IMG/VR virus record: IMGVR_UViG_3300037808_002143
Coordinates: 1 to 42,455 of that record
Source of the DNA: a virus
Reading direction: 5' to 3' (one strand)
DNA: 42,455 bases
Part shown: one piece after another, positions 1 to 42,455 of the stretch
Position numbering within the stretch: the first letter of the stretch is position 1
How the letters are laid out: the number at the start of each line of letters is the position of its first letter
Translations under genes and position numbers: made by a program
The notes under the pieces: generated by a model
The model's database searches: none
Told to the model about the DNA's origin: nothing
What the model saw: only the letters and a program-made list of their open reading frames with translations

Positions 1-1
1 C

Positions 2-1810
2 TCTCCCGGAGAGATTGTAGAGATTGCAAACTTTGAGTTAAACGAAGTATTGGATGGAGATCTGCACATATCCGGCCTATTAACTGGAGGTGGTGGACGT
101 GGAATCAGGCTCTCTGAAAGTGGGCCGAGAGAAGGTGGGTTAGAAAGTGGGTTAGTAGGAATAGGATTATCTAGAAGTGAGTGGTGGAAGCATCATCCTC
201 CTTTGGGAGGTGAGGAAACTTATGATAATAGTATTGGAGAGAAGCCGAATGCAGAACTTCATATAAGAGGCGAGTCAGGAAGGTTAGACTATGATCCGAA
301 TAATCCGGGAGAGAAGGCTTTTTGGTCCACGCCGATAATAGTCGAGGATATACCATCATGCTCTTGGACTACGGAGGTCGGCGATGAACTTTCTCATGAA
401 GATATAAGAGGGACGATAGTCGTTGATAATGAGGGAAGATTTTTTGTTAATGAAAAAATTAAGTGCGAAGAGGCCGGTAGTGCCTTAGCTCTCCCTGGCC
501 TAGCTGGTTATTTAATTTTTCATAATTCAGGAGGTGTACTAGGAGGAAATAGAGCTATCTCTATAGACCATTCTGATTTAATAAATCCAAGCTTAACTCT
601 TACTGGTACTGATGACGCTTCTAATCCAATGTCATTTGCTTCTTTTGATTTTGCTTTAGCTGAAGATGATGGTACAGGAACAGAGGTAACTTCTGTGCTA
701 TCTAGCGCTGTTGCAAGTAGAGATAATCTGCACCTTATAGGCTCGGGAGGATCCCTCTCATCGGGCTCAAGCCCTTTTGTCCCAGCAAGTGGTATGTTAA
801 ACATCGGAACAACATCTGGAGGAGGATACTCTACTGGACTAAGAGTAGATAGTGCAGGAAGAGTTACAATTGGTGATGTAGACTCATTAGATCATACATT
901 AATGTCATCAATACTTGTAAATTCATCTGGTCTAACTGCAGGTGAGAAATATGAGATCACTGACAATCCAACTCCATTGGACTTTACTCAGTTTGGAGCA
1001 ACTAACTCAAATGTTGGTACAGTATTTATATCTAACTCTACAATTGCAAGCGGAAGTACCTTGATATCAGATCCAAGTGCCAAGGTGGATATTCTTCGAG
1101 GCGCGCATGCAAACAGAACCTTACATGTTGTGGGGGTTGGCTCTGGCACTCCTCCGATTAGAATAGAGGATATTACCCTGGGCGATACTGATGTAGACTG
1201 GGGTCACAGCCTTATGGTTAACCCTGCTGGGGATATATATAAAAATGTAGGTGGCGCACAGTTTATGGAAGTCACTGCCGGTGAAGACTTGGATGCGGGG
1301 GTTCCAGTTTCCTTTGCAGGCTTTGACTCTTTGAACGGAAGAATAATCGTAAAGACTGATGGCAATGGCACTCTAAGTGGAAGCTCTGCATTTACATCAG
1401 TTAATGACGCTTATGTAGGAATTACAGCAGGCGCATCAACAGTGAGCCAGGTAATTTTAATTCAAAATTTTGGACTCTTTACTTCTGCCAATATAATGCT
1501 ATCAGCGATTCCATCAGCGTGGTTTTCAGGCGTCACCATTCCTGCCGGAACTCCACTGAAGACTATGACGAATAACGAATGGAAATCCCTGGGCTCACCC
1601 TGGAGTGCTTTCGGTGAGACAAAGTGGTTGACACTTGACGTATCCTCGGTCGCGCCACATCCTATTGATGAAGCTTCAAAAAGAAATAGGGCCGGATTCT
1701 TAGTTGAGGATTGGGTTATTACATCGGGAGATATTGGCTCAGGCTTGGACCCGGCAAATGCGGGTATACAGTTGGAAAATGCGAAGGTTTTTATAAGATC
1801 AGGATGGTAA
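2..1810 (+). CDS. Tail-fibre-like virion protein, 5' partial
   Basis: The reading frame is open from the left edge of the window, so the true start lies upstream; about 602 residues are visible, ending at TAA 1808-1810. An internal TTG at position 50 could be mistaken for a start. The protein is rich in Gly, Ser, Thr and Asp and contains recurring short beta-type units ending in G-R-(V/F/I) followed by a hydrophobic pair (DNEGRFF, SAGRVTIG, NPAGDIYK, NGRIIVKTDG), typical of trimeric beta-helical tail fibres or appendages. The last 150 residues (from EDLDAGVPVSF) look like a compact beta domain of the kind found in phage decoration or fibre proteins. There are no membrane segments and few cysteines. 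Role as a virion appendage is inferred from composition; no specific family is recognised. Confidence 0.6.
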   Translation, partial: SPGEIVEIANFELNEVLDGDLHISGLLTGGGGRGIRLSESGPREGGLESGLVGIGLSRSEWWKHHPPLGGEETYDNSIGEKPNAELHIRGESGRLDYDPNNPGEKAFWSTPIIVEDIPSCSWTTEVGDELSHEDIRGTIVVDNEGRFFVNEKIKCEEAGSALALPGLAGYLIFHNSGGVLGGNRAISIDHSDLINPSLTLTGTDDASNPMSFASFDFALAEDDGTGTEVTSVLSSAVASRDNLHLIGSGGSLSSGSSPFVPASGMLNIGTTSGGGYSTGLRVDSAGRVTIGDVDSLDHTLMSSILVNSSGLTAGEKYEITDNPTPLDFTQFGATNSNVGTVFISNSTIASGSTLISDPSAKVDILRGAHANRTLHVVGVGSGTPPIRIEDITLGDTDVDWGHSLMVNPAGDIYKNVGGAQFMEVTAGEDLDAGVPVSFAGFDSLNGRIIVKTDGNGTLSGSSAFTSVNDAYVGITAGASTVSQVILIQNFGLFTSANIMLSAIPSAWFSGVTIPAGTPLKTMTNNEWKSLGSPWSAFGETKWLTLDVSSVAPHPIDEASKRNRAGFLVEDWVITSGDIGSGLDPANAGIQLENAKVFIRSGW

Positions 1811-1813
1811 AAG

Positions 1814-2134
1814 TTGAATATAAATGTTGTACTTGGTTGCAATGGGAATGTTGGAATCAACAGATTCTGTTACTGCAATTCGATTGAAAATATAATCATA
1901 GACGTATCAAGCATTCCCATAAGGGAGCGAGAGAGATTATTGGATTTTTTAGATGATACTTGCTTCCTATTTAATAGCCCTTGTTATGATTACTCAAAAG
2001 TTGTTAATATAATTAAGATATTATATAAAACATTTGACATAATAGATCAAGAAATGCTTGAGTCAATTCAAGCATTTATAAGAATGCATAGAAGCTGTGG
2101 GCTTATACTTAAACTTAAAGAGGATAAAAAATGA
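1814..2134 (+). CDS. Small protein of unknown function
   Basis: A 106-residue protein that begins with TTG, about 9 nt after an AGGA motif, and ends in an ATGA overlap with the next gene, consistent with translational coupling. It has several cysteines in the N-terminal half (C9, C19, C21 and further on FNSPCYD) and a predicted helical C-terminal half ending in a Lys/Glu-rich tail. No domain is recognised. It sits between a fibre-like gene and the DNA-processing block, so context does not settle its role. Confidence 0.6.
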   Translation: MNINVVLGCNGNVGINRFCYCNSIENIIIDVSSIPIRERERLLDFLDDTCFLFNSPCYDYSKVVNIIKILYKTFDIIDQEMLESIQAFIRMHRSCGLILKLKEDKK

Positions 2135-2481
2135 GCAGTAGAATAAATGTTCCAAATAATAATCGTTATGTTGATTCGAAAAAAAAAGATGCTCAAAGAA
2201 AAGTTGAAAATGCTTTTTCTGAATATAAAAAGATATTAGAAGACAAAACCCATCCAGATAACCAAACTGAAGCATACAAAAACAATGTAATATCTACCTT
2301 AAATAGATTACTAGTAGCTGCCGATGAGATGGACTCGGAAAACCCAGGAGAAGGAATCTTTGGCTTGATAGTTTTGTCGCTTAGGTCTAATTTAAAATTA
2401 AGAGATGAAATAATAAAGACTAATGTAGAAATAAGAGATCTTAAGGTTGAGATAAATAGATTGAAAAAGATGAAGCAGTGA
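2131..2481 (+). CDS. Small coiled-coil protein, unknown function
   Basis: A 116-residue, highly charged and largely helical protein. The N-terminal 50 residues are Lys/Asn-rich, and the last 35 residues carry a leucine/isoleucine heptad-like pattern (IRDLKVEINRLKKM) that should form a short coiled coil. It overlaps the previous gene by 4 bp (ATGA) and the next by 4 bp (GTGA), so all three small genes are probably co-translated. No family is recognised. Confidence 0.65.
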   Translation: MSSRINVPNNNRYVDSKKKDAQRKVENAFSEYKKILEDKTHPDNQTEAYKNNVISTLNRLLVAADEMDSENPGEGIFGLIVLSLRSNLKLRDEIIKTNVEIRDLKVEINRLKKMKQ

Positions 2482-2720
2482 ATAATAAAGAAGAAATTAT
2501 AAGTCACTTAATTAAAAAAATTAATGATATTTCAGAAGAAAAGAGAGCACTTGAAGAGTGGTGCAAGAAAGTTTTAGTTGACCCAGAGCGGGATCGTGCC
2601 TATATTGCAATTGTGGCATATAGGTTAGCCTTAGTTGAATTATTAGATGAAGTAAAGGGCAGTAGGAATGAGCAATTATTCAGAAAAGATAAGTCTATTA
2701 AGACCAGAGGGCGGAGCTAG
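2478..2720 (+). CDS. Small helical protein, unknown function
   Basis: An 80-residue charged helical protein with a GTG start overlapping the TGA of the gene before it. The last 53 bp overlap the start of the FtsK-like gene in another frame, an unusually long overlap even for this compact genome. The N-terminus resembles a short coiled coil (IISHLIKKINDISEEKRALEEW). The C-terminus is basic. No homologous family is recognised; the absence of a good Shine-Dalgarno (SD) site suggests it is translated by coupling from the upstream gene. Confidence 0.5.
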   Translation: MNNKEEIISHLIKKINDISEEKRALEEWCKKVLVDPERDRAYIAIVAYRLALVELLDEVKGSRNEQLFRKDKSIKTRGRS

Positions 2721-3762
2721 ACTATTTTCATTGCTTAAATCATTCGGAATTAGTTGTGACTCCATAGAGATGGAGAGCAGAAAGTTTTTCGACGTATATG
2801 ACTTAAAGCTTTCAAATGGGGTTAGATCCTCTCGAATAGAGAAGGTGCTTGTTGACATTGGGATATCAATGGCCGCCCTATCCAAGCCTATTGGGTATCC
2901 GATTCTAAAAAATGGAGTCTATAGAATAGAGGTGCAGACAAAAGAGTTTGAGTCTCCATCATTATCAAATGTTTGCAGCAGCTTCCCTTCATCTTACTAT
3001 GCCCCTATAGCGATAGGCATGGATGATTCTGGTGAGTATTTTCATACAGATCTAAATAGCATGCCAAATCTTCTAATTGGCGGAGTTCCAGGCTCTGGAA
3101 AGAGCATGCTTCTTCATAGCATGATAATATCTCTAATTAAAACGGGAGTTGACTTACACCTTGTTGACCCGAAAATGGTAGAGTTTGTTCCGTACGAAGG
3201 GATTAGTGGAGTTAGAGGTATTTATAACTCCGTCGAAGATACTGAGATGGCAATAGATATGTTGCGGCAAGAGATGGAGTCAAGGTTTAAGATTTTAAGG
3301 AAAAAATCTTGTAGAAATGTAATAGAGTATAACAAGAAGAATGAGAAGAAAAAGCTAATGCCAATTGTATTAGTAATAGACGAGTGGGCAGATATAGTTT
3401 TGCAATCTTCGGGAGTTCAAAAGCTGCTATGCTCCGTGGCTCAAAAGGGGCGTGCAGCGGGAATATCGATAATCCTAGCAACGCAAAGGCCGTCAGCAAA
3501 GGTTATATCGGGGCTAGTTAAGGCAAACTTTCCAGGCAGAATAGCTCTTCAGGTTGCGTCCGCTACAGACAGTAGAATAATACTTGATTGTAAAGGTGCT
3601 GAAGACTTAATAGAAGTCGGAACGGGATTGTACCTTGATGGAAGGTCGGCAAAGCCAAGAATGTTTAGAGCTCCGTACTTAAGCGATATTGATGAAGAGC
3701 TTTTTAACTTTTCATTAAAAGTAGAAAAGAAAGACTCTTTCTGGAAGAGGGTATTGTTTTAA
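2668..3762 (+). CDS. FtsK/SpoIIIE-like DNA translocase ATPase
   Basis: A 364-residue RecA-fold motor of the FtsK/HerA superfamily. Residues 139-146 are a Walker A (GVPGSGKS) and 234-240 a Walker B with the FtsK-typical acidic pair (VLVIDEWAD). The following block, GRAAGISIILATQRPSA then a VKANFPGRIAL-type segment, is the diagnostic FtsK motor signature. In the family these hexamers pump double-stranded DNA using ATP. The protein lacks the N-terminal membrane segments of cellular FtsK and the C-terminal winged-helix gamma domain that reads KOPS sites, so it is a soluble minimal motor. The 130 residues ahead of the P-loop are unassigned. It lies next to primase-like, Mre11-like and Rad50-like genes, which suggests a role in handling replicating or recombining genomes rather than capsid filling, since a separate terminase is present at 36265. 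Confidence 0.9.
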   Translation: MSNYSEKISLLRPEGGARLFSLLKSFGISCDSIEMESRKFFDVYDLKLSNGVRSSRIEKVLVDIGISMAALSKPIGYPILKNGVYRIEVQTKEFESPSLSNVCSSFPSSYYAPIAIGMDDSGEYFHTDLNSMPNLLIGGVPGSGKSMLLHSMIISLIKTGVDLHLVDPKMVEFVPYEGISGVRGIYNSVEDTEMAIDMLRQEMESRFKILRKKSCRNVIEYNKKNEKKKLMPIVLVIDEWADIVLQSSGVQKLLCSVAQKGRAAGISIILATQRPSAKVISGLVKANFPGRIALQVASATDSRIILDCKGAEDLIEVGTGLYLDGRSAKPRMFRAPYLSDIDEELFNFSLKVEKKDSFWKRVLF

Positions 3763-4295
3763 TGGGATATAGAAAGTCTGACATAGTTAGCGCAGTATCT
3801 ATTGAGAGTGTTGCAGAGCTTCTAAAGATAAGCCTCGAACCGATATCTACTGGTAACTTCACGGCAAGATGTAGATGCCCAGGAATAAATCATAAACATG
3901 GGTCAGAGAGGACGCCTTCTCTTTATCTTGATACAGTTAAGAATAATTATTTTTGCTATGGATGCAGCTCTAGTCATAATCAGATAGATTTTTATATTTT
4001 AGCAACAGGGTGTGACTTTCTAGAGGCTCTAGAAGCATTGGGACCGTTGATCGATCCGAGCAAGGTTGGCGTTCCGTCCGAATCAAAGAAGACAAATTTT
4101 TCTATCCTTATGGATATTTCTAAATATATAAGAGCCATTACATTAAGAAATAGGGACGACATGGATTGGGTAATGAAGCTCCAGAAGAACATAGACAATT
4201 CGATAAGAAAAATAGATAGGCTGGACACGAAAAGAACTAGCTCTCTTCTAAGAGAAGTTAAAAGAGTGTGCAGAGAAAGGTATCATAAGAAATGA
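3762..4295 (+). CDS. DnaG-type CHC2 zinc-finger protein (primase N-terminal half)
   Basis: A 177-residue protein whose first 105 residues match the zinc-binding domain of bacterial DnaG primase. C37/C39 with H44, then E-R-T-P-S-L at 49-54, then the FCYGC knuckle (C65, C68) and an N-Q-I-D-F segment follow the usual order CPFH...EKTPSF...HCFGCG...GNAIDF. In DnaG this domain recognises the template initiation site. The TOPRIM catalytic core is absent; the last 70 residues are a basic helical region. The missing core appears to be the separate gene at 26998. The gene starts at the last base of the FtsK-like gene and overlaps the Mre11-like gene by 4 bp. A stand-alone CHC2 protein with another role is the main alternative. 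Confidence 0.85.
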   Translation: MGYRKSDIVSAVSIESVAELLKISLEPISTGNFTARCRCPGINHKHGSERTPSLYLDTVKNNYFCYGCSSSHNQIDFYILATGCDFLEALEALGPLIDPSKVGVPSESKKTNFSILMDISKYIRAITLRNRDDMDWVMKLQKNIDNSIRKIDRLDTKRTSSLLREVKRVCRERYHKK

Positions 4296-5467
4296 GAGCA
4301 ATTATATGTGGAGACGTACATATTGGCGCAATTTTTGGGCTAGGGGGCCCCAATGGGTCTGGGGGGAACACAAGGGTTGACGATTATTCAAATAGCTTTA
4401 ATTATATTATTGATCATGCAATTAATTCTGATGCAGATATTTTTATTCAAACAGGTGATTTGTTTGAAAGCAGAAATCCAGCGCCAGAGTATATAGCCAT
4501 AGCTAACAAAGCCCTAAAGAGACTCTCTGATGCAAATATTGCTACATTTGTAATAATGGGTAATCACGATTATATAAGAGGTGATGGAGGATTTACGAGT
4601 GCTATATCGGGCATGGCGGCAAGTGAGTACCCGAATGTCAGAATGATTTTGGAGCCAGAAGTTGTTACCTTTAAAAATTCAAAGAATGAGGCTACGAATA
4701 TTATACTGCTTCCATTCAGGGATCGTAAAATGTATTCAGAACATGGGAAGACATGTAGGGAGCAATCACATGCATATAATTCTGAGATAAAAAAGATTAT
4801 AAGCTCAATAAAAAATGAGCACCCCACTATATCTATAGGGCATAATTTCTTTTACGAAGGAAGTTATAATGATTATGGTGGATCAGAATTAATGGTAGAC
4901 CCAGATGCATTTACAGGGACTGACTTGGCAATAATGGGGCACATACATTCTTTTTCCGTTCTTAGAAAGAAGCCGCCAGTATGTGTTTACTCTGGAAGCA
5001 TGGAGAAGACAAATTTTGGTGACGCAAATATAGATAAATATTTTATTGACTATGATATTCTAGATAAGAAGATTAAGTTTAAGAAGACACCAGTTAGATC
5101 CCTTATTGATGCAGTGATTGATATTACTGGTGATGATTTTTCTACATGCAAAGAATCGTTAAAGACTATTATTGAATCCCTTGGCGTTAGGGGGAAGATA
5201 GTTAGGGTTAAAATATCTGTAAAAGAAGCTGTTATGCCGGCTATAGATAAGATCTTTGTTAAAAAATATCTCTATGACAATGGCGCTCACTTTGTGTCGA
5301 AGATAATAATTGAGCCAGTCATCAATAGGGTCGTTAGAGATAGCGAAATACTAAATCATTCAAATGATTATGAAATGTTTGAGGCCTTTATAGAGTCCCA
5401 GGCTTTTGACTCTGGTATACTAAAAAGTATACAAAAAGAAGGAAGAAAGATAATAGAGGGCAAATGA
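4292..5467 (+). CDS. sbcD: SbcD/Mre11-like nuclease (T4 gp47-type)
   Basis: A 391-residue calcineurin-fold metallophosphoesterase with all the expected metal-binding motifs in order: GDVHIG (7-12), QTGDLFE, IMGNHDY, an ISIGHNF histidine and IMGHIHSF. Mre11/SbcD proteins are Mn-dependent exo/endonucleases that process DNA ends with the Rad50/SbcC ATPase encoded directly downstream; T4 gp47 does this during recombination-dependent replication. Length is close to the family norm. The gene overlaps its neighbours on both sides by 4 bp (ATGA), so subunits 1 and 2 of the complex are translationally coupled. The C-terminal 130 residues would be the capping and Rad50-binding region. Confidence 0.93.
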   Translation: MRAIICGDVHIGAIFGLGGPNGSGGNTRVDDYSNSFNYIIDHAINSDADIFIQTGDLFESRNPAPEYIAIANKALKRLSDANIATFVIMGNHDYIRGDGGFTSAISGMAASEYPNVRMILEPEVVTFKNSKNEATNIILLPFRDRKMYSEHGKTCREQSHAYNSEIKKIISSIKNEHPTISIGHNFFYEGSYNDYGGSELMVDPDAFTGTDLAIMGHIHSFSVLRKKPPVCVYSGSMEKTNFGDANIDKYFIDYDILDKKIKFKKTPVRSLIDAVIDITGDDFSTCKESLKTIIESLGVRGKIVRVKISVKEAVMPAIDKIFVKKYLYDNGAHFVSKIIIEPVINRVVRDSEILNHSNDYEMFEAFIESQAFDSGILKSIQKEGRKIIEGK

Positions 5468-7569
5468 TTCCATTTAATATAAAAATTAAAAACTTCTATT
5501 CGCATAGAGATAGTGAAGTAGATTTTTCTCAATTTAATTCAGTCCTTCTTATTGGGAACACTGAGGGTGATTATGGTAAGAGCAATGGTAGTGGTAAGAG
5601 CGCAATATTAGAATCAATTTTGTGGTGCTTATTTAATAAGTCTAGAGCTCCAATGATGAATGATATTATCAGGTGGGGCGAGGCCAGCTGCTCTGTCGAG
5701 CTGGAATTTGACCATGATGGTACGAGATATAAGATATTACGCACAAGAAATAGAAAGAATTCAACATCTTCAGTTGAATTTTCATATCTAAATAAGCTTG
5801 GTGACTGGAGTGATCTATCTGGTTCAACATCCGGTTCGACAAATGATATTATAGAAAAAGCAATAAAATTAGATTATAAAACTTTCGTAAATTCAATCTA
5901 TTTTAGGCAGAATGATATATCTGAGTTTGCAGAGGCGGACCCGGCAAAGAAGAAGGATATATTGAAGTCAATTATAGATATATCCAGATGGGACGACTAT
6001 GAGAAGATATCTAAAAAGATGGGCAGGGATATATCTTCTGAGTGTAAAATACTAGAGGCTTCGATTAGCAAGTATGACGAAACAGAGTCGAGCCTGATGG
6101 ATAGCGAGGCATCCTTGAGGGATAAGGTAGATAGCCTGGGCAAGCTAAAGTCTGAGAGGGCGGTAATAAGTGAGAAGCTAGATAGAATTTCTAAAGAATA
6201 TGATAAGATAAAGAAATCGCTTGATACAGATAATTATGATAATACAGTAGAGGAGATCGAGGCACTAAGAGTTGATGTAGAAAAAATCTCTTCTAGATTA
6301 AATAATGTTGACATAAAAATTAGTGATGAAAAATCTATCATTGAAAGCTTGAATAAGGATTTGGCACTAAAGATCGAGTCAATTTCAAACATTGAAATTT
6401 CAGACAACATCGATGATAAGATAAAAAGGATTCAAGATGGAATAACTGAGGCATCTTCTGCTTCTGCATCTTCAAGGAGCATGCTGGAATCTCTTAGGGA
6501 TGTTCATGTTATACATGGAGAGTGCTACGTTTGTGGTCAAGACATTGATAACACTCTTTATGGGAAGCTAAAGGATGGACATAATAAAAAAATTGATATG
6601 CACAAGGCAGAGTTTGATCAGTCAGAATTCAACTTAAAGAAGTTAAAAAAAGATCTTTCCAATGCAAAAATATTGAAAAGTAACACGGACAAAGTAGTTA
6701 GCACTGAATCTGAGATTGAGTCAGTCCGAATAAAGATTGATGCAAGATCTGATGTCTTAGAGTCGCACAATACCGCTAGAGAGAGCATATCAAGGAAGTT
6801 TTTTTCAAAAAAGACAAAGCTTGCTGCATCAGAGGAGATGCTCGAATCTCTTAAGGATCCAGATTTTAAGAACCTGCAAAAGAAGATTCATTCGTTAAAG
6901 ACCGAAAGAGATAGAGTATCTGCGTGCGTTATTGCAGATGCAAAGGATATTGGCTCACTAACAGAGAGAGTATCTACTCTTAAGGGTTCTATGGCAGATA
7001 TGGAGAACAAGAAGAAAGAGCTTAATAAAAAGAAGAAGCGTGTAGTAATTTTTGAAAAATTAACAAGAATGCTAGGAAAGAGCGGTATCCAGACCATACT
7101 TTTGGATGGAATTATAGATGATCTTGAGTCAACTGCAAATAGGATTCTTGGCTCAATTGCAAATGAGCCAATCTTAATATCTCTTGAAACGCAAAGAATC
7201 GGCTCAGATGGGGTATCCATAGTAGAGACATTGGACTTAAAAATAAGAAAAGATGGAAACTTGCAAGACTTCAAGTCACTGAGCGGAGGTGAAAAGTTTA
7301 GAATATCACTAGCGCTAAGAGTTGCTTTGAGCGACCTATCCTCAAGGTATGGCGGAGCTTCGCTGGAGTTCTTATTGCTTGACGAAGTTAATTCTCCGTT
7401 AGATAGGTATGGTGTTGAAACTTTATTTGTCAACGTTATAAAATCTTTAGAGTCATCGTATAAAATTATGGTAATAACACATGATGAAACGTTGAAGGAG
7501 AAGTTTGATAGCGTAATTGATGTAACCAAAGTTAATGGCGAGAGCGAGATAGAGTTTATATCGAGATAG
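5464..7569 (+). CDS. sbcC: SbcC/Rad50-like ATPase (T4 gp46-type)
   Basis: A 701-residue SMC-like ATPase, partner of the upstream Mre11-like nuclease. The N-terminal lobe has the Walker A at residues 42-46 (SNGSGKS), preceded by an unusually extended loop (GNTEGDYGK). Two long coiled-coil arms flank a zinc hook, C354-Y-V-C357. The C-terminal lobe carries the ABC signature LSGGEKFRISLALR (about 605) and a Walker B/D-loop FLLLDEVNSPLD (about 635), then a switch-like ITHD. In the family, ATP binding clamps the complex on DNA ends and controls nuclease access. Its size is nearer to T4 gp46 than to the roughly 1000-residue bacterial SbcC because the arms are short. Confidence 0.94.
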   Translation: MIPFNIKIKNFYSHRDSEVDFSQFNSVLLIGNTEGDYGKSNGSGKSAILESILWCLFNKSRAPMMNDIIRWGEASCSVELEFDHDGTRYKILRTRNRKNSTSSVEFSYLNKLGDWSDLSGSTSGSTNDIIEKAIKLDYKTFVNSIYFRQNDISEFAEADPAKKKDILKSIIDISRWDDYEKISKKMGRDISSECKILEASISKYDETESSLMDSEASLRDKVDSLGKLKSERAVISEKLDRISKEYDKIKKSLDTDNYDNTVEEIEALRVDVEKISSRLNNVDIKISDEKSIIESLNKDLALKIESISNIEISDNIDDKIKRIQDGITEASSASASSRSMLESLRDVHVIHGECYVCGQDIDNTLYGKLKDGHNKKIDMHKAEFDQSEFNLKKLKKDLSNAKILKSNTDKVVSTESEIESVRIKIDARSDVLESHNTARESISRKFFSKKTKLAASEEMLESLKDPDFKNLQKKIHSLKTERDRVSACVIADAKDIGSLTERVSTLKGSMADMENKKKELNKKKKRVVIFEKLTRMLGKSGIQTILLDGIIDDLESTANRILGSIANEPILISLETQRIGSDGVSIVETLDLKIRKDGNLQDFKSLSGGEKFRISLALRVALSDLSSRYGGASLEFLLLDEVNSPLDRYGVETLFVNVIKSLESSYKIMVITHDETLKEKFDSVIDVTKVNGESEIEFISR

Positions 7570-7593
7570 TCTATTAATTTAAATATAATCTTT

Positions 7594-8505
7594 ATGGCAA
7601 TTATTATAGAAATATTAGAATCTAAGAATGAGATTATTTCTGGAATTCCAGAAACAGTATCTATAATTCCGATTGATAATGTATTATTTTATTATTCATT
7701 AGATGGTGAGGATCCAGGATTAGAGTCTTTATTGGGTGACGAATTAATATATCTTCCCACAAATGTAGCTTCTATTGAGCTGAGGGTTATTGGATTCTCC
7801 AATGATATTGAGCTAGGAGTAATGATTCCTGTTACGGAAGTTTTTGGAAAAAAATATTATTCAAACCCATACTTGAGTAGTAGGTCTAGGCACAATCATA
7901 GTGATGGGATAATTGTCATCCCATATGGAAAGGATCCGGTTGATAACCTGTCAATGCTTAGTGATGGCAGAAAAGCTCAGGAGAGTGCGATAGAGATGAA
8001 GAATCTTGACATAAAGGCATCTACCAGCTCAAGGTCTGGCGAGAAGATTCCAAATGATTCTTCAATTTCTTTTGTCAAAAAGCCAATTAAGGAAGGTTCA
8101 ATTCTAGATGATCGAAGAAATTCTTCTGTAAATAGTCTTGACTTTAATCCAAAGGCAAGTGTCATAAGTATCGACGGAAGAACTGAGGAGGCTAGGCAGT
8201 CTCAAGTTGTAAAGATCGTCAATCGCAGTTATAATAGTATTGATCCAACTTCAAATTTTTATAGTGAAAATTGGAAAAGAAATGAGCAAGTAATAACTGG
8301 AAATTTAGTTAGAAGTATTTATAATAGCAATACTGGAATAATTGTATTTTATTATTGGGAAAGTAAAGAGTCCAAGTGGCTTACGTCGACTCAAAATATT
8401 GGAGTAAGGGGCTCTTATAACATCTCTGGGATTGCTTCGTCTGGGAGGGGCAATAGGTTTACCTATAGATGGATACAGGAGCGATCATTTACAAGAATAT
8501 TTTAG
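7594..8505 (+). CDS. Protein with chitobiase C-terminal-like beta domain
   Basis: A 303-residue protein. Residues about 18-85 fit the CHB_HEX_C beta-sandwich pattern: a Pro start, then FYYSLDGEDP, then an Ile/Leu-Pro strand and a SIELRVIGF strand. Such domains occur in phage and secreted surface proteins. The middle (about 100-200) is Ser/Asp/Lys-rich and probably unstructured, and the last 100 residues look like a small beta-rich domain ending in aromatic/basic residues. A virion or baseplate component is plausible, although the gene lies between Rad50 and a nuclease. There is no SD before the ATG; a TATAAT sits 4 bp upstream of it. Function is otherwise unknown. Confidence 0.6.
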   Translation: MAIIIEILESKNEIISGIPETVSIIPIDNVLFYYSLDGEDPGLESLLGDELIYLPTNVASIELRVIGFSNDIELGVMIPVTEVFGKKYYSNPYLSSRSRHNHSDGIIVIPYGKDPVDNLSMLSDGRKAQESAIEMKNLDIKASTSSRSGEKIPNDSSISFVKKPIKEGSILDDRRNSSVNSLDFNPKASVISIDGRTEEARQSQVVKIVNRSYNSIDPTSNFYSENWKRNEQVITGNLVRSIYNSNTGIIVFYYWESKESKWLTSTQNIGVRGSYNISGIASSGRGNRFTYRWIQERSFTRIF

Positions 8506-8528
8506 TTTTATTTTAGTTTTATTTTAGG
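8499..8528 (+). repeat. 11-bp tandem repeat (ATTTTAGTTTT, about 2.7 copies)
   Basis: The unit ATTTTAGTTTT occurs twice in full and then as ATTTTAG. Each copy carries TAG. Because 11 is not a multiple of 3, the three TAGs (8503, 8514, 8525) fall in three different frames. The first is the stop of the upstream gene and the last merges into the AGGA Shine-Dalgarno of the nuclease gene. Confidence 0.8.
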
Positions 8529-8537
8529 AATAAGTTT

Positions 8538-9308
8538 ATGTTAAAGTTATCAGTATCCTCGATCGGGACGTTCGAAAAGTGTCCAAAAAAATATCATTTC
8601 AACTATATTGAGAAGCCAAATATAGCAAGACAAAAGCATGACTTTACTGAGTTTGGGTCATGTGCTCATCAAATTTTAGAGAATTTTCATAATTATATTC
8701 TTGATAATCCTGAGTCAAGTGAATCAGAATGGCCAAGAATAATGAAGAACAGCTTTATTGATGGAGTTAAAAAGTTTGATATAAATCTTTTAAGCCTAGA
8801 TACATGGGCCCCAGAGGGAAGCATGCCTGGGATAAAATTACTTAGAAAAATAATGCAAGAATATTTAGACAAGCTTAGGGCAGATGGAATGCCAAATGTA
8901 GTCGGGATAGAAACTTCTTATAATTTCAAGATAAAAGATGGAGCTTACATAAGGGGCTATATAGATAGAATAGATAAAATTGATGATGAAACATATCATG
9001 TTGTGGATTATAAAACATCAAAGTCAACTAAGTACCTAACAAATTTTCAGCTACTAGTATACGCCGAAGCAGTAAGGCGTATATTTCCAGACGCGAAAGT
9101 AGTTCATGGATCGTACAATATGTTGAAGCATGGCTGCAAATTAGTAAGCTGGAAGTTTACAGATATGGATTATAAGGATTGTAAAAGGACTTTGGAAAAA
9201 AGAAGTTTTCAGATCGAAGAGGAAAAGGTGTGGGTGAAGAAACCTTCCATGCTTTGCCAGTGGTGTGATTTTAGAAGTATATGTCAAGACTCATGGTCGG
9301 AGGAATAA
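8538..9308 (+). CDS. Cas4/RecB-like PD-(D/E)XK nuclease with Fe-S-type cysteines
   Basis: A 256-residue single-domain nuclease of the Cas4/AddB/RecB-nuclease family. The core motifs are a GYIDRID strand with the first acidic residue and VVDYKTSK (the D-x-K signature), followed by a QLLVYAEA helix with the family's conserved Gln and Tyr. Four cysteines, C15 near the N-terminus and C240, C243 and C249 at the C-terminus (LCQWCDFRSIC), match the 4Fe-4S staple of Cas4 and AddB. Related enzymes are 5'-3' DNA exonucleases. An SD (AGGA) lies 8 nt before ATG. With Mre11/Rad50 upstream and no cas genes in the window, recombination or end resection is more likely than CRISPR adaptation. Confidence 0.88.
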   Translation: MLKLSVSSIGTFEKCPKKYHFNYIEKPNIARQKHDFTEFGSCAHQILENFHNYILDNPESSESEWPRIMKNSFIDGVKKFDINLLSLDTWAPEGSMPGIKLLRKIMQEYLDKLRADGMPNVVGIETSYNFKIKDGAYIRGYIDRIDKIDDETYHVVDYKTSKSTKYLTNFQLLVYAEAVRRIFPDAKVVHGSYNMLKHGCKLVSWKFTDMDYKDCKRTLEKRSFQIEEEKVWVKKPSMLCQWCDFRSICQDSWSEE

Positions 9309-9311
9309 GTA

Positions 9312-10076
9312 TTGAGAAATTATAAGGGTGAAGTGTGCATGTATGATGAGAAGATATACATAAACACAAGGACGGGAGAAGGAGTTGGTCGTGTGATAAA
9401 AAAGATTACACCGCTTATAGATGGCATGGCTGCGAGATCACATATATCTGGGTATTCATTTGATGATATCAGGCAGGAAATATGTCTTCTCGTTGTCGAT
9501 GGTGTTAAGAAATATGATCCTGACAGAGAGGTTAAGCTTAGCACATTTCTTCATTGGCATTTAAAAAATAAGTTTATAACCAAACTTAAAAGCCTTAATA
9601 CGATGGCTAACGATGCGACTTCAACAAAAGATGAGAAGATAGAAGGCTGCCCATGCGGAGGCGATATAGAGAGAGACCTAGTTAAGGATGCGTTTGTATG
9701 CTCTTCTTGCAAAAAGATTCACAAGGCCGTCTATAGGTCATCTAGAAGAGAGCTTATTTTCTCCGAGATGAAGCTGGGTACCAATAGTGATGATGATGGC
9801 GGCGATTATATAAGCTATGTATCTACTGATGACTCCGTCTTTCCTTCTGGATATGGAAATATAGCTAGTCTTGAAACAAAGATATTTTTTGAGAAGCTAG
9901 AGGCAGTTCTCGATGATAAGACGGCAAAGATTCTAAGAAAATTTTGCATAGAAGGAACTACAATGCAGGAGGCAGCAAGGTCTGTTGGAATGACTGGATG
10001 GGCTGCAAGCGTAAGATTAAAGAGGATAAGAAAGAATCCATTAGCTAAAAAGATAATTTCAGCAACACTTGGTTAG
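9312..10076 (+). CDS. Sigma-70-family factor with inserted zinc ribbon
   Basis: A 254-residue protein. Residues about 25-95 resemble sigma region 2: a DDIRQEICLLVVDGVKKYDP helix followed by STFLHWHLKNKFI, the polymerase-binding and -10-recognising part. Residues about 195-245 resemble region 4 (VLDDKTAKILRKF, then an HTH with TMQEAARSVGMTGWAASVRLKRI). Between them C113-x-C115 and C130-x-x-C133 form a compact zinc ribbon, which ordinary sigma factors lack. The likely job is to redirect host RNA polymerase to phage promoters, as T4 gp55 does. The start chosen is TTG 9312 because GGAGG lies 8 nt upstream; an ATG at 9339 is an alternative. Confidence 0.8.
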   Translation: MRNYKGEVCMYDEKIYINTRTGEGVGRVIKKITPLIDGMAARSHISGYSFDDIRQEICLLVVDGVKKYDPDREVKLSTFLHWHLKNKFITKLKSLNTMANDATSTKDEKIEGCPCGGDIERDLVKDAFVCSSCKKIHKAVYRSSRRELIFSEMKLGTNSDDDGGDYISYVSTDDSVFPSGYGNIASLETKIFFEKLEAVLDDKTAKILRKFCIEGTTMQEAARSVGMTGWAASVRLKRIRKNPLAKKIISATLG

Positions 10077-10079
10077 AAG

Positions 10080-11033
10080 ATGAGTTTAAAAGATTTCATA
10101 AAAAATGAAGTAGAAATAGCTAAATTTAAACTATCCCGACTAGATAAGAGTGGTAGGCGCTATAAAGCTAGGCTCGCGGATACTGAGAGAGAGTTTCTTC
10201 GGATAGACTTCGCGGCACTGGGCTGTGACGAGTCTGGGGCGAGGGAGGCTGTAAAGCTTTTCAGAGCGTCTAGGGCATTATTTTATCTAAAACACAAAGA
10301 TCAATTGATTTCCTCAGATAAGTTTTTAGATATAAAGAAGTCAACCTTAAATAGAAAAAGATATTTAGTAAAAAAATCTAATGAATTAAGTTCCGGGTAT
10401 GCTGTGGGTTATAATAACGAAATTAATAATTTATTTTCATATTCAGATATTATAAAGAAAAGACAGATAGCAAGATTTGAATGCGGAACCAAGTCTTTGG
10501 GCAAGTATATAAGCGATAAAATGAATGATATATATAAAGATATTACAGAATTAAATAGTAACAATATATTATATGCAAGATCACTTATTGATGGGATAGC
10601 CCTCAACTTAAGAAAAAAATGGTATTTAAATTACAATTATATTTTATCCAAAGAATCATTCGGAAAAATTAAGCCATTAATAGTTGCAGTAGATAGGCCG
10701 CTGAATGATGGAGACGTTTATGACGATGGCTATAGAATCTTGACTAATATAAAAAAAATAGGCAATGAGCATATGAAAATAGCCTGCTTAGACCTCACTA
10801 GAGATGGCAGGGAGGATATGCTTGGTTACTCTTATGCGAGATTGTCTGGAGATATTGATGGTCATAAGGCTGTTAGAATAAAAAGATTGAATGAAAATAG
10901 CAGTGAGTTGAATCCAGATAGGGTAAGAGTTCTCGTTCCAGGGACGAGATCTGAATCAATATCACTTGACTCTTTGGGACCAATAATTGGCTCGGTATGC
11001 AGCCTAATATCTGAAGAGTATCATTCATTTTAA
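10080..11033 (+). CDS. Unknown protein
   Basis: A 317-residue basic protein, mostly helical in its first 200 residues (Lys/Arg/Leu-rich, few Pro) with a more beta-rich C-terminal third (from KPLIVAVDRPLNDG). Its first helix is strongly charged. No catalytic motif or known family is recognised. It starts 3 bp after the sigma-like gene and is probably co-transcribed with it. It is followed by a 71-bp gap before the giant gene. A nucleic-acid-binding or transcription-related role would fit the charge and the neighbour, but that is a guess. Confidence 0.7.
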   Translation: MSLKDFIKNEVEIAKFKLSRLDKSGRRYKARLADTEREFLRIDFAALGCDESGAREAVKLFRASRALFYLKHKDQLISSDKFLDIKKSTLNRKRYLVKKSNELSSGYAVGYNNEINNLFSYSDIIKKRQIARFECGTKSLGKYISDKMNDIYKDITELNSNNILYARSLIDGIALNLRKKWYLNYNYILSKESFGKIKPLIVAVDRPLNDGDVYDDGYRILTNIKKIGNEHMKIACLDLTRDGREDMLGYSYARLSGDIDGHKAVRIKRLNENSSELNPDRVRVLVPGTRSESISLDSLGPIIGSVCSLISEEYHSF

Positions 11034-11104
11034 TCTATTAATTTATACTATATTTAATAGAAATGTGTTAGTTTTTTCGTATGACACTTAAAGGGTAAGT
11101 ATAC

Positions 11105-14100
11105 ATGGTATTCTTGGGCAAAGAGCGGCAGGTTAAACGATTTTTAAGAGGCAGGGTAGAGCAAGGCGACTTTGCTCTTGTAATTGGAGACTTGAGGCTC
11201 TTGGCGGAAGCCCCCAATGATTCAGAAAATCTCCTTGACATGAAAGATAAGTACTTTAGCCCAGAAGTTCTTTTGGGGCTAATTAGCTATGCAGGTGGAG
11301 TTGATGCTTTGTTCTCCTCTGATATTAATAGCCTAGCAGATTACTTGGAGGGGCTTTATACGGAAGGGAATAATACTCTCGAACCTTCTGGAAGCAAGCT
11401 GCCTCAATATGAAGAAGTCTCCAATGCGTCAATAATTAGCCTGAATACTGCAGAGTCAGCATTTAGGACATGGGCACCATTATTGGTTGATGTCCACGAG
11501 ATTGTCGATGAAGAATATGAAGATGAGTTTTTGACGGTACCATCAGGAAGGTATTCTGAAGATGGGTCAGAGCTATTAAGGGATGACGAGGATCTTGGCG
11601 ATATAGATGATGATCGGGATCTTGTAGAATTTGACGAAGAGAATGATTCAGAAGGTGGTGGTGATACTCTGGCGAATCCTGCTTATGATGTTGAAAAAAT
11701 CCCTATAAATAGTAAGCTTATTTATAATATTTTGGAGCATGAATTTGAGATACCTGAGGATATTATAGATAGTAGTTTGGATGATATCTTTGATGCGCTC
11801 TTGGGGTTACAGGAGGCTATCGTATCTCATTACAATGCACTTAGCAAAGATGTTTCGGCTTATCCATCAGATGAGATTTTAAAAGAGGATGAATTCTTAA
11901 GAAATATATTAAGGAAAGCTTTGGGCGAGGCAACGTCGACTCCTGACTCTGTCCGTAGAGAGCCTGAGGCAACTCGGGATAGTTCAACCAACTTAACGGG
12001 GACTTCCCGGTCGGAAAAATCCGAATCTATTCCAAGTGGAACGACTTTGGAATTCCCTATCAAAAGTGATGATGCTCCTATTAGTGATAACGATAATGCG
12101 CATGGATCGAGCCCCAATAAGTTATGGGCAGCCTCATCAAGTAAGGTAATGATAGATCTAAATATTTCAGAAGAAGAAGAAGCTCTAATAAATGAGAAGA
12201 GCCCAAATCAGCTTGGCGAATTTGATGCCGGTGGTATCACTGGGCTTTCATATGTTGATTTGCAAAGAGATTCTCTAAGGGTGACGAAAGAAAAGTTTGA
12301 TAATAACGAGTTGGCACAATTTTCTTTATCAAAAAAGATTGAGCTAGAGCAGCCTGATGGAGGGTATGACGGTATAAACAAAAGCTTGATTCACCCAATA
12401 TTTAAAAAAACATCTGAATTATTTTCCTGTATTTCAATATTTGAAATTAACAATGACGCAATACCCTCGCTAAGAGATGATGCTGTTGAATTAACTGATT
12501 ACCTTGAGCTAGAGATTAAAGGCTTATTGGAAGGTTTGTTAAAAGGATTATCTGGCAGAATTTCAAACACAGCTCGTGGAGCAAAGGAGTTTGAGATAAG
12601 GGTTGAAAAAGTAAATATCGCTGTTGGGAACGCAATAGAGGCTGCTAAAGTTTGGGACGGCTTTAATGATTTGGAGTCAAGTAGGTTTGATATTAAAATT
12701 CCAGAAAATACAAAATTAGTAAGGAGGATGCAGGAGGGATCAGATATATTTTCTTTGCTAGTAAAAGTTGTAAAAGATGGCTCTCTAATCCACTATACTG
12801 GAGTTAAGGTTGGGAGTATTATAAAGAATAAGGCAATCAGCTTAGGAGGTAATATTGATGATGCAGAGGCTAAATTGGACGAGGCATTTAAGGTCACTCT
12901 AGATGCTCAGATTTGCTCCTTCTTAAGAAAGTCTTTGGACGTACGAAGCCATAGGGAATGGTCCTCTCCATTTATAACTATTCAGGCGGCGGTAGGTATC
13001 TCGTTAGGCCCAATACTGCAAGACGCAACTAAAAAAATAAGCAATCCATTTTCTGGAGCTTATTATATAAGCTGCCCAGTTTGCAGCAAGAACATAAGAT
13101 ATAAAAACTTTAGCAGCAAGGGCGGAGAGAAGAAGAGAGATAAGCATGACTATAAGATTAGAGAGTATTCGCTAGTTAGGGCTGGCCGACAGGAATCTAG
13201 AGGCGGAGTTACTGTTCAGCATCCAGGTGGTATAATATCAGCCCAAGACTTAGGCGATCATATTGGCGTACCAATAGATGGAGAGTTAATAGGATGGCAG
13301 AGAGCAAAGGATCTTATGGCCTTGCCAAATAGCTCTGACCAAGAAAAGGGGAATAGGGCTAGAAATCTAATTCTAAAAAGCTTAGGCGGCAAACCATTGT
13401 TTAGTGCTGATAGGTATATCTCCAGCACTAAATTCGCATGTCCAATGGAGGATTATTTAATTCCAGATGGATCAAGTGCTTCAAGAGATTGCGGGTTTTC
13501 TATAGACGTTGATAGCGTAAGAGGCGCTGAGTCAATCGGGATAGAGGGAGTGAGCTCTAGGTTCCAGTCCAGTTTTGCTAGTTCGAGTGAGTCTGAGGAT
13601 ATTTTTGAGAAAATAAATAAATCTGATATTTTAGAGGATAAGAAAAATATACTAAAAGATTATATTTCGAGAAAGAGATCTGGCGGATGGAACTTCTCAA
13701 ATACTCAATTTGCATGTCCATGCCATATTTCTCCAGAATCTTTTTCAGAAGATGACGTAAGTGACTTTAGAGAGAAGTATAAAAATGCACGATTGTTAAT
13801 CCCTCATATTGGATTCGCAAAATTAAATAATCTTGAATCTAGCAGTATCCTTCAAGATACTTCTAGTAACAATAGCTTAAAGTGGATTTATCAACCGCCT
13901 ACAACTGCAGATGGCCAAAATAAATTTTTTAGTGAGGGTTCTTCTGGATATATTGTATGCGGAGTATCAACATCAATATCATCATTCGTCAGAGATAAGA
14001 ATAGCGAATTATCCATAACATCACTGATAAAGAGAGCTGTAGATGCGGGTGGCCCGAACGCAGCCGAAGATATAATTGAGACGCTATTGAGGCTTGGCAT

Positions 14101-17100
14101 AGACATTGAGGACGTCATAGGGGCAGACTCACTATTTGAAGAGGATCTAGATAAGGCCGGAAGAATAAATGTATTATCTAGAATTATGAAATCAGCAATG
14201 GCCGTAAATATAGGCGGTAATAATCGTGAGCTTGACATTATTAATGATCTTGGGCTGACATGTGGAAACGGCCATACATTTACGATTGGGCAGTCCGTAA
14301 GGGTTGGGCAGACCCACGCAGGAACGTCGGCCAGGGGAGACTTGCTGAGTCAGGATGGAATCTTTGGCAAATCTGGAATAGATAATTTTAAATATATTAG
14401 CGAAAAGTACTTTAGACCAGTTACGTCTACGGAAGAGATGAGTTCGTTAAATAGTATTATTGACACAGGGAGTTCATATCCTGGGTTTGAGCTTAGTGAA
14501 ATTAAATTCTCCAGCCCAACAAATCCTGACGAAATGTTATCATTTTCAAGATCAAATAGGTCAAAATTAAGAAGAAAAGATTTTGTTACAACTACAGTTA
14601 GGGATGGTTCTTCAGTATATAGCTATGATCCATTACAGAGAGAGGATCGTGAATCTATTTCTAGAGAATTTACGGCCTCATATAGTGATGTTGATGCTGG
14701 TGACATTGCTGCGGAAAATTCTTTGCCGACTGAAAATATTTCCGCAGCGTATAGTCTAGACGCCAGAGGAGTTGTAGAGAAGATATTTGAGATGTTGAGC
14801 GGAGCGCTTGATACTGTAATGTCACTTAGCAAAACCTCGCAATCACTAGATATTGAGACGGTACTGCTTAATGATGAGAAAGAGTGCTGCGACGATAATA
14901 TTTCCAAGGAGATAAAGAATATATTTTCATCTCTATTTAGAAGCCTAGGCGCTACAGATGGAAACATAGATCGATTATTTTTAGACATAGATGAAGGGTT
15001 AATAGATCGACTTAAAGGGCAGAAAATATCTTCAATAAGAGGTTACGGAAGATCCGGAATAGAAGCCGCATTAACAAGAATAGTAGTTGAAAATTTGGAG
15101 CTACAATTTATAGAGACTATTGACGCAAAGACGATGAATGAGGCTAGAGATCTAGTCTCAAAATCTGTAGATATGCTGATTCCACGAGGCTATGAATATG
15201 GAGATCTTTTTCCAGATAATCCTGGATCAAGCAAGAAGATAATATTAAGAAGAAGAGCGGAGCATGTTGGTCGACAAATAATGGGTGGGTCTGCCATTTA
15301 TTTTGCAGATGTAATTGTAAACATATTTAGAGATAGATTCAGCAAGAATTTGTCATCAACAATGTTTTCAGGCTTAAATATTGACATCGATTTATCCAGC
15401 AGAGAAAGCATTCTTGAGCTAGACTTTTCTAAAATAGAGAAACTAAGAAGTATAGATTATTTGGAAATTGCTTCTGAAGAATTTGAGAAAAATAATGGTG
15501 ATATAAACAGGCTAAGAGATAGTTATGTTGATTCCAGAGGAGTGATTAGAAGGGAGTTAATTAGATTTCGTGGCCTAGTTACTACTCAGAAATATATGGA
15601 GCTTGGAGCTGGAGTTGCTTCAAAAGGCGTCGAAAAGGCCCTTGAGCTAGAGAGCAATGAAACAGTAGATAATATAAAAAAATATATCTTTGGTAAAGAT
15701 AAAATTATAAACATTTCGCTAAACTCTAGCGAGAAGCATTTTTCAGGCGCTAGACCTGGCGAGTTTGTCGGAGGCTATGCGGCTCCAGTCTTTGTCTCTA
15801 AGAATAGAGCTGCAGAATCAGATATAATTCATGCACTGTCTGATGGAAATAATTTTTATGGAATGTTAACAGAAGATGAGAATAATCACTTTAAGAATAG
15901 TGGTTATTCGAGAGATTACATGCTAGGATTAGTACGGGGCAATATACCATTCGGATGCGAAGAACTTCCGACTAATACATTCTCTCAGCTAATAGGTAGA
16001 CTTGACGGAAGCATGTGGAGGCCATGCCTTGTAAGTAGAGCGATGGATGGAAAGCCTCCCTATAAGCTTAGTAAAAATTATAAATTAAGCATATTAAATC
16101 ATCCCAATACCAAGATGGTAAGTGTTGACGGTGGAGACGTACATTATGAAAATATTGATTTAAACCTAAACACATCGGAAGGATTACAGCTCGGGCAGCA
16201 AGTCTCTTCAACGTCTGATCGGGGTACGAATAAACTCTATCCGCCCAGCCCATATGCCATTACTGGAATTGGGATTCCGTTGCCATTCGACTACTCTGGC
16301 TCTTATGATAGGAAATCTGGAGCATTTCAGATTCCGCATCTATATACTGATCAGGAAGAGTATGGAGACTATAAGGATGGGAAGTATAAGATCCCAATTC
16401 AAGAATGTAAAGCGCCAGTTGATATTGGGCTATCTAGTGGTCCAATAAATGCTGCGGACTTCATGAAGAGGTCCCCAAAGTATGCTATCTCAATCTTTAA
16501 TGAAATAGATGAAATCTATAATGAATCAATAAAAGCCTCGTCAAGCCTAGAGGGAGAAGAGGCAAGGACTATTATAGATAATGCGAAGAGAAGGGTTCGA
16601 CAATTGCACGATAAGTATAGAAATTTACCATTTGAGATTGAATCTGGAAAAAATAGATCCGGCGTAGCTCCAGTGGGCGGAATGAGAAATGTGGGCGGTC
16701 TTTATATATCAATGTGGGATTATGCAACGATGTATAAGATGGCGACTTGGCCGGCATATTCGATAGAGTGGGGCGGGCCAGGCAGATATTCCGACCCAGA
16801 GGGGTTAGGAAAGATAATTGGATTTATATCAAATCTTTATAACGTTCAATCAATAGCAGATGCTTTGGGGAAAAAGACAAAGCAAGAGTATACCATAGAG
16901 GACGTTCTAAGCGGTGCAAGAAAAGGGTTTGACGAAGAAATAAAGTTTGCATCTGGATTGACAAATAATATTTCAAGATTCTATTCCATAAACCCATACG
17001 GAGATGATTCTGACGCGAGCATAATGGTTTACGCGGACTGGGATTATCCTGGCTCGGCCAGTGGAGGTAAGTTTGATCTTAACTCCTCATCATACTCAGA

Positions 17101-17455
17101 CAGACTATCTAAATTGGAGAGAGTGAGGAGCACCGAAGAGTCTGATAGACTTTCTCCCTCCGATATAGCAACTATGAGGGGCTTTTATGGGAAGGCTGGC
17201 GGTCCTGATAGTGGAGTTCAATTTGGACCATATGGAGAGACGAAAGCTTCTGACTCAACCCTTAGTATTTATGCGTTTACCGCTAGATTGCGTGACTTTA
17301 TATCTAGCTTCGCGCTAGGATCTTCGGCGGAGAAAAAGGAATCTGCCATTAATGGTAATTCGAAATTTTTATCGAAAATTTCAGAGAGAAAAGACGGGCT
17401 AAGGCGTATAATATTTATGTCAGAAGTCGAGTCGCTTCTGGATGAAATAAAGTAA
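11105..17455 (+). CDS. Giant 2116-residue protein with cysteine clusters
   Basis: The largest gene of the window, about 15% of its length. ATG follows an AAGGG motif. Residues 1-400 are very acidic and low-complexity in places (runs of Asp/Glu near 130-190; Ser/Thr/Pro-rich near 270-350). Residues 650-1060 contain cysteine clusters: C657-x-x-C660, C779, C796, C871-x-C873 followed by His, C952, and C1053-G-N-G-H. Two of these have nearly the same setting (STKFACPM and NTQFACPCH), suggesting repeated metal-binding units. The C-terminal 900 residues alternate helical and Gly/Tyr/Pro-rich segments. I see no ATPase, polymerase or protease motif, no DFDGD, no long coiled coil as in a tape measure, and no membrane segment. 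A large virion-internal, DNA-binding or structural protein is possible; function is unknown. Confidence 0.85.
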   Translation: MVFLGKERQVKRFLRGRVEQGDFALVIGDLRLLAEAPNDSENLLDMKDKYFSPEVLLGLISYAGGVDALFSSDINSLADYLEGLYTEGNNTLEPSGSKLPQYEEVSNASIISLNTAESAFRTWAPLLVDVHEIVDEEYEDEFLTVPSGRYSEDGSELLRDDEDLGDIDDDRDLVEFDEENDSEGGGDTLANPAYDVEKIPINSKLIYNILEHEFEIPEDIIDSSLDDIFDALLGLQEAIVSHYNALSKDVSAYPSDEILKEDEFLRNILRKALGEATSTPDSVRREPEATRDSSTNLTGTSRSEKSESIPSGTTLEFPIKSDDAPISDNDNAHGSSPNKLWAASSSKVMIDLNISEEEEALINEKSPNQLGEFDAGGITGLSYVDLQRDSLRVTKEKFDNNELAQFSLSKKIELEQPDGGYDGINKSLIHPIFKKTSELFSCISIFEINNDAIPSLRDDAVELTDYLELEIKGLLEGLLKGLSGRISNTARGAKEFEIRVEKVNIAVGNAIEAAKVWDGFNDLESSRFDIKIPENTKLVRRMQEGSDIFSLLVKVVKDGSLIHYTGVKVGSIIKNKAISLGGNIDDAEAKLDEAFKVTLDAQICSFLRKSLDVRSHREWSSPFITIQAAVGISLGPILQDATKKISNPFSGAYYISCPVCSKNIRYKNFSSKGGEKKRDKHDYKIREYSLVRAGRQESRGGVTVQHPGGIISAQDLGDHIGVPIDGELIGWQRAKDLMALPNSSDQEKGNRARNLILKSLGGKPLFSADRYISSTKFACPMEDYLIPDGSSASRDCGFSIDVDSVRGAESIGIEGVSSRFQSSFASSSESEDIFEKINKSDILEDKKNILKDYISRKRSGGWNFSNTQFACPCHISPESFSEDDVSDFREKYKNARLLIPHIGFAKLNNLESSSILQDTSSNNSLKWIYQPPTTADGQNKFFSEGSSGYIVCGVSTSISSFVRDKNSELSITSLIKRAVDAGGPNAAEDIIETLLRLGIDIEDVIGADSLFEEDLDKAGRINVLSRIMKSAMAVNIGGNNRELDIINDLGLTCGNGHTFTIGQSVRVGQTHAGTSARGDLLSQDGIFGKSGIDNFKYISEKYFRPVTSTEEMSSLNSIIDTGSSYPGFELSEIKFSSPTNPDEMLSFSRSNRSKLRRKDFVTTTVRDGSSVYSYDPLQREDRESISREFTASYSDVDAGDIAAENSLPTENISAAYSLDARGVVEKIFEMLSGALDTVMSLSKTSQSLDIETVLLNDEKECCDDNISKEIKNIFSSLFRSLGATDGNIDRLFLDIDEGLIDRLKGQKISSIRGYGRSGIEAALTRIVVENLELQFIETIDAKTMNEARDLVSKSVDMLIPRGYEYGDLFPDNPGSSKKIILRRRAEHVGRQIMGGSAIYFADVIVNIFRDRFSKNLSSTMFSGLNIDIDLSSRESILELDFSKIEKLRSIDYLEIASEEFEKNNGDINRLRDSYVDSRGVIRRELIRFRGLVTTQKYMELGAGVASKGVEKALELESNETVDNIKKYIFGKDKIINISLNSSEKHFSGARPGEFVGGYAAPVFVSKNRAAESDIIHALSDGNNFYGMLTEDENNHFKNSGYSRDYMLGLVRGNIPFGCEELPTNTFSQLIGRLDGSMWRPCLVSRAMDGKPPYKLSKNYKLSILNHPNTKMVSVDGGDVHYENIDLNLNTSEGLQLGQQVSSTSDRGTNKLYPPSPYAITGIGIPLPFDYSGSYDRKSGAFQIPHLYTDQEEYGDYKDGKYKIPIQECKAPVDIGLSSGPINAADFMKRSPKYAISIFNEIDEIYNESIKASSSLEGEEARTIIDNAKRRVRQLHDKYRNLPFEIESGKNRSGVAPVGGMRNVGGLYISMWDYATMYKMATWPAYSIEWGGPGRYSDPEGLGKIIGFISNLYNVQSIADALGKKTKQEYTIEDVLSGARKGFDEEIKFASGLTNNISRFYSINPYGDDSDASIMVYADWDYPGSASGGKFDLNSSSYSDRLSKLERVRSTEESDRLSPSDIATMRGFYGKAGGPDSGVQFGPYGETKASDSTLSIYAFTARLRDFISSFALGSSAEKKESAINGNSKFLSKISERKDGLRRIIFMSEVESLLDEIK

Positions 17456-17485
17456 ATAACAAAAGATAAAAAGGAATATTTCAAT

Positions 17486-17773
17486 ATGAATGAACGAGTT
17501 ACTCCTGCACCTATTAAGATTATGAGTACGAATGAGAATAGCGATCTTACATGCTGGGACATGGAAGATGCAAAAGAGTATGTTAAAGTATATATGACAT
17601 ATGAGATGCAAATCAAAGATCTTCAGGAGTCAAGAAGAGAGTGGTCTAAAGACTTCCTTGACGAAAAGGGGCTTCCAAAGAAAGAACTTTCAACAGCTCT
17701 TTCGGCAGCAAAGAAAGAGCTCGACATGGACGTTGTGAGCGAAATTTTTAACAATATAACCGAGATGGTATAG
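17486..17773 (+). CDS. Small helical protein, DsbA/GapR-like in shape
   Basis: A 95-residue protein. The last 60 residues form a pattern of helices (IKDLQESRREWSKDFLDEKG, then a KKELSTALSAAKKEL helix, then EIFNNITEMV) that recalls the small T4 DsbA double-stranded-DNA-binding transcription helper and GapR-type (DUF2312) proteins. The resemblance is in helix order and charge only and is weak. SD AAGGA lies ahead of the ATG. The gene stands alone between the giant gene and the polymerase gene, with about 100 bp of non-coding DNA after it. Confidence 0.6.
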   Translation: MNERVTPAPIKIMSTNENSDLTCWDMEDAKEYVKVYMTYEMQIKDLQESRREWSKDFLDEKGLPKKELSTALSAAKKELDMDVVSEIFNNITEMV

Positions 17774-17875
17774 TTTAAAATAGTTGAAAAATCCAAAGTA
17801 GTACCTAGTATACTCTGGCGCAAAATGTAAGCGAAAACATTAAATATTCAATCTATTAGATTTGAGAGAGACATA
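17774..17875 (+). promoter_or_regulatory. Non-coding leader of the polymerase gene, possible promoter
   Basis: A 102-bp gap between the small helical gene and dnaE. It holds TTGAAA at 17783 and TATACT 19 bp further on (or TAGTAT at 16 bp), a poor to fair sigma-70-like pair. No terminator hairpin is visible. GAGAG before the ATG at 17876 serves as the Shine-Dalgarno. Confidence 0.3.
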
Positions 17876-20800
17876 ATGAAGAAAGTACGTGGGGCAGGAT
17901 TTATATCTCTGCATAATCACACAGAGTTGGGCAGTCCACTTGATGGAATGAATCGTGTTGATGAAATATTCAGAAGGGCGAAAGAAGTTGACCATCCTGG
18001 GATTGCAATAACTGATCACGGGACATTGGCTGCTCATTATGACTCTTTCCTAGAGTCAGAAAAGACTGGAGTTAAGCTAATCCCTGGGATTGAGGCATAC
18101 TTCGCGAATTCTCTTGACGAAAAGCGATCTTACCACTTAGTGCTCCTGCCAAAATCTGAGGTGGGATATAAGAATATTTTAAAATTAAATTATCTTGCCT
18201 ATAAAAACCAGGTATCTGGCTGGATGAGCAAGAAGACTCCAAGAATAACTTGGGAGCATATAGAGAAGTATAACAAGGACGTTATTGCGCTAACTGCATG
18301 CCCTTCGGGCCTCATTGCGAGAACCTTAATTACAGAGGGCAATGAAGGGCTGGCCTGCCAGTACATAAAGAGGCTTAACTCGATTTTCAGTGATGGATTC
18401 TTTCTTGAGATTCAGCCGCACTCTCTTGACGTCGTTACAGCGAAGGGGAAGCCTATAAGTCAGCCTAAATTAAATGATGCTCTTATTAGGCTGTCTAGGG
18501 ATATGAATATACCATATGTAATAACTTGTGATGCACACTATCGAGACGCAGAGCACGCAAAGTATCATGATTTTATGCTGGCCATAAAAGATAAGAAGGC
18601 GCTAGATGATCCCAATAGGTTTAGATATGGCGTGCAAGATATGTATCTAAAAACTAGGGATGAGATAACAGATTTCTTTGGGTCTGAAATTGCGCAAGTT
18701 GGAATGGATAATACCATGAAGATTTATGATGCGTGTGATTATCCAGAATATTTGAGAGAGCGAGGTCCTCAGCTTCCAATATATCCAGTGGTTGACTCGG
18801 AAGATTATTGCGAGTTCACAAAGTGGGACAAGCTAACTGACGCCGGTCCAAGAGAAGATAAGCAGTACCTTAGATACAAGTGTATCGAAGGATTTAAGGC
18901 AAAGCTTGGCGGATTGCCATCTGAGGAAAAGAAGCTTTACTGGGAGAGGGTAAAGTCAGAACTAGAAGTGCTTGAGGAGAAAGACTTCTCTTCCTATATG
19001 CTCATAGTCTCTGACTATATAAACTGGGCGAAAAAGAGAATGCCAGTTGGAACTGCCAGGGGCAGTAGCGCCGGATCATTGGTAGCATACCTAATCGGGA
19101 TAACAGGCGTTGATCCAATTAAGTATGATTTGATTTTTGAAAGATTTCATAATAACCAAAAGACATCTTTTCCAGATATTGATACTGATTTCTCTAGACC
19201 AGCAGAGGTCAAGGAATACTTGAAGAATAAGTATGGAGAAACAAGAGTTGCATCGATTTCTAATATTGGAAGGCTGACTCCTAAGGTTGCAATAAAAGAT
19301 TGTGCAAGAAGCCTGAGGATTGGCGGAGACAAATCTACTGCTTTTAAGATTTCAAATATAATAACTCAAAATATGCCTGATTCGAATTCGATTAGTGACG
19401 CAGTAAGGGATAGTCCGCAGCTTTCTGAATATATGAAGAAATATCCAGAGCTGTACGAGTATGCGAGTAAATTACAGAATTTAACTAGAAACTGGTCAAC
19501 GCATGCTGCAGGCCTTGTTATCGGGAATGAGCCATTATATAATTTTGTTCCACTGAGGGTTGATGATAAAGGTAATACAGTTACGCAGTGGGAGAAGAAC
19601 AGGTGTGAAAAAAATGGTTTAATAAAAATGGATCTCCTCGGCTTAAAAACTTTAACTGTAATAGACGAAACCTTTAAGTTGATAAAGAGAAAAACTAACA
19701 AAGACTTATCAGTTGAGGATATAAAGATTGATGACCAGGGTGTTTACAAGATGCTGGGAGAAGGTGGGACTTCGGGAGTTTTCCAGTTGGAGTCATCATT
19801 AACTCCGCTTTGTATTAAATTAAAGCCAAAATCAATTCAGGAGATCTCAGATATAAATGCAATTGGCAGACCGTCTTGTAAGCCAGACTCTAGAGCTAGT
19901 TTTATCAGAAGGAAGATGGGAGTCGAGGAGTATGAAATCGAGCATGAGAACTTGGAAAGAGCTTTGAGATCTACGTTCGGCATCCTGGTATACGAAGAGC
20001 AGGCAATGTTTATTGCTCAAGACGTTGCAGGATGGAATCTTAATCAAGCTGATTCATTAAGGAAGCTTAGCAAGCTTAAGGGTAAGGACCCAAAGCTTGC
20101 TCTCAAGGTTGAGGTAGATTTTATAAAAGATTCGATGCGGCATTCCAGTATTAGCGTTAAGCTTGCAAACAAAATATGGAGTAATTATATAGAGGTCTTG
20201 CAGGGTTATAGCTTTAACAAGAGTCATTCTATATCTTATTCGTTTATATCATACTATACCGCATGGCTAAGGCATCACTATCCGGTCGAATTTATGTGCG
20301 CCCTGATGAATTCGGAAGATCAAAATAGCGATGCTGTCCAAGAATACCTTGATCAGTGTAAGAGCATGGGGATTGATGTGCTTCCTCCCTCGATAAACGA
20401 CAGCAGAGGCACGTACGAGGTTGATGAGGAGCGTATAGTAACTGGCTTTACTTCGATAAAAGGGATTGGAGAGAAGGCTGTAAATAGTTTATCTGAAAAC
20501 TCTGACGTAAAAAGTTTTATAGAATTTTTAACGGAGAACGACAGCAGAACTGTTGGCAAGACTGTAATTCAATCCTTGGCAAAGGCGGGGGCGCTGGACT
20601 CGTTTGGATTGACCAGGAAGGATATGGCTGATAATTATCAAAAGTATAGAACTAAAGCTAGAAACGAATTAAAAAAGGGAAAAACTATTGACGAAATCGT
20701 CATCGAGCCTTATACTGATGAGGAATGGAGCAGGAAAGAGATACTGCTTGGCGAGCGTGAGGTTCTGGGGCGTTCAATAAGCGGAAGTTTACATGAAGTT

Positions 20801-21145
20801 TTTTCAAGCTTCTTTTCGGGAGGGGAGACAGTATTGAGACTGTCCCGGCTGCCAATTCTGCAAAAAGGTGATTCAGTTAGAGTTGAGGCCATAATAAAGA
20901 CAAAAATTAAAGAGTTTAAGATAAAAAATGGTAGAAATATAGGCAAGAAATTTGCTAAATATCTAATAGAGGACGTTCAGGGCAATACGGCGGGAATGAC
21001 AGTATGGGCTGATGATTATTCCAAGTTAAAGCCATTATTAAATGATGGAGTGCCAATAAAGGCAATATGCAGGGTTGGTGAGTATATGGACTCCAAGGAT
21101 TTATCTCTAAGCTCAATGGAAAGAATATATGGGAAAAGTTTATGA
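17876..21145 (+). CDS. dnaE: DNA polymerase III alpha subunit (C family)
   Basis: A 1089-residue replicative polymerase, near the usual DnaE length. The N-terminal PHP domain keeps its metal-ligand motifs: H13-N-H15, LDG at 22-24, D47-H48, GIEAYF and a CDAHY segment, so a proofreading exonuclease could be active. The palm contains GTARGSSAGSLVAY and the catalytic aspartates D434 and D436 (PDIDTDF) and D586 (KMDLLGL), matching E. coli D401, D403 and D555. Then come the fingers (IGRPSCKPDSR, FNKSHSISYS), a helix-hairpin-helix (FTSIKGIGEKAVNSL) and a C-terminal OB fold (about 990-1060). No intein is seen. Phages more often encode family A or B polymerases. No separate DnaQ, clamp or clamp loader lies in the window, so it may borrow the host clamp. 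Confidence 0.97.
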   Translation: MKKVRGAGFISLHNHTELGSPLDGMNRVDEIFRRAKEVDHPGIAITDHGTLAAHYDSFLESEKTGVKLIPGIEAYFANSLDEKRSYHLVLLPKSEVGYKNILKLNYLAYKNQVSGWMSKKTPRITWEHIEKYNKDVIALTACPSGLIARTLITEGNEGLACQYIKRLNSIFSDGFFLEIQPHSLDVVTAKGKPISQPKLNDALIRLSRDMNIPYVITCDAHYRDAEHAKYHDFMLAIKDKKALDDPNRFRYGVQDMYLKTRDEITDFFGSEIAQVGMDNTMKIYDACDYPEYLRERGPQLPIYPVVDSEDYCEFTKWDKLTDAGPREDKQYLRYKCIEGFKAKLGGLPSEEKKLYWERVKSELEVLEEKDFSSYMLIVSDYINWAKKRMPVGTARGSSAGSLVAYLIGITGVDPIKYDLIFERFHNNQKTSFPDIDTDFSRPAEVKEYLKNKYGETRVASISNIGRLTPKVAIKDCARSLRIGGDKSTAFKISNIITQNMPDSNSISDAVRDSPQLSEYMKKYPELYEYASKLQNLTRNWSTHAAGLVIGNEPLYNFVPLRVDDKGNTVTQWEKNRCEKNGLIKMDLLGLKTLTVIDETFKLIKRKTNKDLSVEDIKIDDQGVYKMLGEGGTSGVFQLESSLTPLCIKLKPKSIQEISDINAIGRPSCKPDSRASFIRRKMGVEEYEIEHENLERALRSTFGILVYEEQAMFIAQDVAGWNLNQADSLRKLSKLKGKDPKLALKVEVDFIKDSMRHSSISVKLANKIWSNYIEVLQGYSFNKSHSISYSFISYYTAWLRHHYPVEFMCALMNSEDQNSDAVQEYLDQCKSMGIDVLPPSINDSRGTYEVDEERIVTGFTSIKGIGEKAVNSLSENSDVKSFIEFLTENDSRTVGKTVIQSLAKAGALDSFGLTRKDMADNYQKYRTKARNELKKGKTIDEIVIEPYTDEEWSRKEILLGEREVLGRSISGSLHEVFSSFFSGGETVLRLSRLPILQKGDSVRVEAIIKTKIKEFKIKNGRNIGKKFAKYLIEDVQGNTAGMTVWADDYSKLKPLLNDGVPIKAICRVGEYMDSKDLSLSSMERIYGKSL

Positions 21146-21618
21146 TTTTATGTAAAAAATGTGGATTTGGAGTTCTTGAGACAATGCGTTATGCGCTAAA
21201 GAGTAATGCATGCCCCAGTTGTGGTCAAACACTTTTCGGAGATAGTCATACTCAAGAGATGACTGCAATATCTGGAAGAATTAGATCACAAGCATTTTCT
21301 CAGTCATTAAGTGAGGATATAGTTTTTGATATATCACTATTTATATTAAATAATTATTCAGATTTTAATGAAGAGGTAGCAGTTTCGAGCGCAAAGCCTC
21401 CAGAGGAGGATCGACTTGAAATCGAAGAGGATGATGATTCAATTGAGTCTATTAGAGATCAGGTTAGAGAAGAGGTAATAGCAAGCTTGCCAGGTGATGA
21501 TGTGGACATCTTTGATGAAGAGAGCGAGGATATGCGGCTGTCTAGATTGAAGCGTATGGCCAAAATGTCAAATGATCTAAAGAAGTCTGGACCCTCAGTC
21601 AGAAGAGTTACAACGTGA
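21142..21618 (+). CDS. Zinc-ribbon protein with acidic tail
   Basis: A 158-residue protein with an N-terminal zinc ribbon, C4-x-x-C7 and C24-x-x-C27 (the second as CPSCG). A helical middle is followed by a strongly acidic stretch (about 90-135) and a basic C-terminal end. It overlaps the stop of dnaE by 4 bp (ATGA) and ends in a GTGA overlap with the next gene, so it belongs to the polymerase operon. Such ribbons usually bind nucleic acid or another protein; a replication or transcription accessory is possible. No family is recognised. Confidence 0.7.
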   Translation: MILCKKCGFGVLETMRYALKSNACPSCGQTLFGDSHTQEMTAISGRIRSQAFSQSLSEDIVFDISLFILNNYSDFNEEVAVSSAKPPEEDRLEIEEDDDSIESIRDQVREEVIASLPGDDVDIFDEESEDMRLSRLKRMAKMSNDLKKSGPSVRRVTT

Positions 21619-21911
21619 TTAGAGCTGTAGCCAATAAGAGGCTAGATGTAAGTGATGAGGAGTATTCTTATTTTAAAACAATAAAAGCAGAAATTGGAGT
21701 AGATTCTTTTAGGGGCTTATTTTCGACTGATGATAACGGAATTATTACAACGATAACGCCACCTGCAGACAAGTCGACTCCAATGATTTCATTGTTTTTT
21801 ATTTTAAATGTTATGATGAACCAAAGAGTAAGAGCTTTAGATAGAAAGATATCTTCAAGTAATTTAGAGGATAGATTGGCAATTTTAGAGGAAAGGATTG
21901 GTAAACTTTAG
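21615..21911 (+). CDS. Small protein of unknown function
   Basis: A 98-residue protein with a GTG start overlapping the TGA of the zinc-ribbon gene. The middle contains a short hydrophobic run (MISLFFILNVMM) that looks like a buried helix or a short membrane-associated segment, and the C-terminus (ALDRKISSSNLEDRLAILEERIGKL) is a likely coiled coil. No family is recognised. Its position between polymerase and recombination genes suggests an accessory role, without proof. Confidence 0.6.
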   Translation: MIRAVANKRLDVSDEEYSYFKTIKAEIGVDSFRGLFSTDDNGIITTITPPADKSTPMISLFFILNVMMNQRVRALDRKISSSNLEDRLAILEERIGKL

Positions 21912-21913
21912 TT

Positions 21914-22480
21914 ATGTCTTTATTTAAGGATATCGTAAATATAAATAACTTTTCTATAGAAAATATAGATATTTCTGATATAGAGGAGTTAATTGGTAAG
22001 CTTCCGAGAAATGGCATTATAGATATAAATATCTCAGAAAGAGGGCTGATTTATACCCTGGAAGGCCAAAATATATGTCAAGAGCATATAGTTAAGATTG
22101 ACAGATTAATATCAGTTCTTGATTCAGAGGCAAAGAAGGCATGGTCGAAGGCAGCTCTCGACAAAGCAAAGGCCCTTGGTCACAAGACGGGCAAAGATAA
22201 GGAATGGTCAGCACAAGCAGATGATGATTATATTACGGCCACAAATGAGCTTGCACTAGCGAAGGCTTGTAGGAAGTGGTTTGAAAACAAAATTAGTTAC
22301 TTTTCGGGATGGCATTACGCGTTTAAAACTTTCATAAAGAGAGATTATTCCATAGAAAACGCGACAAGCTTAAATATATCTAGGTATGATAGCAGCCCCG
22401 TAAAGCGAACAGAGCCATATCCAGTTAAGTCAGACGAAGAGGATGACGATAATAACTGGGGAGAAGTTGATTGGGGATAA
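21914..22480 (+). CDS. UvsY-like recombination mediator candidate
   Basis: A 188-residue protein. Residues about 75-150 form a Lys/Ala-rich helical block (DSEAKKAWSKAALDKAKALG), then a second helical stretch (NELALAKACRKWFENKIS), then a W/F-rich helix ending in basic residues (YAFKTFIKRDYSIENA). That order resembles T4 UvsY, the protein that loads UvsX recombinase on gp32-coated ssDNA. The C-terminus is acidic and ends in WGEVDWG. The gene lies immediately upstream of the SSB gene and 3.6 kb from recA, which is the right context. The similarity was judged by eye and is weak at sequence level. Confidence 0.5.
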   Translation: MSLFKDIVNINNFSIENIDISDIEELIGKLPRNGIIDINISERGLIYTLEGQNICQEHIVKIDRLISVLDSEAKKAWSKAALDKAKALGHKTGKDKEWSAQADDDYITATNELALAKACRKWFENKISYFSGWHYAFKTFIKRDYSIENATSLNISRYDSSPVKRTEPYPVKSDEEDDDNNWGEVDWG

Positions 22481-22574
22481 TTTTTTGGGTAAAATAGGTT
22501 TGCTCAAGAATAATTGGCAATGTGCCAAAAATAAATAGCAGCAAGGAGCTGCAAAAGAAAGAAGAGGTAAAGAT
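22481..22574 (+). promoter_or_regulatory. SSB leader with two hairpins, candidate autoregulatory operator
   Basis: The 94-bp leader contains two perfect hairpins in tandem: TTGGCA-ATG-TGCCAA (22514-22528) and GCAGC-AAGGA-GCTGC (22538-22552). The second presents an AAGGA in its loop; the SD actually used (AGAGG, 22563-22567) is 7 nt before the ATG. No U-tract follows either stem, so they are not terminators. T4 gene 32 is repressed translationally by its own product binding a structured leader; a similar role here is an inference. Confidence 0.45.
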
Positions 22575-23189
22575 ATGTCAGGTATGGTTTTTGGAGAAGT
22601 AGATTGGAACGCAGCAGATTCAGGTGGAAAGTCTGATTTTATGCGATTGGAAGAGGGCGAGAATATTGCAAGAGTTATGGGGAACCCAGTGCAGTTTTAT
22701 GTTCACTGGCTGACCCTTCCAGACGGCTCTAAGCGCAAGGTTAATAGTCCAATTGACACTCCGCAGCTAGTAAGAAGACTTGAAGATTCTGGCTTTAAAA
22801 GGCAGGCAAGATGGCTGATTAAAGTCCTAAATAGGGGGAACGATGACTTTCAAGTTCTTGAGGTTGGATCTCAAGTTTATAATGGCGTTAAGAGCCTTTA
22901 TAATAATAGCAGGTGGGGTAAGGTTACTAACTATGATATAACCATTACTCGCGGACCAAAGGGTTCTCAGCCGTTATATAGCGTTACTCCAAACCCCAAG
23001 GAGCAGGTCCCTTCTGAGCTAAAGGCGGAGTACGTAGAGTTTAATGATCGAATTAATGTGGAGAAGCTAATTACTCCAGCCACATCTACAGAGATTTGTG
23101 AATTGATGAATTGGAACGTTTCAGAGTATGAGGGCAATTCTTCTGACTCAGAAGCGGGAGAAGAAGATTTCGGTTTTGATTTCGAGTAA
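22575..23189 (+). CDS. ssb: Single-stranded DNA-binding protein (gp32-like)
   Basis: A 204-residue protein resembling phage gp32-type SSBs: an FMRLEEGENIARVMGNPVQF entry strand, then HWLTLPDGSKRKV, an aromatic/basic OB-type core (WLIKVLNR, VYNGVKSLYNNSRWG, YDITITRGPKG) and a very acidic C-terminal tail ending DFGFDFE, the region that recruits recombination and replication partners in SSBs. The usual zinc motif of T4 gp32 is absent. It would coat ssDNA for RecA, the UvsY-like protein and DnaE. A strong intrinsic terminator follows 23 bp after its stop, so it is the last gene of the dnaE transcript. Confidence 0.8.
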   Translation: MSGMVFGEVDWNAADSGGKSDFMRLEEGENIARVMGNPVQFYVHWLTLPDGSKRKVNSPIDTPQLVRRLEDSGFKRQARWLIKVLNRGNDDFQVLEVGSQVYNGVKSLYNNSRWGKVTNYDITITRGPKGSQPLYSVTPNPKEQVPSELKAEYVEFNDRINVEKLITPATSTEICELMNWNVSEYEGNSSDSEAGEEDFGFDFE

Positions 23190-23211
23190 GAAATAAAGAC
23201 TTAATCAAATT

Positions 23212-23245
23212 AAAGCGCATATAATTATTTATATGCGCTTTTTTT
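23212..23245 (+). terminator. Intrinsic (rho-independent) terminator
   Basis: A perfect 13-bp stem (AAAGCGCATATAA on the left arm, 23212-23224, pairing with 23229-23241), a 4-nt loop, and a run of seven T at 23239-23245. It closes the dnaE-to-ssb operon and shields the ruvC promoter that starts within its T-tract. Confidence 0.92.
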
Positions 23246-23272
23246 GTATTTTTTGCTAATTATTAGTATAAT
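23244..23272 (+). promoter_or_regulatory. Sigma-70-type promoter of the ruvC-groEL-recA operon
   Basis: TTGTAT at 23244-23249, a 17-bp spacer, and a perfect TATAAT at 23267-23272. The -35 overlaps the T-tract of the terminator. Transcription would begin about 7 nt after the -10, at the A of the ruvC ATG (23279), so the mRNA should be leaderless. Consistent with that, there is no Shine-Dalgarno before ruvC. Confidence 0.75.
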
Positions 23273-23278
23273 TTTTTC

Positions 23279-23860
23279 ATGAAAAAAGTTTTATCACTAG
23301 ATATTAGCTCGTCTACAATCGGGTGGAGCGTAATAGGCATTTCTATCGACGAGACTATAAAGTTATATGACTTTGGGCATATCAAGCCTCCTAGTAAGGC
23401 TATGGCTGAAAAAAAATCTTTTGGACTTAGCTATAGGCTTTCTGAAATTTCAAGATTGGCAAAAGGCCTACTTGAAGAAAATACTCCAGATGTTGTTATT
23501 GTAGAGGACTATGCTAAAAAATTTTCAAGAGGCAAAAGCTCTGCAAATACTATAATAATTTTAGCAACAGTGAATGAGATAGTTTCACTAGAGTGCTTTA
23601 ACCTTCTCGGCAAAGAGGTGGTAAGACTTCCTGTATCAAGAATTAGAAAGATATTAAGAGATAGGTATGACTCGCCAATAAAAGATAAGGATGATGTATT
23701 GAATCTTATGGATAAGTTATTTGAAAATTTTAATACAAAATTAAATAGAGCAGGAAATATAAAGAAAGAATGCTATGATGAGGCAGACGCATTGGCTGTA
23801 GGTCTCGCATTCTGCATTGACGAACTGAAAGGTAAGGAACTAATTATATGTCGAAAATAA
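23279..23860 (+). CDS. ruvC: RuvC-like Holliday junction resolvase
   Basis: A 193-residue RNase H-fold nuclease. The acidic catalytic residues are in the expected places: D8 in VLSLDISSSTIGW, an acidic residue in VVIVEDYAKKFS, and an Asp pair in CYDEADALAVGLAF. RuvC-type enzymes cut Holliday junctions symmetrically; in phages they resolve recombination intermediates or debranch DNA before packaging. The protein is a little longer than E. coli RuvC (173). It opens the operon that continues with groEL and recA, its 3' end overlapping groEL by 13 bp. It lacks an SD and is probably read from a leaderless transcript. Confidence 0.88.
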   Translation: MKKVLSLDISSSTIGWSVIGISIDETIKLYDFGHIKPPSKAMAEKKSFGLSYRLSEISRLAKGLLEENTPDVVIVEDYAKKFSRGKSSANTIIILATVNEIVSLECFNLLGKEVVRLPVSRIRKILRDRYDSPIKDKDDVLNLMDKLFENFNTKLNRAGNIKKECYDEADALAVGLAFCIDELKGKELIICRK

Positions 23861-25488
23861 TTATAAAAAATTTAAGCGCTAGAGAGAAGATAGTCGGGGG
23901 AGTCTCCAAACTTGCAGATGCAGTCTCTGCAACGATGGGTCCTCAGGGGAAAAATGTTATTATCGGGAAATTTGTTGGAGCTCCAGTAATTACTAAGGAT
24001 GGAGTTTCTGTTGCGAGAGAGATCGTTCTAGATGATGCTCTGGAGGACCTCGCTTGCCAACTGGTAAAGGAGGTTGCAGGAAGAACTGCTGATATAGCTG
24101 GAGATGGAACAACTACAGCAACGGTTCTTGTCGATGAGATGGTAAGAAGGGGCTCCGAGTTGATGGATACTGGATATAGCCCACTCAAGTTTAAAGAAGG
24201 GCTTAGCTGGACTCTCGACAAGATAGTTGGTGAATTGAATGAATTATCAAAGCCAGTTGAAAACTTTGGAACCCTCAAGTCTGTTGCCTCAATATCTTCA
24301 AATAATGATTTTGAAATGGGAGGAAGTATAGCGGATGCTTTTGAGCTAGTTGGGTTTAACGGAACTGTTTCTGCAGAGGCATCTCCTGGGGCGGGATACT
24401 CAGTTAGAGAGATCGACGGAATTGAGCTTAAGAGCGGATATATAAGCCCTTCGTTCTTAGAGGAGGGTAAATCGTCCATAGTGATGGAGAAGTCTAGCGT
24501 TTTAATTTTGAATGAAAAGTTAACTCACTTAAACGAATGTCTTCCAATGCTTAATGAGTTATCAAATAATAATAATCCGATTTTAATAATTGCGAAGTCA
24601 GTAAAGCAAGAGGCTCTAAATACACTTGTCGCAAATAATAACATCGGAAGATTAAGAGTTGCTGCTGTTGAAATACCAACCTTCGGTAAAAATCAGGACG
24701 AGTGGTTGGACGATTTATCAATATTGCTTGGAACAAAAATAGTCGGAAATAATGGGGTGAGACTGAGGGATATATCTATTGATGACTTAGGTTTCGCATC
24801 AAAAATAATTGTTGGTAAGCATTCAACCAGGATTCTTGAAGGATCTACTCTTCAGGCCAAAAAGAGCGCTAAATTATCTCAGTATAAGCAGGATTCTGAG
24901 ATTCTGATATCAGAGTCTGATAGAAAAGATATAGAGAGCAGAATATCCTTTCTCAATGGAAGGGCAGCAGTAATAACTGTCGGCTATTCTACCGAGCTTG
25001 AGCTGAGAGAGAAGGGGGATAGAATTGATGATGCTTTGTCGGCAACAAGAGCGGCAATTGATGAGGGCTATATTGCGGGCGGAGGAGTAACTCTTGCTAA
25101 GATTGCAAACTCAATAGACCTAACGAGCTTGAGCGAGGATCTGCATCCTGCTGCGAACGTTATTCTTGGAGCATGCTTTAGGCCTATAACTCAAATATTA
25201 TCTAATGGATTCTTGGACCCTACTGAAATAATAGCTAAAATTTTAAGCTCAAAGGATGTTGATTTTGGATATAATGCTGCCACGAATAAGTACGGAGATA
25301 TGATTGGGTTTGGAGTGCTTGATCCAAAGAAGGTTACGAGGGTTGCTTTGCAAAATGCGGCAAGTATAGCTCTTCTTCTTCTAAACACTGATGTGATGAT
25401 TGCGGAAAAACCAGAAGACCCATCATCATGGCAGCCTCCAGCTGGGTGGAGGCCTCCGGCTAAAAATAATTTGAACCACAAGTATTAA
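23848..25488 (+). CDS. groEL: GroEL-type chaperonin (Hsp60)
   Basis: A 546-residue group I chaperonin, full family length. Diagnostic segments are present: a GPQGKNVII strand, VITKDGVSVAREI (with the D52 equivalent), AGDGTTTATVL (D87 equivalent), DDALSATRAAIDEGYIAGGG (D398 equivalent) and GVLDPKKVTRVALQNAAS. It should form ATP-driven folding rings. The usual Gly-Gly-Met tail is missing; the end instead has two W-(Q/R)-P-P-A units followed by a polar KNNLNHKY. No groES-like gene is seen in the window, so it may use host GroES or work without one, as reported for the chaperonin of phage EL. The gene lies inside a recombination operon, overlapping ruvC. Confidence 0.97.
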   Translation: MSKIIIKNLSAREKIVGGVSKLADAVSATMGPQGKNVIIGKFVGAPVITKDGVSVAREIVLDDALEDLACQLVKEVAGRTADIAGDGTTTATVLVDEMVRRGSELMDTGYSPLKFKEGLSWTLDKIVGELNELSKPVENFGTLKSVASISSNNDFEMGGSIADAFELVGFNGTVSAEASPGAGYSVREIDGIELKSGYISPSFLEEGKSSIVMEKSSVLILNEKLTHLNECLPMLNELSNNNNPILIIAKSVKQEALNTLVANNNIGRLRVAAVEIPTFGKNQDEWLDDLSILLGTKIVGNNGVRLRDISIDDLGFASKIIVGKHSTRILEGSTLQAKKSAKLSQYKQDSEILISESDRKDIESRISFLNGRAAVITVGYSTELELREKGDRIDDALSATRAAIDEGYIAGGGVTLAKIANSIDLTSLSEDLHPAANVILGACFRPITQILSNGFLDPTEIIAKILSSKDVDFGYNAATNKYGDMIGFGVLDPKKVTRVALQNAASIALLLLNTDVMIAEKPEDPSSWQPPAGWRPPAKNNLNHKY

Positions 25489-25498
25489 GGAATTATAA

Positions 25499-26644
25499 AT
25501 GACGAAAAAAATAACAGAGAGCGAAGCAGAAAAGCAGATAAGAAAATTCTTTGGAGACGGAGTGGTATTTTTTAACGGAGATATAAATACCTCAGGCGCG
25601 CATGATGCAATAAGCACTGGAAGTCCCGCATTAGATGAGGCGATAGGCATAGGCGGAGTTCCAAGAGGTCGCATAACACAGCTTGCAGGGCAGGAAAGTT
25701 CTGGAAAGACGATGTTATCTCTATCTTGCATTAAGAGTTATCTTAATCAAAATCCTGAAAATACAGCATTATTTATTGATGCCGAATATACCTATGATCC
25801 AGAATGGGCTGAAAGTCAAGGAGTTGATATTTCGAGAGTGATGGTCATAAAGACAAATGATGCGAAAGAGATATTTGAAGGGCTTCTTGGAATAAACAAG
25901 GTCAATTCCGTTACGAAAAAAGTTTCAAAAAGCATGAAGGGGATATTGGATTACATAATAGAGGGTGAGGATCCAAGGTTTAAAAATCTTGGAATAATAG
26001 TTCTTGATTCAATAGCAGTTTTAAATACCCCGCTCGAAGTTGCGGCTACAGTCGGGAAGGCGAACATGGCTCCAATCCCTAGATTTTTATCAACGGAATT
26101 AAAGAAGTTAACACCAGCCGTTGCTCAGGCTAACGTAGCCTTAATTGGGATAAATCAAGTAAGAGTTGATTTGGGGAAGATGTTTGGCGACCCAATGTCA
26201 TCTCCTGGCGGCAAGGCATTGAAGCATGCCTGTAGTTTAATGATAAACATGGCACCAATGTTTGGTGCCGACAATGTCATAAAAAACAGCTCCGACGAAA
26301 GGATAGGGCATAGAGTTAGGGCTAAGATAGAGAAAAATAAGGTTGGAGCGCCCTTTAAAAGAGCAGAGTACTTTGTAGAATATATGAGAGGGGTCGTCAG
26401 GGGGGAGAGCGAGATATTTGATCTTGCAGTTAAATATGATCTAATAGAAAGGCCATCATCTCAAAGCTATCTGGTTAATGGAGAAAAGGTAAGAGGCAGG
26501 GATAATGCTATAGAAGAGATGATGAAAGATAAGGTCTTGATAAAATCTTTTGAAGAAAGAGTTAGGAACATTTATATGGGAGTACAAAGCTCAGAGTCGG
26601 ATGATGATATCGTTGAAAATACCCTAATTTCATCAATAGAGTAA
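25499..26644 (+). CDS. recA: RecA/UvsX-like recombinase
   Basis: A 381-residue RecA-fold strand-exchange ATPase. Walker A is GQESSGKT (about 64-71), Walker B IIVLDSIAVL, followed by a loop-1 region, LIGINQVR, and the RecA hallmark SSPGGKALKHACSL. Its overall form is bacterial RecA/UvsX rather than archaeal RadA. It would polymerise on ssDNA coated by the SSB encoded upstream and drive strand invasion for recombination-dependent replication. AAGGA lies 8 nt before the ATG, and the gene starts 10 bp after groEL. The C-terminus is acidic, as in many RecA proteins. Confidence 0.96.
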   Translation: MTKKITESEAEKQIRKFFGDGVVFFNGDINTSGAHDAISTGSPALDEAIGIGGVPRGRITQLAGQESSGKTMLSLSCIKSYLNQNPENTALFIDAEYTYDPEWAESQGVDISRVMVIKTNDAKEIFEGLLGINKVNSVTKKVSKSMKGILDYIIEGEDPRFKNLGIIVLDSIAVLNTPLEVAATVGKANMAPIPRFLSTELKKLTPAVAQANVALIGINQVRVDLGKMFGDPMSSPGGKALKHACSLMINMAPMFGADNVIKNSSDERIGHRVRAKIEKNKVGAPFKRAEYFVEYMRGVVRGESEIFDLAVKYDLIERPSSQSYLVNGEKVRGRDNAIEEMMKDKVLIKSFEERVRNIYMGVQSSESDDDIVENTLISSIE

Positions 26645-26648
26645 ATAA

Positions 26649-27011
26649 ATGCTAGTAAAATGTAATATTGGATGCAGGCAGAACGGCGGGATGACCGACG
26701 CCTCGCTTGATGTAAGGACAGATTCCGCAATATGTAATGACTGCGGGGATGACCTTATAGATATATCGAGCTATACGAAGGCCTCTATGAAGATGGTTGG
26801 AGATATAGTCAGAAGGAAGAATAGGAAGGCGTTCACGTTTTCTTGCGAAGAGTGCGGAGAGATGGTCGAGGTGAGCATGGTGGGTGCCGAGATTGTCGGA
26901 GCAGAATGTGATAAAGAAAATTATAATTGTAAGTTTTCAATCACAAGCAATATGATAAACGCGATAAAAATAGTTAAGGGAGAGGAGCAAATAGAGGATG
27001 ATAGTGAATAG
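26649..27011 (+). CDS. Double zinc-ribbon protein
   Basis: A 120-residue protein with two four-cysteine ribbons: C5, C9, C29-x-x-C32 and C66-x-x-C69, C87, C94. Between them is a basic helix (KMVGDIVRRKNRK). The C-terminal tail is acidic. It sits between recA and the TOPRIM primase gene, overlapping the latter by 14 bp, and is likely a nucleic-acid-binding accessory of recombination, priming or transcription. No family name can be assigned from the sequence alone. Confidence 0.75.
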   Translation: MLVKCNIGCRQNGGMTDASLDVRTDSAICNDCGDDLIDISSYTKASMKMVGDIVRRKNRKAFTFSCEECGEMVEVSMVGAEIVGAECDKENYNCKFSITSNMINAIKIVKGEEQIEDDSE

Positions 27012-27765
27012 TATAGATGATACAGCCGCATTAAATATGCTTGCGGAAATTTGCCACTCAAATTTAAAAAACTCAAAAGATTTAAATGATTATTTAAGCT
27101 CTAGCAGAGGATTATCTAGCGATATAATAAGCAAGTATAGGATTGGCTTTTTCCCGCAAAATTTAAAAAAACTAACGAGCTTTATTCCCGAATCTTTACT
27201 GCTAAGACTAAACATCGCAGAGACTCCTTATCGCAGTCAGTTCTCAGATTATTTTTCATTAATATTCCCAATATACTCTGAACATGGGGATGCTATAGGC
27301 ATAAGCGGAAGAACACTATTATCGGATATTGAAAGAAGAAGTATTGGCATTCCAAAGTATAAGAATAGCTCATATAAGAAGGCGGAGATTCTTTATGGAT
27401 TAAAAGAGGCTTCTGAGGAGATTATAGATTCACAAAATGCTTATGTAGTCGAAGGATACTTCGATAAAATAGCAATGGATTATGCGGGAGTAAATAATGC
27501 AGTAGCAATTTGCGGTACTGCGTTTTCTCAGAAGCACTTTCTAAAGCTGGCAAGATATACAGATAAGATAACTTTTATATTAGACTCTGATGACGCCGGC
27601 TTAAAGTCTATGCAAAGAATTTATGAAAAATATATAAACAGAGGAATTAAAATGAGATTTTTAAGAATTCCATCGCCATTTAAAGACGTGGATGAATTCT
27701 TTAGAGAAAAATCATTGATTGATTTCGAAAAAGAGTTTAAACAAATAATCCCAGGAGTATGGTAG
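26998..27765 (+). CDS. dnaG: DnaG-type primase catalytic (TOPRIM) subunit
   Basis: A 255-residue protein matching the catalytic core of bacterial primase without its zinc finger or helicase-binding tail. It has an N-terminal TOPRIM_N-like region with LIFPIYSEHGDAIGISGR and PKYKNS, then the TOPRIM motifs VEGYFDKIAMD (catalytic Glu), ILDSDDAGLKSM (D-x-D) and FKDVDEFF. The CHC2 finger that DnaG needs for template recognition is in the separate gene at 3762. It would synthesise RNA primers for the phage polymerase. The ATG follows GAGG too closely; a GTG at 27004 has better SD spacing. It is in the recA operon. Confidence 0.88.
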   Translation: MIVNSIDDTAALNMLAEICHSNLKNSKDLNDYLSSSRGLSSDIISKYRIGFFPQNLKKLTSFIPESLLLRLNIAETPYRSQFSDYFSLIFPIYSEHGDAIGISGRTLLSDIERRSIGIPKYKNSSYKKAEILYGLKEASEEIIDSQNAYVVEGYFDKIAMDYAGVNNAVAICGTAFSQKHFLKLARYTDKITFILDSDDAGLKSMQRIYEKYINRGIKMRFLRIPSPFKDVDEFFREKSLIDFEKEFKQIIPGVW

Positions 27766-28208
27766 TGTCAAAGAAGAAAAGCAAATCTTACCAGCACAAG
27801 ATTGTAGAAATCTCCTTTGACCAGATGAAGTTAAATAACTTCTCGAACTCTAATGGGATAAGCAATATGCTTACTGATAGCGCGATAGATGATAGAATCT
27901 CTGATTTGAGATCAGAATTATTGGAAGAGATTTATGAGATAATTCACGGAGACTATTTAACTGAACATCAAAAAAAGATTTTGTTTATGCGGTTGATGGG
28001 AAAGACTCAAAATGATATAGCAAAACATCTTGGAATAACGCAGTCGGCAGTGCACAAGGCTATGCATGGAAATATAGACTATAAGAATAATAAAAAGCGA
28101 TATGGCGGTATAGTAAAAAAGTTGCAAAAAATATGCGCCACACATACGCGTGTGCACGAAATACTTGCCTCAATAGAAGTCATAAAATCAGATTCAGATG
28201 AATCTTGA
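27765..28208 (+). CDS. HTH protein, sigma region 4-like
   Basis: About 147 residues from a GTG that lies 7 nt after AGGAG; an ATG at 27759 is the alternative but overlaps the SD. Residues about 65-100 form a helix-turn-helix of sigma-70 region 4 or LuxR type (LTEHQKKILFMRLMGKTQND, then IAKHLGITQSAVHKAMHG). The N-terminus is Lys-rich and unstructured; the C-terminal third is helical. No region 2 is present, so it is a DNA-binding regulator or partial sigma rather than a full factor. As the last gene before the structural module, it may help switch to late transcription. Confidence 0.7.
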   Translation: MSKKKSKSYQHKIVEISFDQMKLNNFSNSNGISNMLTDSAIDDRISDLRSELLEEIYEIIHGDYLTEHQKKILFMRLMGKTQNDIAKHLGITQSAVHKAMHGNIDYKNNKKRYGGIVKKLQKICATHTRVHEILASIEVIKSDSDES

Positions 28209-28348
28209 ATTCTATTAATAACATTGAGAACTAGTAGTAAACTATTATTTGTTATTCTTATTTTTCTGCTAATTGATTGATATAAATCAAAGAATAATAT
28301 AAGTTTAAAAAATTTTATTTTTATAAAGAATATGGAGCACTATATAGC
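28209..28348 (+). promoter_or_regulatory. Module boundary: weak terminator and late-promoter-like region
   Basis: A 140-bp gap between replication and virion genes. First comes a weak interrupted hairpin (AATAAC 28217-28222 with GTTATT 28251-28256, and an inner TAGTAG/CTATTA stem) followed by a T-rich run, a possible terminator. Then an inverted repeat TTGATT-N6-AATCAA (28273-28290) encloses TATAAATC (28281-28288), one base off the T4 late -10 box TATAAATA. TTGATT with TAATAT 16 bp downstream is an alternative sigma-70 pair. Confidence 0.4.
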
Positions 28349-28828
28349 ATGTCATTTTTAGATAAAGTACTAATGGAACTTTCTAATAATTCAAGGCCAG
28401 GAATTTCTGGAAAAAATAGAATAAAAGTTACAGATGAATTAAGACTTAAGAAAGTTGCCTTTGATATGGTAAAGGTATATGGAGATGAGTATGATGACCT
28501 TTGGAGGGTTGAGAGTACGAATGACGGAGAATTCCTAGTTAGAGCTTCTAATCCTGAGTTTCAAACGAAAGAAAGTAGCAACTGGAAGGCTATTAGCGAT
28601 TTTAGTCGTCAGAACATTACTCTTTCATACCGTGGGGTTCCAATCGCCAGATTCGCTTCAAGCGAGTATTCTTTTACTCCAGAAGATGTAGGGATATTCA
28701 AAGAAGCACTGCTTGAGAGGGCAGTGGGGGATAATGAGTTTGTAAAGCAAGTTTTTGCCAGTCAGTCTGATGCGAAAAAGTCTGCAATAAGCAGCGCATT
28801 TCCAGAATTAAAAGATATCATAAAGTAG
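28349..28828 (+). CDS. Unknown protein, first gene of virion module
   Basis: A 159-residue protein. The N-terminal helix (SFLDKVLMELSNNS) resembles leaders of neighbouring virion genes, the middle is a compact alpha/beta domain (DDLWRVESTNDGEFLVRASNP), and the C-terminal 60 residues are helical (VGIFKEALLERAVGDNEFVKQ). GGAG lies 12 nt before the ATG, a long spacing. No family is recognised. Placement at the head of the structural operon suggests a virion or assembly protein. Confidence 0.65.
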   Translation: MSFLDKVLMELSNNSRPGISGKNRIKVTDELRLKKVAFDMVKVYGDEYDDLWRVESTNDGEFLVRASNPEFQTKESSNWKAISDFSRQNITLSYRGVPIARFASSEYSFTPEDVGIFKEALLERAVGDNEFVKQVFASQSDAKKSAISSAFPELKDIIK

Positions 28829-28841
28829 GGAATAAATAGTT

Positions 28842-30392
28842 ATGAAAGATATTTCAAAGTTAAAGATAGAGGCCGAAAAAGCAATCGAAAAGCTTGTAAG
28901 TGGGAAGACATATACAACAAAATATGCTCTCGATAGAATTAATAAAGCCCTAGATAAGAGTCCAAATGATGTTTTGATCGGAACGATGAGAGACGCTGTT
29001 GAGAAGTATGCGCGAAAGAATCCTTTTATAACTCAGAAAAAGATCGGGTCACTTTACGACCATTTGTGCGGATTTTCCCACAACAAGGGTACATTTAGAG
29101 ATAGCTTAGAAGACCTCTTACCATCAAGTAACTCTATTACTCCGGACATAACGAAGGGAGCTGCTGGATCAAGAATGGATCACACGGGTCAATTGCCCCC
29201 ATTAATTGAGGATTCAGAACTATCCAGGGAGTTATCGGGCGTATTTTCACTAGATTCAGGGCCAACAATACCTAACTATAACAATAATACCCTGCGTAGA
29301 GCCGAGAAATTCGCCAAGGCTCAACTAGATTCAATTGGACACCCTCCAATTAATATCTCTGCAGTCAGGTCTAATAATCACTTTGTATTATGCAATGCAA
29401 TATATAAGATGGCTAATCATGATACCGTAAGTGTGGCAATACCAGTTGGAATACATAATGGTGCGCCATCACTTCCTGACAAATTCATAAAGAGTGGGAG
29501 TCTAATTGATCTAAATAAAGATAGTTTATTCCTACACCTAAAAGAGTCTCAACATGAGCTCTCTGAATCTAGGTCTCAGTCAGATTTGAGGCGAACTAGC
29601 TCGATAGAGCTGGGTCCAGTTAAGACACCAGCAGCCCTCGAAGACATGATAAGAATTGATGATGCACTTATTGTTGCTGCATCTAATTTCTCTAAAGATC
29701 AAGTAAAGATGGCCTCTAATGTTATTGTATCTGAGCTATCAGGCTATGGAGTTGTTAATCCGCAGGTTTCAGTTAGCTCTGCAACTGATTCTTCAATAAT
29801 TTTCTCTGCAGATATTCCGACCAAAAAAGGTCGACTAGAAGTCTCTATCCCAGTAGAGATGATAAATGGGCAGCCAATTTTGCCCAGCAGCTTCACCTTC
29901 GGCAAGACAGATTATGACTTTAGCGGCAGAGGCTTTGGAAAGTTTTCAAGCGATATATCTGTAGGTAGCGACAAGGTCGTAAGTCGCCAGGTAAAAGAGA
30001 TGAATAAGCAGTCTTATCATGACCTAATCGATTCCATGATTGATGGCGTATCTTCGGGTAACTTAAGAATGGCAGAGGATGCTTTGGCGACAATTGGGGG
30101 CAAATTTGAGCTAAGCCAATATAAAGCTGCATTGGATAAATTTAGCAAATTACTAAAGCATTCGTCGAAGGGAAGCGAAAGAGATAAGATGATAAAGTCA
30201 GCCTTAAAGTCGGGCGACTTAATAGTAGTTCCAACTTCGGTTGAGCCATACTGTCCAAAGCTAGGTTTGCCAGCAAGCAAGGTAGCTTTTGATGATAAGG
30301 GTAGGATTATTCCCGCCAGAAAGAAGTCTAAGTCGGATAATCTCGATGACTCGGGAGCTATGATGTCTTCTTATAACATTTCAATATCTTAG
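28842..30392 (+). CDS. Unknown virion-module protein with internal duplication
   Basis: A 516-residue protein. After a helical N-terminus (residues 1-85) two alpha/beta units of about 65 residues appear at about 150-216 and 289-353. They share the pattern helix, strand, strand, I-P-V-x-x-x-N-G-x-P-x-L-P-x-x-F (VSVAIPVGIHNGAPSLPDKF and LEVSIPVEMINGQPILPSSF). The C-terminal part has a helical repeat-like segment and a basic Ser-rich tail. No enzyme motif is visible. It is probably a structural or assembly protein, by context only. Confidence 0.7.
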   Translation: MKDISKLKIEAEKAIEKLVSGKTYTTKYALDRINKALDKSPNDVLIGTMRDAVEKYARKNPFITQKKIGSLYDHLCGFSHNKGTFRDSLEDLLPSSNSITPDITKGAAGSRMDHTGQLPPLIEDSELSRELSGVFSLDSGPTIPNYNNNTLRRAEKFAKAQLDSIGHPPINISAVRSNNHFVLCNAIYKMANHDTVSVAIPVGIHNGAPSLPDKFIKSGSLIDLNKDSLFLHLKESQHELSESRSQSDLRRTSSIELGPVKTPAALEDMIRIDDALIVAASNFSKDQVKMASNVIVSELSGYGVVNPQVSVSSATDSSIIFSADIPTKKGRLEVSIPVEMINGQPILPSSFTFGKTDYDFSGRGFGKFSSDISVGSDKVVSRQVKEMNKQSYHDLIDSMIDGVSSGNLRMAEDALATIGGKFELSQYKAALDKFSKLLKHSSKGSERDKMIKSALKSGDLIVVPTSVEPYCPKLGLPASKVAFDDKGRIIPARKKSKSDNLDDSGAMMSSYNISIS

Positions 30393-30400
30393 TAGGAAAT

Positions 30401-30961
30401 ATGAATAAGTTAGAAAAATTATTAAACAATATTACAAGCCCTGCTAGAAAAGAGCGAATAATCAGTATGGCTGATTTTAACATTTTTGGTGGAGTTAAGA
30501 ATGCGTCTGGAGACCAGCATGGTATTTTCCAGCATTTTCAATCTGACGTTATAAATTATTCTACACGAGAAAAGTCGTTAGAAATGAGGGGCGGAAAAAG
30601 TGGTCCATCACGAGACGATCTTTATAGCGTCGGACCCAAGCATGACGAATCTTATCAGCCAACAGAAGTTGCTTCAAATAGTTTGTCAACAAGATATTCT
30701 CCAGATAGAGTAGGAGTTCAAGCTAGAAGGCTAGGCGACGGAATATATCAAGACCCATATACTAAAAAGATCTATGATTATAATGATGGATTCAGAGCGG
30801 AAGACGGGAGAGATTTTTCAGGAGGAGGAGTTTCTTTGCAGTCAAATATAATGAGGCTTGGGAAAGAAGAGATTCGCGCTATTACCAAGATTTCCTCCGG
30901 ATTAAGAAGTAGTGGAAATCACTTGCTTGCAAATAAAATTGAACATAAGTTTGGTATATAG
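30401..30961 (+). CDS. Unknown virion-module protein
   Basis: A 186-residue protein with an N-terminal amphipathic helix (NKLEKLLNNITSPARKERI), a central Gly/Asp/Tyr-rich, low-hydrophobicity part and a short helical C-terminus (EIRAITKISSGLRSSGNH). SD AGGA lies close to the ATG. The N-terminal helix is of the kind seen on several neighbouring genes and may be a capsid-targeting or cleaved leader. No domain is recognised. Confidence 0.6.
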   Translation: MNKLEKLLNNITSPARKERIISMADFNIFGGVKNASGDQHGIFQHFQSDVINYSTREKSLEMRGGKSGPSRDDLYSVGPKHDESYQPTEVASNSLSTRYSPDRVGVQARRLGDGIYQDPYTKKIYDYNDGFRAEDGRDFSGGGVSLQSNIMRLGKEEIRAITKISSGLRSSGNHLLANKIEHKFGI

Positions 30962-31002
30962 TATATAGCGAACATCTAATTGCAAAGCTGATAGGATATA
31001 TA

Positions 31003-31677
31003 ATGAGCAAGGTTTTGCGCCATCCAGATAAAGAAGACATAATCGCCAAACTTATTTCTGGTGATTCAGTAAAAGAAGTTGATAACTGGCTTAAGTCTAA
31101 ATATCCAAGAAAAAAAAGATTACATATTTCCTATATGACTCTGCAGAAGTTTAGGTCGGAACACCTTAATCTGAGGGGAGATGTTCTTGACGATATAAAA
31201 AACAAGAGATCTGAGGTTGACAAGGCCTCTGCAGCTGCAGAGGCAAAGATGATAGTTGAAAACTCTTCTGCTTACCAAGAAAAGATTAATGAAATTGCAT
31301 CAAATGAGATGGATGTAACCAGGCGATTATTAGAGATGGAATCCCTAGTTAACTCTAGAATTAAATATTATTATGATATGCTAAATAATGGAGGAACCCT
31401 TCGGGAGGATAAGATATTTCTAGAATATATTTCTGCCTTAAAAGGAATTATGCAAGATTGGAAGAAGTACATAGAAGGCGTTGCTGATCAGAAGATCGAG
31501 CATAATGTTAGCGTCAGTGTAGTTAATGATCATGCGGAAATATTGAAATCAGCAGTTTTAGATGTTTTGAGCGAAATGAGCCCAGATTTGGTTGGAATTT
31601 TTATAGATCGAGTTAGCATAAGAATGAGAGAATTATCGCTCGATGAAAGTAGGCAGATAGGAGTAATAGATGTCTGA
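31003..31677 (+). CDS. Small terminase subunit candidate
   Basis: A 224-residue protein. The first 60 residues look like a DNA-binding HTH of phage small terminases (DIIAKLISGDSVKEVDNWL, then RLHISYMTLQKFR), followed by long helices (residues 65-160) that could oligomerise and a C-terminal helical segment. Small terminases recognise phage DNA and hand it to TerL. The TerL gene is 4.6 kb downstream rather than adjacent. AGGA lies before the ATG and the stop overlaps the next gene by 8 bp. Assignment rests on HTH plus context. Confidence 0.5.
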   Translation: MSKVLRHPDKEDIIAKLISGDSVKEVDNWLKSKYPRKKRLHISYMTLQKFRSEHLNLRGDVLDDIKNKRSEVDKASAAAEAKMIVENSSAYQEKINEIASNEMDVTRRLLEMESLVNSRIKYYYDMLNNGGTLREDKIFLEYISALKGIMQDWKKYIEGVADQKIEHNVSVSVVNDHAEILKSAVLDVLSEMSPDLVGIFIDRVSIRMRELSLDESRQIGVIDV

Positions 31678-31918
31678 AGATAAAAAAGAGAAGTTATCAT
31701 TAATGTATATTGAAGATATAAATAGCATTATATCATTTAAGGATTGGATAAAAAATAATCTGCCCTCCTACAAGAATAGGGAGCCAACAGAAGATGAGCT
31801 TGAAAAATTTTTAAAATTTATAGAGGATAAAAAAAGAGATCAAATTAGATCAGAAAATGCGGCAGAGTGGAGAGAGAAAATAAAAGTACTAAAAGAAAGA
31901 TCTAAAAAGAAATCTTAA
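31670..31918 (+). CDS. Small charged protein, unknown function
   Basis: An 82-residue, very charged helical protein (many Lys and Glu, no Cys). It overlaps the terminase-candidate gene by 8 bp and is separated from the next gene by one base, so the three are likely co-translated. No motif is recognised; it could be a small assembly factor. Confidence 0.55.
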   Translation: MSEDKKEKLSLMYIEDINSIISFKDWIKNNLPSYKNREPTEDELEKFLKFIEDKKRDQIRSENAAEWREKIKVLKERSKKKS

Positions 31919-31919
31919 A

Positions 31920-33344
31920 ATGAATTTTTTCTTTAAAAATAAAATAAATAAATTTTGCAATAAAGCAAATATTAATGAGTCAAAATTATTTAGTCGCGCA
32001 CAACTTATGTCAGACTTCGGAATAGACTCAAAGGTTAAGCTGGAGAATTTTATTAAAATAAATAAGGAATTTAGACTATTGAGTGGCAAGAATGATGATA
32101 AGATTGCTGCCAAAATAGCCGCTAAAAATACTAATTTATTAAGTAGAAATGATATTTGCTATGAAATTATAAAAGAAAAATTAAGTATGAGTAATATAAA
32201 AAAAATTGCATACCCTAGTGGCTCAAGGCATTATTCTGAAGAAGTATCCGCAGAATATAATATAGATAAGTGGGCGAATTTGGTCCATAGAATATATTCA
32301 GCAGTTGAGTCGGGGGATATGGCGCTTTCTAACGCGATAGATTATTATGGGAATACCCTTGATGAAAATTCGGGCGAGAGTGATAATTTTAAAAGATGGA
32401 TGAAATATTATGGTGATGGAAACCATTTAAAATATAGCGAAGAGAGTCATATTATGAAGAAGAATGCAGTATATGGAGTAAGCTTGCTTGGAGCAGGCGA
32501 GTACGATAGGCCATCAACTTATAGCGCAAGTGCTGAGTCAGGAAAAGAAGAGGGCAGACAGAGTCAAGATTTTTCCCTTTGGAAAACTCGGCTTCATTCG
32601 GCAATCAGAAGGATAGACAAGCTAATGAGAGCGTCTCATATGCAAGGAGACTCATACCGAGATATGGCAGAGATGTTGTTAAATTTAAGCGATAAGGTTG
32701 TCAATCTATCTCCAGTGACCGCTGCTGATTTAACCTATCGTGCCGCAAACATATTAAATAAATTTGGCAGAGAAAGTGATGCAAAGGTTTTGACAAAAAT
32801 AGCCCAAGAGGCTCCGATGAGTACTGATCAGCCTTTAGCTCCAGCTCAGCAGGCTCAGAATGAGCAAGATGAGCCTCCAGCGATGCCTACTCAAAATATT
32901 GCTGAAAAATCATCTACAGAGGAAAGGGCTGGAGAGCTTGGGCTGGGAGAGCAAGATGCCTCGGCTCCAGTACCGCTAGAAAAGATAGAAACTCCCGAAC
33001 CACGACCTGGAGAGTACGATAAGGTTCTGGGAGACATAAGTCTGAATGATGCAAGCGAAAAGCTTGATGAGGTGGCGGGGATGCTTGCGGACAGAAGGAT
33101 AATAAGACTGCTTGCGGAGTTCGATATCATGCTAGACAAGCTTGGTGTCGCCTCAATGTTCCCAGAGCTTGCAGAGTCACAAAGCAAGCTTATTGATGGC
33201 TACTCTTATGCACTTACGAGAGTCACAAAGATGATGGGGCAATTATCTAATGCAAAATCATTTGTAAGCAGTGGTGATGCGCCAATTCCTGGAGCGAATG
33301 ATATATCGGAAGAGGCAGAGACTGCGGAGAGTCCGGAGGGATAA
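31920..33344 (+). CDS. Unknown virion-module protein with Pro/Glu/Gln linker
   Basis: A 474-residue protein. Residues 1-110 are Lys/Asn/Ile-rich and helical and contain KKIAYPSG. Residues about 110-290 include a helical block (FSLWKTRLHSAIRRIDKLMR). A low-complexity Pro/Ala/Gln/Glu linker (about 297-360) leads to a C-terminal helical bundle (DKVLGDISLNDASEKLDEVAGML...) and an acidic end. This layout, two helical domains joined by a disordered acidic linker, is common for scaffolding or internal head proteins. No family is recognised. Confidence 0.65.
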   Translation: MNFFFKNKINKFCNKANINESKLFSRAQLMSDFGIDSKVKLENFIKINKEFRLLSGKNDDKIAAKIAAKNTNLLSRNDICYEIIKEKLSMSNIKKIAYPSGSRHYSEEVSAEYNIDKWANLVHRIYSAVESGDMALSNAIDYYGNTLDENSGESDNFKRWMKYYGDGNHLKYSEESHIMKKNAVYGVSLLGAGEYDRPSTYSASAESGKEEGRQSQDFSLWKTRLHSAIRRIDKLMRASHMQGDSYRDMAEMLLNLSDKVVNLSPVTAADLTYRAANILNKFGRESDAKVLTKIAQEAPMSTDQPLAPAQQAQNEQDEPPAMPTQNIAEKSSTEERAGELGLGEQDASAPVPLEKIETPEPRPGEYDKVLGDISLNDASEKLDEVAGMLADRRIIRLLAEFDIMLDKLGVASMFPELAESQSKLIDGYSYALTRVTKMMGQLSNAKSFVSSGDAPIPGANDISEEAETAESPEG

Positions 33345-34145
33345 GTGATACCAGAGTTAAAAATAATTCAAAATGTTGCTAAAAAATATTCACTTTCAGA
33401 GCCAAGAATAGTTGGAGGCATTCCCAGAGACTATCTTTTGCACGGAAAGAAGTTTGGCTTTCATGATATTGATATAACTACTAACTCGGAAGATATACTT
33501 AGGCTTGCAGTTTTGTCCTCGAAAGAGTTAAATAGTGGTGTAAAAATTTTTTCCGATGGACATGCAACTATATTTCATAAAGATTTTTCATTTGACTTCT
33601 CATCAAGGTTTATCTCTGAATCGGCTAAAAAATATATGGTGGATAAATTTGGAGAGATTAATGATGCTCTTATTGAATCATATAGCCGTGATTTTACTAT
33701 AAACTCTTTGGAGTCAAACTTTTCATTATCTGAGATTTATGATCCAACTGGAATGGGCAGGGGGGATATAGAGGGTAGGATTATTAGGCCTATAACTACT
33801 GCAGAAATATGCCTTACTGATGATCCAAGAAGAGTGTATCGTGCAGTAAAAATGGCCTCCAAGTATAGCCTGGATATGGATGGTAGCATTGCAGAGTTTG
33901 CAAAGAGAAGCTATAAGTTATTCAGCCCAGTCTATAATCAGGAGGTAAAATCACAATACATTACAACGGCCATAAATATAGCAATAGAGTCTGATGGAAG
34001 AAGGACATTTGATAACCTCTACCAATTAAGGCTATTGTCAGCAGTTCCATTATCTGGAGGCTTTAAAGATTGGATTATAGAAAACAGAATGCTTGATCTT
34101 TACTTTAAAAGTATAGATATAGAGCATGCAGAAAGTAATAGTTAG
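33345..34145 (+). CDS. CCA-adding / poly(A) polymerase-type nucleotidyltransferase
   Basis: A 266-residue class II tRNA nucleotidyltransferase-like protein of the polymerase beta superfamily. Residues 24-29 are GGIPRD, followed by the metal-binding pair D41-x-D43 in HDIDITT. SRDFTINSL and then LTDDPRRVYRAVKMASKY match the nucleotide- and tRNA-handling motifs of the family. Cellular enzymes are longer because of extra C-terminal domains, so this is a short version of about 65% length. It would repair or add CCA to tRNA 3' ends, or polyadenylate RNA. GTG start with a GGAGGG ribosome site. No tRNA gene is in the window. It is oddly placed among capsid-assembly genes. Confidence 0.88.
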   Translation: MIPELKIIQNVAKKYSLSEPRIVGGIPRDYLLHGKKFGFHDIDITTNSEDILRLAVLSSKELNSGVKIFSDGHATIFHKDFSFDFSSRFISESAKKYMVDKFGEINDALIESYSRDFTINSLESNFSLSEIYDPTGMGRGDIEGRIIRPITTAEICLTDDPRRVYRAVKMASKYSLDMDGSIAEFAKRSYKLFSPVYNQEVKSQYITTAINIAIESDGRRTFDNLYQLRLLSAVPLSGGFKDWIIENRMLDLYFKSIDIEHAESNS

Positions 34146-34184
34146 TCAAAAATAAATGCGTCTACTAATAGGCAGTTATAATAT

Positions 34185-34589
34185 ATGATTAGAGGAAGAG
34201 CAAAAAAATGTCCATTTGGACTTGATATTCCAGAGGGCTGTAGGTGTGCCGGCAGTGCTGTTAATATGATGACTCAAGTGGATAACCTTAAGGGTGATGA
34301 CGCAATAATGGCTGTTGATGAAAATTATGATATTATGCTATCAATAGAGGAGCCTGATAGCTGTATACATGCAGACGTAATCATTGATGAGAAAGAGATC
34401 GTTGAGTGTAAGTTTGACGAAGATCGCAAGATGGCTCCAGCAGGGACAATGGGATTGAATGGATCTCCTCATTATCCACATATTTTTTCTGGAAACGCGC
34501 CAAAAGTAGATAGTGCGTTCCCAGTAAAGAATTATGTTGATGATAATTATAATAATAATGCTTATTATGGTCTTTTTTCATACCTATAA
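34185..34589 (+). CDS. Small Cys-rich CPFG-motif protein
   Basis: A 134-residue protein whose N-terminus has KKCPFGLDIPEGCRCAG (C9, C19, C21), a short metal-knuckle-like motif seen in uncharacterised phage proteins; further cysteines (PDSCIHAD, VECKFDE) could complete a zinc site. The C-terminus is Asn/Tyr-rich and flexible. No clear SD precedes the ATG; TATAAT sits 2 bp upstream of it. Probable virion or assembly protein; no function is known. Confidence 0.55.
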   Translation: MIRGRAKKCPFGLDIPEGCRCAGSAVNMMTQVDNLKGDDAIMAVDENYDIMLSIEEPDSCIHADVIIDEKEIVECKFDEDRKMAPAGTMGLNGSPHYPHIFSGNAPKVDSAFPVKNYVDDNYNNNAYYGLFSYL

Positions 34590-34607
34590 TTAGCTAAGGA
34601 AATAAAA

Positions 34608-35609
34608 ATGATAATTAAAATAGCAAATACATTTTCTGAAGATGAAAATATTACAAGTTCTGATAAAAAAGAAGCTGATAGAGTCATCGGAGATATTCAT
34701 CAAGTCCTAGATGATGAGATTTACTATGCAGAAAATATTGCAGAAATGATGATAGAGGAAGACGACGATCAGACTGTCGGAGAATATATCGAAGACGTTG
34801 AGAGTGATATCGTAGAAATGAGAGATACTCTTGATGATGCATCTGAAATTGCATCGGATATTGATGGAGCCTTTGGGGAGGAGAGACTTTTGGACTTATT
34901 GCCTGGATCAGAGGTGTCGGCAGGTGATAGCGAAGAAGAGGATAAGGATAAAGCAGATGATAGGGATTACGCAAATGACGGCGATTTATCGAAATTTATG
35001 CAATATATAAGCGAATCTTATCCTGCAAAAATACCGCAGCATGATGGAAAGTCAATGCTTGGTTGCGAAAGGGCTACGAGCTTTCTGGAAAGATTAAATA
35101 ATGAGATCTCAAGAGCGATAAGAGATGACGTAGACGGGAAGTTGTCGGATGACATAGAGACTCTTGAGGAGTGTAGACTCAATATTATGAAGGATGTACT
35201 TGTTTTAAAAAATCACTTGTCTGGTTTAAAAAAGAAGTTTAAAGAAAATCATGAAAAGAAGGCTGCTCCACTGTGGGTAAACGGAGCGGGAGAAAATATT
35301 AAGATTGACGGAGAGATAAGCAAAAGTGCTTCTACTCCGAATAATATAGTGATAGCAATATCCTCATTTGAAAGAGCAATTTCTGGAATGTTAATAAATG
35401 CCACAGTATCTGCGGGATATGACATGGAAGAGGTATATGAGTTTCTAAAGGAAAAGTACGAACTTACGGATAGAGAAGAGCTGGCAATAATGCAGATAGT
35501 GTCTGATAGCGGCTATCATATATTTAAGGATCGAGGGGCATTTTCTGGAGGAAAAGAGAGTGATGATGCTAATCGTGGTGTAGATTTTATGAAGAATTAT
35601 TTCGCATAA
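34608..35609 (+). CDS. Acidic virion-module protein, scaffold-like
   Basis: A 333-residue protein. Residues 1-115 are strongly acidic and helical (DVESDIVEMRDTLDDASEIAS, then an SEEEDKDKADDRD stretch), 120-225 helical with a basic KKKFKENHEKK end, and the C-terminal 100 residues a compact helical domain (VIAISSFERAISGMLINATV). Such acidic helical proteins often act as scaffolds. SD AAGGAAA lies before the ATG. No family is recognised; assignment is by composition and context. Confidence 0.6.
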   Translation: MIIKIANTFSEDENITSSDKKEADRVIGDIHQVLDDEIYYAENIAEMMIEEDDDQTVGEYIEDVESDIVEMRDTLDDASEIASDIDGAFGEERLLDLLPGSEVSAGDSEEEDKDKADDRDYANDGDLSKFMQYISESYPAKIPQHDGKSMLGCERATSFLERLNNEISRAIRDDVDGKLSDDIETLEECRLNIMKDVLVLKNHLSGLKKKFKENHEKKAAPLWVNGAGENIKIDGEISKSASTPNNIVIAISSFERAISGMLINATVSAGYDMEEVYEFLKEKYELTDREELAIMQIVSDSGYHIFKDRGAFSGGKESDDANRGVDFMKNYFA

Positions 35610-35624
35610 TCAAAAAGGATTTTC

Positions 35625-36245
35625 ATGAAGATTACTAGACAAGAAATTAATGAGAGTTATCAGATAACATCTGGCTGGGTGCGTGATTTCGCAAATAATT
35701 TAGAGAAAAATGCTGACTTCCTATCAAACGTTAAGGATGTATTTAAAAAGAGAAATGCTCCAAAGACAATAGATGAAAAGATGGCAGACATAAAGGAGAG
35801 GGTTGGGTACGGAATTGTAAAGGCTGATAAGCCAACTTCTTTAGAAAATATCAAAGAGGCAAAATCAGAAGACGATAAGGGATGCGCTTGTTGTGACAAA
35901 TGTTCTGCTAATCTGTCTTGCGACCTAAAGATGCCCGAAAAAGATGATAATAGGGCCGAGATGGTACGACTCATGTCTCAATTAATAGACTATATAACTG
36001 ATTTTCTTTCGGACAGGCCAGAGTTAAGCTCAGGCGCTATTCTTGATCACTGTAGGCAGCATCCGCAATTATCATGGAATATTTTATCTCCAAGAATGGA
36101 TCATAATAAGTTGAGTGATTTTATAAATTCAAAAATAAAAAATAGATCTTATGGCAATGAATTGGTAAAATATATATCACATGATGTTACAGGTTCAGAG
36201 CCCGACGATACAACTCCGGAGTTTATGCGCGGCCCATCCCTATAG
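35625..36245 (+). CDS. Unknown protein with cysteine cluster
   Basis: A 206-residue protein preceded by AAAGGAT. It has an N-terminal helical half (WVRDFANNLEKNADFLSNVK), a dense cysteine cluster at 87-99 (CACCDKCSANLSC, five cysteines in 13 residues) that could bind zinc or form disulfides, and a helical C-terminal half (MSQLIDYITDFLSD). It lies directly before TerL. No family is recognised. Confidence 0.6.
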   Translation: MKITRQEINESYQITSGWVRDFANNLEKNADFLSNVKDVFKKRNAPKTIDEKMADIKERVGYGIVKADKPTSLENIKEAKSEDDKGCACCDKCSANLSCDLKMPEKDDNRAEMVRLMSQLIDYITDFLSDRPELSSGAILDHCRQHPQLSWNILSPRMDHNKLSDFINSKIKNRSYGNELVKYISHDVTGSEPDDTTPEFMRGPSL

Positions 36246-36264
36246 CATAAGGGGCGTGAGTTGA

Positions 36265-38040
36265 ATGGCTTTAAAAAATAATAATGAAAATAAGTTATTC
36301 AGCCAATTAAAGTCTAGCTTTTTAGATTTGGATCCGGCACATTTTGTAAAAAATAATCTAACATTAGATGGCATGGAATTTAATGTATCAAGTAATGGAT
36401 GGAAGTTTATGCTTGATATATATAGGTATATTGCCTTGCAGGCGACTCAAAAAACAGGCAAGCCAGTTATAATAAAAAAGGGAAGACAGGTTGGAGCCAC
36501 AATGATGGCTGGAGCGCTGGATCTTTATTTCACAAATAGTGGACTCTTTTCGAATCCGCCAATAAGAGTTATACATTTATTTCCTTCGCTAGGTCAAGTT
36601 AAGAAGTTTACTCAAGATAAGCTAGAGACCTTAATTAGAACGGCGAAAGATGACTTTATAAATAGCAATAAGCTCTCTGGGGCAAATGCAGTTGATAACC
36701 TTACCATGAAGCAGTTCAATACCGGAACTCTTTGGGTGGACAGCCTCGGCCTAGATGGGGATAGGATTCGTGGTATGACTGCAGATGTAGCTTTCTTTGA
36801 CGAGTTTCAAGATTGCGTCGGACTTGCAGTCGGAAATGCTACAAAGATTTTGACGGCGGCGAAATACGGCCCAACAGCTCAAGGGGTTCAGGTTTACTTC
36901 GGAACCCCTAAGACCAGGAATAGTAATTTCGCGGCAACTTGGGAGATGTCAGATCAAAGGTACTATCATCTTGGGTGTGTGAACTGCAAAGAAACTTATC
37001 CGTTCTATCTTCCAGGGGATGACAGGTGGAGAGAGATATGGGTAAGTGAGAATACTATTAAGTGTCCAAAGTGTGGATTTTCTCAAAAAAAGATTGAGGC
37101 AATTGATAGTGGAAAGTGGGTCGCAACAAGGCCGGAGTCTGAATGCAAGTACGTTGGATTTCACATAAATCAACTTTACATACCATACTTTACTAAAGAG
37201 GCAATAGAAAATCTTATGCCTGAAAACAATCCAACTCAATCAGAAAGAATTTGGAATAATGAGGTAATTGGAGAGTTTTATTCAGGCGCTGGAATGCCGA
37301 TAACTAGGGCCGAAATATACGAGAAGTGCAGAGATCAGGATAGACCTTTTTCGAAAAGGATTGATGAACAAGATAAGTCTGTATATCTTGGAGTTGACTG
37401 GGGCGGAAAGGGCGACGATAAAAACAGCATAGGTGGGCAATCTTACTCTTGTGTTGTGATATTGTCAGCACAGCCGGATGGAACATTGTTGATTGAGCAT
37501 GCGCACAAATTAAGAAAAACAAATTTTGATTACAAAAAAGACACAATACACGAAATGTATAGAAGATTTGGAGTAAAAAGAGGGGTGTCGGATTGGTTCT
37601 TTGGGCAGGATGTCGTACAGGACCTGCAGATGAGATATGGAGAGAAATTTTTAGGAGCACAAGGCAGTGGCAACTTATCAAAGCCTATAAAATATAGACA
37701 AGATGAGCTAATAGTATCTTATAACAAGGATCTTTTGATTGAAGAAGTTTTCGATTTATTTAGAAAGGGGAAGATTAGATTTCCCTGGAAGAGCTTTGAG
37801 TATATCGAGTGGCTTATCGACCATTGCACGTCGATGGAATCAAAGATAAGAACAACTAGCGGTCAGCCAATAAAGACTTTCCAGAAGGGTTCTGGGCCAA
37901 ATGATGGTCTCATGGCACTGATGTATGCATATATGGCTTACAAGTTTGATATAACAAGCGGCTTTACTATTAGGCCGGGACTAAAGAAGAATGTTGATTC
38001 GTTATCTCCAGTGATAGCAAGGGTCGGTAGAAGAATTTAA
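36265..38040 (+). CDS. terL: Terminase large subunit (packaging ATPase/nuclease)
   Basis: A 591-residue packaging motor. The ATPase has a Walker A-like KKGRQVGATMM, a Walker B VAFFDEFQD (catalytic Glu) and a downstream GTPKTRNSN coupling motif. A zinc ribbon follows (CVNCKETYPF, then IKCPKCGFSQ), as in lambda gpA-type terminases. The RNase H-like nuclease has VYLGVDWGGKGDD and a C-terminal GPNDGLMALMYAYMA with the last acidic residue. TerL docks on the portal encoded next and pumps DNA into the prohead, cutting at start and end. Full length for the family. The likely small subunit is 4.6 kb upstream. Confidence 0.95.
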   Translation: MALKNNNENKLFSQLKSSFLDLDPAHFVKNNLTLDGMEFNVSSNGWKFMLDIYRYIALQATQKTGKPVIIKKGRQVGATMMAGALDLYFTNSGLFSNPPIRVIHLFPSLGQVKKFTQDKLETLIRTAKDDFINSNKLSGANAVDNLTMKQFNTGTLWVDSLGLDGDRIRGMTADVAFFDEFQDCVGLAVGNATKILTAAKYGPTAQGVQVYFGTPKTRNSNFAATWEMSDQRYYHLGCVNCKETYPFYLPGDDRWREIWVSENTIKCPKCGFSQKKIEAIDSGKWVATRPESECKYVGFHINQLYIPYFTKEAIENLMPENNPTQSERIWNNEVIGEFYSGAGMPITRAEIYEKCRDQDRPFSKRIDEQDKSVYLGVDWGGKGDDKNSIGGQSYSCVVILSAQPDGTLLIEHAHKLRKTNFDYKKDTIHEMYRRFGVKRGVSDWFFGQDVVQDLQMRYGEKFLGAQGSGNLSKPIKYRQDELIVSYNKDLLIEEVFDLFRKGKIRFPWKSFEYIEWLIDHCTSMESKIRTTSGQPIKTFQKGSGPNDGLMALMYAYMAYKFDITSGFTIRPGLKKNVDSLSPVIARVGRRI

Positions 38041-38051
38041 GGGTTAAAACT

Positions 38052-39707
38052 ATGAAAAGACAGACTGTAAAGAATAGCAAGATAACAAAAGCTGGATCAG
38101 AAGCTATCTCTGATATTAGGCGCGCAGAGATATCTAGCACTATAAATAATAGCCATACAGACGAGAGGGTTACGGACGGAAAGCATAGTGCGATAGTTCA
38201 TAGTCCAAAGTTTAAGAAGACCGCGTCAATAGCATCTCCTATGCCTGGTCCTTCTGCGATGCATACTTCGGACAGAATGTCTCCAGAGATATATTCTCCA
38301 TTATTTCAGCTTGCAAACCTAAATCTTCCAAGAGATCGGGTTACAATGAATGCTTGGAATAGAGTCTTCTATGATACGCATCCTATAGTGAGAAACGCAA
38401 TAAATCTTCATGCGTCTTATCCGATAAGTAAGATTAACATAACGTGTAAGAATAAAAAAGTTCAGCAATTTTTTATGGAGATGGCAGAGAGAATTGATTT
38501 ATATTCGGTTGTTTATGGAGCAGCATTAGAATTTTGGAAACAGGGGGAGGTTTTCCCATACGCAGAGTTAGACGATAGGACTGGAAACTGGAGTAGAGTT
38601 ACTATTTTGAATCCAGATTATGTCCACGTAAAAAAGTCTGTAATTGGAAATAGTTCAATGATATCATTGAGACCTGATGCAGGCCTTCAGAGAGTTGTTA
38701 ACTCGTCATCTCCTAGCGACTTATCGCTGAGAAAGCATATCCCAAAGCATATAATTGATTATGTAAAGCGTGGCCAGAATATTCCATTAGATGAGTTTAA
38801 TATATCTCATTTAAAATTGCTTAGCTCTCCATACGATGTTAGGGGAACTTCAATAATTGTCTCTGTATACAAAGACTTGATGATGTACGATAAGTTGAGA
38901 GAATCAAAGTTTGCTCAGGCAGACGGAATGATAAACCCACTAACACTGGTAACTCTGGGCGGTGAGAATGATTATAGGCCGACACAGGCAGATATTGAGG
39001 CATTTAAAAATGTGCTAGAAGAAGCGCAGTACGATAAGGACTTCAAGATAGTTACCCATTCTGGAGTTAAAATAGAAAGGGCGGGCTTCTCTGGAGGGGT
39101 GCTTGATATAGCTGGAGATATAAGCTTAATATCAGACAACTTATATGCAGGACTTATGGCTCCCAAGGCATTGTTCGATCAGGAAAGTGCATCTTATGCT
39201 AGCTCATCTGTTGGCCTAGAGGTTTTGCGCCAGCGGTATGATATTTTTAGAAATATGATGAAAAAATGGCTTGAGAGAAAAATATTTGCACCAATATGCG
39301 AAATACAGGACTTTTTCGAATATGTCGACGGAGAGAAGAGGCTTCAAATACCCTCAATAGACTTTAATCATATGAATTTGTATGATATGGGCGACTATAT
39401 AACAAATATAGGCAACTTTGTAGGCAACAAGCAGGTTTCATTGCAGACACTGCATAGGAGCTTGGGTCTATCTTACGAAGAGGAGAGAAGAAGATTGAAG
39501 GAAGAAGTCATTGATGAGGCTATATTTGCGAAAGAGCAGCAGATACTTGGAGAGATGCGACTTGCAGAGCTGATGGCGATCGATCCAGAGAAGGCTATAC
39601 CAGAGCCTGCAGAGGGGGCTCAAGGCGAGGGTATCCCTGGAGTCGGAGGTGAGGGCGGTGCCCCTGACGGTATGGGCGGCGGTGATATGGGCGCTCCACC
39701 TATGTAG
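38052..39707 (+). CDS. Portal protein
   Basis: A 551-residue protein placed directly after terL. The core (about 85-480) is of portal type: an N-terminal helical entry with DTHPIVRNAINLHASYPISK, a YGAALEFWKQGEVFPYAEL segment, the stem/wing region ending in FKNVLEEAQYDKDFKIVTHSG, and an LMAPKALFDQESASYASS helix block leading to a long C-terminal crown helix (EERRRLKEEVIDEAIFAKEQQ). It closes with a Gly/Pro/Met-rich flexible tail. The dodecameric portal is the DNA channel and head-tail connector. AAGGG lies before the ATG. Family assignment is by pattern plus gene order. Confidence 0.85.
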   Translation: MKRQTVKNSKITKAGSEAISDIRRAEISSTINNSHTDERVTDGKHSAIVHSPKFKKTASIASPMPGPSAMHTSDRMSPEIYSPLFQLANLNLPRDRVTMNAWNRVFYDTHPIVRNAINLHASYPISKINITCKNKKVQQFFMEMAERIDLYSVVYGAALEFWKQGEVFPYAELDDRTGNWSRVTILNPDYVHVKKSVIGNSSMISLRPDAGLQRVVNSSSPSDLSLRKHIPKHIIDYVKRGQNIPLDEFNISHLKLLSSPYDVRGTSIIVSVYKDLMMYDKLRESKFAQADGMINPLTLVTLGGENDYRPTQADIEAFKNVLEEAQYDKDFKIVTHSGVKIERAGFSGGVLDIAGDISLISDNLYAGLMAPKALFDQESASYASSSVGLEVLRQRYDIFRNMMKKWLERKIFAPICEIQDFFEYVDGEKRLQIPSIDFNHMNLYDMGDYITNIGNFVGNKQVSLQTLHRSLGLSYEEERRRLKEEVIDEAIFAKEQQILGEMRLAELMAIDPEKAIPEPAEGAQGEGIPGVGGEGGAPDGMGGGDMGAPPM

Positions 39708-39764
39708 TATTCCTATTAATTATTAATATTCATTTGATAACTTTGCATTTCAAAGGAACTTTAA

Positions 39765-40001
39765 ATGAGTATTAAAATTATTGACAGACTTAATAAAATA
39801 GCAAGCTCAGCAGGGACGACCCCAGTTTATGAAACGGTTGATCCGGACGGAAATAAAGTTACATTTACGCCGGCATCATTGGTCGCCTCGGGCGGGAAGG
39901 CGAGATCAAAGTCTGGTAAGCCATTTCGCGTAAGAAAGTGGAAGGGCAAATCATTGGCCGGGAGAGTTTCTGGAAAAGATTTTGGAAAAGTAAAGAAGTA
40001 G
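39765..40001 (+). CDS. Small basic protein
   Basis: A 78-residue protein with an amphipathic leader (SIKIIDRLNKIASSAG) and a C-terminal half that is very rich in Lys, Arg, Gly and Ser (KARSKSGKPFRVRKWKGKSL). Net charge is strongly positive, which suggests binding to DNA or to an acidic protein partner in the head. It is preceded by AAAGGA. A 57-bp gap separates it from the portal gene. No family is recognised. Confidence 0.6.
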   Translation: MSIKIIDRLNKIASSAGTTPVYETVDPDGNKVTFTPASLVASGGKARSKSGKPFRVRKWKGKSLAGRVSGKDFGKVKK

Positions 40002-40014
40002 TGAGTAAATCGGC

Positions 40015-40836
40015 ATGAACAAAACTTCGTATATCTCTAGGCCATCATCAGCACGACTCGTACCTCTGGGAAGATCGGATACGCTATTATCGCCTGGCTC
40101 ATATGACCTAACCTCAGAAGACGGAATGCCAGAGGGCTCTAGGGGGATGTCTATGCCGCTGGAGTCTTCTCAGGTCCCCCTGTACAAATCTAATGAATTC
40201 GAAGAGATTGCTCCAAAAGATATGATTGATAAAAATCACGAAATAAATGGCTTTGAGGAGCTGTCAAGAATTTTATTAGAGCTATCGGACGGACTAGACT
40301 CGTCGAGAGAATATAAGATTGCAGATTTTGCAGATTTTTTAATTATTAAAATTGCAGAAAGTAATACCAAAAATTATGAGAAGTTATTTAGATTGGCAAT
40401 AATAAGTATTGCAAATTCAGATATTATTAATTCAAATAAAGTTATTTCAAATGCTGTAGCTAGGTATAGTAACATGATGTTGGGCGGAGCAAGTAGCGCA
40501 GATGCTTATAGCGCATCTATTAAAGATTTATTTTTAATTCAAGATAATATCAATAAAAATGCTCAAATATTAGAAATGAATCCAAGTTATGTTGCGGACC
40601 AATTACACAAAATAATAAAAATAATGTTAGCAAAAATTAGTCCGGAGAAAAGAGGTGGATCTTTTAAAAACGTTGCAGATAAATTATCTGATTTCAATGT
40701 TCTTGAAATATCGAATAAGAAGGCTCCTGGCGGTGCAGCTATTGGCGCGAGCTTAGGCTTGGTAAAAAACGTCTTAAATAGTAAGAATTCTTACTTTGTT
40801 AACGTTGTATTGAAGGAACTGATCAAAAGGCTTTAG
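40015..40836 (+). CDS. Unknown virion-module protein
   Basis: A 273-residue protein. Residues 1-80 are Ser/Pro/Gly-rich and probably unstructured; 80-215 form a helical domain (FEELSRILLELSDGLDSS, KIADFADFLIIKIAES, then KLFRLAIISIANS); 220-273 contain a helical, Ala/Gly-rich end (GGAAIGASLGLVKNVL). There is no catalytic motif. Position after portal suggests a head or assembly protein. No SD of standard strength is seen before the ATG. Confidence 0.6.
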   Translation: MNKTSYISRPSSARLVPLGRSDTLLSPGSYDLTSEDGMPEGSRGMSMPLESSQVPLYKSNEFEEIAPKDMIDKNHEINGFEELSRILLELSDGLDSSREYKIADFADFLIIKIAESNTKNYEKLFRLAIISIANSDIINSNKVISNAVARYSNMMLGGASSADAYSASIKDLFLIQDNINKNAQILEMNPSYVADQLHKIIKIMLAKISPEKRGGSFKNVADKLSDFNVLEISNKKAPGGAAIGASLGLVKNVLNSKNSYFVNVVLKELIKRL

Positions 40837-40844
40837 GTTAAAAT

Positions 40845-42455
40845 ATGAAAAAAATAGCATTCCCATGGATTGATGGTCATGATCAATCTTCTGAGTTATC
40901 AGAGCATCCAATGGATGATACCACCTCTCAATGGTACGATACCTTCAGTCCTAGTGGCGGTAGAAATAATATTCTTATCGATACTGATAATCATTCTTTA
41001 TCTGAGTACTCTGAGGGCGCTATCAGTCCAGTTGAAGATTTTGAGAGCCTTCTAGTAAGTCTAGACAGGGATCCTGATCAGACCAGCGTACTCGTCGTTG
41101 AGGCTGACCATGTTGCGAATAGCCTAAAGAAGATGGGTTATAATGTTGTTAGCTTTTCCGGGAAGCCAGTGGGGATAGATAATAATTATATCAGAAAGAT
41201 CTCTGGAGATATAAGGTTTTATAATTTTGATAAAAAATTTGATATAATTATTTTCAATAGTAATAAAATAAATTCTAAAATAGCACATAAAAATATTTTA
41301 AATCATCTATTGGCGCACTCTTATTTGATCGACTTATCCGGAAAGACTTATGTTAATGATAGTAGGCATAGCGAAACTTTAGTTAGGACTGAACTGAAGA
41401 ATGGAGATATATTATCATTTGGATGCAATATCGCTGCAGACATTGAGACGAAAACTATTGGGCTTCAGTCTTATTCTTCGCTTCCTAGTGACTCAGGTCT
41501 TTTGTTCAAGTACGAGGCTCCAACAGATGTTGCCTTTCACATGGGGACGGTTGGATTTCCAATCGACATAATCTTCGCAAATGAAAATGGACTAATAATA
41601 AAGATATCAAAAAATATAGCTCCAGGAGATTTGGAGCTTTATTGTTGCGGTGATGTTAGTAGGGTTCTTGAGATTGCCGGAGGGCTGACAAGCAAGCTGG
41701 GGATCGATGTTGGTGACGTTATGTATGAAGATAAGCCCACGGGGATTGAAAAGACATTGATGGCAAGAGATAAGTCTGCCAAGCCTTTGAGCAGAAGGCA
41801 TGGTGGAGGTAAGATCGAGAAGTTCGCAGCGTATAGAGATGCTTTTTCTAACTCTATCGGTAAAGATATAAGTATTTTTACGCTTGATGATCAAATCTTC
41901 TCAAAAGAATCATCCCTAAAAGTATATTCTGCAAGGAAAGTTGGCCAGAATGATATGAGAATATATAGAGATGTAAATAATTGTACGTTTGCCTCAGATT
42001 TCAATCCAGCGTCTATCTCTCTAGATAGCCTTGGAAAATCAAACGCCTTGAGATCTCCAACGAACCGAATAGCGATCGGCCAGAACCAGAGCATGTGCTC
42101 TTTTTCGGTCGATAGAGTTTCGTTAAAAAATATCGATTTAGAGCTAAAGAGTAATAGCAAGGTTGTGGTTGCCACGAGTGGGTCGGTGGGTCGGCGGGAC
42201 CTTGAGTTTATCCTACACTCAAAGCTTGCTTGCGAGTTCCCAGGCGCTTATTACAGCAATAAGATTTCAGTTATGCATATTCCGGATGATTTTGATGATT
42301 ATGACATAATGTGCGCTGCCAATGCCAAATACCTGGCGAATAGCGTAAAGTTATTTGATAAAGAAATAGTCAAAACTTCTGGGATTCCGGTGCCAGACCA
42401 GGTTAAGGCGAAGGCGAAGCATGCAAGAAAATTTTTTGTAAGAGCAGAGGAGAGT
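40845..42455 (+). CDS. DUF192-domain protein, 3' partial
   Basis: From ATG 40845 (8 nt after the previous stop, with AGGTT ahead) the frame stays open for 537 codons to the right edge; the stop lies outside the window. The N-terminal 215 residues are Asp/Ser-rich with an alpha/beta part (SVLVVEADHVANSLKKMGYN). Residues about 215-292 fit a DUF192 fold: GLLFKYEAPTDVAFHMGTVG, then PIDIIFANENG, then VLEIAGGL, then GIDVGDVM. The usual W-M-K-N-T is here F-H-M-G-T. The rest (300 onward) is unrecognised and looks beta-rich, then alpha/beta. DUF192 proteins are of unclear biochemical function. A virion role is plausible from context. Confidence 0.75.
   Translation, partial: MKKIAFPWIDGHDQSSELSEHPMDDTTSQWYDTFSPSGGRNNILIDTDNHSLSEYSEGAISPVEDFESLLVSLDRDPDQTSVLVVEADHVANSLKKMGYNVVSFSGKPVGIDNNYIRKISGDIRFYNFDKKFDIIIFNSNKINSKIAHKNILNHLLAHSYLIDLSGKTYVNDSRHSETLVRTELKNGDILSFGCNIAADIETKTIGLQSYSSLPSDSGLLFKYEAPTDVAFHMGTVGFPIDIIFANENGLIIKISKNIAPGDLELYCCGDVSRVLEIAGGLTSKLGIDVGDVMYEDKPTGIEKTLMARDKSAKPLSRRHGGGKIEKFAAYRDAFSNSIGKDISIFTLDDQIFSKESSLKVYSARKVGQNDMRIYRDVNNCTFASDFNPASISLDSLGKSNALRSPTNRIAIGQNQSMCSFSVDRVSLKNIDLELKSNSKVVVATSGSVGRRDLEFILHSKLACEFPGAYYSNKISVMHIPDDFDDYDIMCAANAKYLANSVKLFDKEIVKTSGIPVPDQVKAKAKHARKFFVRAEES

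Follow-up and report, generated by a model that had tools for sequence, protein, structure and literature searches.

A sigma-70-family protein with a zinc-ribbon-type insertion between regions 2 and 4, and a promoter-like motif shared by its phage relatives

The open reading frame at 9312-10076 of the window, by which we mean the whole 42,455-nucleotide stretch of virus DNA analysed here, encodes a sigma-70-family protein. Computational comparison with nine relatives argued that this phage sigma carries a real insertion of the zinc-ribbon type, conserved and removable, and suggested that a short intergenic motif, CTATTAAT, is probably the DNA signal read by the ribbon-bearing sigma. The phages that encode these proteins are a little-known group of bacterial viruses.

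Results

Domain layout of the sigma factor

The gene and its parts were delimited as follows.

9312..10076, + strand: sigma-70-family protein with an inserted zinc ribbon, 254 aa, TTG start
9299..9303, + strand: GGAGG ribosome-binding site, ending 8 nt before the sigma TTG (sequence)
9324..9365, + strand: N-terminal beta hairpin, residues 5-18, preceding a conserved T-x-[ST]-G-x-G motif (model, alignments)
9384..9620, + strand: sigma region 2, residues 25-103 (Pfam, 32-94; VIA-align to 8vjl_B)
9648..9710, + strand: predicted zinc-ribbon knuckles C113-x-C115-G...C130-x2-C133 with hairpin 119-122/127-130 (sequence, alignment, model)
9729..9869, + strand: acidic linker, residues 140-186, mostly unstructured (pLDDT <50 at 140-182; net charge)
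9870..10073, + strand: sigma region 4-like helix-turn-helix domain, residues 187-254 (VIA-align to 3vfz_A)

The TTG start aligned with the ATG of the L102 homologue ((TTG)RNYKGEV versus MKNFEGVV). Pfam Sigma70_r2 matched residues 32-94 with an E value of 8.4e-10, above the curated cut-off, and was matched in all ten family members at E<=1; for region 4, Sigma70_r4_2 was matched in four of the ten, with a best E of 0.014. No Pfam region 3 match was present among the 24 families listed for the ten members, and according to Pfam and the model the place of region 3 in the window sigma is occupied by the ribbon and the disordered linker. Region 4 without region 3 is the layout of group 4 (ECF) sigma factors. 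The window sigma also matched the PHROG sigma families 351 and 1740, both of which were matched by all ten members at E<=1. The phrog_1740 match extended over window residues 26-242 (217 residues) for 153 profile positions, a spread that would fit an inserted segment of about 64 residues. The linker bears a net charge of -4 to -9 over 150-186 in every member, and this acidic segment resembles the region 3.2 or ECF linker, which threads toward the polymerase active site.

Cysteines are found at positions 9, 58, 113, 115, 130, 133 and 212 of the window sigma. The preliminary description had proposed a zinc ribbon between regions 2 and 4, formed by C113-x-C115 and C130-x2-C133 (TTG numbering) at the place where other sigma factors have region 3 or a linker. 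The cysteines lie exactly at these positions, the C4 pattern falls between sigma-2 and sigma-4 in both sequence and model, and the ribbon follows sigma-2 and precedes the disordered acidic linker. Of the features of the ribbon class, the paired cysteine knuckles were present in the sequences of nine of the ten members and the beta hairpin that joins them in the model, and the four cysteines constitute a predicted zinc site.

The structure of the window sigma was modelled with AlphaFold2 from the 10-sequence alignment, which replaced a model made from four sequences (pLDDT 59.4). The mean pLDDT was 69.6, which is only moderate, and the ribbon, including its strands at 119-122 and 127-130, reached about 70. 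The model comprises a hairpin (5-18), sigma-2 helices (25-102), a disordered segment (140-182) and sigma-4 helices (184-253), and no region 3 fold was found in it. The top PDB rows returned by Foldseek were sigma factors, sigma-containing complexes and integrative models (best E 4.5e-5), and VIA-align superimposed sigma-2 on pro-sigmaK (8vjl_B; Z 8.7, rmsd 3.2, 90 residues) and sigma-4 on region 4 of SigD (3vfz_A; Z 8.4, rmsd 2.0, 62 residues). The fold-search rows listed contained no ribbon folds, which carries no weight either way. Since the model has both the sigma-2 and the sigma-4 fold, the identification as a sigma factor stands against the reading of a protein without a sigma-2 fold.

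Relatives and gene order

The family set comprised ten sigma proteins from ten contigs (the window, L001, L019, L051, L098, L102, L103, L110, L113 and L114), the nine relatives all being located in environmental phage contigs. L001, at 83% identity, was the closest relative in IMG/VR. L019 was retrieved by a DNA pattern for the sigma motif and the ribbon cysteines, L051 via conserved N-terminal peptides, and L098, L102, L103, L110, L113 and L114 by a pattern without any cysteine position. Pairwise identity between the group of the window, L001, L102 and L103 and the other six was 21-31%.

Gene order was compared as far as each stretch reaches, L019 starting after SbcC and some flanking genes being unmatched in some of the contigs. 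The order common to the ten contigs is FtsK-like, primase zinc domain, SbcD, SbcC, 303-aa protein, exonuclease and sigma, with a PolIII-type polymerase and further genes downstream. For the gene that follows sigma, orthologues were matched in just two of the nine contigs, L001 and L102. In each of the ten contigs the gene of the 303-aa protein (7594-8505 in the window) immediately precedes the exonuclease and sigma genes, and its product gave no Pfam match at E<=0.01 and no PHROG match at E<=1.

A genome pattern scan returned 36 stretches and no sigma family member. Scans for the sigma motif combined with CxCG or CxxCG and CxxC returned 15 and 26 stretches, most of which were out of frame or closed; the in-frame open matches belonged either to the family (L010, L019 and L002, the last being the window) or to unrelated proteins, some of them terminase-like. 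These cysteine-pattern scans demanded GAT-CC and an R two residues on and therefore missed other members, so that the rarity of ribbon sigmas outside the family is not established by them. Searches of named phages with tblastn gave weak sigma matches only (best E 0.1 with the window sigma, 0.2 with L051 and 0.04 with L019). Among the candidates set aside, L052 and L053 had a short motif match only, the fecal-phage records L003 and L004 encode sigmas that, read by eye, have no ribbon, and Andromeda, GBK1 and Lannister, which are relatives by terminase or polymerase, likewise encode sigmas without one. One profile search of the ten records detected no second full sigma copy and one weak partial match, in G003; because the contigs may be fragments, these phages may possess another sigma.

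Conservation and natural absence of the ribbon

The pattern C-x-C-G-x(13-17)-C-x2-C was present in nine of the ten members, among them five of the six retrieved by the cysteine-free pattern. In the alignment, C113, C115, C130 and C133 were each kept in 9/10 homologues and in both main lineages, and the other cysteines of the window protein were kept in one (C9), two (C58) and six (C212) of the ten; the L019 sigma has a total of four cysteines, all in the ribbon. A C-x(1,2)-C-x(8,25)-C-x2-C pattern arose in 0.18% of shuffles of the window sigma. Between the window and L001, the ribbon (C113-C133) is 71% identical and sigma-2 92%, and the basic stretch 134-155 after the ribbon is 95% identical; several short segments of the sigma comparison gave dS values that were saturated or could not be defined. 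Across the family the ribbon loop is 13-17 residues long and the net charge of the ribbon ranges from -3 to +6. This variation in loop length, sequence and net charge argues against a conserved DNA-binding face of the ribbon.

The L103 sigma has no ribbon. Its sequence contains a clean in-frame gap, with ATLSKDQKFA followed by REIAFSK in continuous DNA, and its gene sits in the same locus as the ribbon-bearing orthologues. The existence of this ribbon-free orthologue indicates that the ribbon is dispensable for this type of sigma. In a tree built from concatenated SbcD, SbcC, 303-aa protein, exonuclease and polymerase sequences, L103 took an intermediate position between the window group and the remaining six, and the longest internal branch split the six from the window, L001, L102 and L103. 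Midpoint rooting would therefore give one ribbon loss in L103, and a root on the L103 branch would instead allow one gain. The ribbon pattern was found in none of 14 other phage sigmas (eight gp55s, S-B68, Andromeda, GBK1, Lannister, phiEco32 gp36 and 7-11 gp47).

A promoter-like motif in intergenic DNA

Intergenic 8-mers were counted in 14 stretches (384 kb, ten contigs, 113 intergenic regions). The most enriched was CTATTAAT, which occurred in 17 of the 113 regions against 0.65 expected, with no copy of its reverse complement. Because the CTATTAAT sites of the window duplicate those of L001, the window was left out of a further count, in which the motif occurred in 13 of 99 regions; 300 dinucleotide shuffles gave a mean of 0.70 and a maximum of 4, and no G/C-containing 8-mer rose above 7 in them. 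The variant CTACTAAT behaved like CTATTAAT (5/113 regions, reverse 0). The sites in the window are the following.

7571..7578, + strand: CTATTAAT promoter-like motif, just after the SbcC stop and upstream of 7594, the exonuclease and sigma
11035..11042, + strand: CTATTAAT motif, upstream of the 2116-aa gene at 11105
28212..28219, + strand: CTATTAAT motif, upstream of 28349 at the start of the late/packaging module
34162..34169, + strand: CTACTAAT variant motif, 23 nt before the gene at 34185
39713..39720, + strand: CTATTAAT motif, upstream of the gene at 39765

The four + strand CTATTAAT copies are all intergenic in a window of which noncoding DNA makes up about 2%, and L001 has each of them at the orthologous position. 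In seven of the nine SbcC-holding contigs (the window, L001, L051, L103, L110, L113 and L114) the motif closely follows SbcC, ahead of the genes leading to sigma, and the exact motif is absent after SbcC in L098 and L102. In L103 the copy, at 7936, coincides in part with a terminator-like hairpin and could be a chance occurrence.

The region 28209-28348 had been suggested as a promoter region for this sigma, and one copy of the family-wide promoter-like motif is indeed located there, at 28212. The motif precedes the orthologue of 28349, a module with terminase and portal downstream, at the same place in the window, L001, L019 and L103, and L051 has CTATCAAT there. The motif also precedes HU-like, kinase-like and RuvC-like genes (identities from reading translations). 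A late role had been proposed at the outset; a strictly late one is doubtful given the presence of the motif ahead of the kinase-like and HU-like genes, and 'middle and late' is safer than 'late' because the genes preceded by the motif are varied. Identity between the window and L001 is about 90% along the entire 140-nt noncoding stretch at 28220-28348, compared with 76% for the surrounding aligned block, and this DNA may hold further regulatory elements.

No conserved -35 element was visible upstream of the CTATTAAT/CTACTAAT sites. With the count limited to sites that have 28 bases upstream in the contig, TTGAC was found upstream of 0/21 evaluable CTAYTAAT sites versus 6/16 GTATAAT sites. GTATAAT constitutes a second motif class, present in 16 regions against 1.94 expected, and its TTGAC-paired sites include those ahead of the SSB orthologue in L019, L051, L113 and L114; in sequence, GTATAAT with TTGAC upstream resembles host sigma-70 promoters. 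One GTATAAT is located 13 nt before the gene at 23279, where it follows the inverted repeat AAAGCGCATATA...TATATGCGCTTTTTTT of the AT-rich intergenic segment 23190-23278, which is terminator-like and conserved in L001.

Comparison with known systems

The nearest sequence families to the window sigma are the phage sigmas of PHROG 351 and PHROG 1740 (e.g. S-B68 and Andromeda gp44), and the ribbon is absent in the three members S-B68, Andromeda and GBK1. Like the window sigma, phiEco32 gp36 and 7-11 gp47 are small phage sigmas, and these known ones redirect host polymerase to middle/late promoters. In the available sections of one report, gp36 is described as using a single-element promoter, tAATGTAtA, without a -35 and as having no region-4 homology, and the gp47 promoter is given as GTAAtg-(16)-aCTA (PMC8948821). 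Neither protein has the ribbon, and their promoter sequences and phage group differ from those of the window. phiEco32 gp36 is the closest functional analogue, and the link between CTAYTAAT and the window sigma is a putative one.

T4 gp55 shares with the window sigma the SbcCD (46/47) neighbourhood and would share a single -10-like element, and it showed a weak profile similarity to the ribbon-sigma family in sigma-2 only (probability 83%, 65 columns). In contrast to the window sigma, however, none of eight gp55s has the ribbon. The gp55 family, phrog_234, was not among the seven PHROG families matched by the window sigma at E<=1 and was absent among the 25 of 33 PHROG families listed for the ten members. 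As far as the accessible text of one paper goes, gp55 uses TATAAATA late promoters with gp33 and gp45, and the late element of Aeh1 is CTAAATA (PMC1524935). The family motif CTATTAAT differs from both, and the T4-like TATAAATA was not enriched, occurring in three regions forward and three reverse among the 113.

In the parts available of a study of CorE-like ECF sigmas, the activity of CorE and CorE2 depends on a CXC motif located in the linker between sigma2 and sigma4, and these sigmas also need a C-terminal cysteine-rich domain (PMC8999054). Such a domain is absent in the window sigma, which has no cysteine after residue 212, and its C-x-C is half of a ribbon. TFIIB and TFB have an N-terminal zinc ribbon that docks on polymerase. 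They resemble the window sigma in being initiation factors with a zinc ribbon, but the position of the ribbon and the remaining fold differ, and the sole TFIIB-like hint in sequence was a match of one family member to Zn_Ribbon_TF at E 0.76.

Among the literature matches listed, which consisted of titles and abstract openings and included few subscription journals, no sigma with a ribbon between regions 2 and 4 was found, nor was a sigma with an inner ribbon found in the available portion of a jumbo-phage survey that covers stand-alone primase ribbons and sigma types (PMC7824862).

Discussion

The best explanation, which we consider reasonably probable, is that the phage sigma acts with the host core at a single-element promoter and that the ribbon is a replacement for region 3. 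The protein, built from an N-terminal hairpin, sigma-2, a C4 zinc ribbon, an acidic disordered linker and sigma-4, would bind the host RNA polymerase core and bring it to the phage's own promoters. These promoters would consist of one element, TCTAYTAATW, which sigma-2 would recognise at -10, and the TTGAC...TATAAT promoters upstream of some other genes would be left to the host sigma. In other sigmas, region 3 makes contacts with the extended -10 element and with polymerase. The ribbon would replace it at the end of the region-2.4 helix and, because this is the region 3 position, we propose that it most likely serves as a structural brace and as an auxiliary contact, either to DNA just upstream of the -10 or to the polymerase clamp. 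The promoter sequence would be read by another part of the protein, since the ribbonless L103 keeps the motif, and the ribbon is therefore probably not the promoter reader. As the motif lies just upstream of the sigma operon, positive autoregulation of that operon is predicted. The retention of sigma-4, although no -35 element was seen, counts against the single-element reading of the promoter.

An insertion that is neutral or serves structure alone, contributing nothing to the choice or activation of promoters, would agree with the absence of the ribbon from the L103 orthologue and with the variable sequence and length of the loop; we find this doubtful, however, as the ribbon cysteines are invariant in 9/9 ribbon-bearing members across lineages that are 21-31% identical, and the basic stretch 134-155 is preserved so closely. 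Variable loops would also suit partner-specific contacts, as expected if the ribbon docked a phage coactivator or replication protein and coupled late transcription to replication in the manner of T4 gp33/gp45, and the sigma gene is indeed in a replication/recombination cluster next to SbcCD, as gp55 is near 46/47. Such docking appears unlikely, given that no sliding clamp or gp33 was detected among the PHROG-scanned window proteins (part of the proteins were scanned) and that the gene after sigma has so few matched orthologues (L001 and L102 of nine contigs). A metal or redox sensor that switches the sigma on and off, as in the CorE-like ECF sigmas, would account for a C-x-C at the same place as the essential linker CXC of CorE and CorE2 in the available part of that study (PMC8999054). 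We regard it as very unlikely, because the cysteine-rich C-terminal extension is absent (the last window cysteine is 212, and the four of L019 are all in the ribbon), the ribbon of the family is complete, with both knuckles and a predicted hairpin, and L103 keeps the locus although it lacks the entire ribbon.

The motif itself might be a different signal, such as an RNA element, an origin or the site of another factor. It often directly follows a stop codon, and the promoter role of CTAYTAAT is read from sequence. This alternative is also questionable, since CTAYTAAT is strand-specific, with no reverse copies in noncoding DNA, is positioned upstream at about 10 to 170 nt from gene starts, distances too variable for a ribosome-binding signal, and recurs in distant contigs at matching positions ahead of orthologous genes.

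The favoured explanation, a ribbon that stands in for region 3 in a sigma acting with the host core, can be extended to a more specific proposal that we hold to be unlikely. The ribbon would be a gained-and-lost promoter-opening module that replaces region 3, docks on the clamp or on DNA upstream of the -10, in a way loosely comparable to the TFIIB ribbon on its polymerase, and makes strong use of promoters that have no -35; the sigma, the single-element TCTAYTAATW promoter and a self-amplifying operon would together form a phage transcription switch with a new domain architecture.

Archaeal and eukaryotic initiation factors use zinc ribbons, and to our knowledge bacterial sigmas as a rule have none between their core domains. 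The ribbon at the region 3 place, the ribbon-free L103 protein and the shared candidate motif thus form a compact natural experiment that bears on region 3 function, on the opening of single-element promoters and on changes in sigma architecture. For this uncultured phage group, whose genes include GroEL, trigger-factor-like, SbcCD and PolIII-type ones, they also provide a map of regulation that can be tested.

Other features of the window and its relatives

The 2116-aa protein encoded at 11105-17455, whose gene is preceded by CTATTAAT, had counterparts in L001 and L102 alone among the stretches that were compared and gave no PHROG or Pfam match at E<=0.01. A zinc-domain gene (3762-4295) and a catalytic-domain gene (26998-27765), about 22 kb apart, matched different parts of phrog_6444, and the primase thus appears to be split into two genes; stand-alone primase ribbons are known in jumbo phages from the available portion of the survey (PMC7824862). 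A phage-encoded GroEL is present at 23848-25488 (phrog_5725, E 1e-134) and also in L103. Reading of translations identified trigger-factor-like proteins just 3' of the gene after sigma in two relatives (L051:5495-6808 and L019:7239-8504) and a DnaJ-like gene in L019.

Follow-up and report, generated by a model that had tools for sequence, protein, structure and literature searches.

The giant gene and its genomic context

The question raised by this locus is what a protein of 2,116 residues, encoded between the sigma-factor and DNA polymerase genes of a phage, might do. The window analyzed here is a virus record of 42,455 bases. It encodes an FtsK-type ATPase, a split primase, SbcCD, a PD-(D/E)XK nuclease, a sigma region 2 protein, DnaE, SSB, RuvC, GroEL, RecA, a sigma region 4-like protein, terminase and portal; RuvC, the primase and SbcD were assigned by reading the sequence only. 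An initial sequence-only reading had described a large open reading frame, acidic at its front and rich in cysteines in the middle, located between the sigma factor and the polymerase. Indeed, the frame is intact from ATG to stop, and the gene order is sigma factor, 317-aa gene, giant gene, 95-aa gene, dnaE.

10080..11033, plus strand: preceding 317-aa gene, without a late-type motif of its own; the second member of the fastest-evolving gene pair of the region
11105..17455, plus strand: giant gene, 2,116 aa; intact frame with same-size homologues in the syntenic place
17486..17773, plus strand: following 95-aa gene, well conserved and kept in several relatives without the giant

Same-size homologues in many independent contigs, together with dN of 0.40 and dS of 2.2 between the window and the sister locus L002, mark the giant as a real gene under purifying selection. 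The 317-aa gene has no family match; its RxGNE and TRSE motifs are conserved across the relatives.

A family of giant proteins in jumbo phages

The single giant protein, used as a query, had no match in IMG/VR, INPHARED or PDB and no significant profile match in Pfam or PHROGs. The relatives were reached via DnaE and via a profile of the cysteine-rich region. The DnaE search yielded 27 loci, and most of those that extend far enough upstream have a giant ORF in the same place; further scans gave an alignment of 29 giants, a few of which are cut by contig ends. Complete members have about 1,900-2,700 residues (about 1,920 to 2,675), come from uncultivated jumbo phages and nearly always lie between the sigma-factor gene and dnaE. 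Since the relatives' records are up to 395 kb long, the window is probably also a part of a jumbo phage genome. Each of four long records searched contains one copy of the giant. Pairwise identity of the giants is mostly 15-38%, with 52% to L002 and 77% for one pair, whereas DnaE beyond L002 is 53-75% identical.

None of the methods used connects the family to a known relative, although large, presumably late phage proteins are as such familiar. Its members give just isolated single-member matches in Pfam (E 0.002-0.1), and a profile search of the PDB sequences had its best match, at E 0.16, to unrelated molecules. The earlier statement that the protein contains no known motif thus holds in Pfam, PHROGs and PDB. 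No homologue of the giant was detected in phages Rctr197k, Finch and LR745208, nor in Bacillus phage G, the nearest named phage by portal, whose gp14 is 31.5% identical to the window portal. For the marine cluster PGC_A, to which phage G belongs, the marker is a DnaE-type polymerase domain (PMC9123017). The best DnaE match among 50,697 phage records is about 35% identical. Moraphages were considered as a parent lineage and set aside, as they have a family B DNA polymerase (PMC12619734).

Two further observations concern the relatives. The dnaE genes of L015, L020, L026, L038, L039, L063, L064, L066 and L075 are interrupted or lengthened by large inserts, seen as additional ORFs of some 330-440 aa or as frames reaching 1,595 aa; these inserts are probably inteins, or introns that carry homing genes. 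The long record G006 has a second GroEL-like gene (L093 16811-18451, corresponding to G006 116811-118451) besides the one in the conserved block.

Conserved cysteines and predicted zinc sites

The most conserved positions were mapped in the 29-row alignment, where some positions are covered by 28 rows.

13052..14314, plus strand: residues 650-1070, the cysteine core, which contains the eight conserved putative zinc ligands (alignment, AlphaFold2 model)
13073..13084, plus strand: C657-x2-C660, CPVC knuckle, 28/28 aligned rows
13439..13441, plus strand: C779 (FxCP), 28/28 rows
13490..13492, plus strand: C796 (CG), 27/28 rows; the exception, L020, has an unaligned CG nearby
13715..13717, plus strand: C871 (FxCP), 29/29 rows
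13958..13960, plus strand: C952 (CGxxTS), 29/29 rows
14261..14275, plus strand: C1053-x3-H1057, CxxGH knuckle, 29/29 rows for both residues

Seven of the window's 15 cysteines and H1057, the sole invariant histidine of the giant, are retained in 27-29 of 28-29 rows. C873 is a cysteine in 15 rows of 29, and each of the remaining seven in at most four. The putative ligands thus stay the same where overall identity is about 20%, and almost every other cysteine varies. Conserved sets of four Cys/His ligands, as needed for zinc binding, are thus present. The list given by the sequence-only reading was right about C657, C660, C779, C796, C871, C1053 and the histidine; it also included the unconserved C873 and overlooked C952. 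Of its partly repeated settings, STKFACPM and NTQFACPCH are both present and have F-x-C-P in common, with no evidence of a true duplication.

In the AlphaFold2 model, C657/C660 and C1053/H1057 are each placed between two strands, and the other four ligands are located beside strands. From the alignment and the model we infer zinc binding at two predicted four-ligand sites in the core, the most likely pairing being C657/C660/C1053/H1057 and C779/C796/C871/C952. The first set resembles zinc ribbons, whose CxxC and CxxxH/C knuckles also lie between two strands. However, its halves are about 390 residues apart, with the second set of four cysteines between them, and none of the zinc-ribbon families matched the giant.

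Domain organization and fold searches

Outside the cysteine core, four regions can be delineated.

11105..12376, plus strand: acidic, variable N-terminal part, residues 1-424 (pI, conservation)
12395..13039, plus strand: residues 431-645, predicted to form a helical domain (AlphaFold2 model, residues 430-1200)
14762..15691, plus strand: residues 1220-1529, predicted to be helical (AlphaFold2 model, residues 1140-2116)
15704..16414, plus strand: predicted strand-rich region, residues 1534-1770 (conservation, AlphaFold2 model)

The acidic front is confirmed, with pI 4.3 for residues 1-120 and pI 4.05, with 26% D+E, for residues 121-360. It is a family trait: in the 27 members measured, pI of the N-terminal part is 4.05-5.3, compared to 5.2-9.0 for the core. 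It is also the fastest-changing part of the giant, retaining its acidic composition but not its sequence. The strand-rich region has conserved glycine and proline positions, P1713, G1723 and P1727.

The model of residues 430-1200 has mean pLDDT 74 and pTM 0.63, and that of residues 1140-2116, mean pLDDT 69 and pTM 0.68. The cysteine core was modelled within a 771-residue piece, and the structure searches were dominated by helical parts. With a limit of E <= 0.001, Foldseek matched the first half to nothing in PDB and neither half to anything in BFVD, and so found no match to a known family of giant tail proteins or RNA polymerases, a result that does not by itself prove a new fold. The best VIA-align matches were to a helical bundle of MukF (Z 7.6) and a short helical stretch of phenylalanine ammonia lyase (Z 8.3), both judged to be common arrangements. 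Overall, PDB and BFVD yielded nothing convincing for either model.

For DxDxD, Walker A and HExxH alike, no single place has the motif in more than four of the 29 rows. DxDxD is the metal-binding motif of two-barrel polymerases (PMC10770324), and its most widely shared place is in the acidic front. The structure searches of the two models gave no convincing polymerase match, weak or missing matches being compatible with the presence of a double-psi beta-barrel. Gly, Pro, Phe and Ser make up most of the conserved columns other than the ligands; polar ones are scattered, and the charged ones are few (D518, D1000, D1003, R753 and R1020). The lack of a shared catalytic motif and the scarcity of charged columns argue against a known polymerase, ATPase or metalloprotease. 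They are compatible with an unfamiliar activity; the giant is probably a large non-enzymatic structural protein.

A candidate late promoter

Reading of the gaps before the giant and other genes suggested a recurring octamer, which in the window occurs at the following places.

7571..7578, plus strand: late-type motif before the 303-aa gene at 7594
11035..11042, plus strand: CTATTAAT, late-type motif of the giant, 62 nt before the ATG and outside the preceding gene
28212..28219, plus strand: late-type motif before the head-gene block starting at 28349
34162..34169, plus strand: late-type motif preceding the head-block gene at 34185
39713..39720, plus strand: late-type motif preceding the small ORF that follows the portal, at 39765

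Gibbs sampling of the regions upstream of the giant in 24 relatives yielded the consensus YTAYTAAT with 10.6 bits, compared to 7.2-7.9 bits in shuffled sequence. It precedes the giant in 19 of these relatives, the exact consensus being missing in the other five; on the reverse strand, it was found in one of 24. Within 150 bases, the motif occurs before 23 of 29 giants and before the first gene of the head block in 26 of 27 loci, counts that include near-duplicate contigs and are given without probabilities as the relatives are not independent. Most replication genes have it in 0-6% of loci, and at most 13% for genes with more than 10 loci (2.6% expected). Relatives whose slot lacks the giant lack the motif there as well. 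Nine relatives have the motif in one codon phase of the preceding gene and six in another phase; in four it does not lie within any long open frame. With three coding contexts, the motif is not accounted for by constraint on coding and is a signal at the level of DNA.

In G006, the genes preceded by the motif include the tail sheath gene (identified by PHROGs) and a gene with weak virion-structural matches. When genes selected in G006 were considered in other relatives, the motif was present before the tail sheath gene in 7/7, the baseplate-side gene in 6/6 and the head-region gene in 10/11. On the other hand, some motif-bearing genes of G006 look non-structural: an HU-like gene (PHROGs) and GlmS-like and deformylase-like genes, the latter two named from their sequences alone. 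Taken together, this suggests that YTAYTAAT is a candidate late promoter and that the giant is transcribed late. Scans for sigma-70 promoters and terminators gave matches only at the level of shuffled sequence.

Several other observations concern transcription signals. The sigma region 4-like protein (27759-28208) is encoded by the most conserved gene measured, 96% identical to L002 and 78% to G006; possibly it is a late-promoter factor. The 303-aa gene (7594-8505), located between SbcC and the PD-(D/E)XK nuclease, has no Pfam match, and its late-type motif is found in the window and some relatives. The HU-like gene (L092 16360-16641, G006 96.4 kb) could encode a packaged nucleoid protein. Finally, L095-L097 (G006 160-192 kb) contain about 35 copies of a motif similar to ATAAATAAGATCGATTYATTATAG, many of them just upstream of start codons; this array in one 30-kb region may represent early promoters distinct from the late-type motif.

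Evolutionary rate and absence from the slot

Between the window and L002, dN is 0.48 for the 317-aa gene and 0.40 for the giant, as against 0.04-0.22 for the fifteen other genes measured. The giant exceeds the regional median of dN about fourfold, as host-facing phage proteins often do, with dS in the same range though saturated. Recombinational replacement is conceivable as the cause of the divergence from L002 but not supported, since the giant and its neighbours have similar, albeit saturated, dS.

The giant is missing from its slot, between intact sigma-factor and dnaE genes, in at least five relatives. These contigs are fragments of 35-128 kb, and the gene could be elsewhere in the genome. 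On the DnaE tree, the pattern of presence and absence requires three changes. The absence, if real, argues against a tape measure or a core replication role, and, as far as the fragments go, indicates that the giant is not a universal virion part.

Possible functions of the giant protein

The reading that we favour, and consider rather probable, is a late gene with its own promoter, encoding a structural or ejected virion protein with a two-zinc core. The giant would be a late gene with a private promoter inserted among middle (replication) genes. Such an arrangement is known from alt of T4, a late gene inside an early region whose product is packaged and ejected. The protein would consist of an acidic disordered front, a helical domain, the two-zinc core and then a helical and a strand-rich half. 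It would serve as a virion component or protein cargo, perhaps housed in the head and leaving it together with the DNA, and not as a part of the replication machinery. Promoter activity, late timing, virion location and ejection are inferences; the motif makes a virion component or cargo probable, as it marks sheath, head and baseplate-side genes. The original suggestion of an unusual virion protein thus gains indirect support from the promoter-like motif; a nucleoid role, also proposed, may apply, and G006 has an HU-like gene with the late-type motif. The suggestion of a transcription protein, made from the sigma neighbour, is weakened: the late-type motif distinguishes the gene from the replication operon around it, and the family conserves none of the catalytic motifs of polymerases.

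A bolder version, which we regard as rather unlikely, is a new giant ejected protein unrelated to RNA polymerases, with a new two-zinc fold, that acts on the host early in infection. It would be made late, packed in the head and delivered with the DNA, and its fast change would reflect adaptation to the host.

For the favoured reading as well, large ejected proteins are known: gp45, gp46, gp47, gp49 and gp50 of crAss001 are cargo, gp47 and gp50 having 262.5 and 276.9 kDa (PMC10172136), and the N4 virion RNA polymerase, of about 3,500 residues (PMC12633501), is packaged and ejected; the giant may work likewise. It resembles the crAss-like cargo in being large, but those proteins are carried by the virion, whereas the giant is presumably so. 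Besides, gp47, gp49 and gp50 are associated with RNA polymerase, whereas the giant has no polymerase motif, sequence match or fold match, and neither a catalytic motif nor sequence similarity links it to the N4 enzyme.

It is also possible, if unlikely, that the giant is made late but stays unpackaged, as an assembly factor, scaffold or late regulator in the infected cell. The late-type motif alone does not show packaging, since apparently non-structural genes have it too, and the giant is absent in some relatives. Scaffolds and assembly factors tend to have an acidic, low-complexity front like that of the giant. However, 2,000-2,700 residues is large for a scaffold, and there is no positive sign of a role in assembly.

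The gene neighbourhood, with a fixed place between sigma and dnaE in nearly all relatives, would fit a component of a replication or transcription complex. We consider this improbable, because the giant has its own late-type motif unlike its neighbours, evolves far faster than replication proteins, and leaves the slot empty in five relatives with intact sigma and dnaE. A tail component, such as a tape measure or tail fibre, is quite improbable as well: the giant is large, fast-evolving and has the late-type motif, but in G006 the sheath and baseplate genes are far from it, and it lies beside dnaE, outside the tail gene block. A tape measure is expected to be universal and mostly helical, whereas the giant is missing from the slot of some relatives, and the models show a strand-rich part and the cysteine core. 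Highly improbable, finally, is a virion RNA polymerase, or another transcription enzyme, that enters the host with the DNA like those of N4 or crAss-like phages: despite the size close to gp47 and gp50, the late-type motif, and the lack of an Rpb1-type match in the four long relatives, so that no other such phage polymerase was seen, DxDxD occurs at one place in at most four of 29 rows and within the acidic front, no fold or profile match was obtained, and two sigma-type genes fit the use of host polymerase.

The giant marks a lineage of large uncultivated phages without a close relative among the 50,697 phage records. In G006, for example, its gene fills about 2% of the genome, and the family and fold libraries searched do not recognize the protein. 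If packaging is true, an ejected giant that is no polymerase would be the more surprising result. The late-type motif is itself a tool, as it sorts the genes of the lineage into late and non-late directly from genome sequence and thus makes many of its uncharacterized genes testable as virion proteins.
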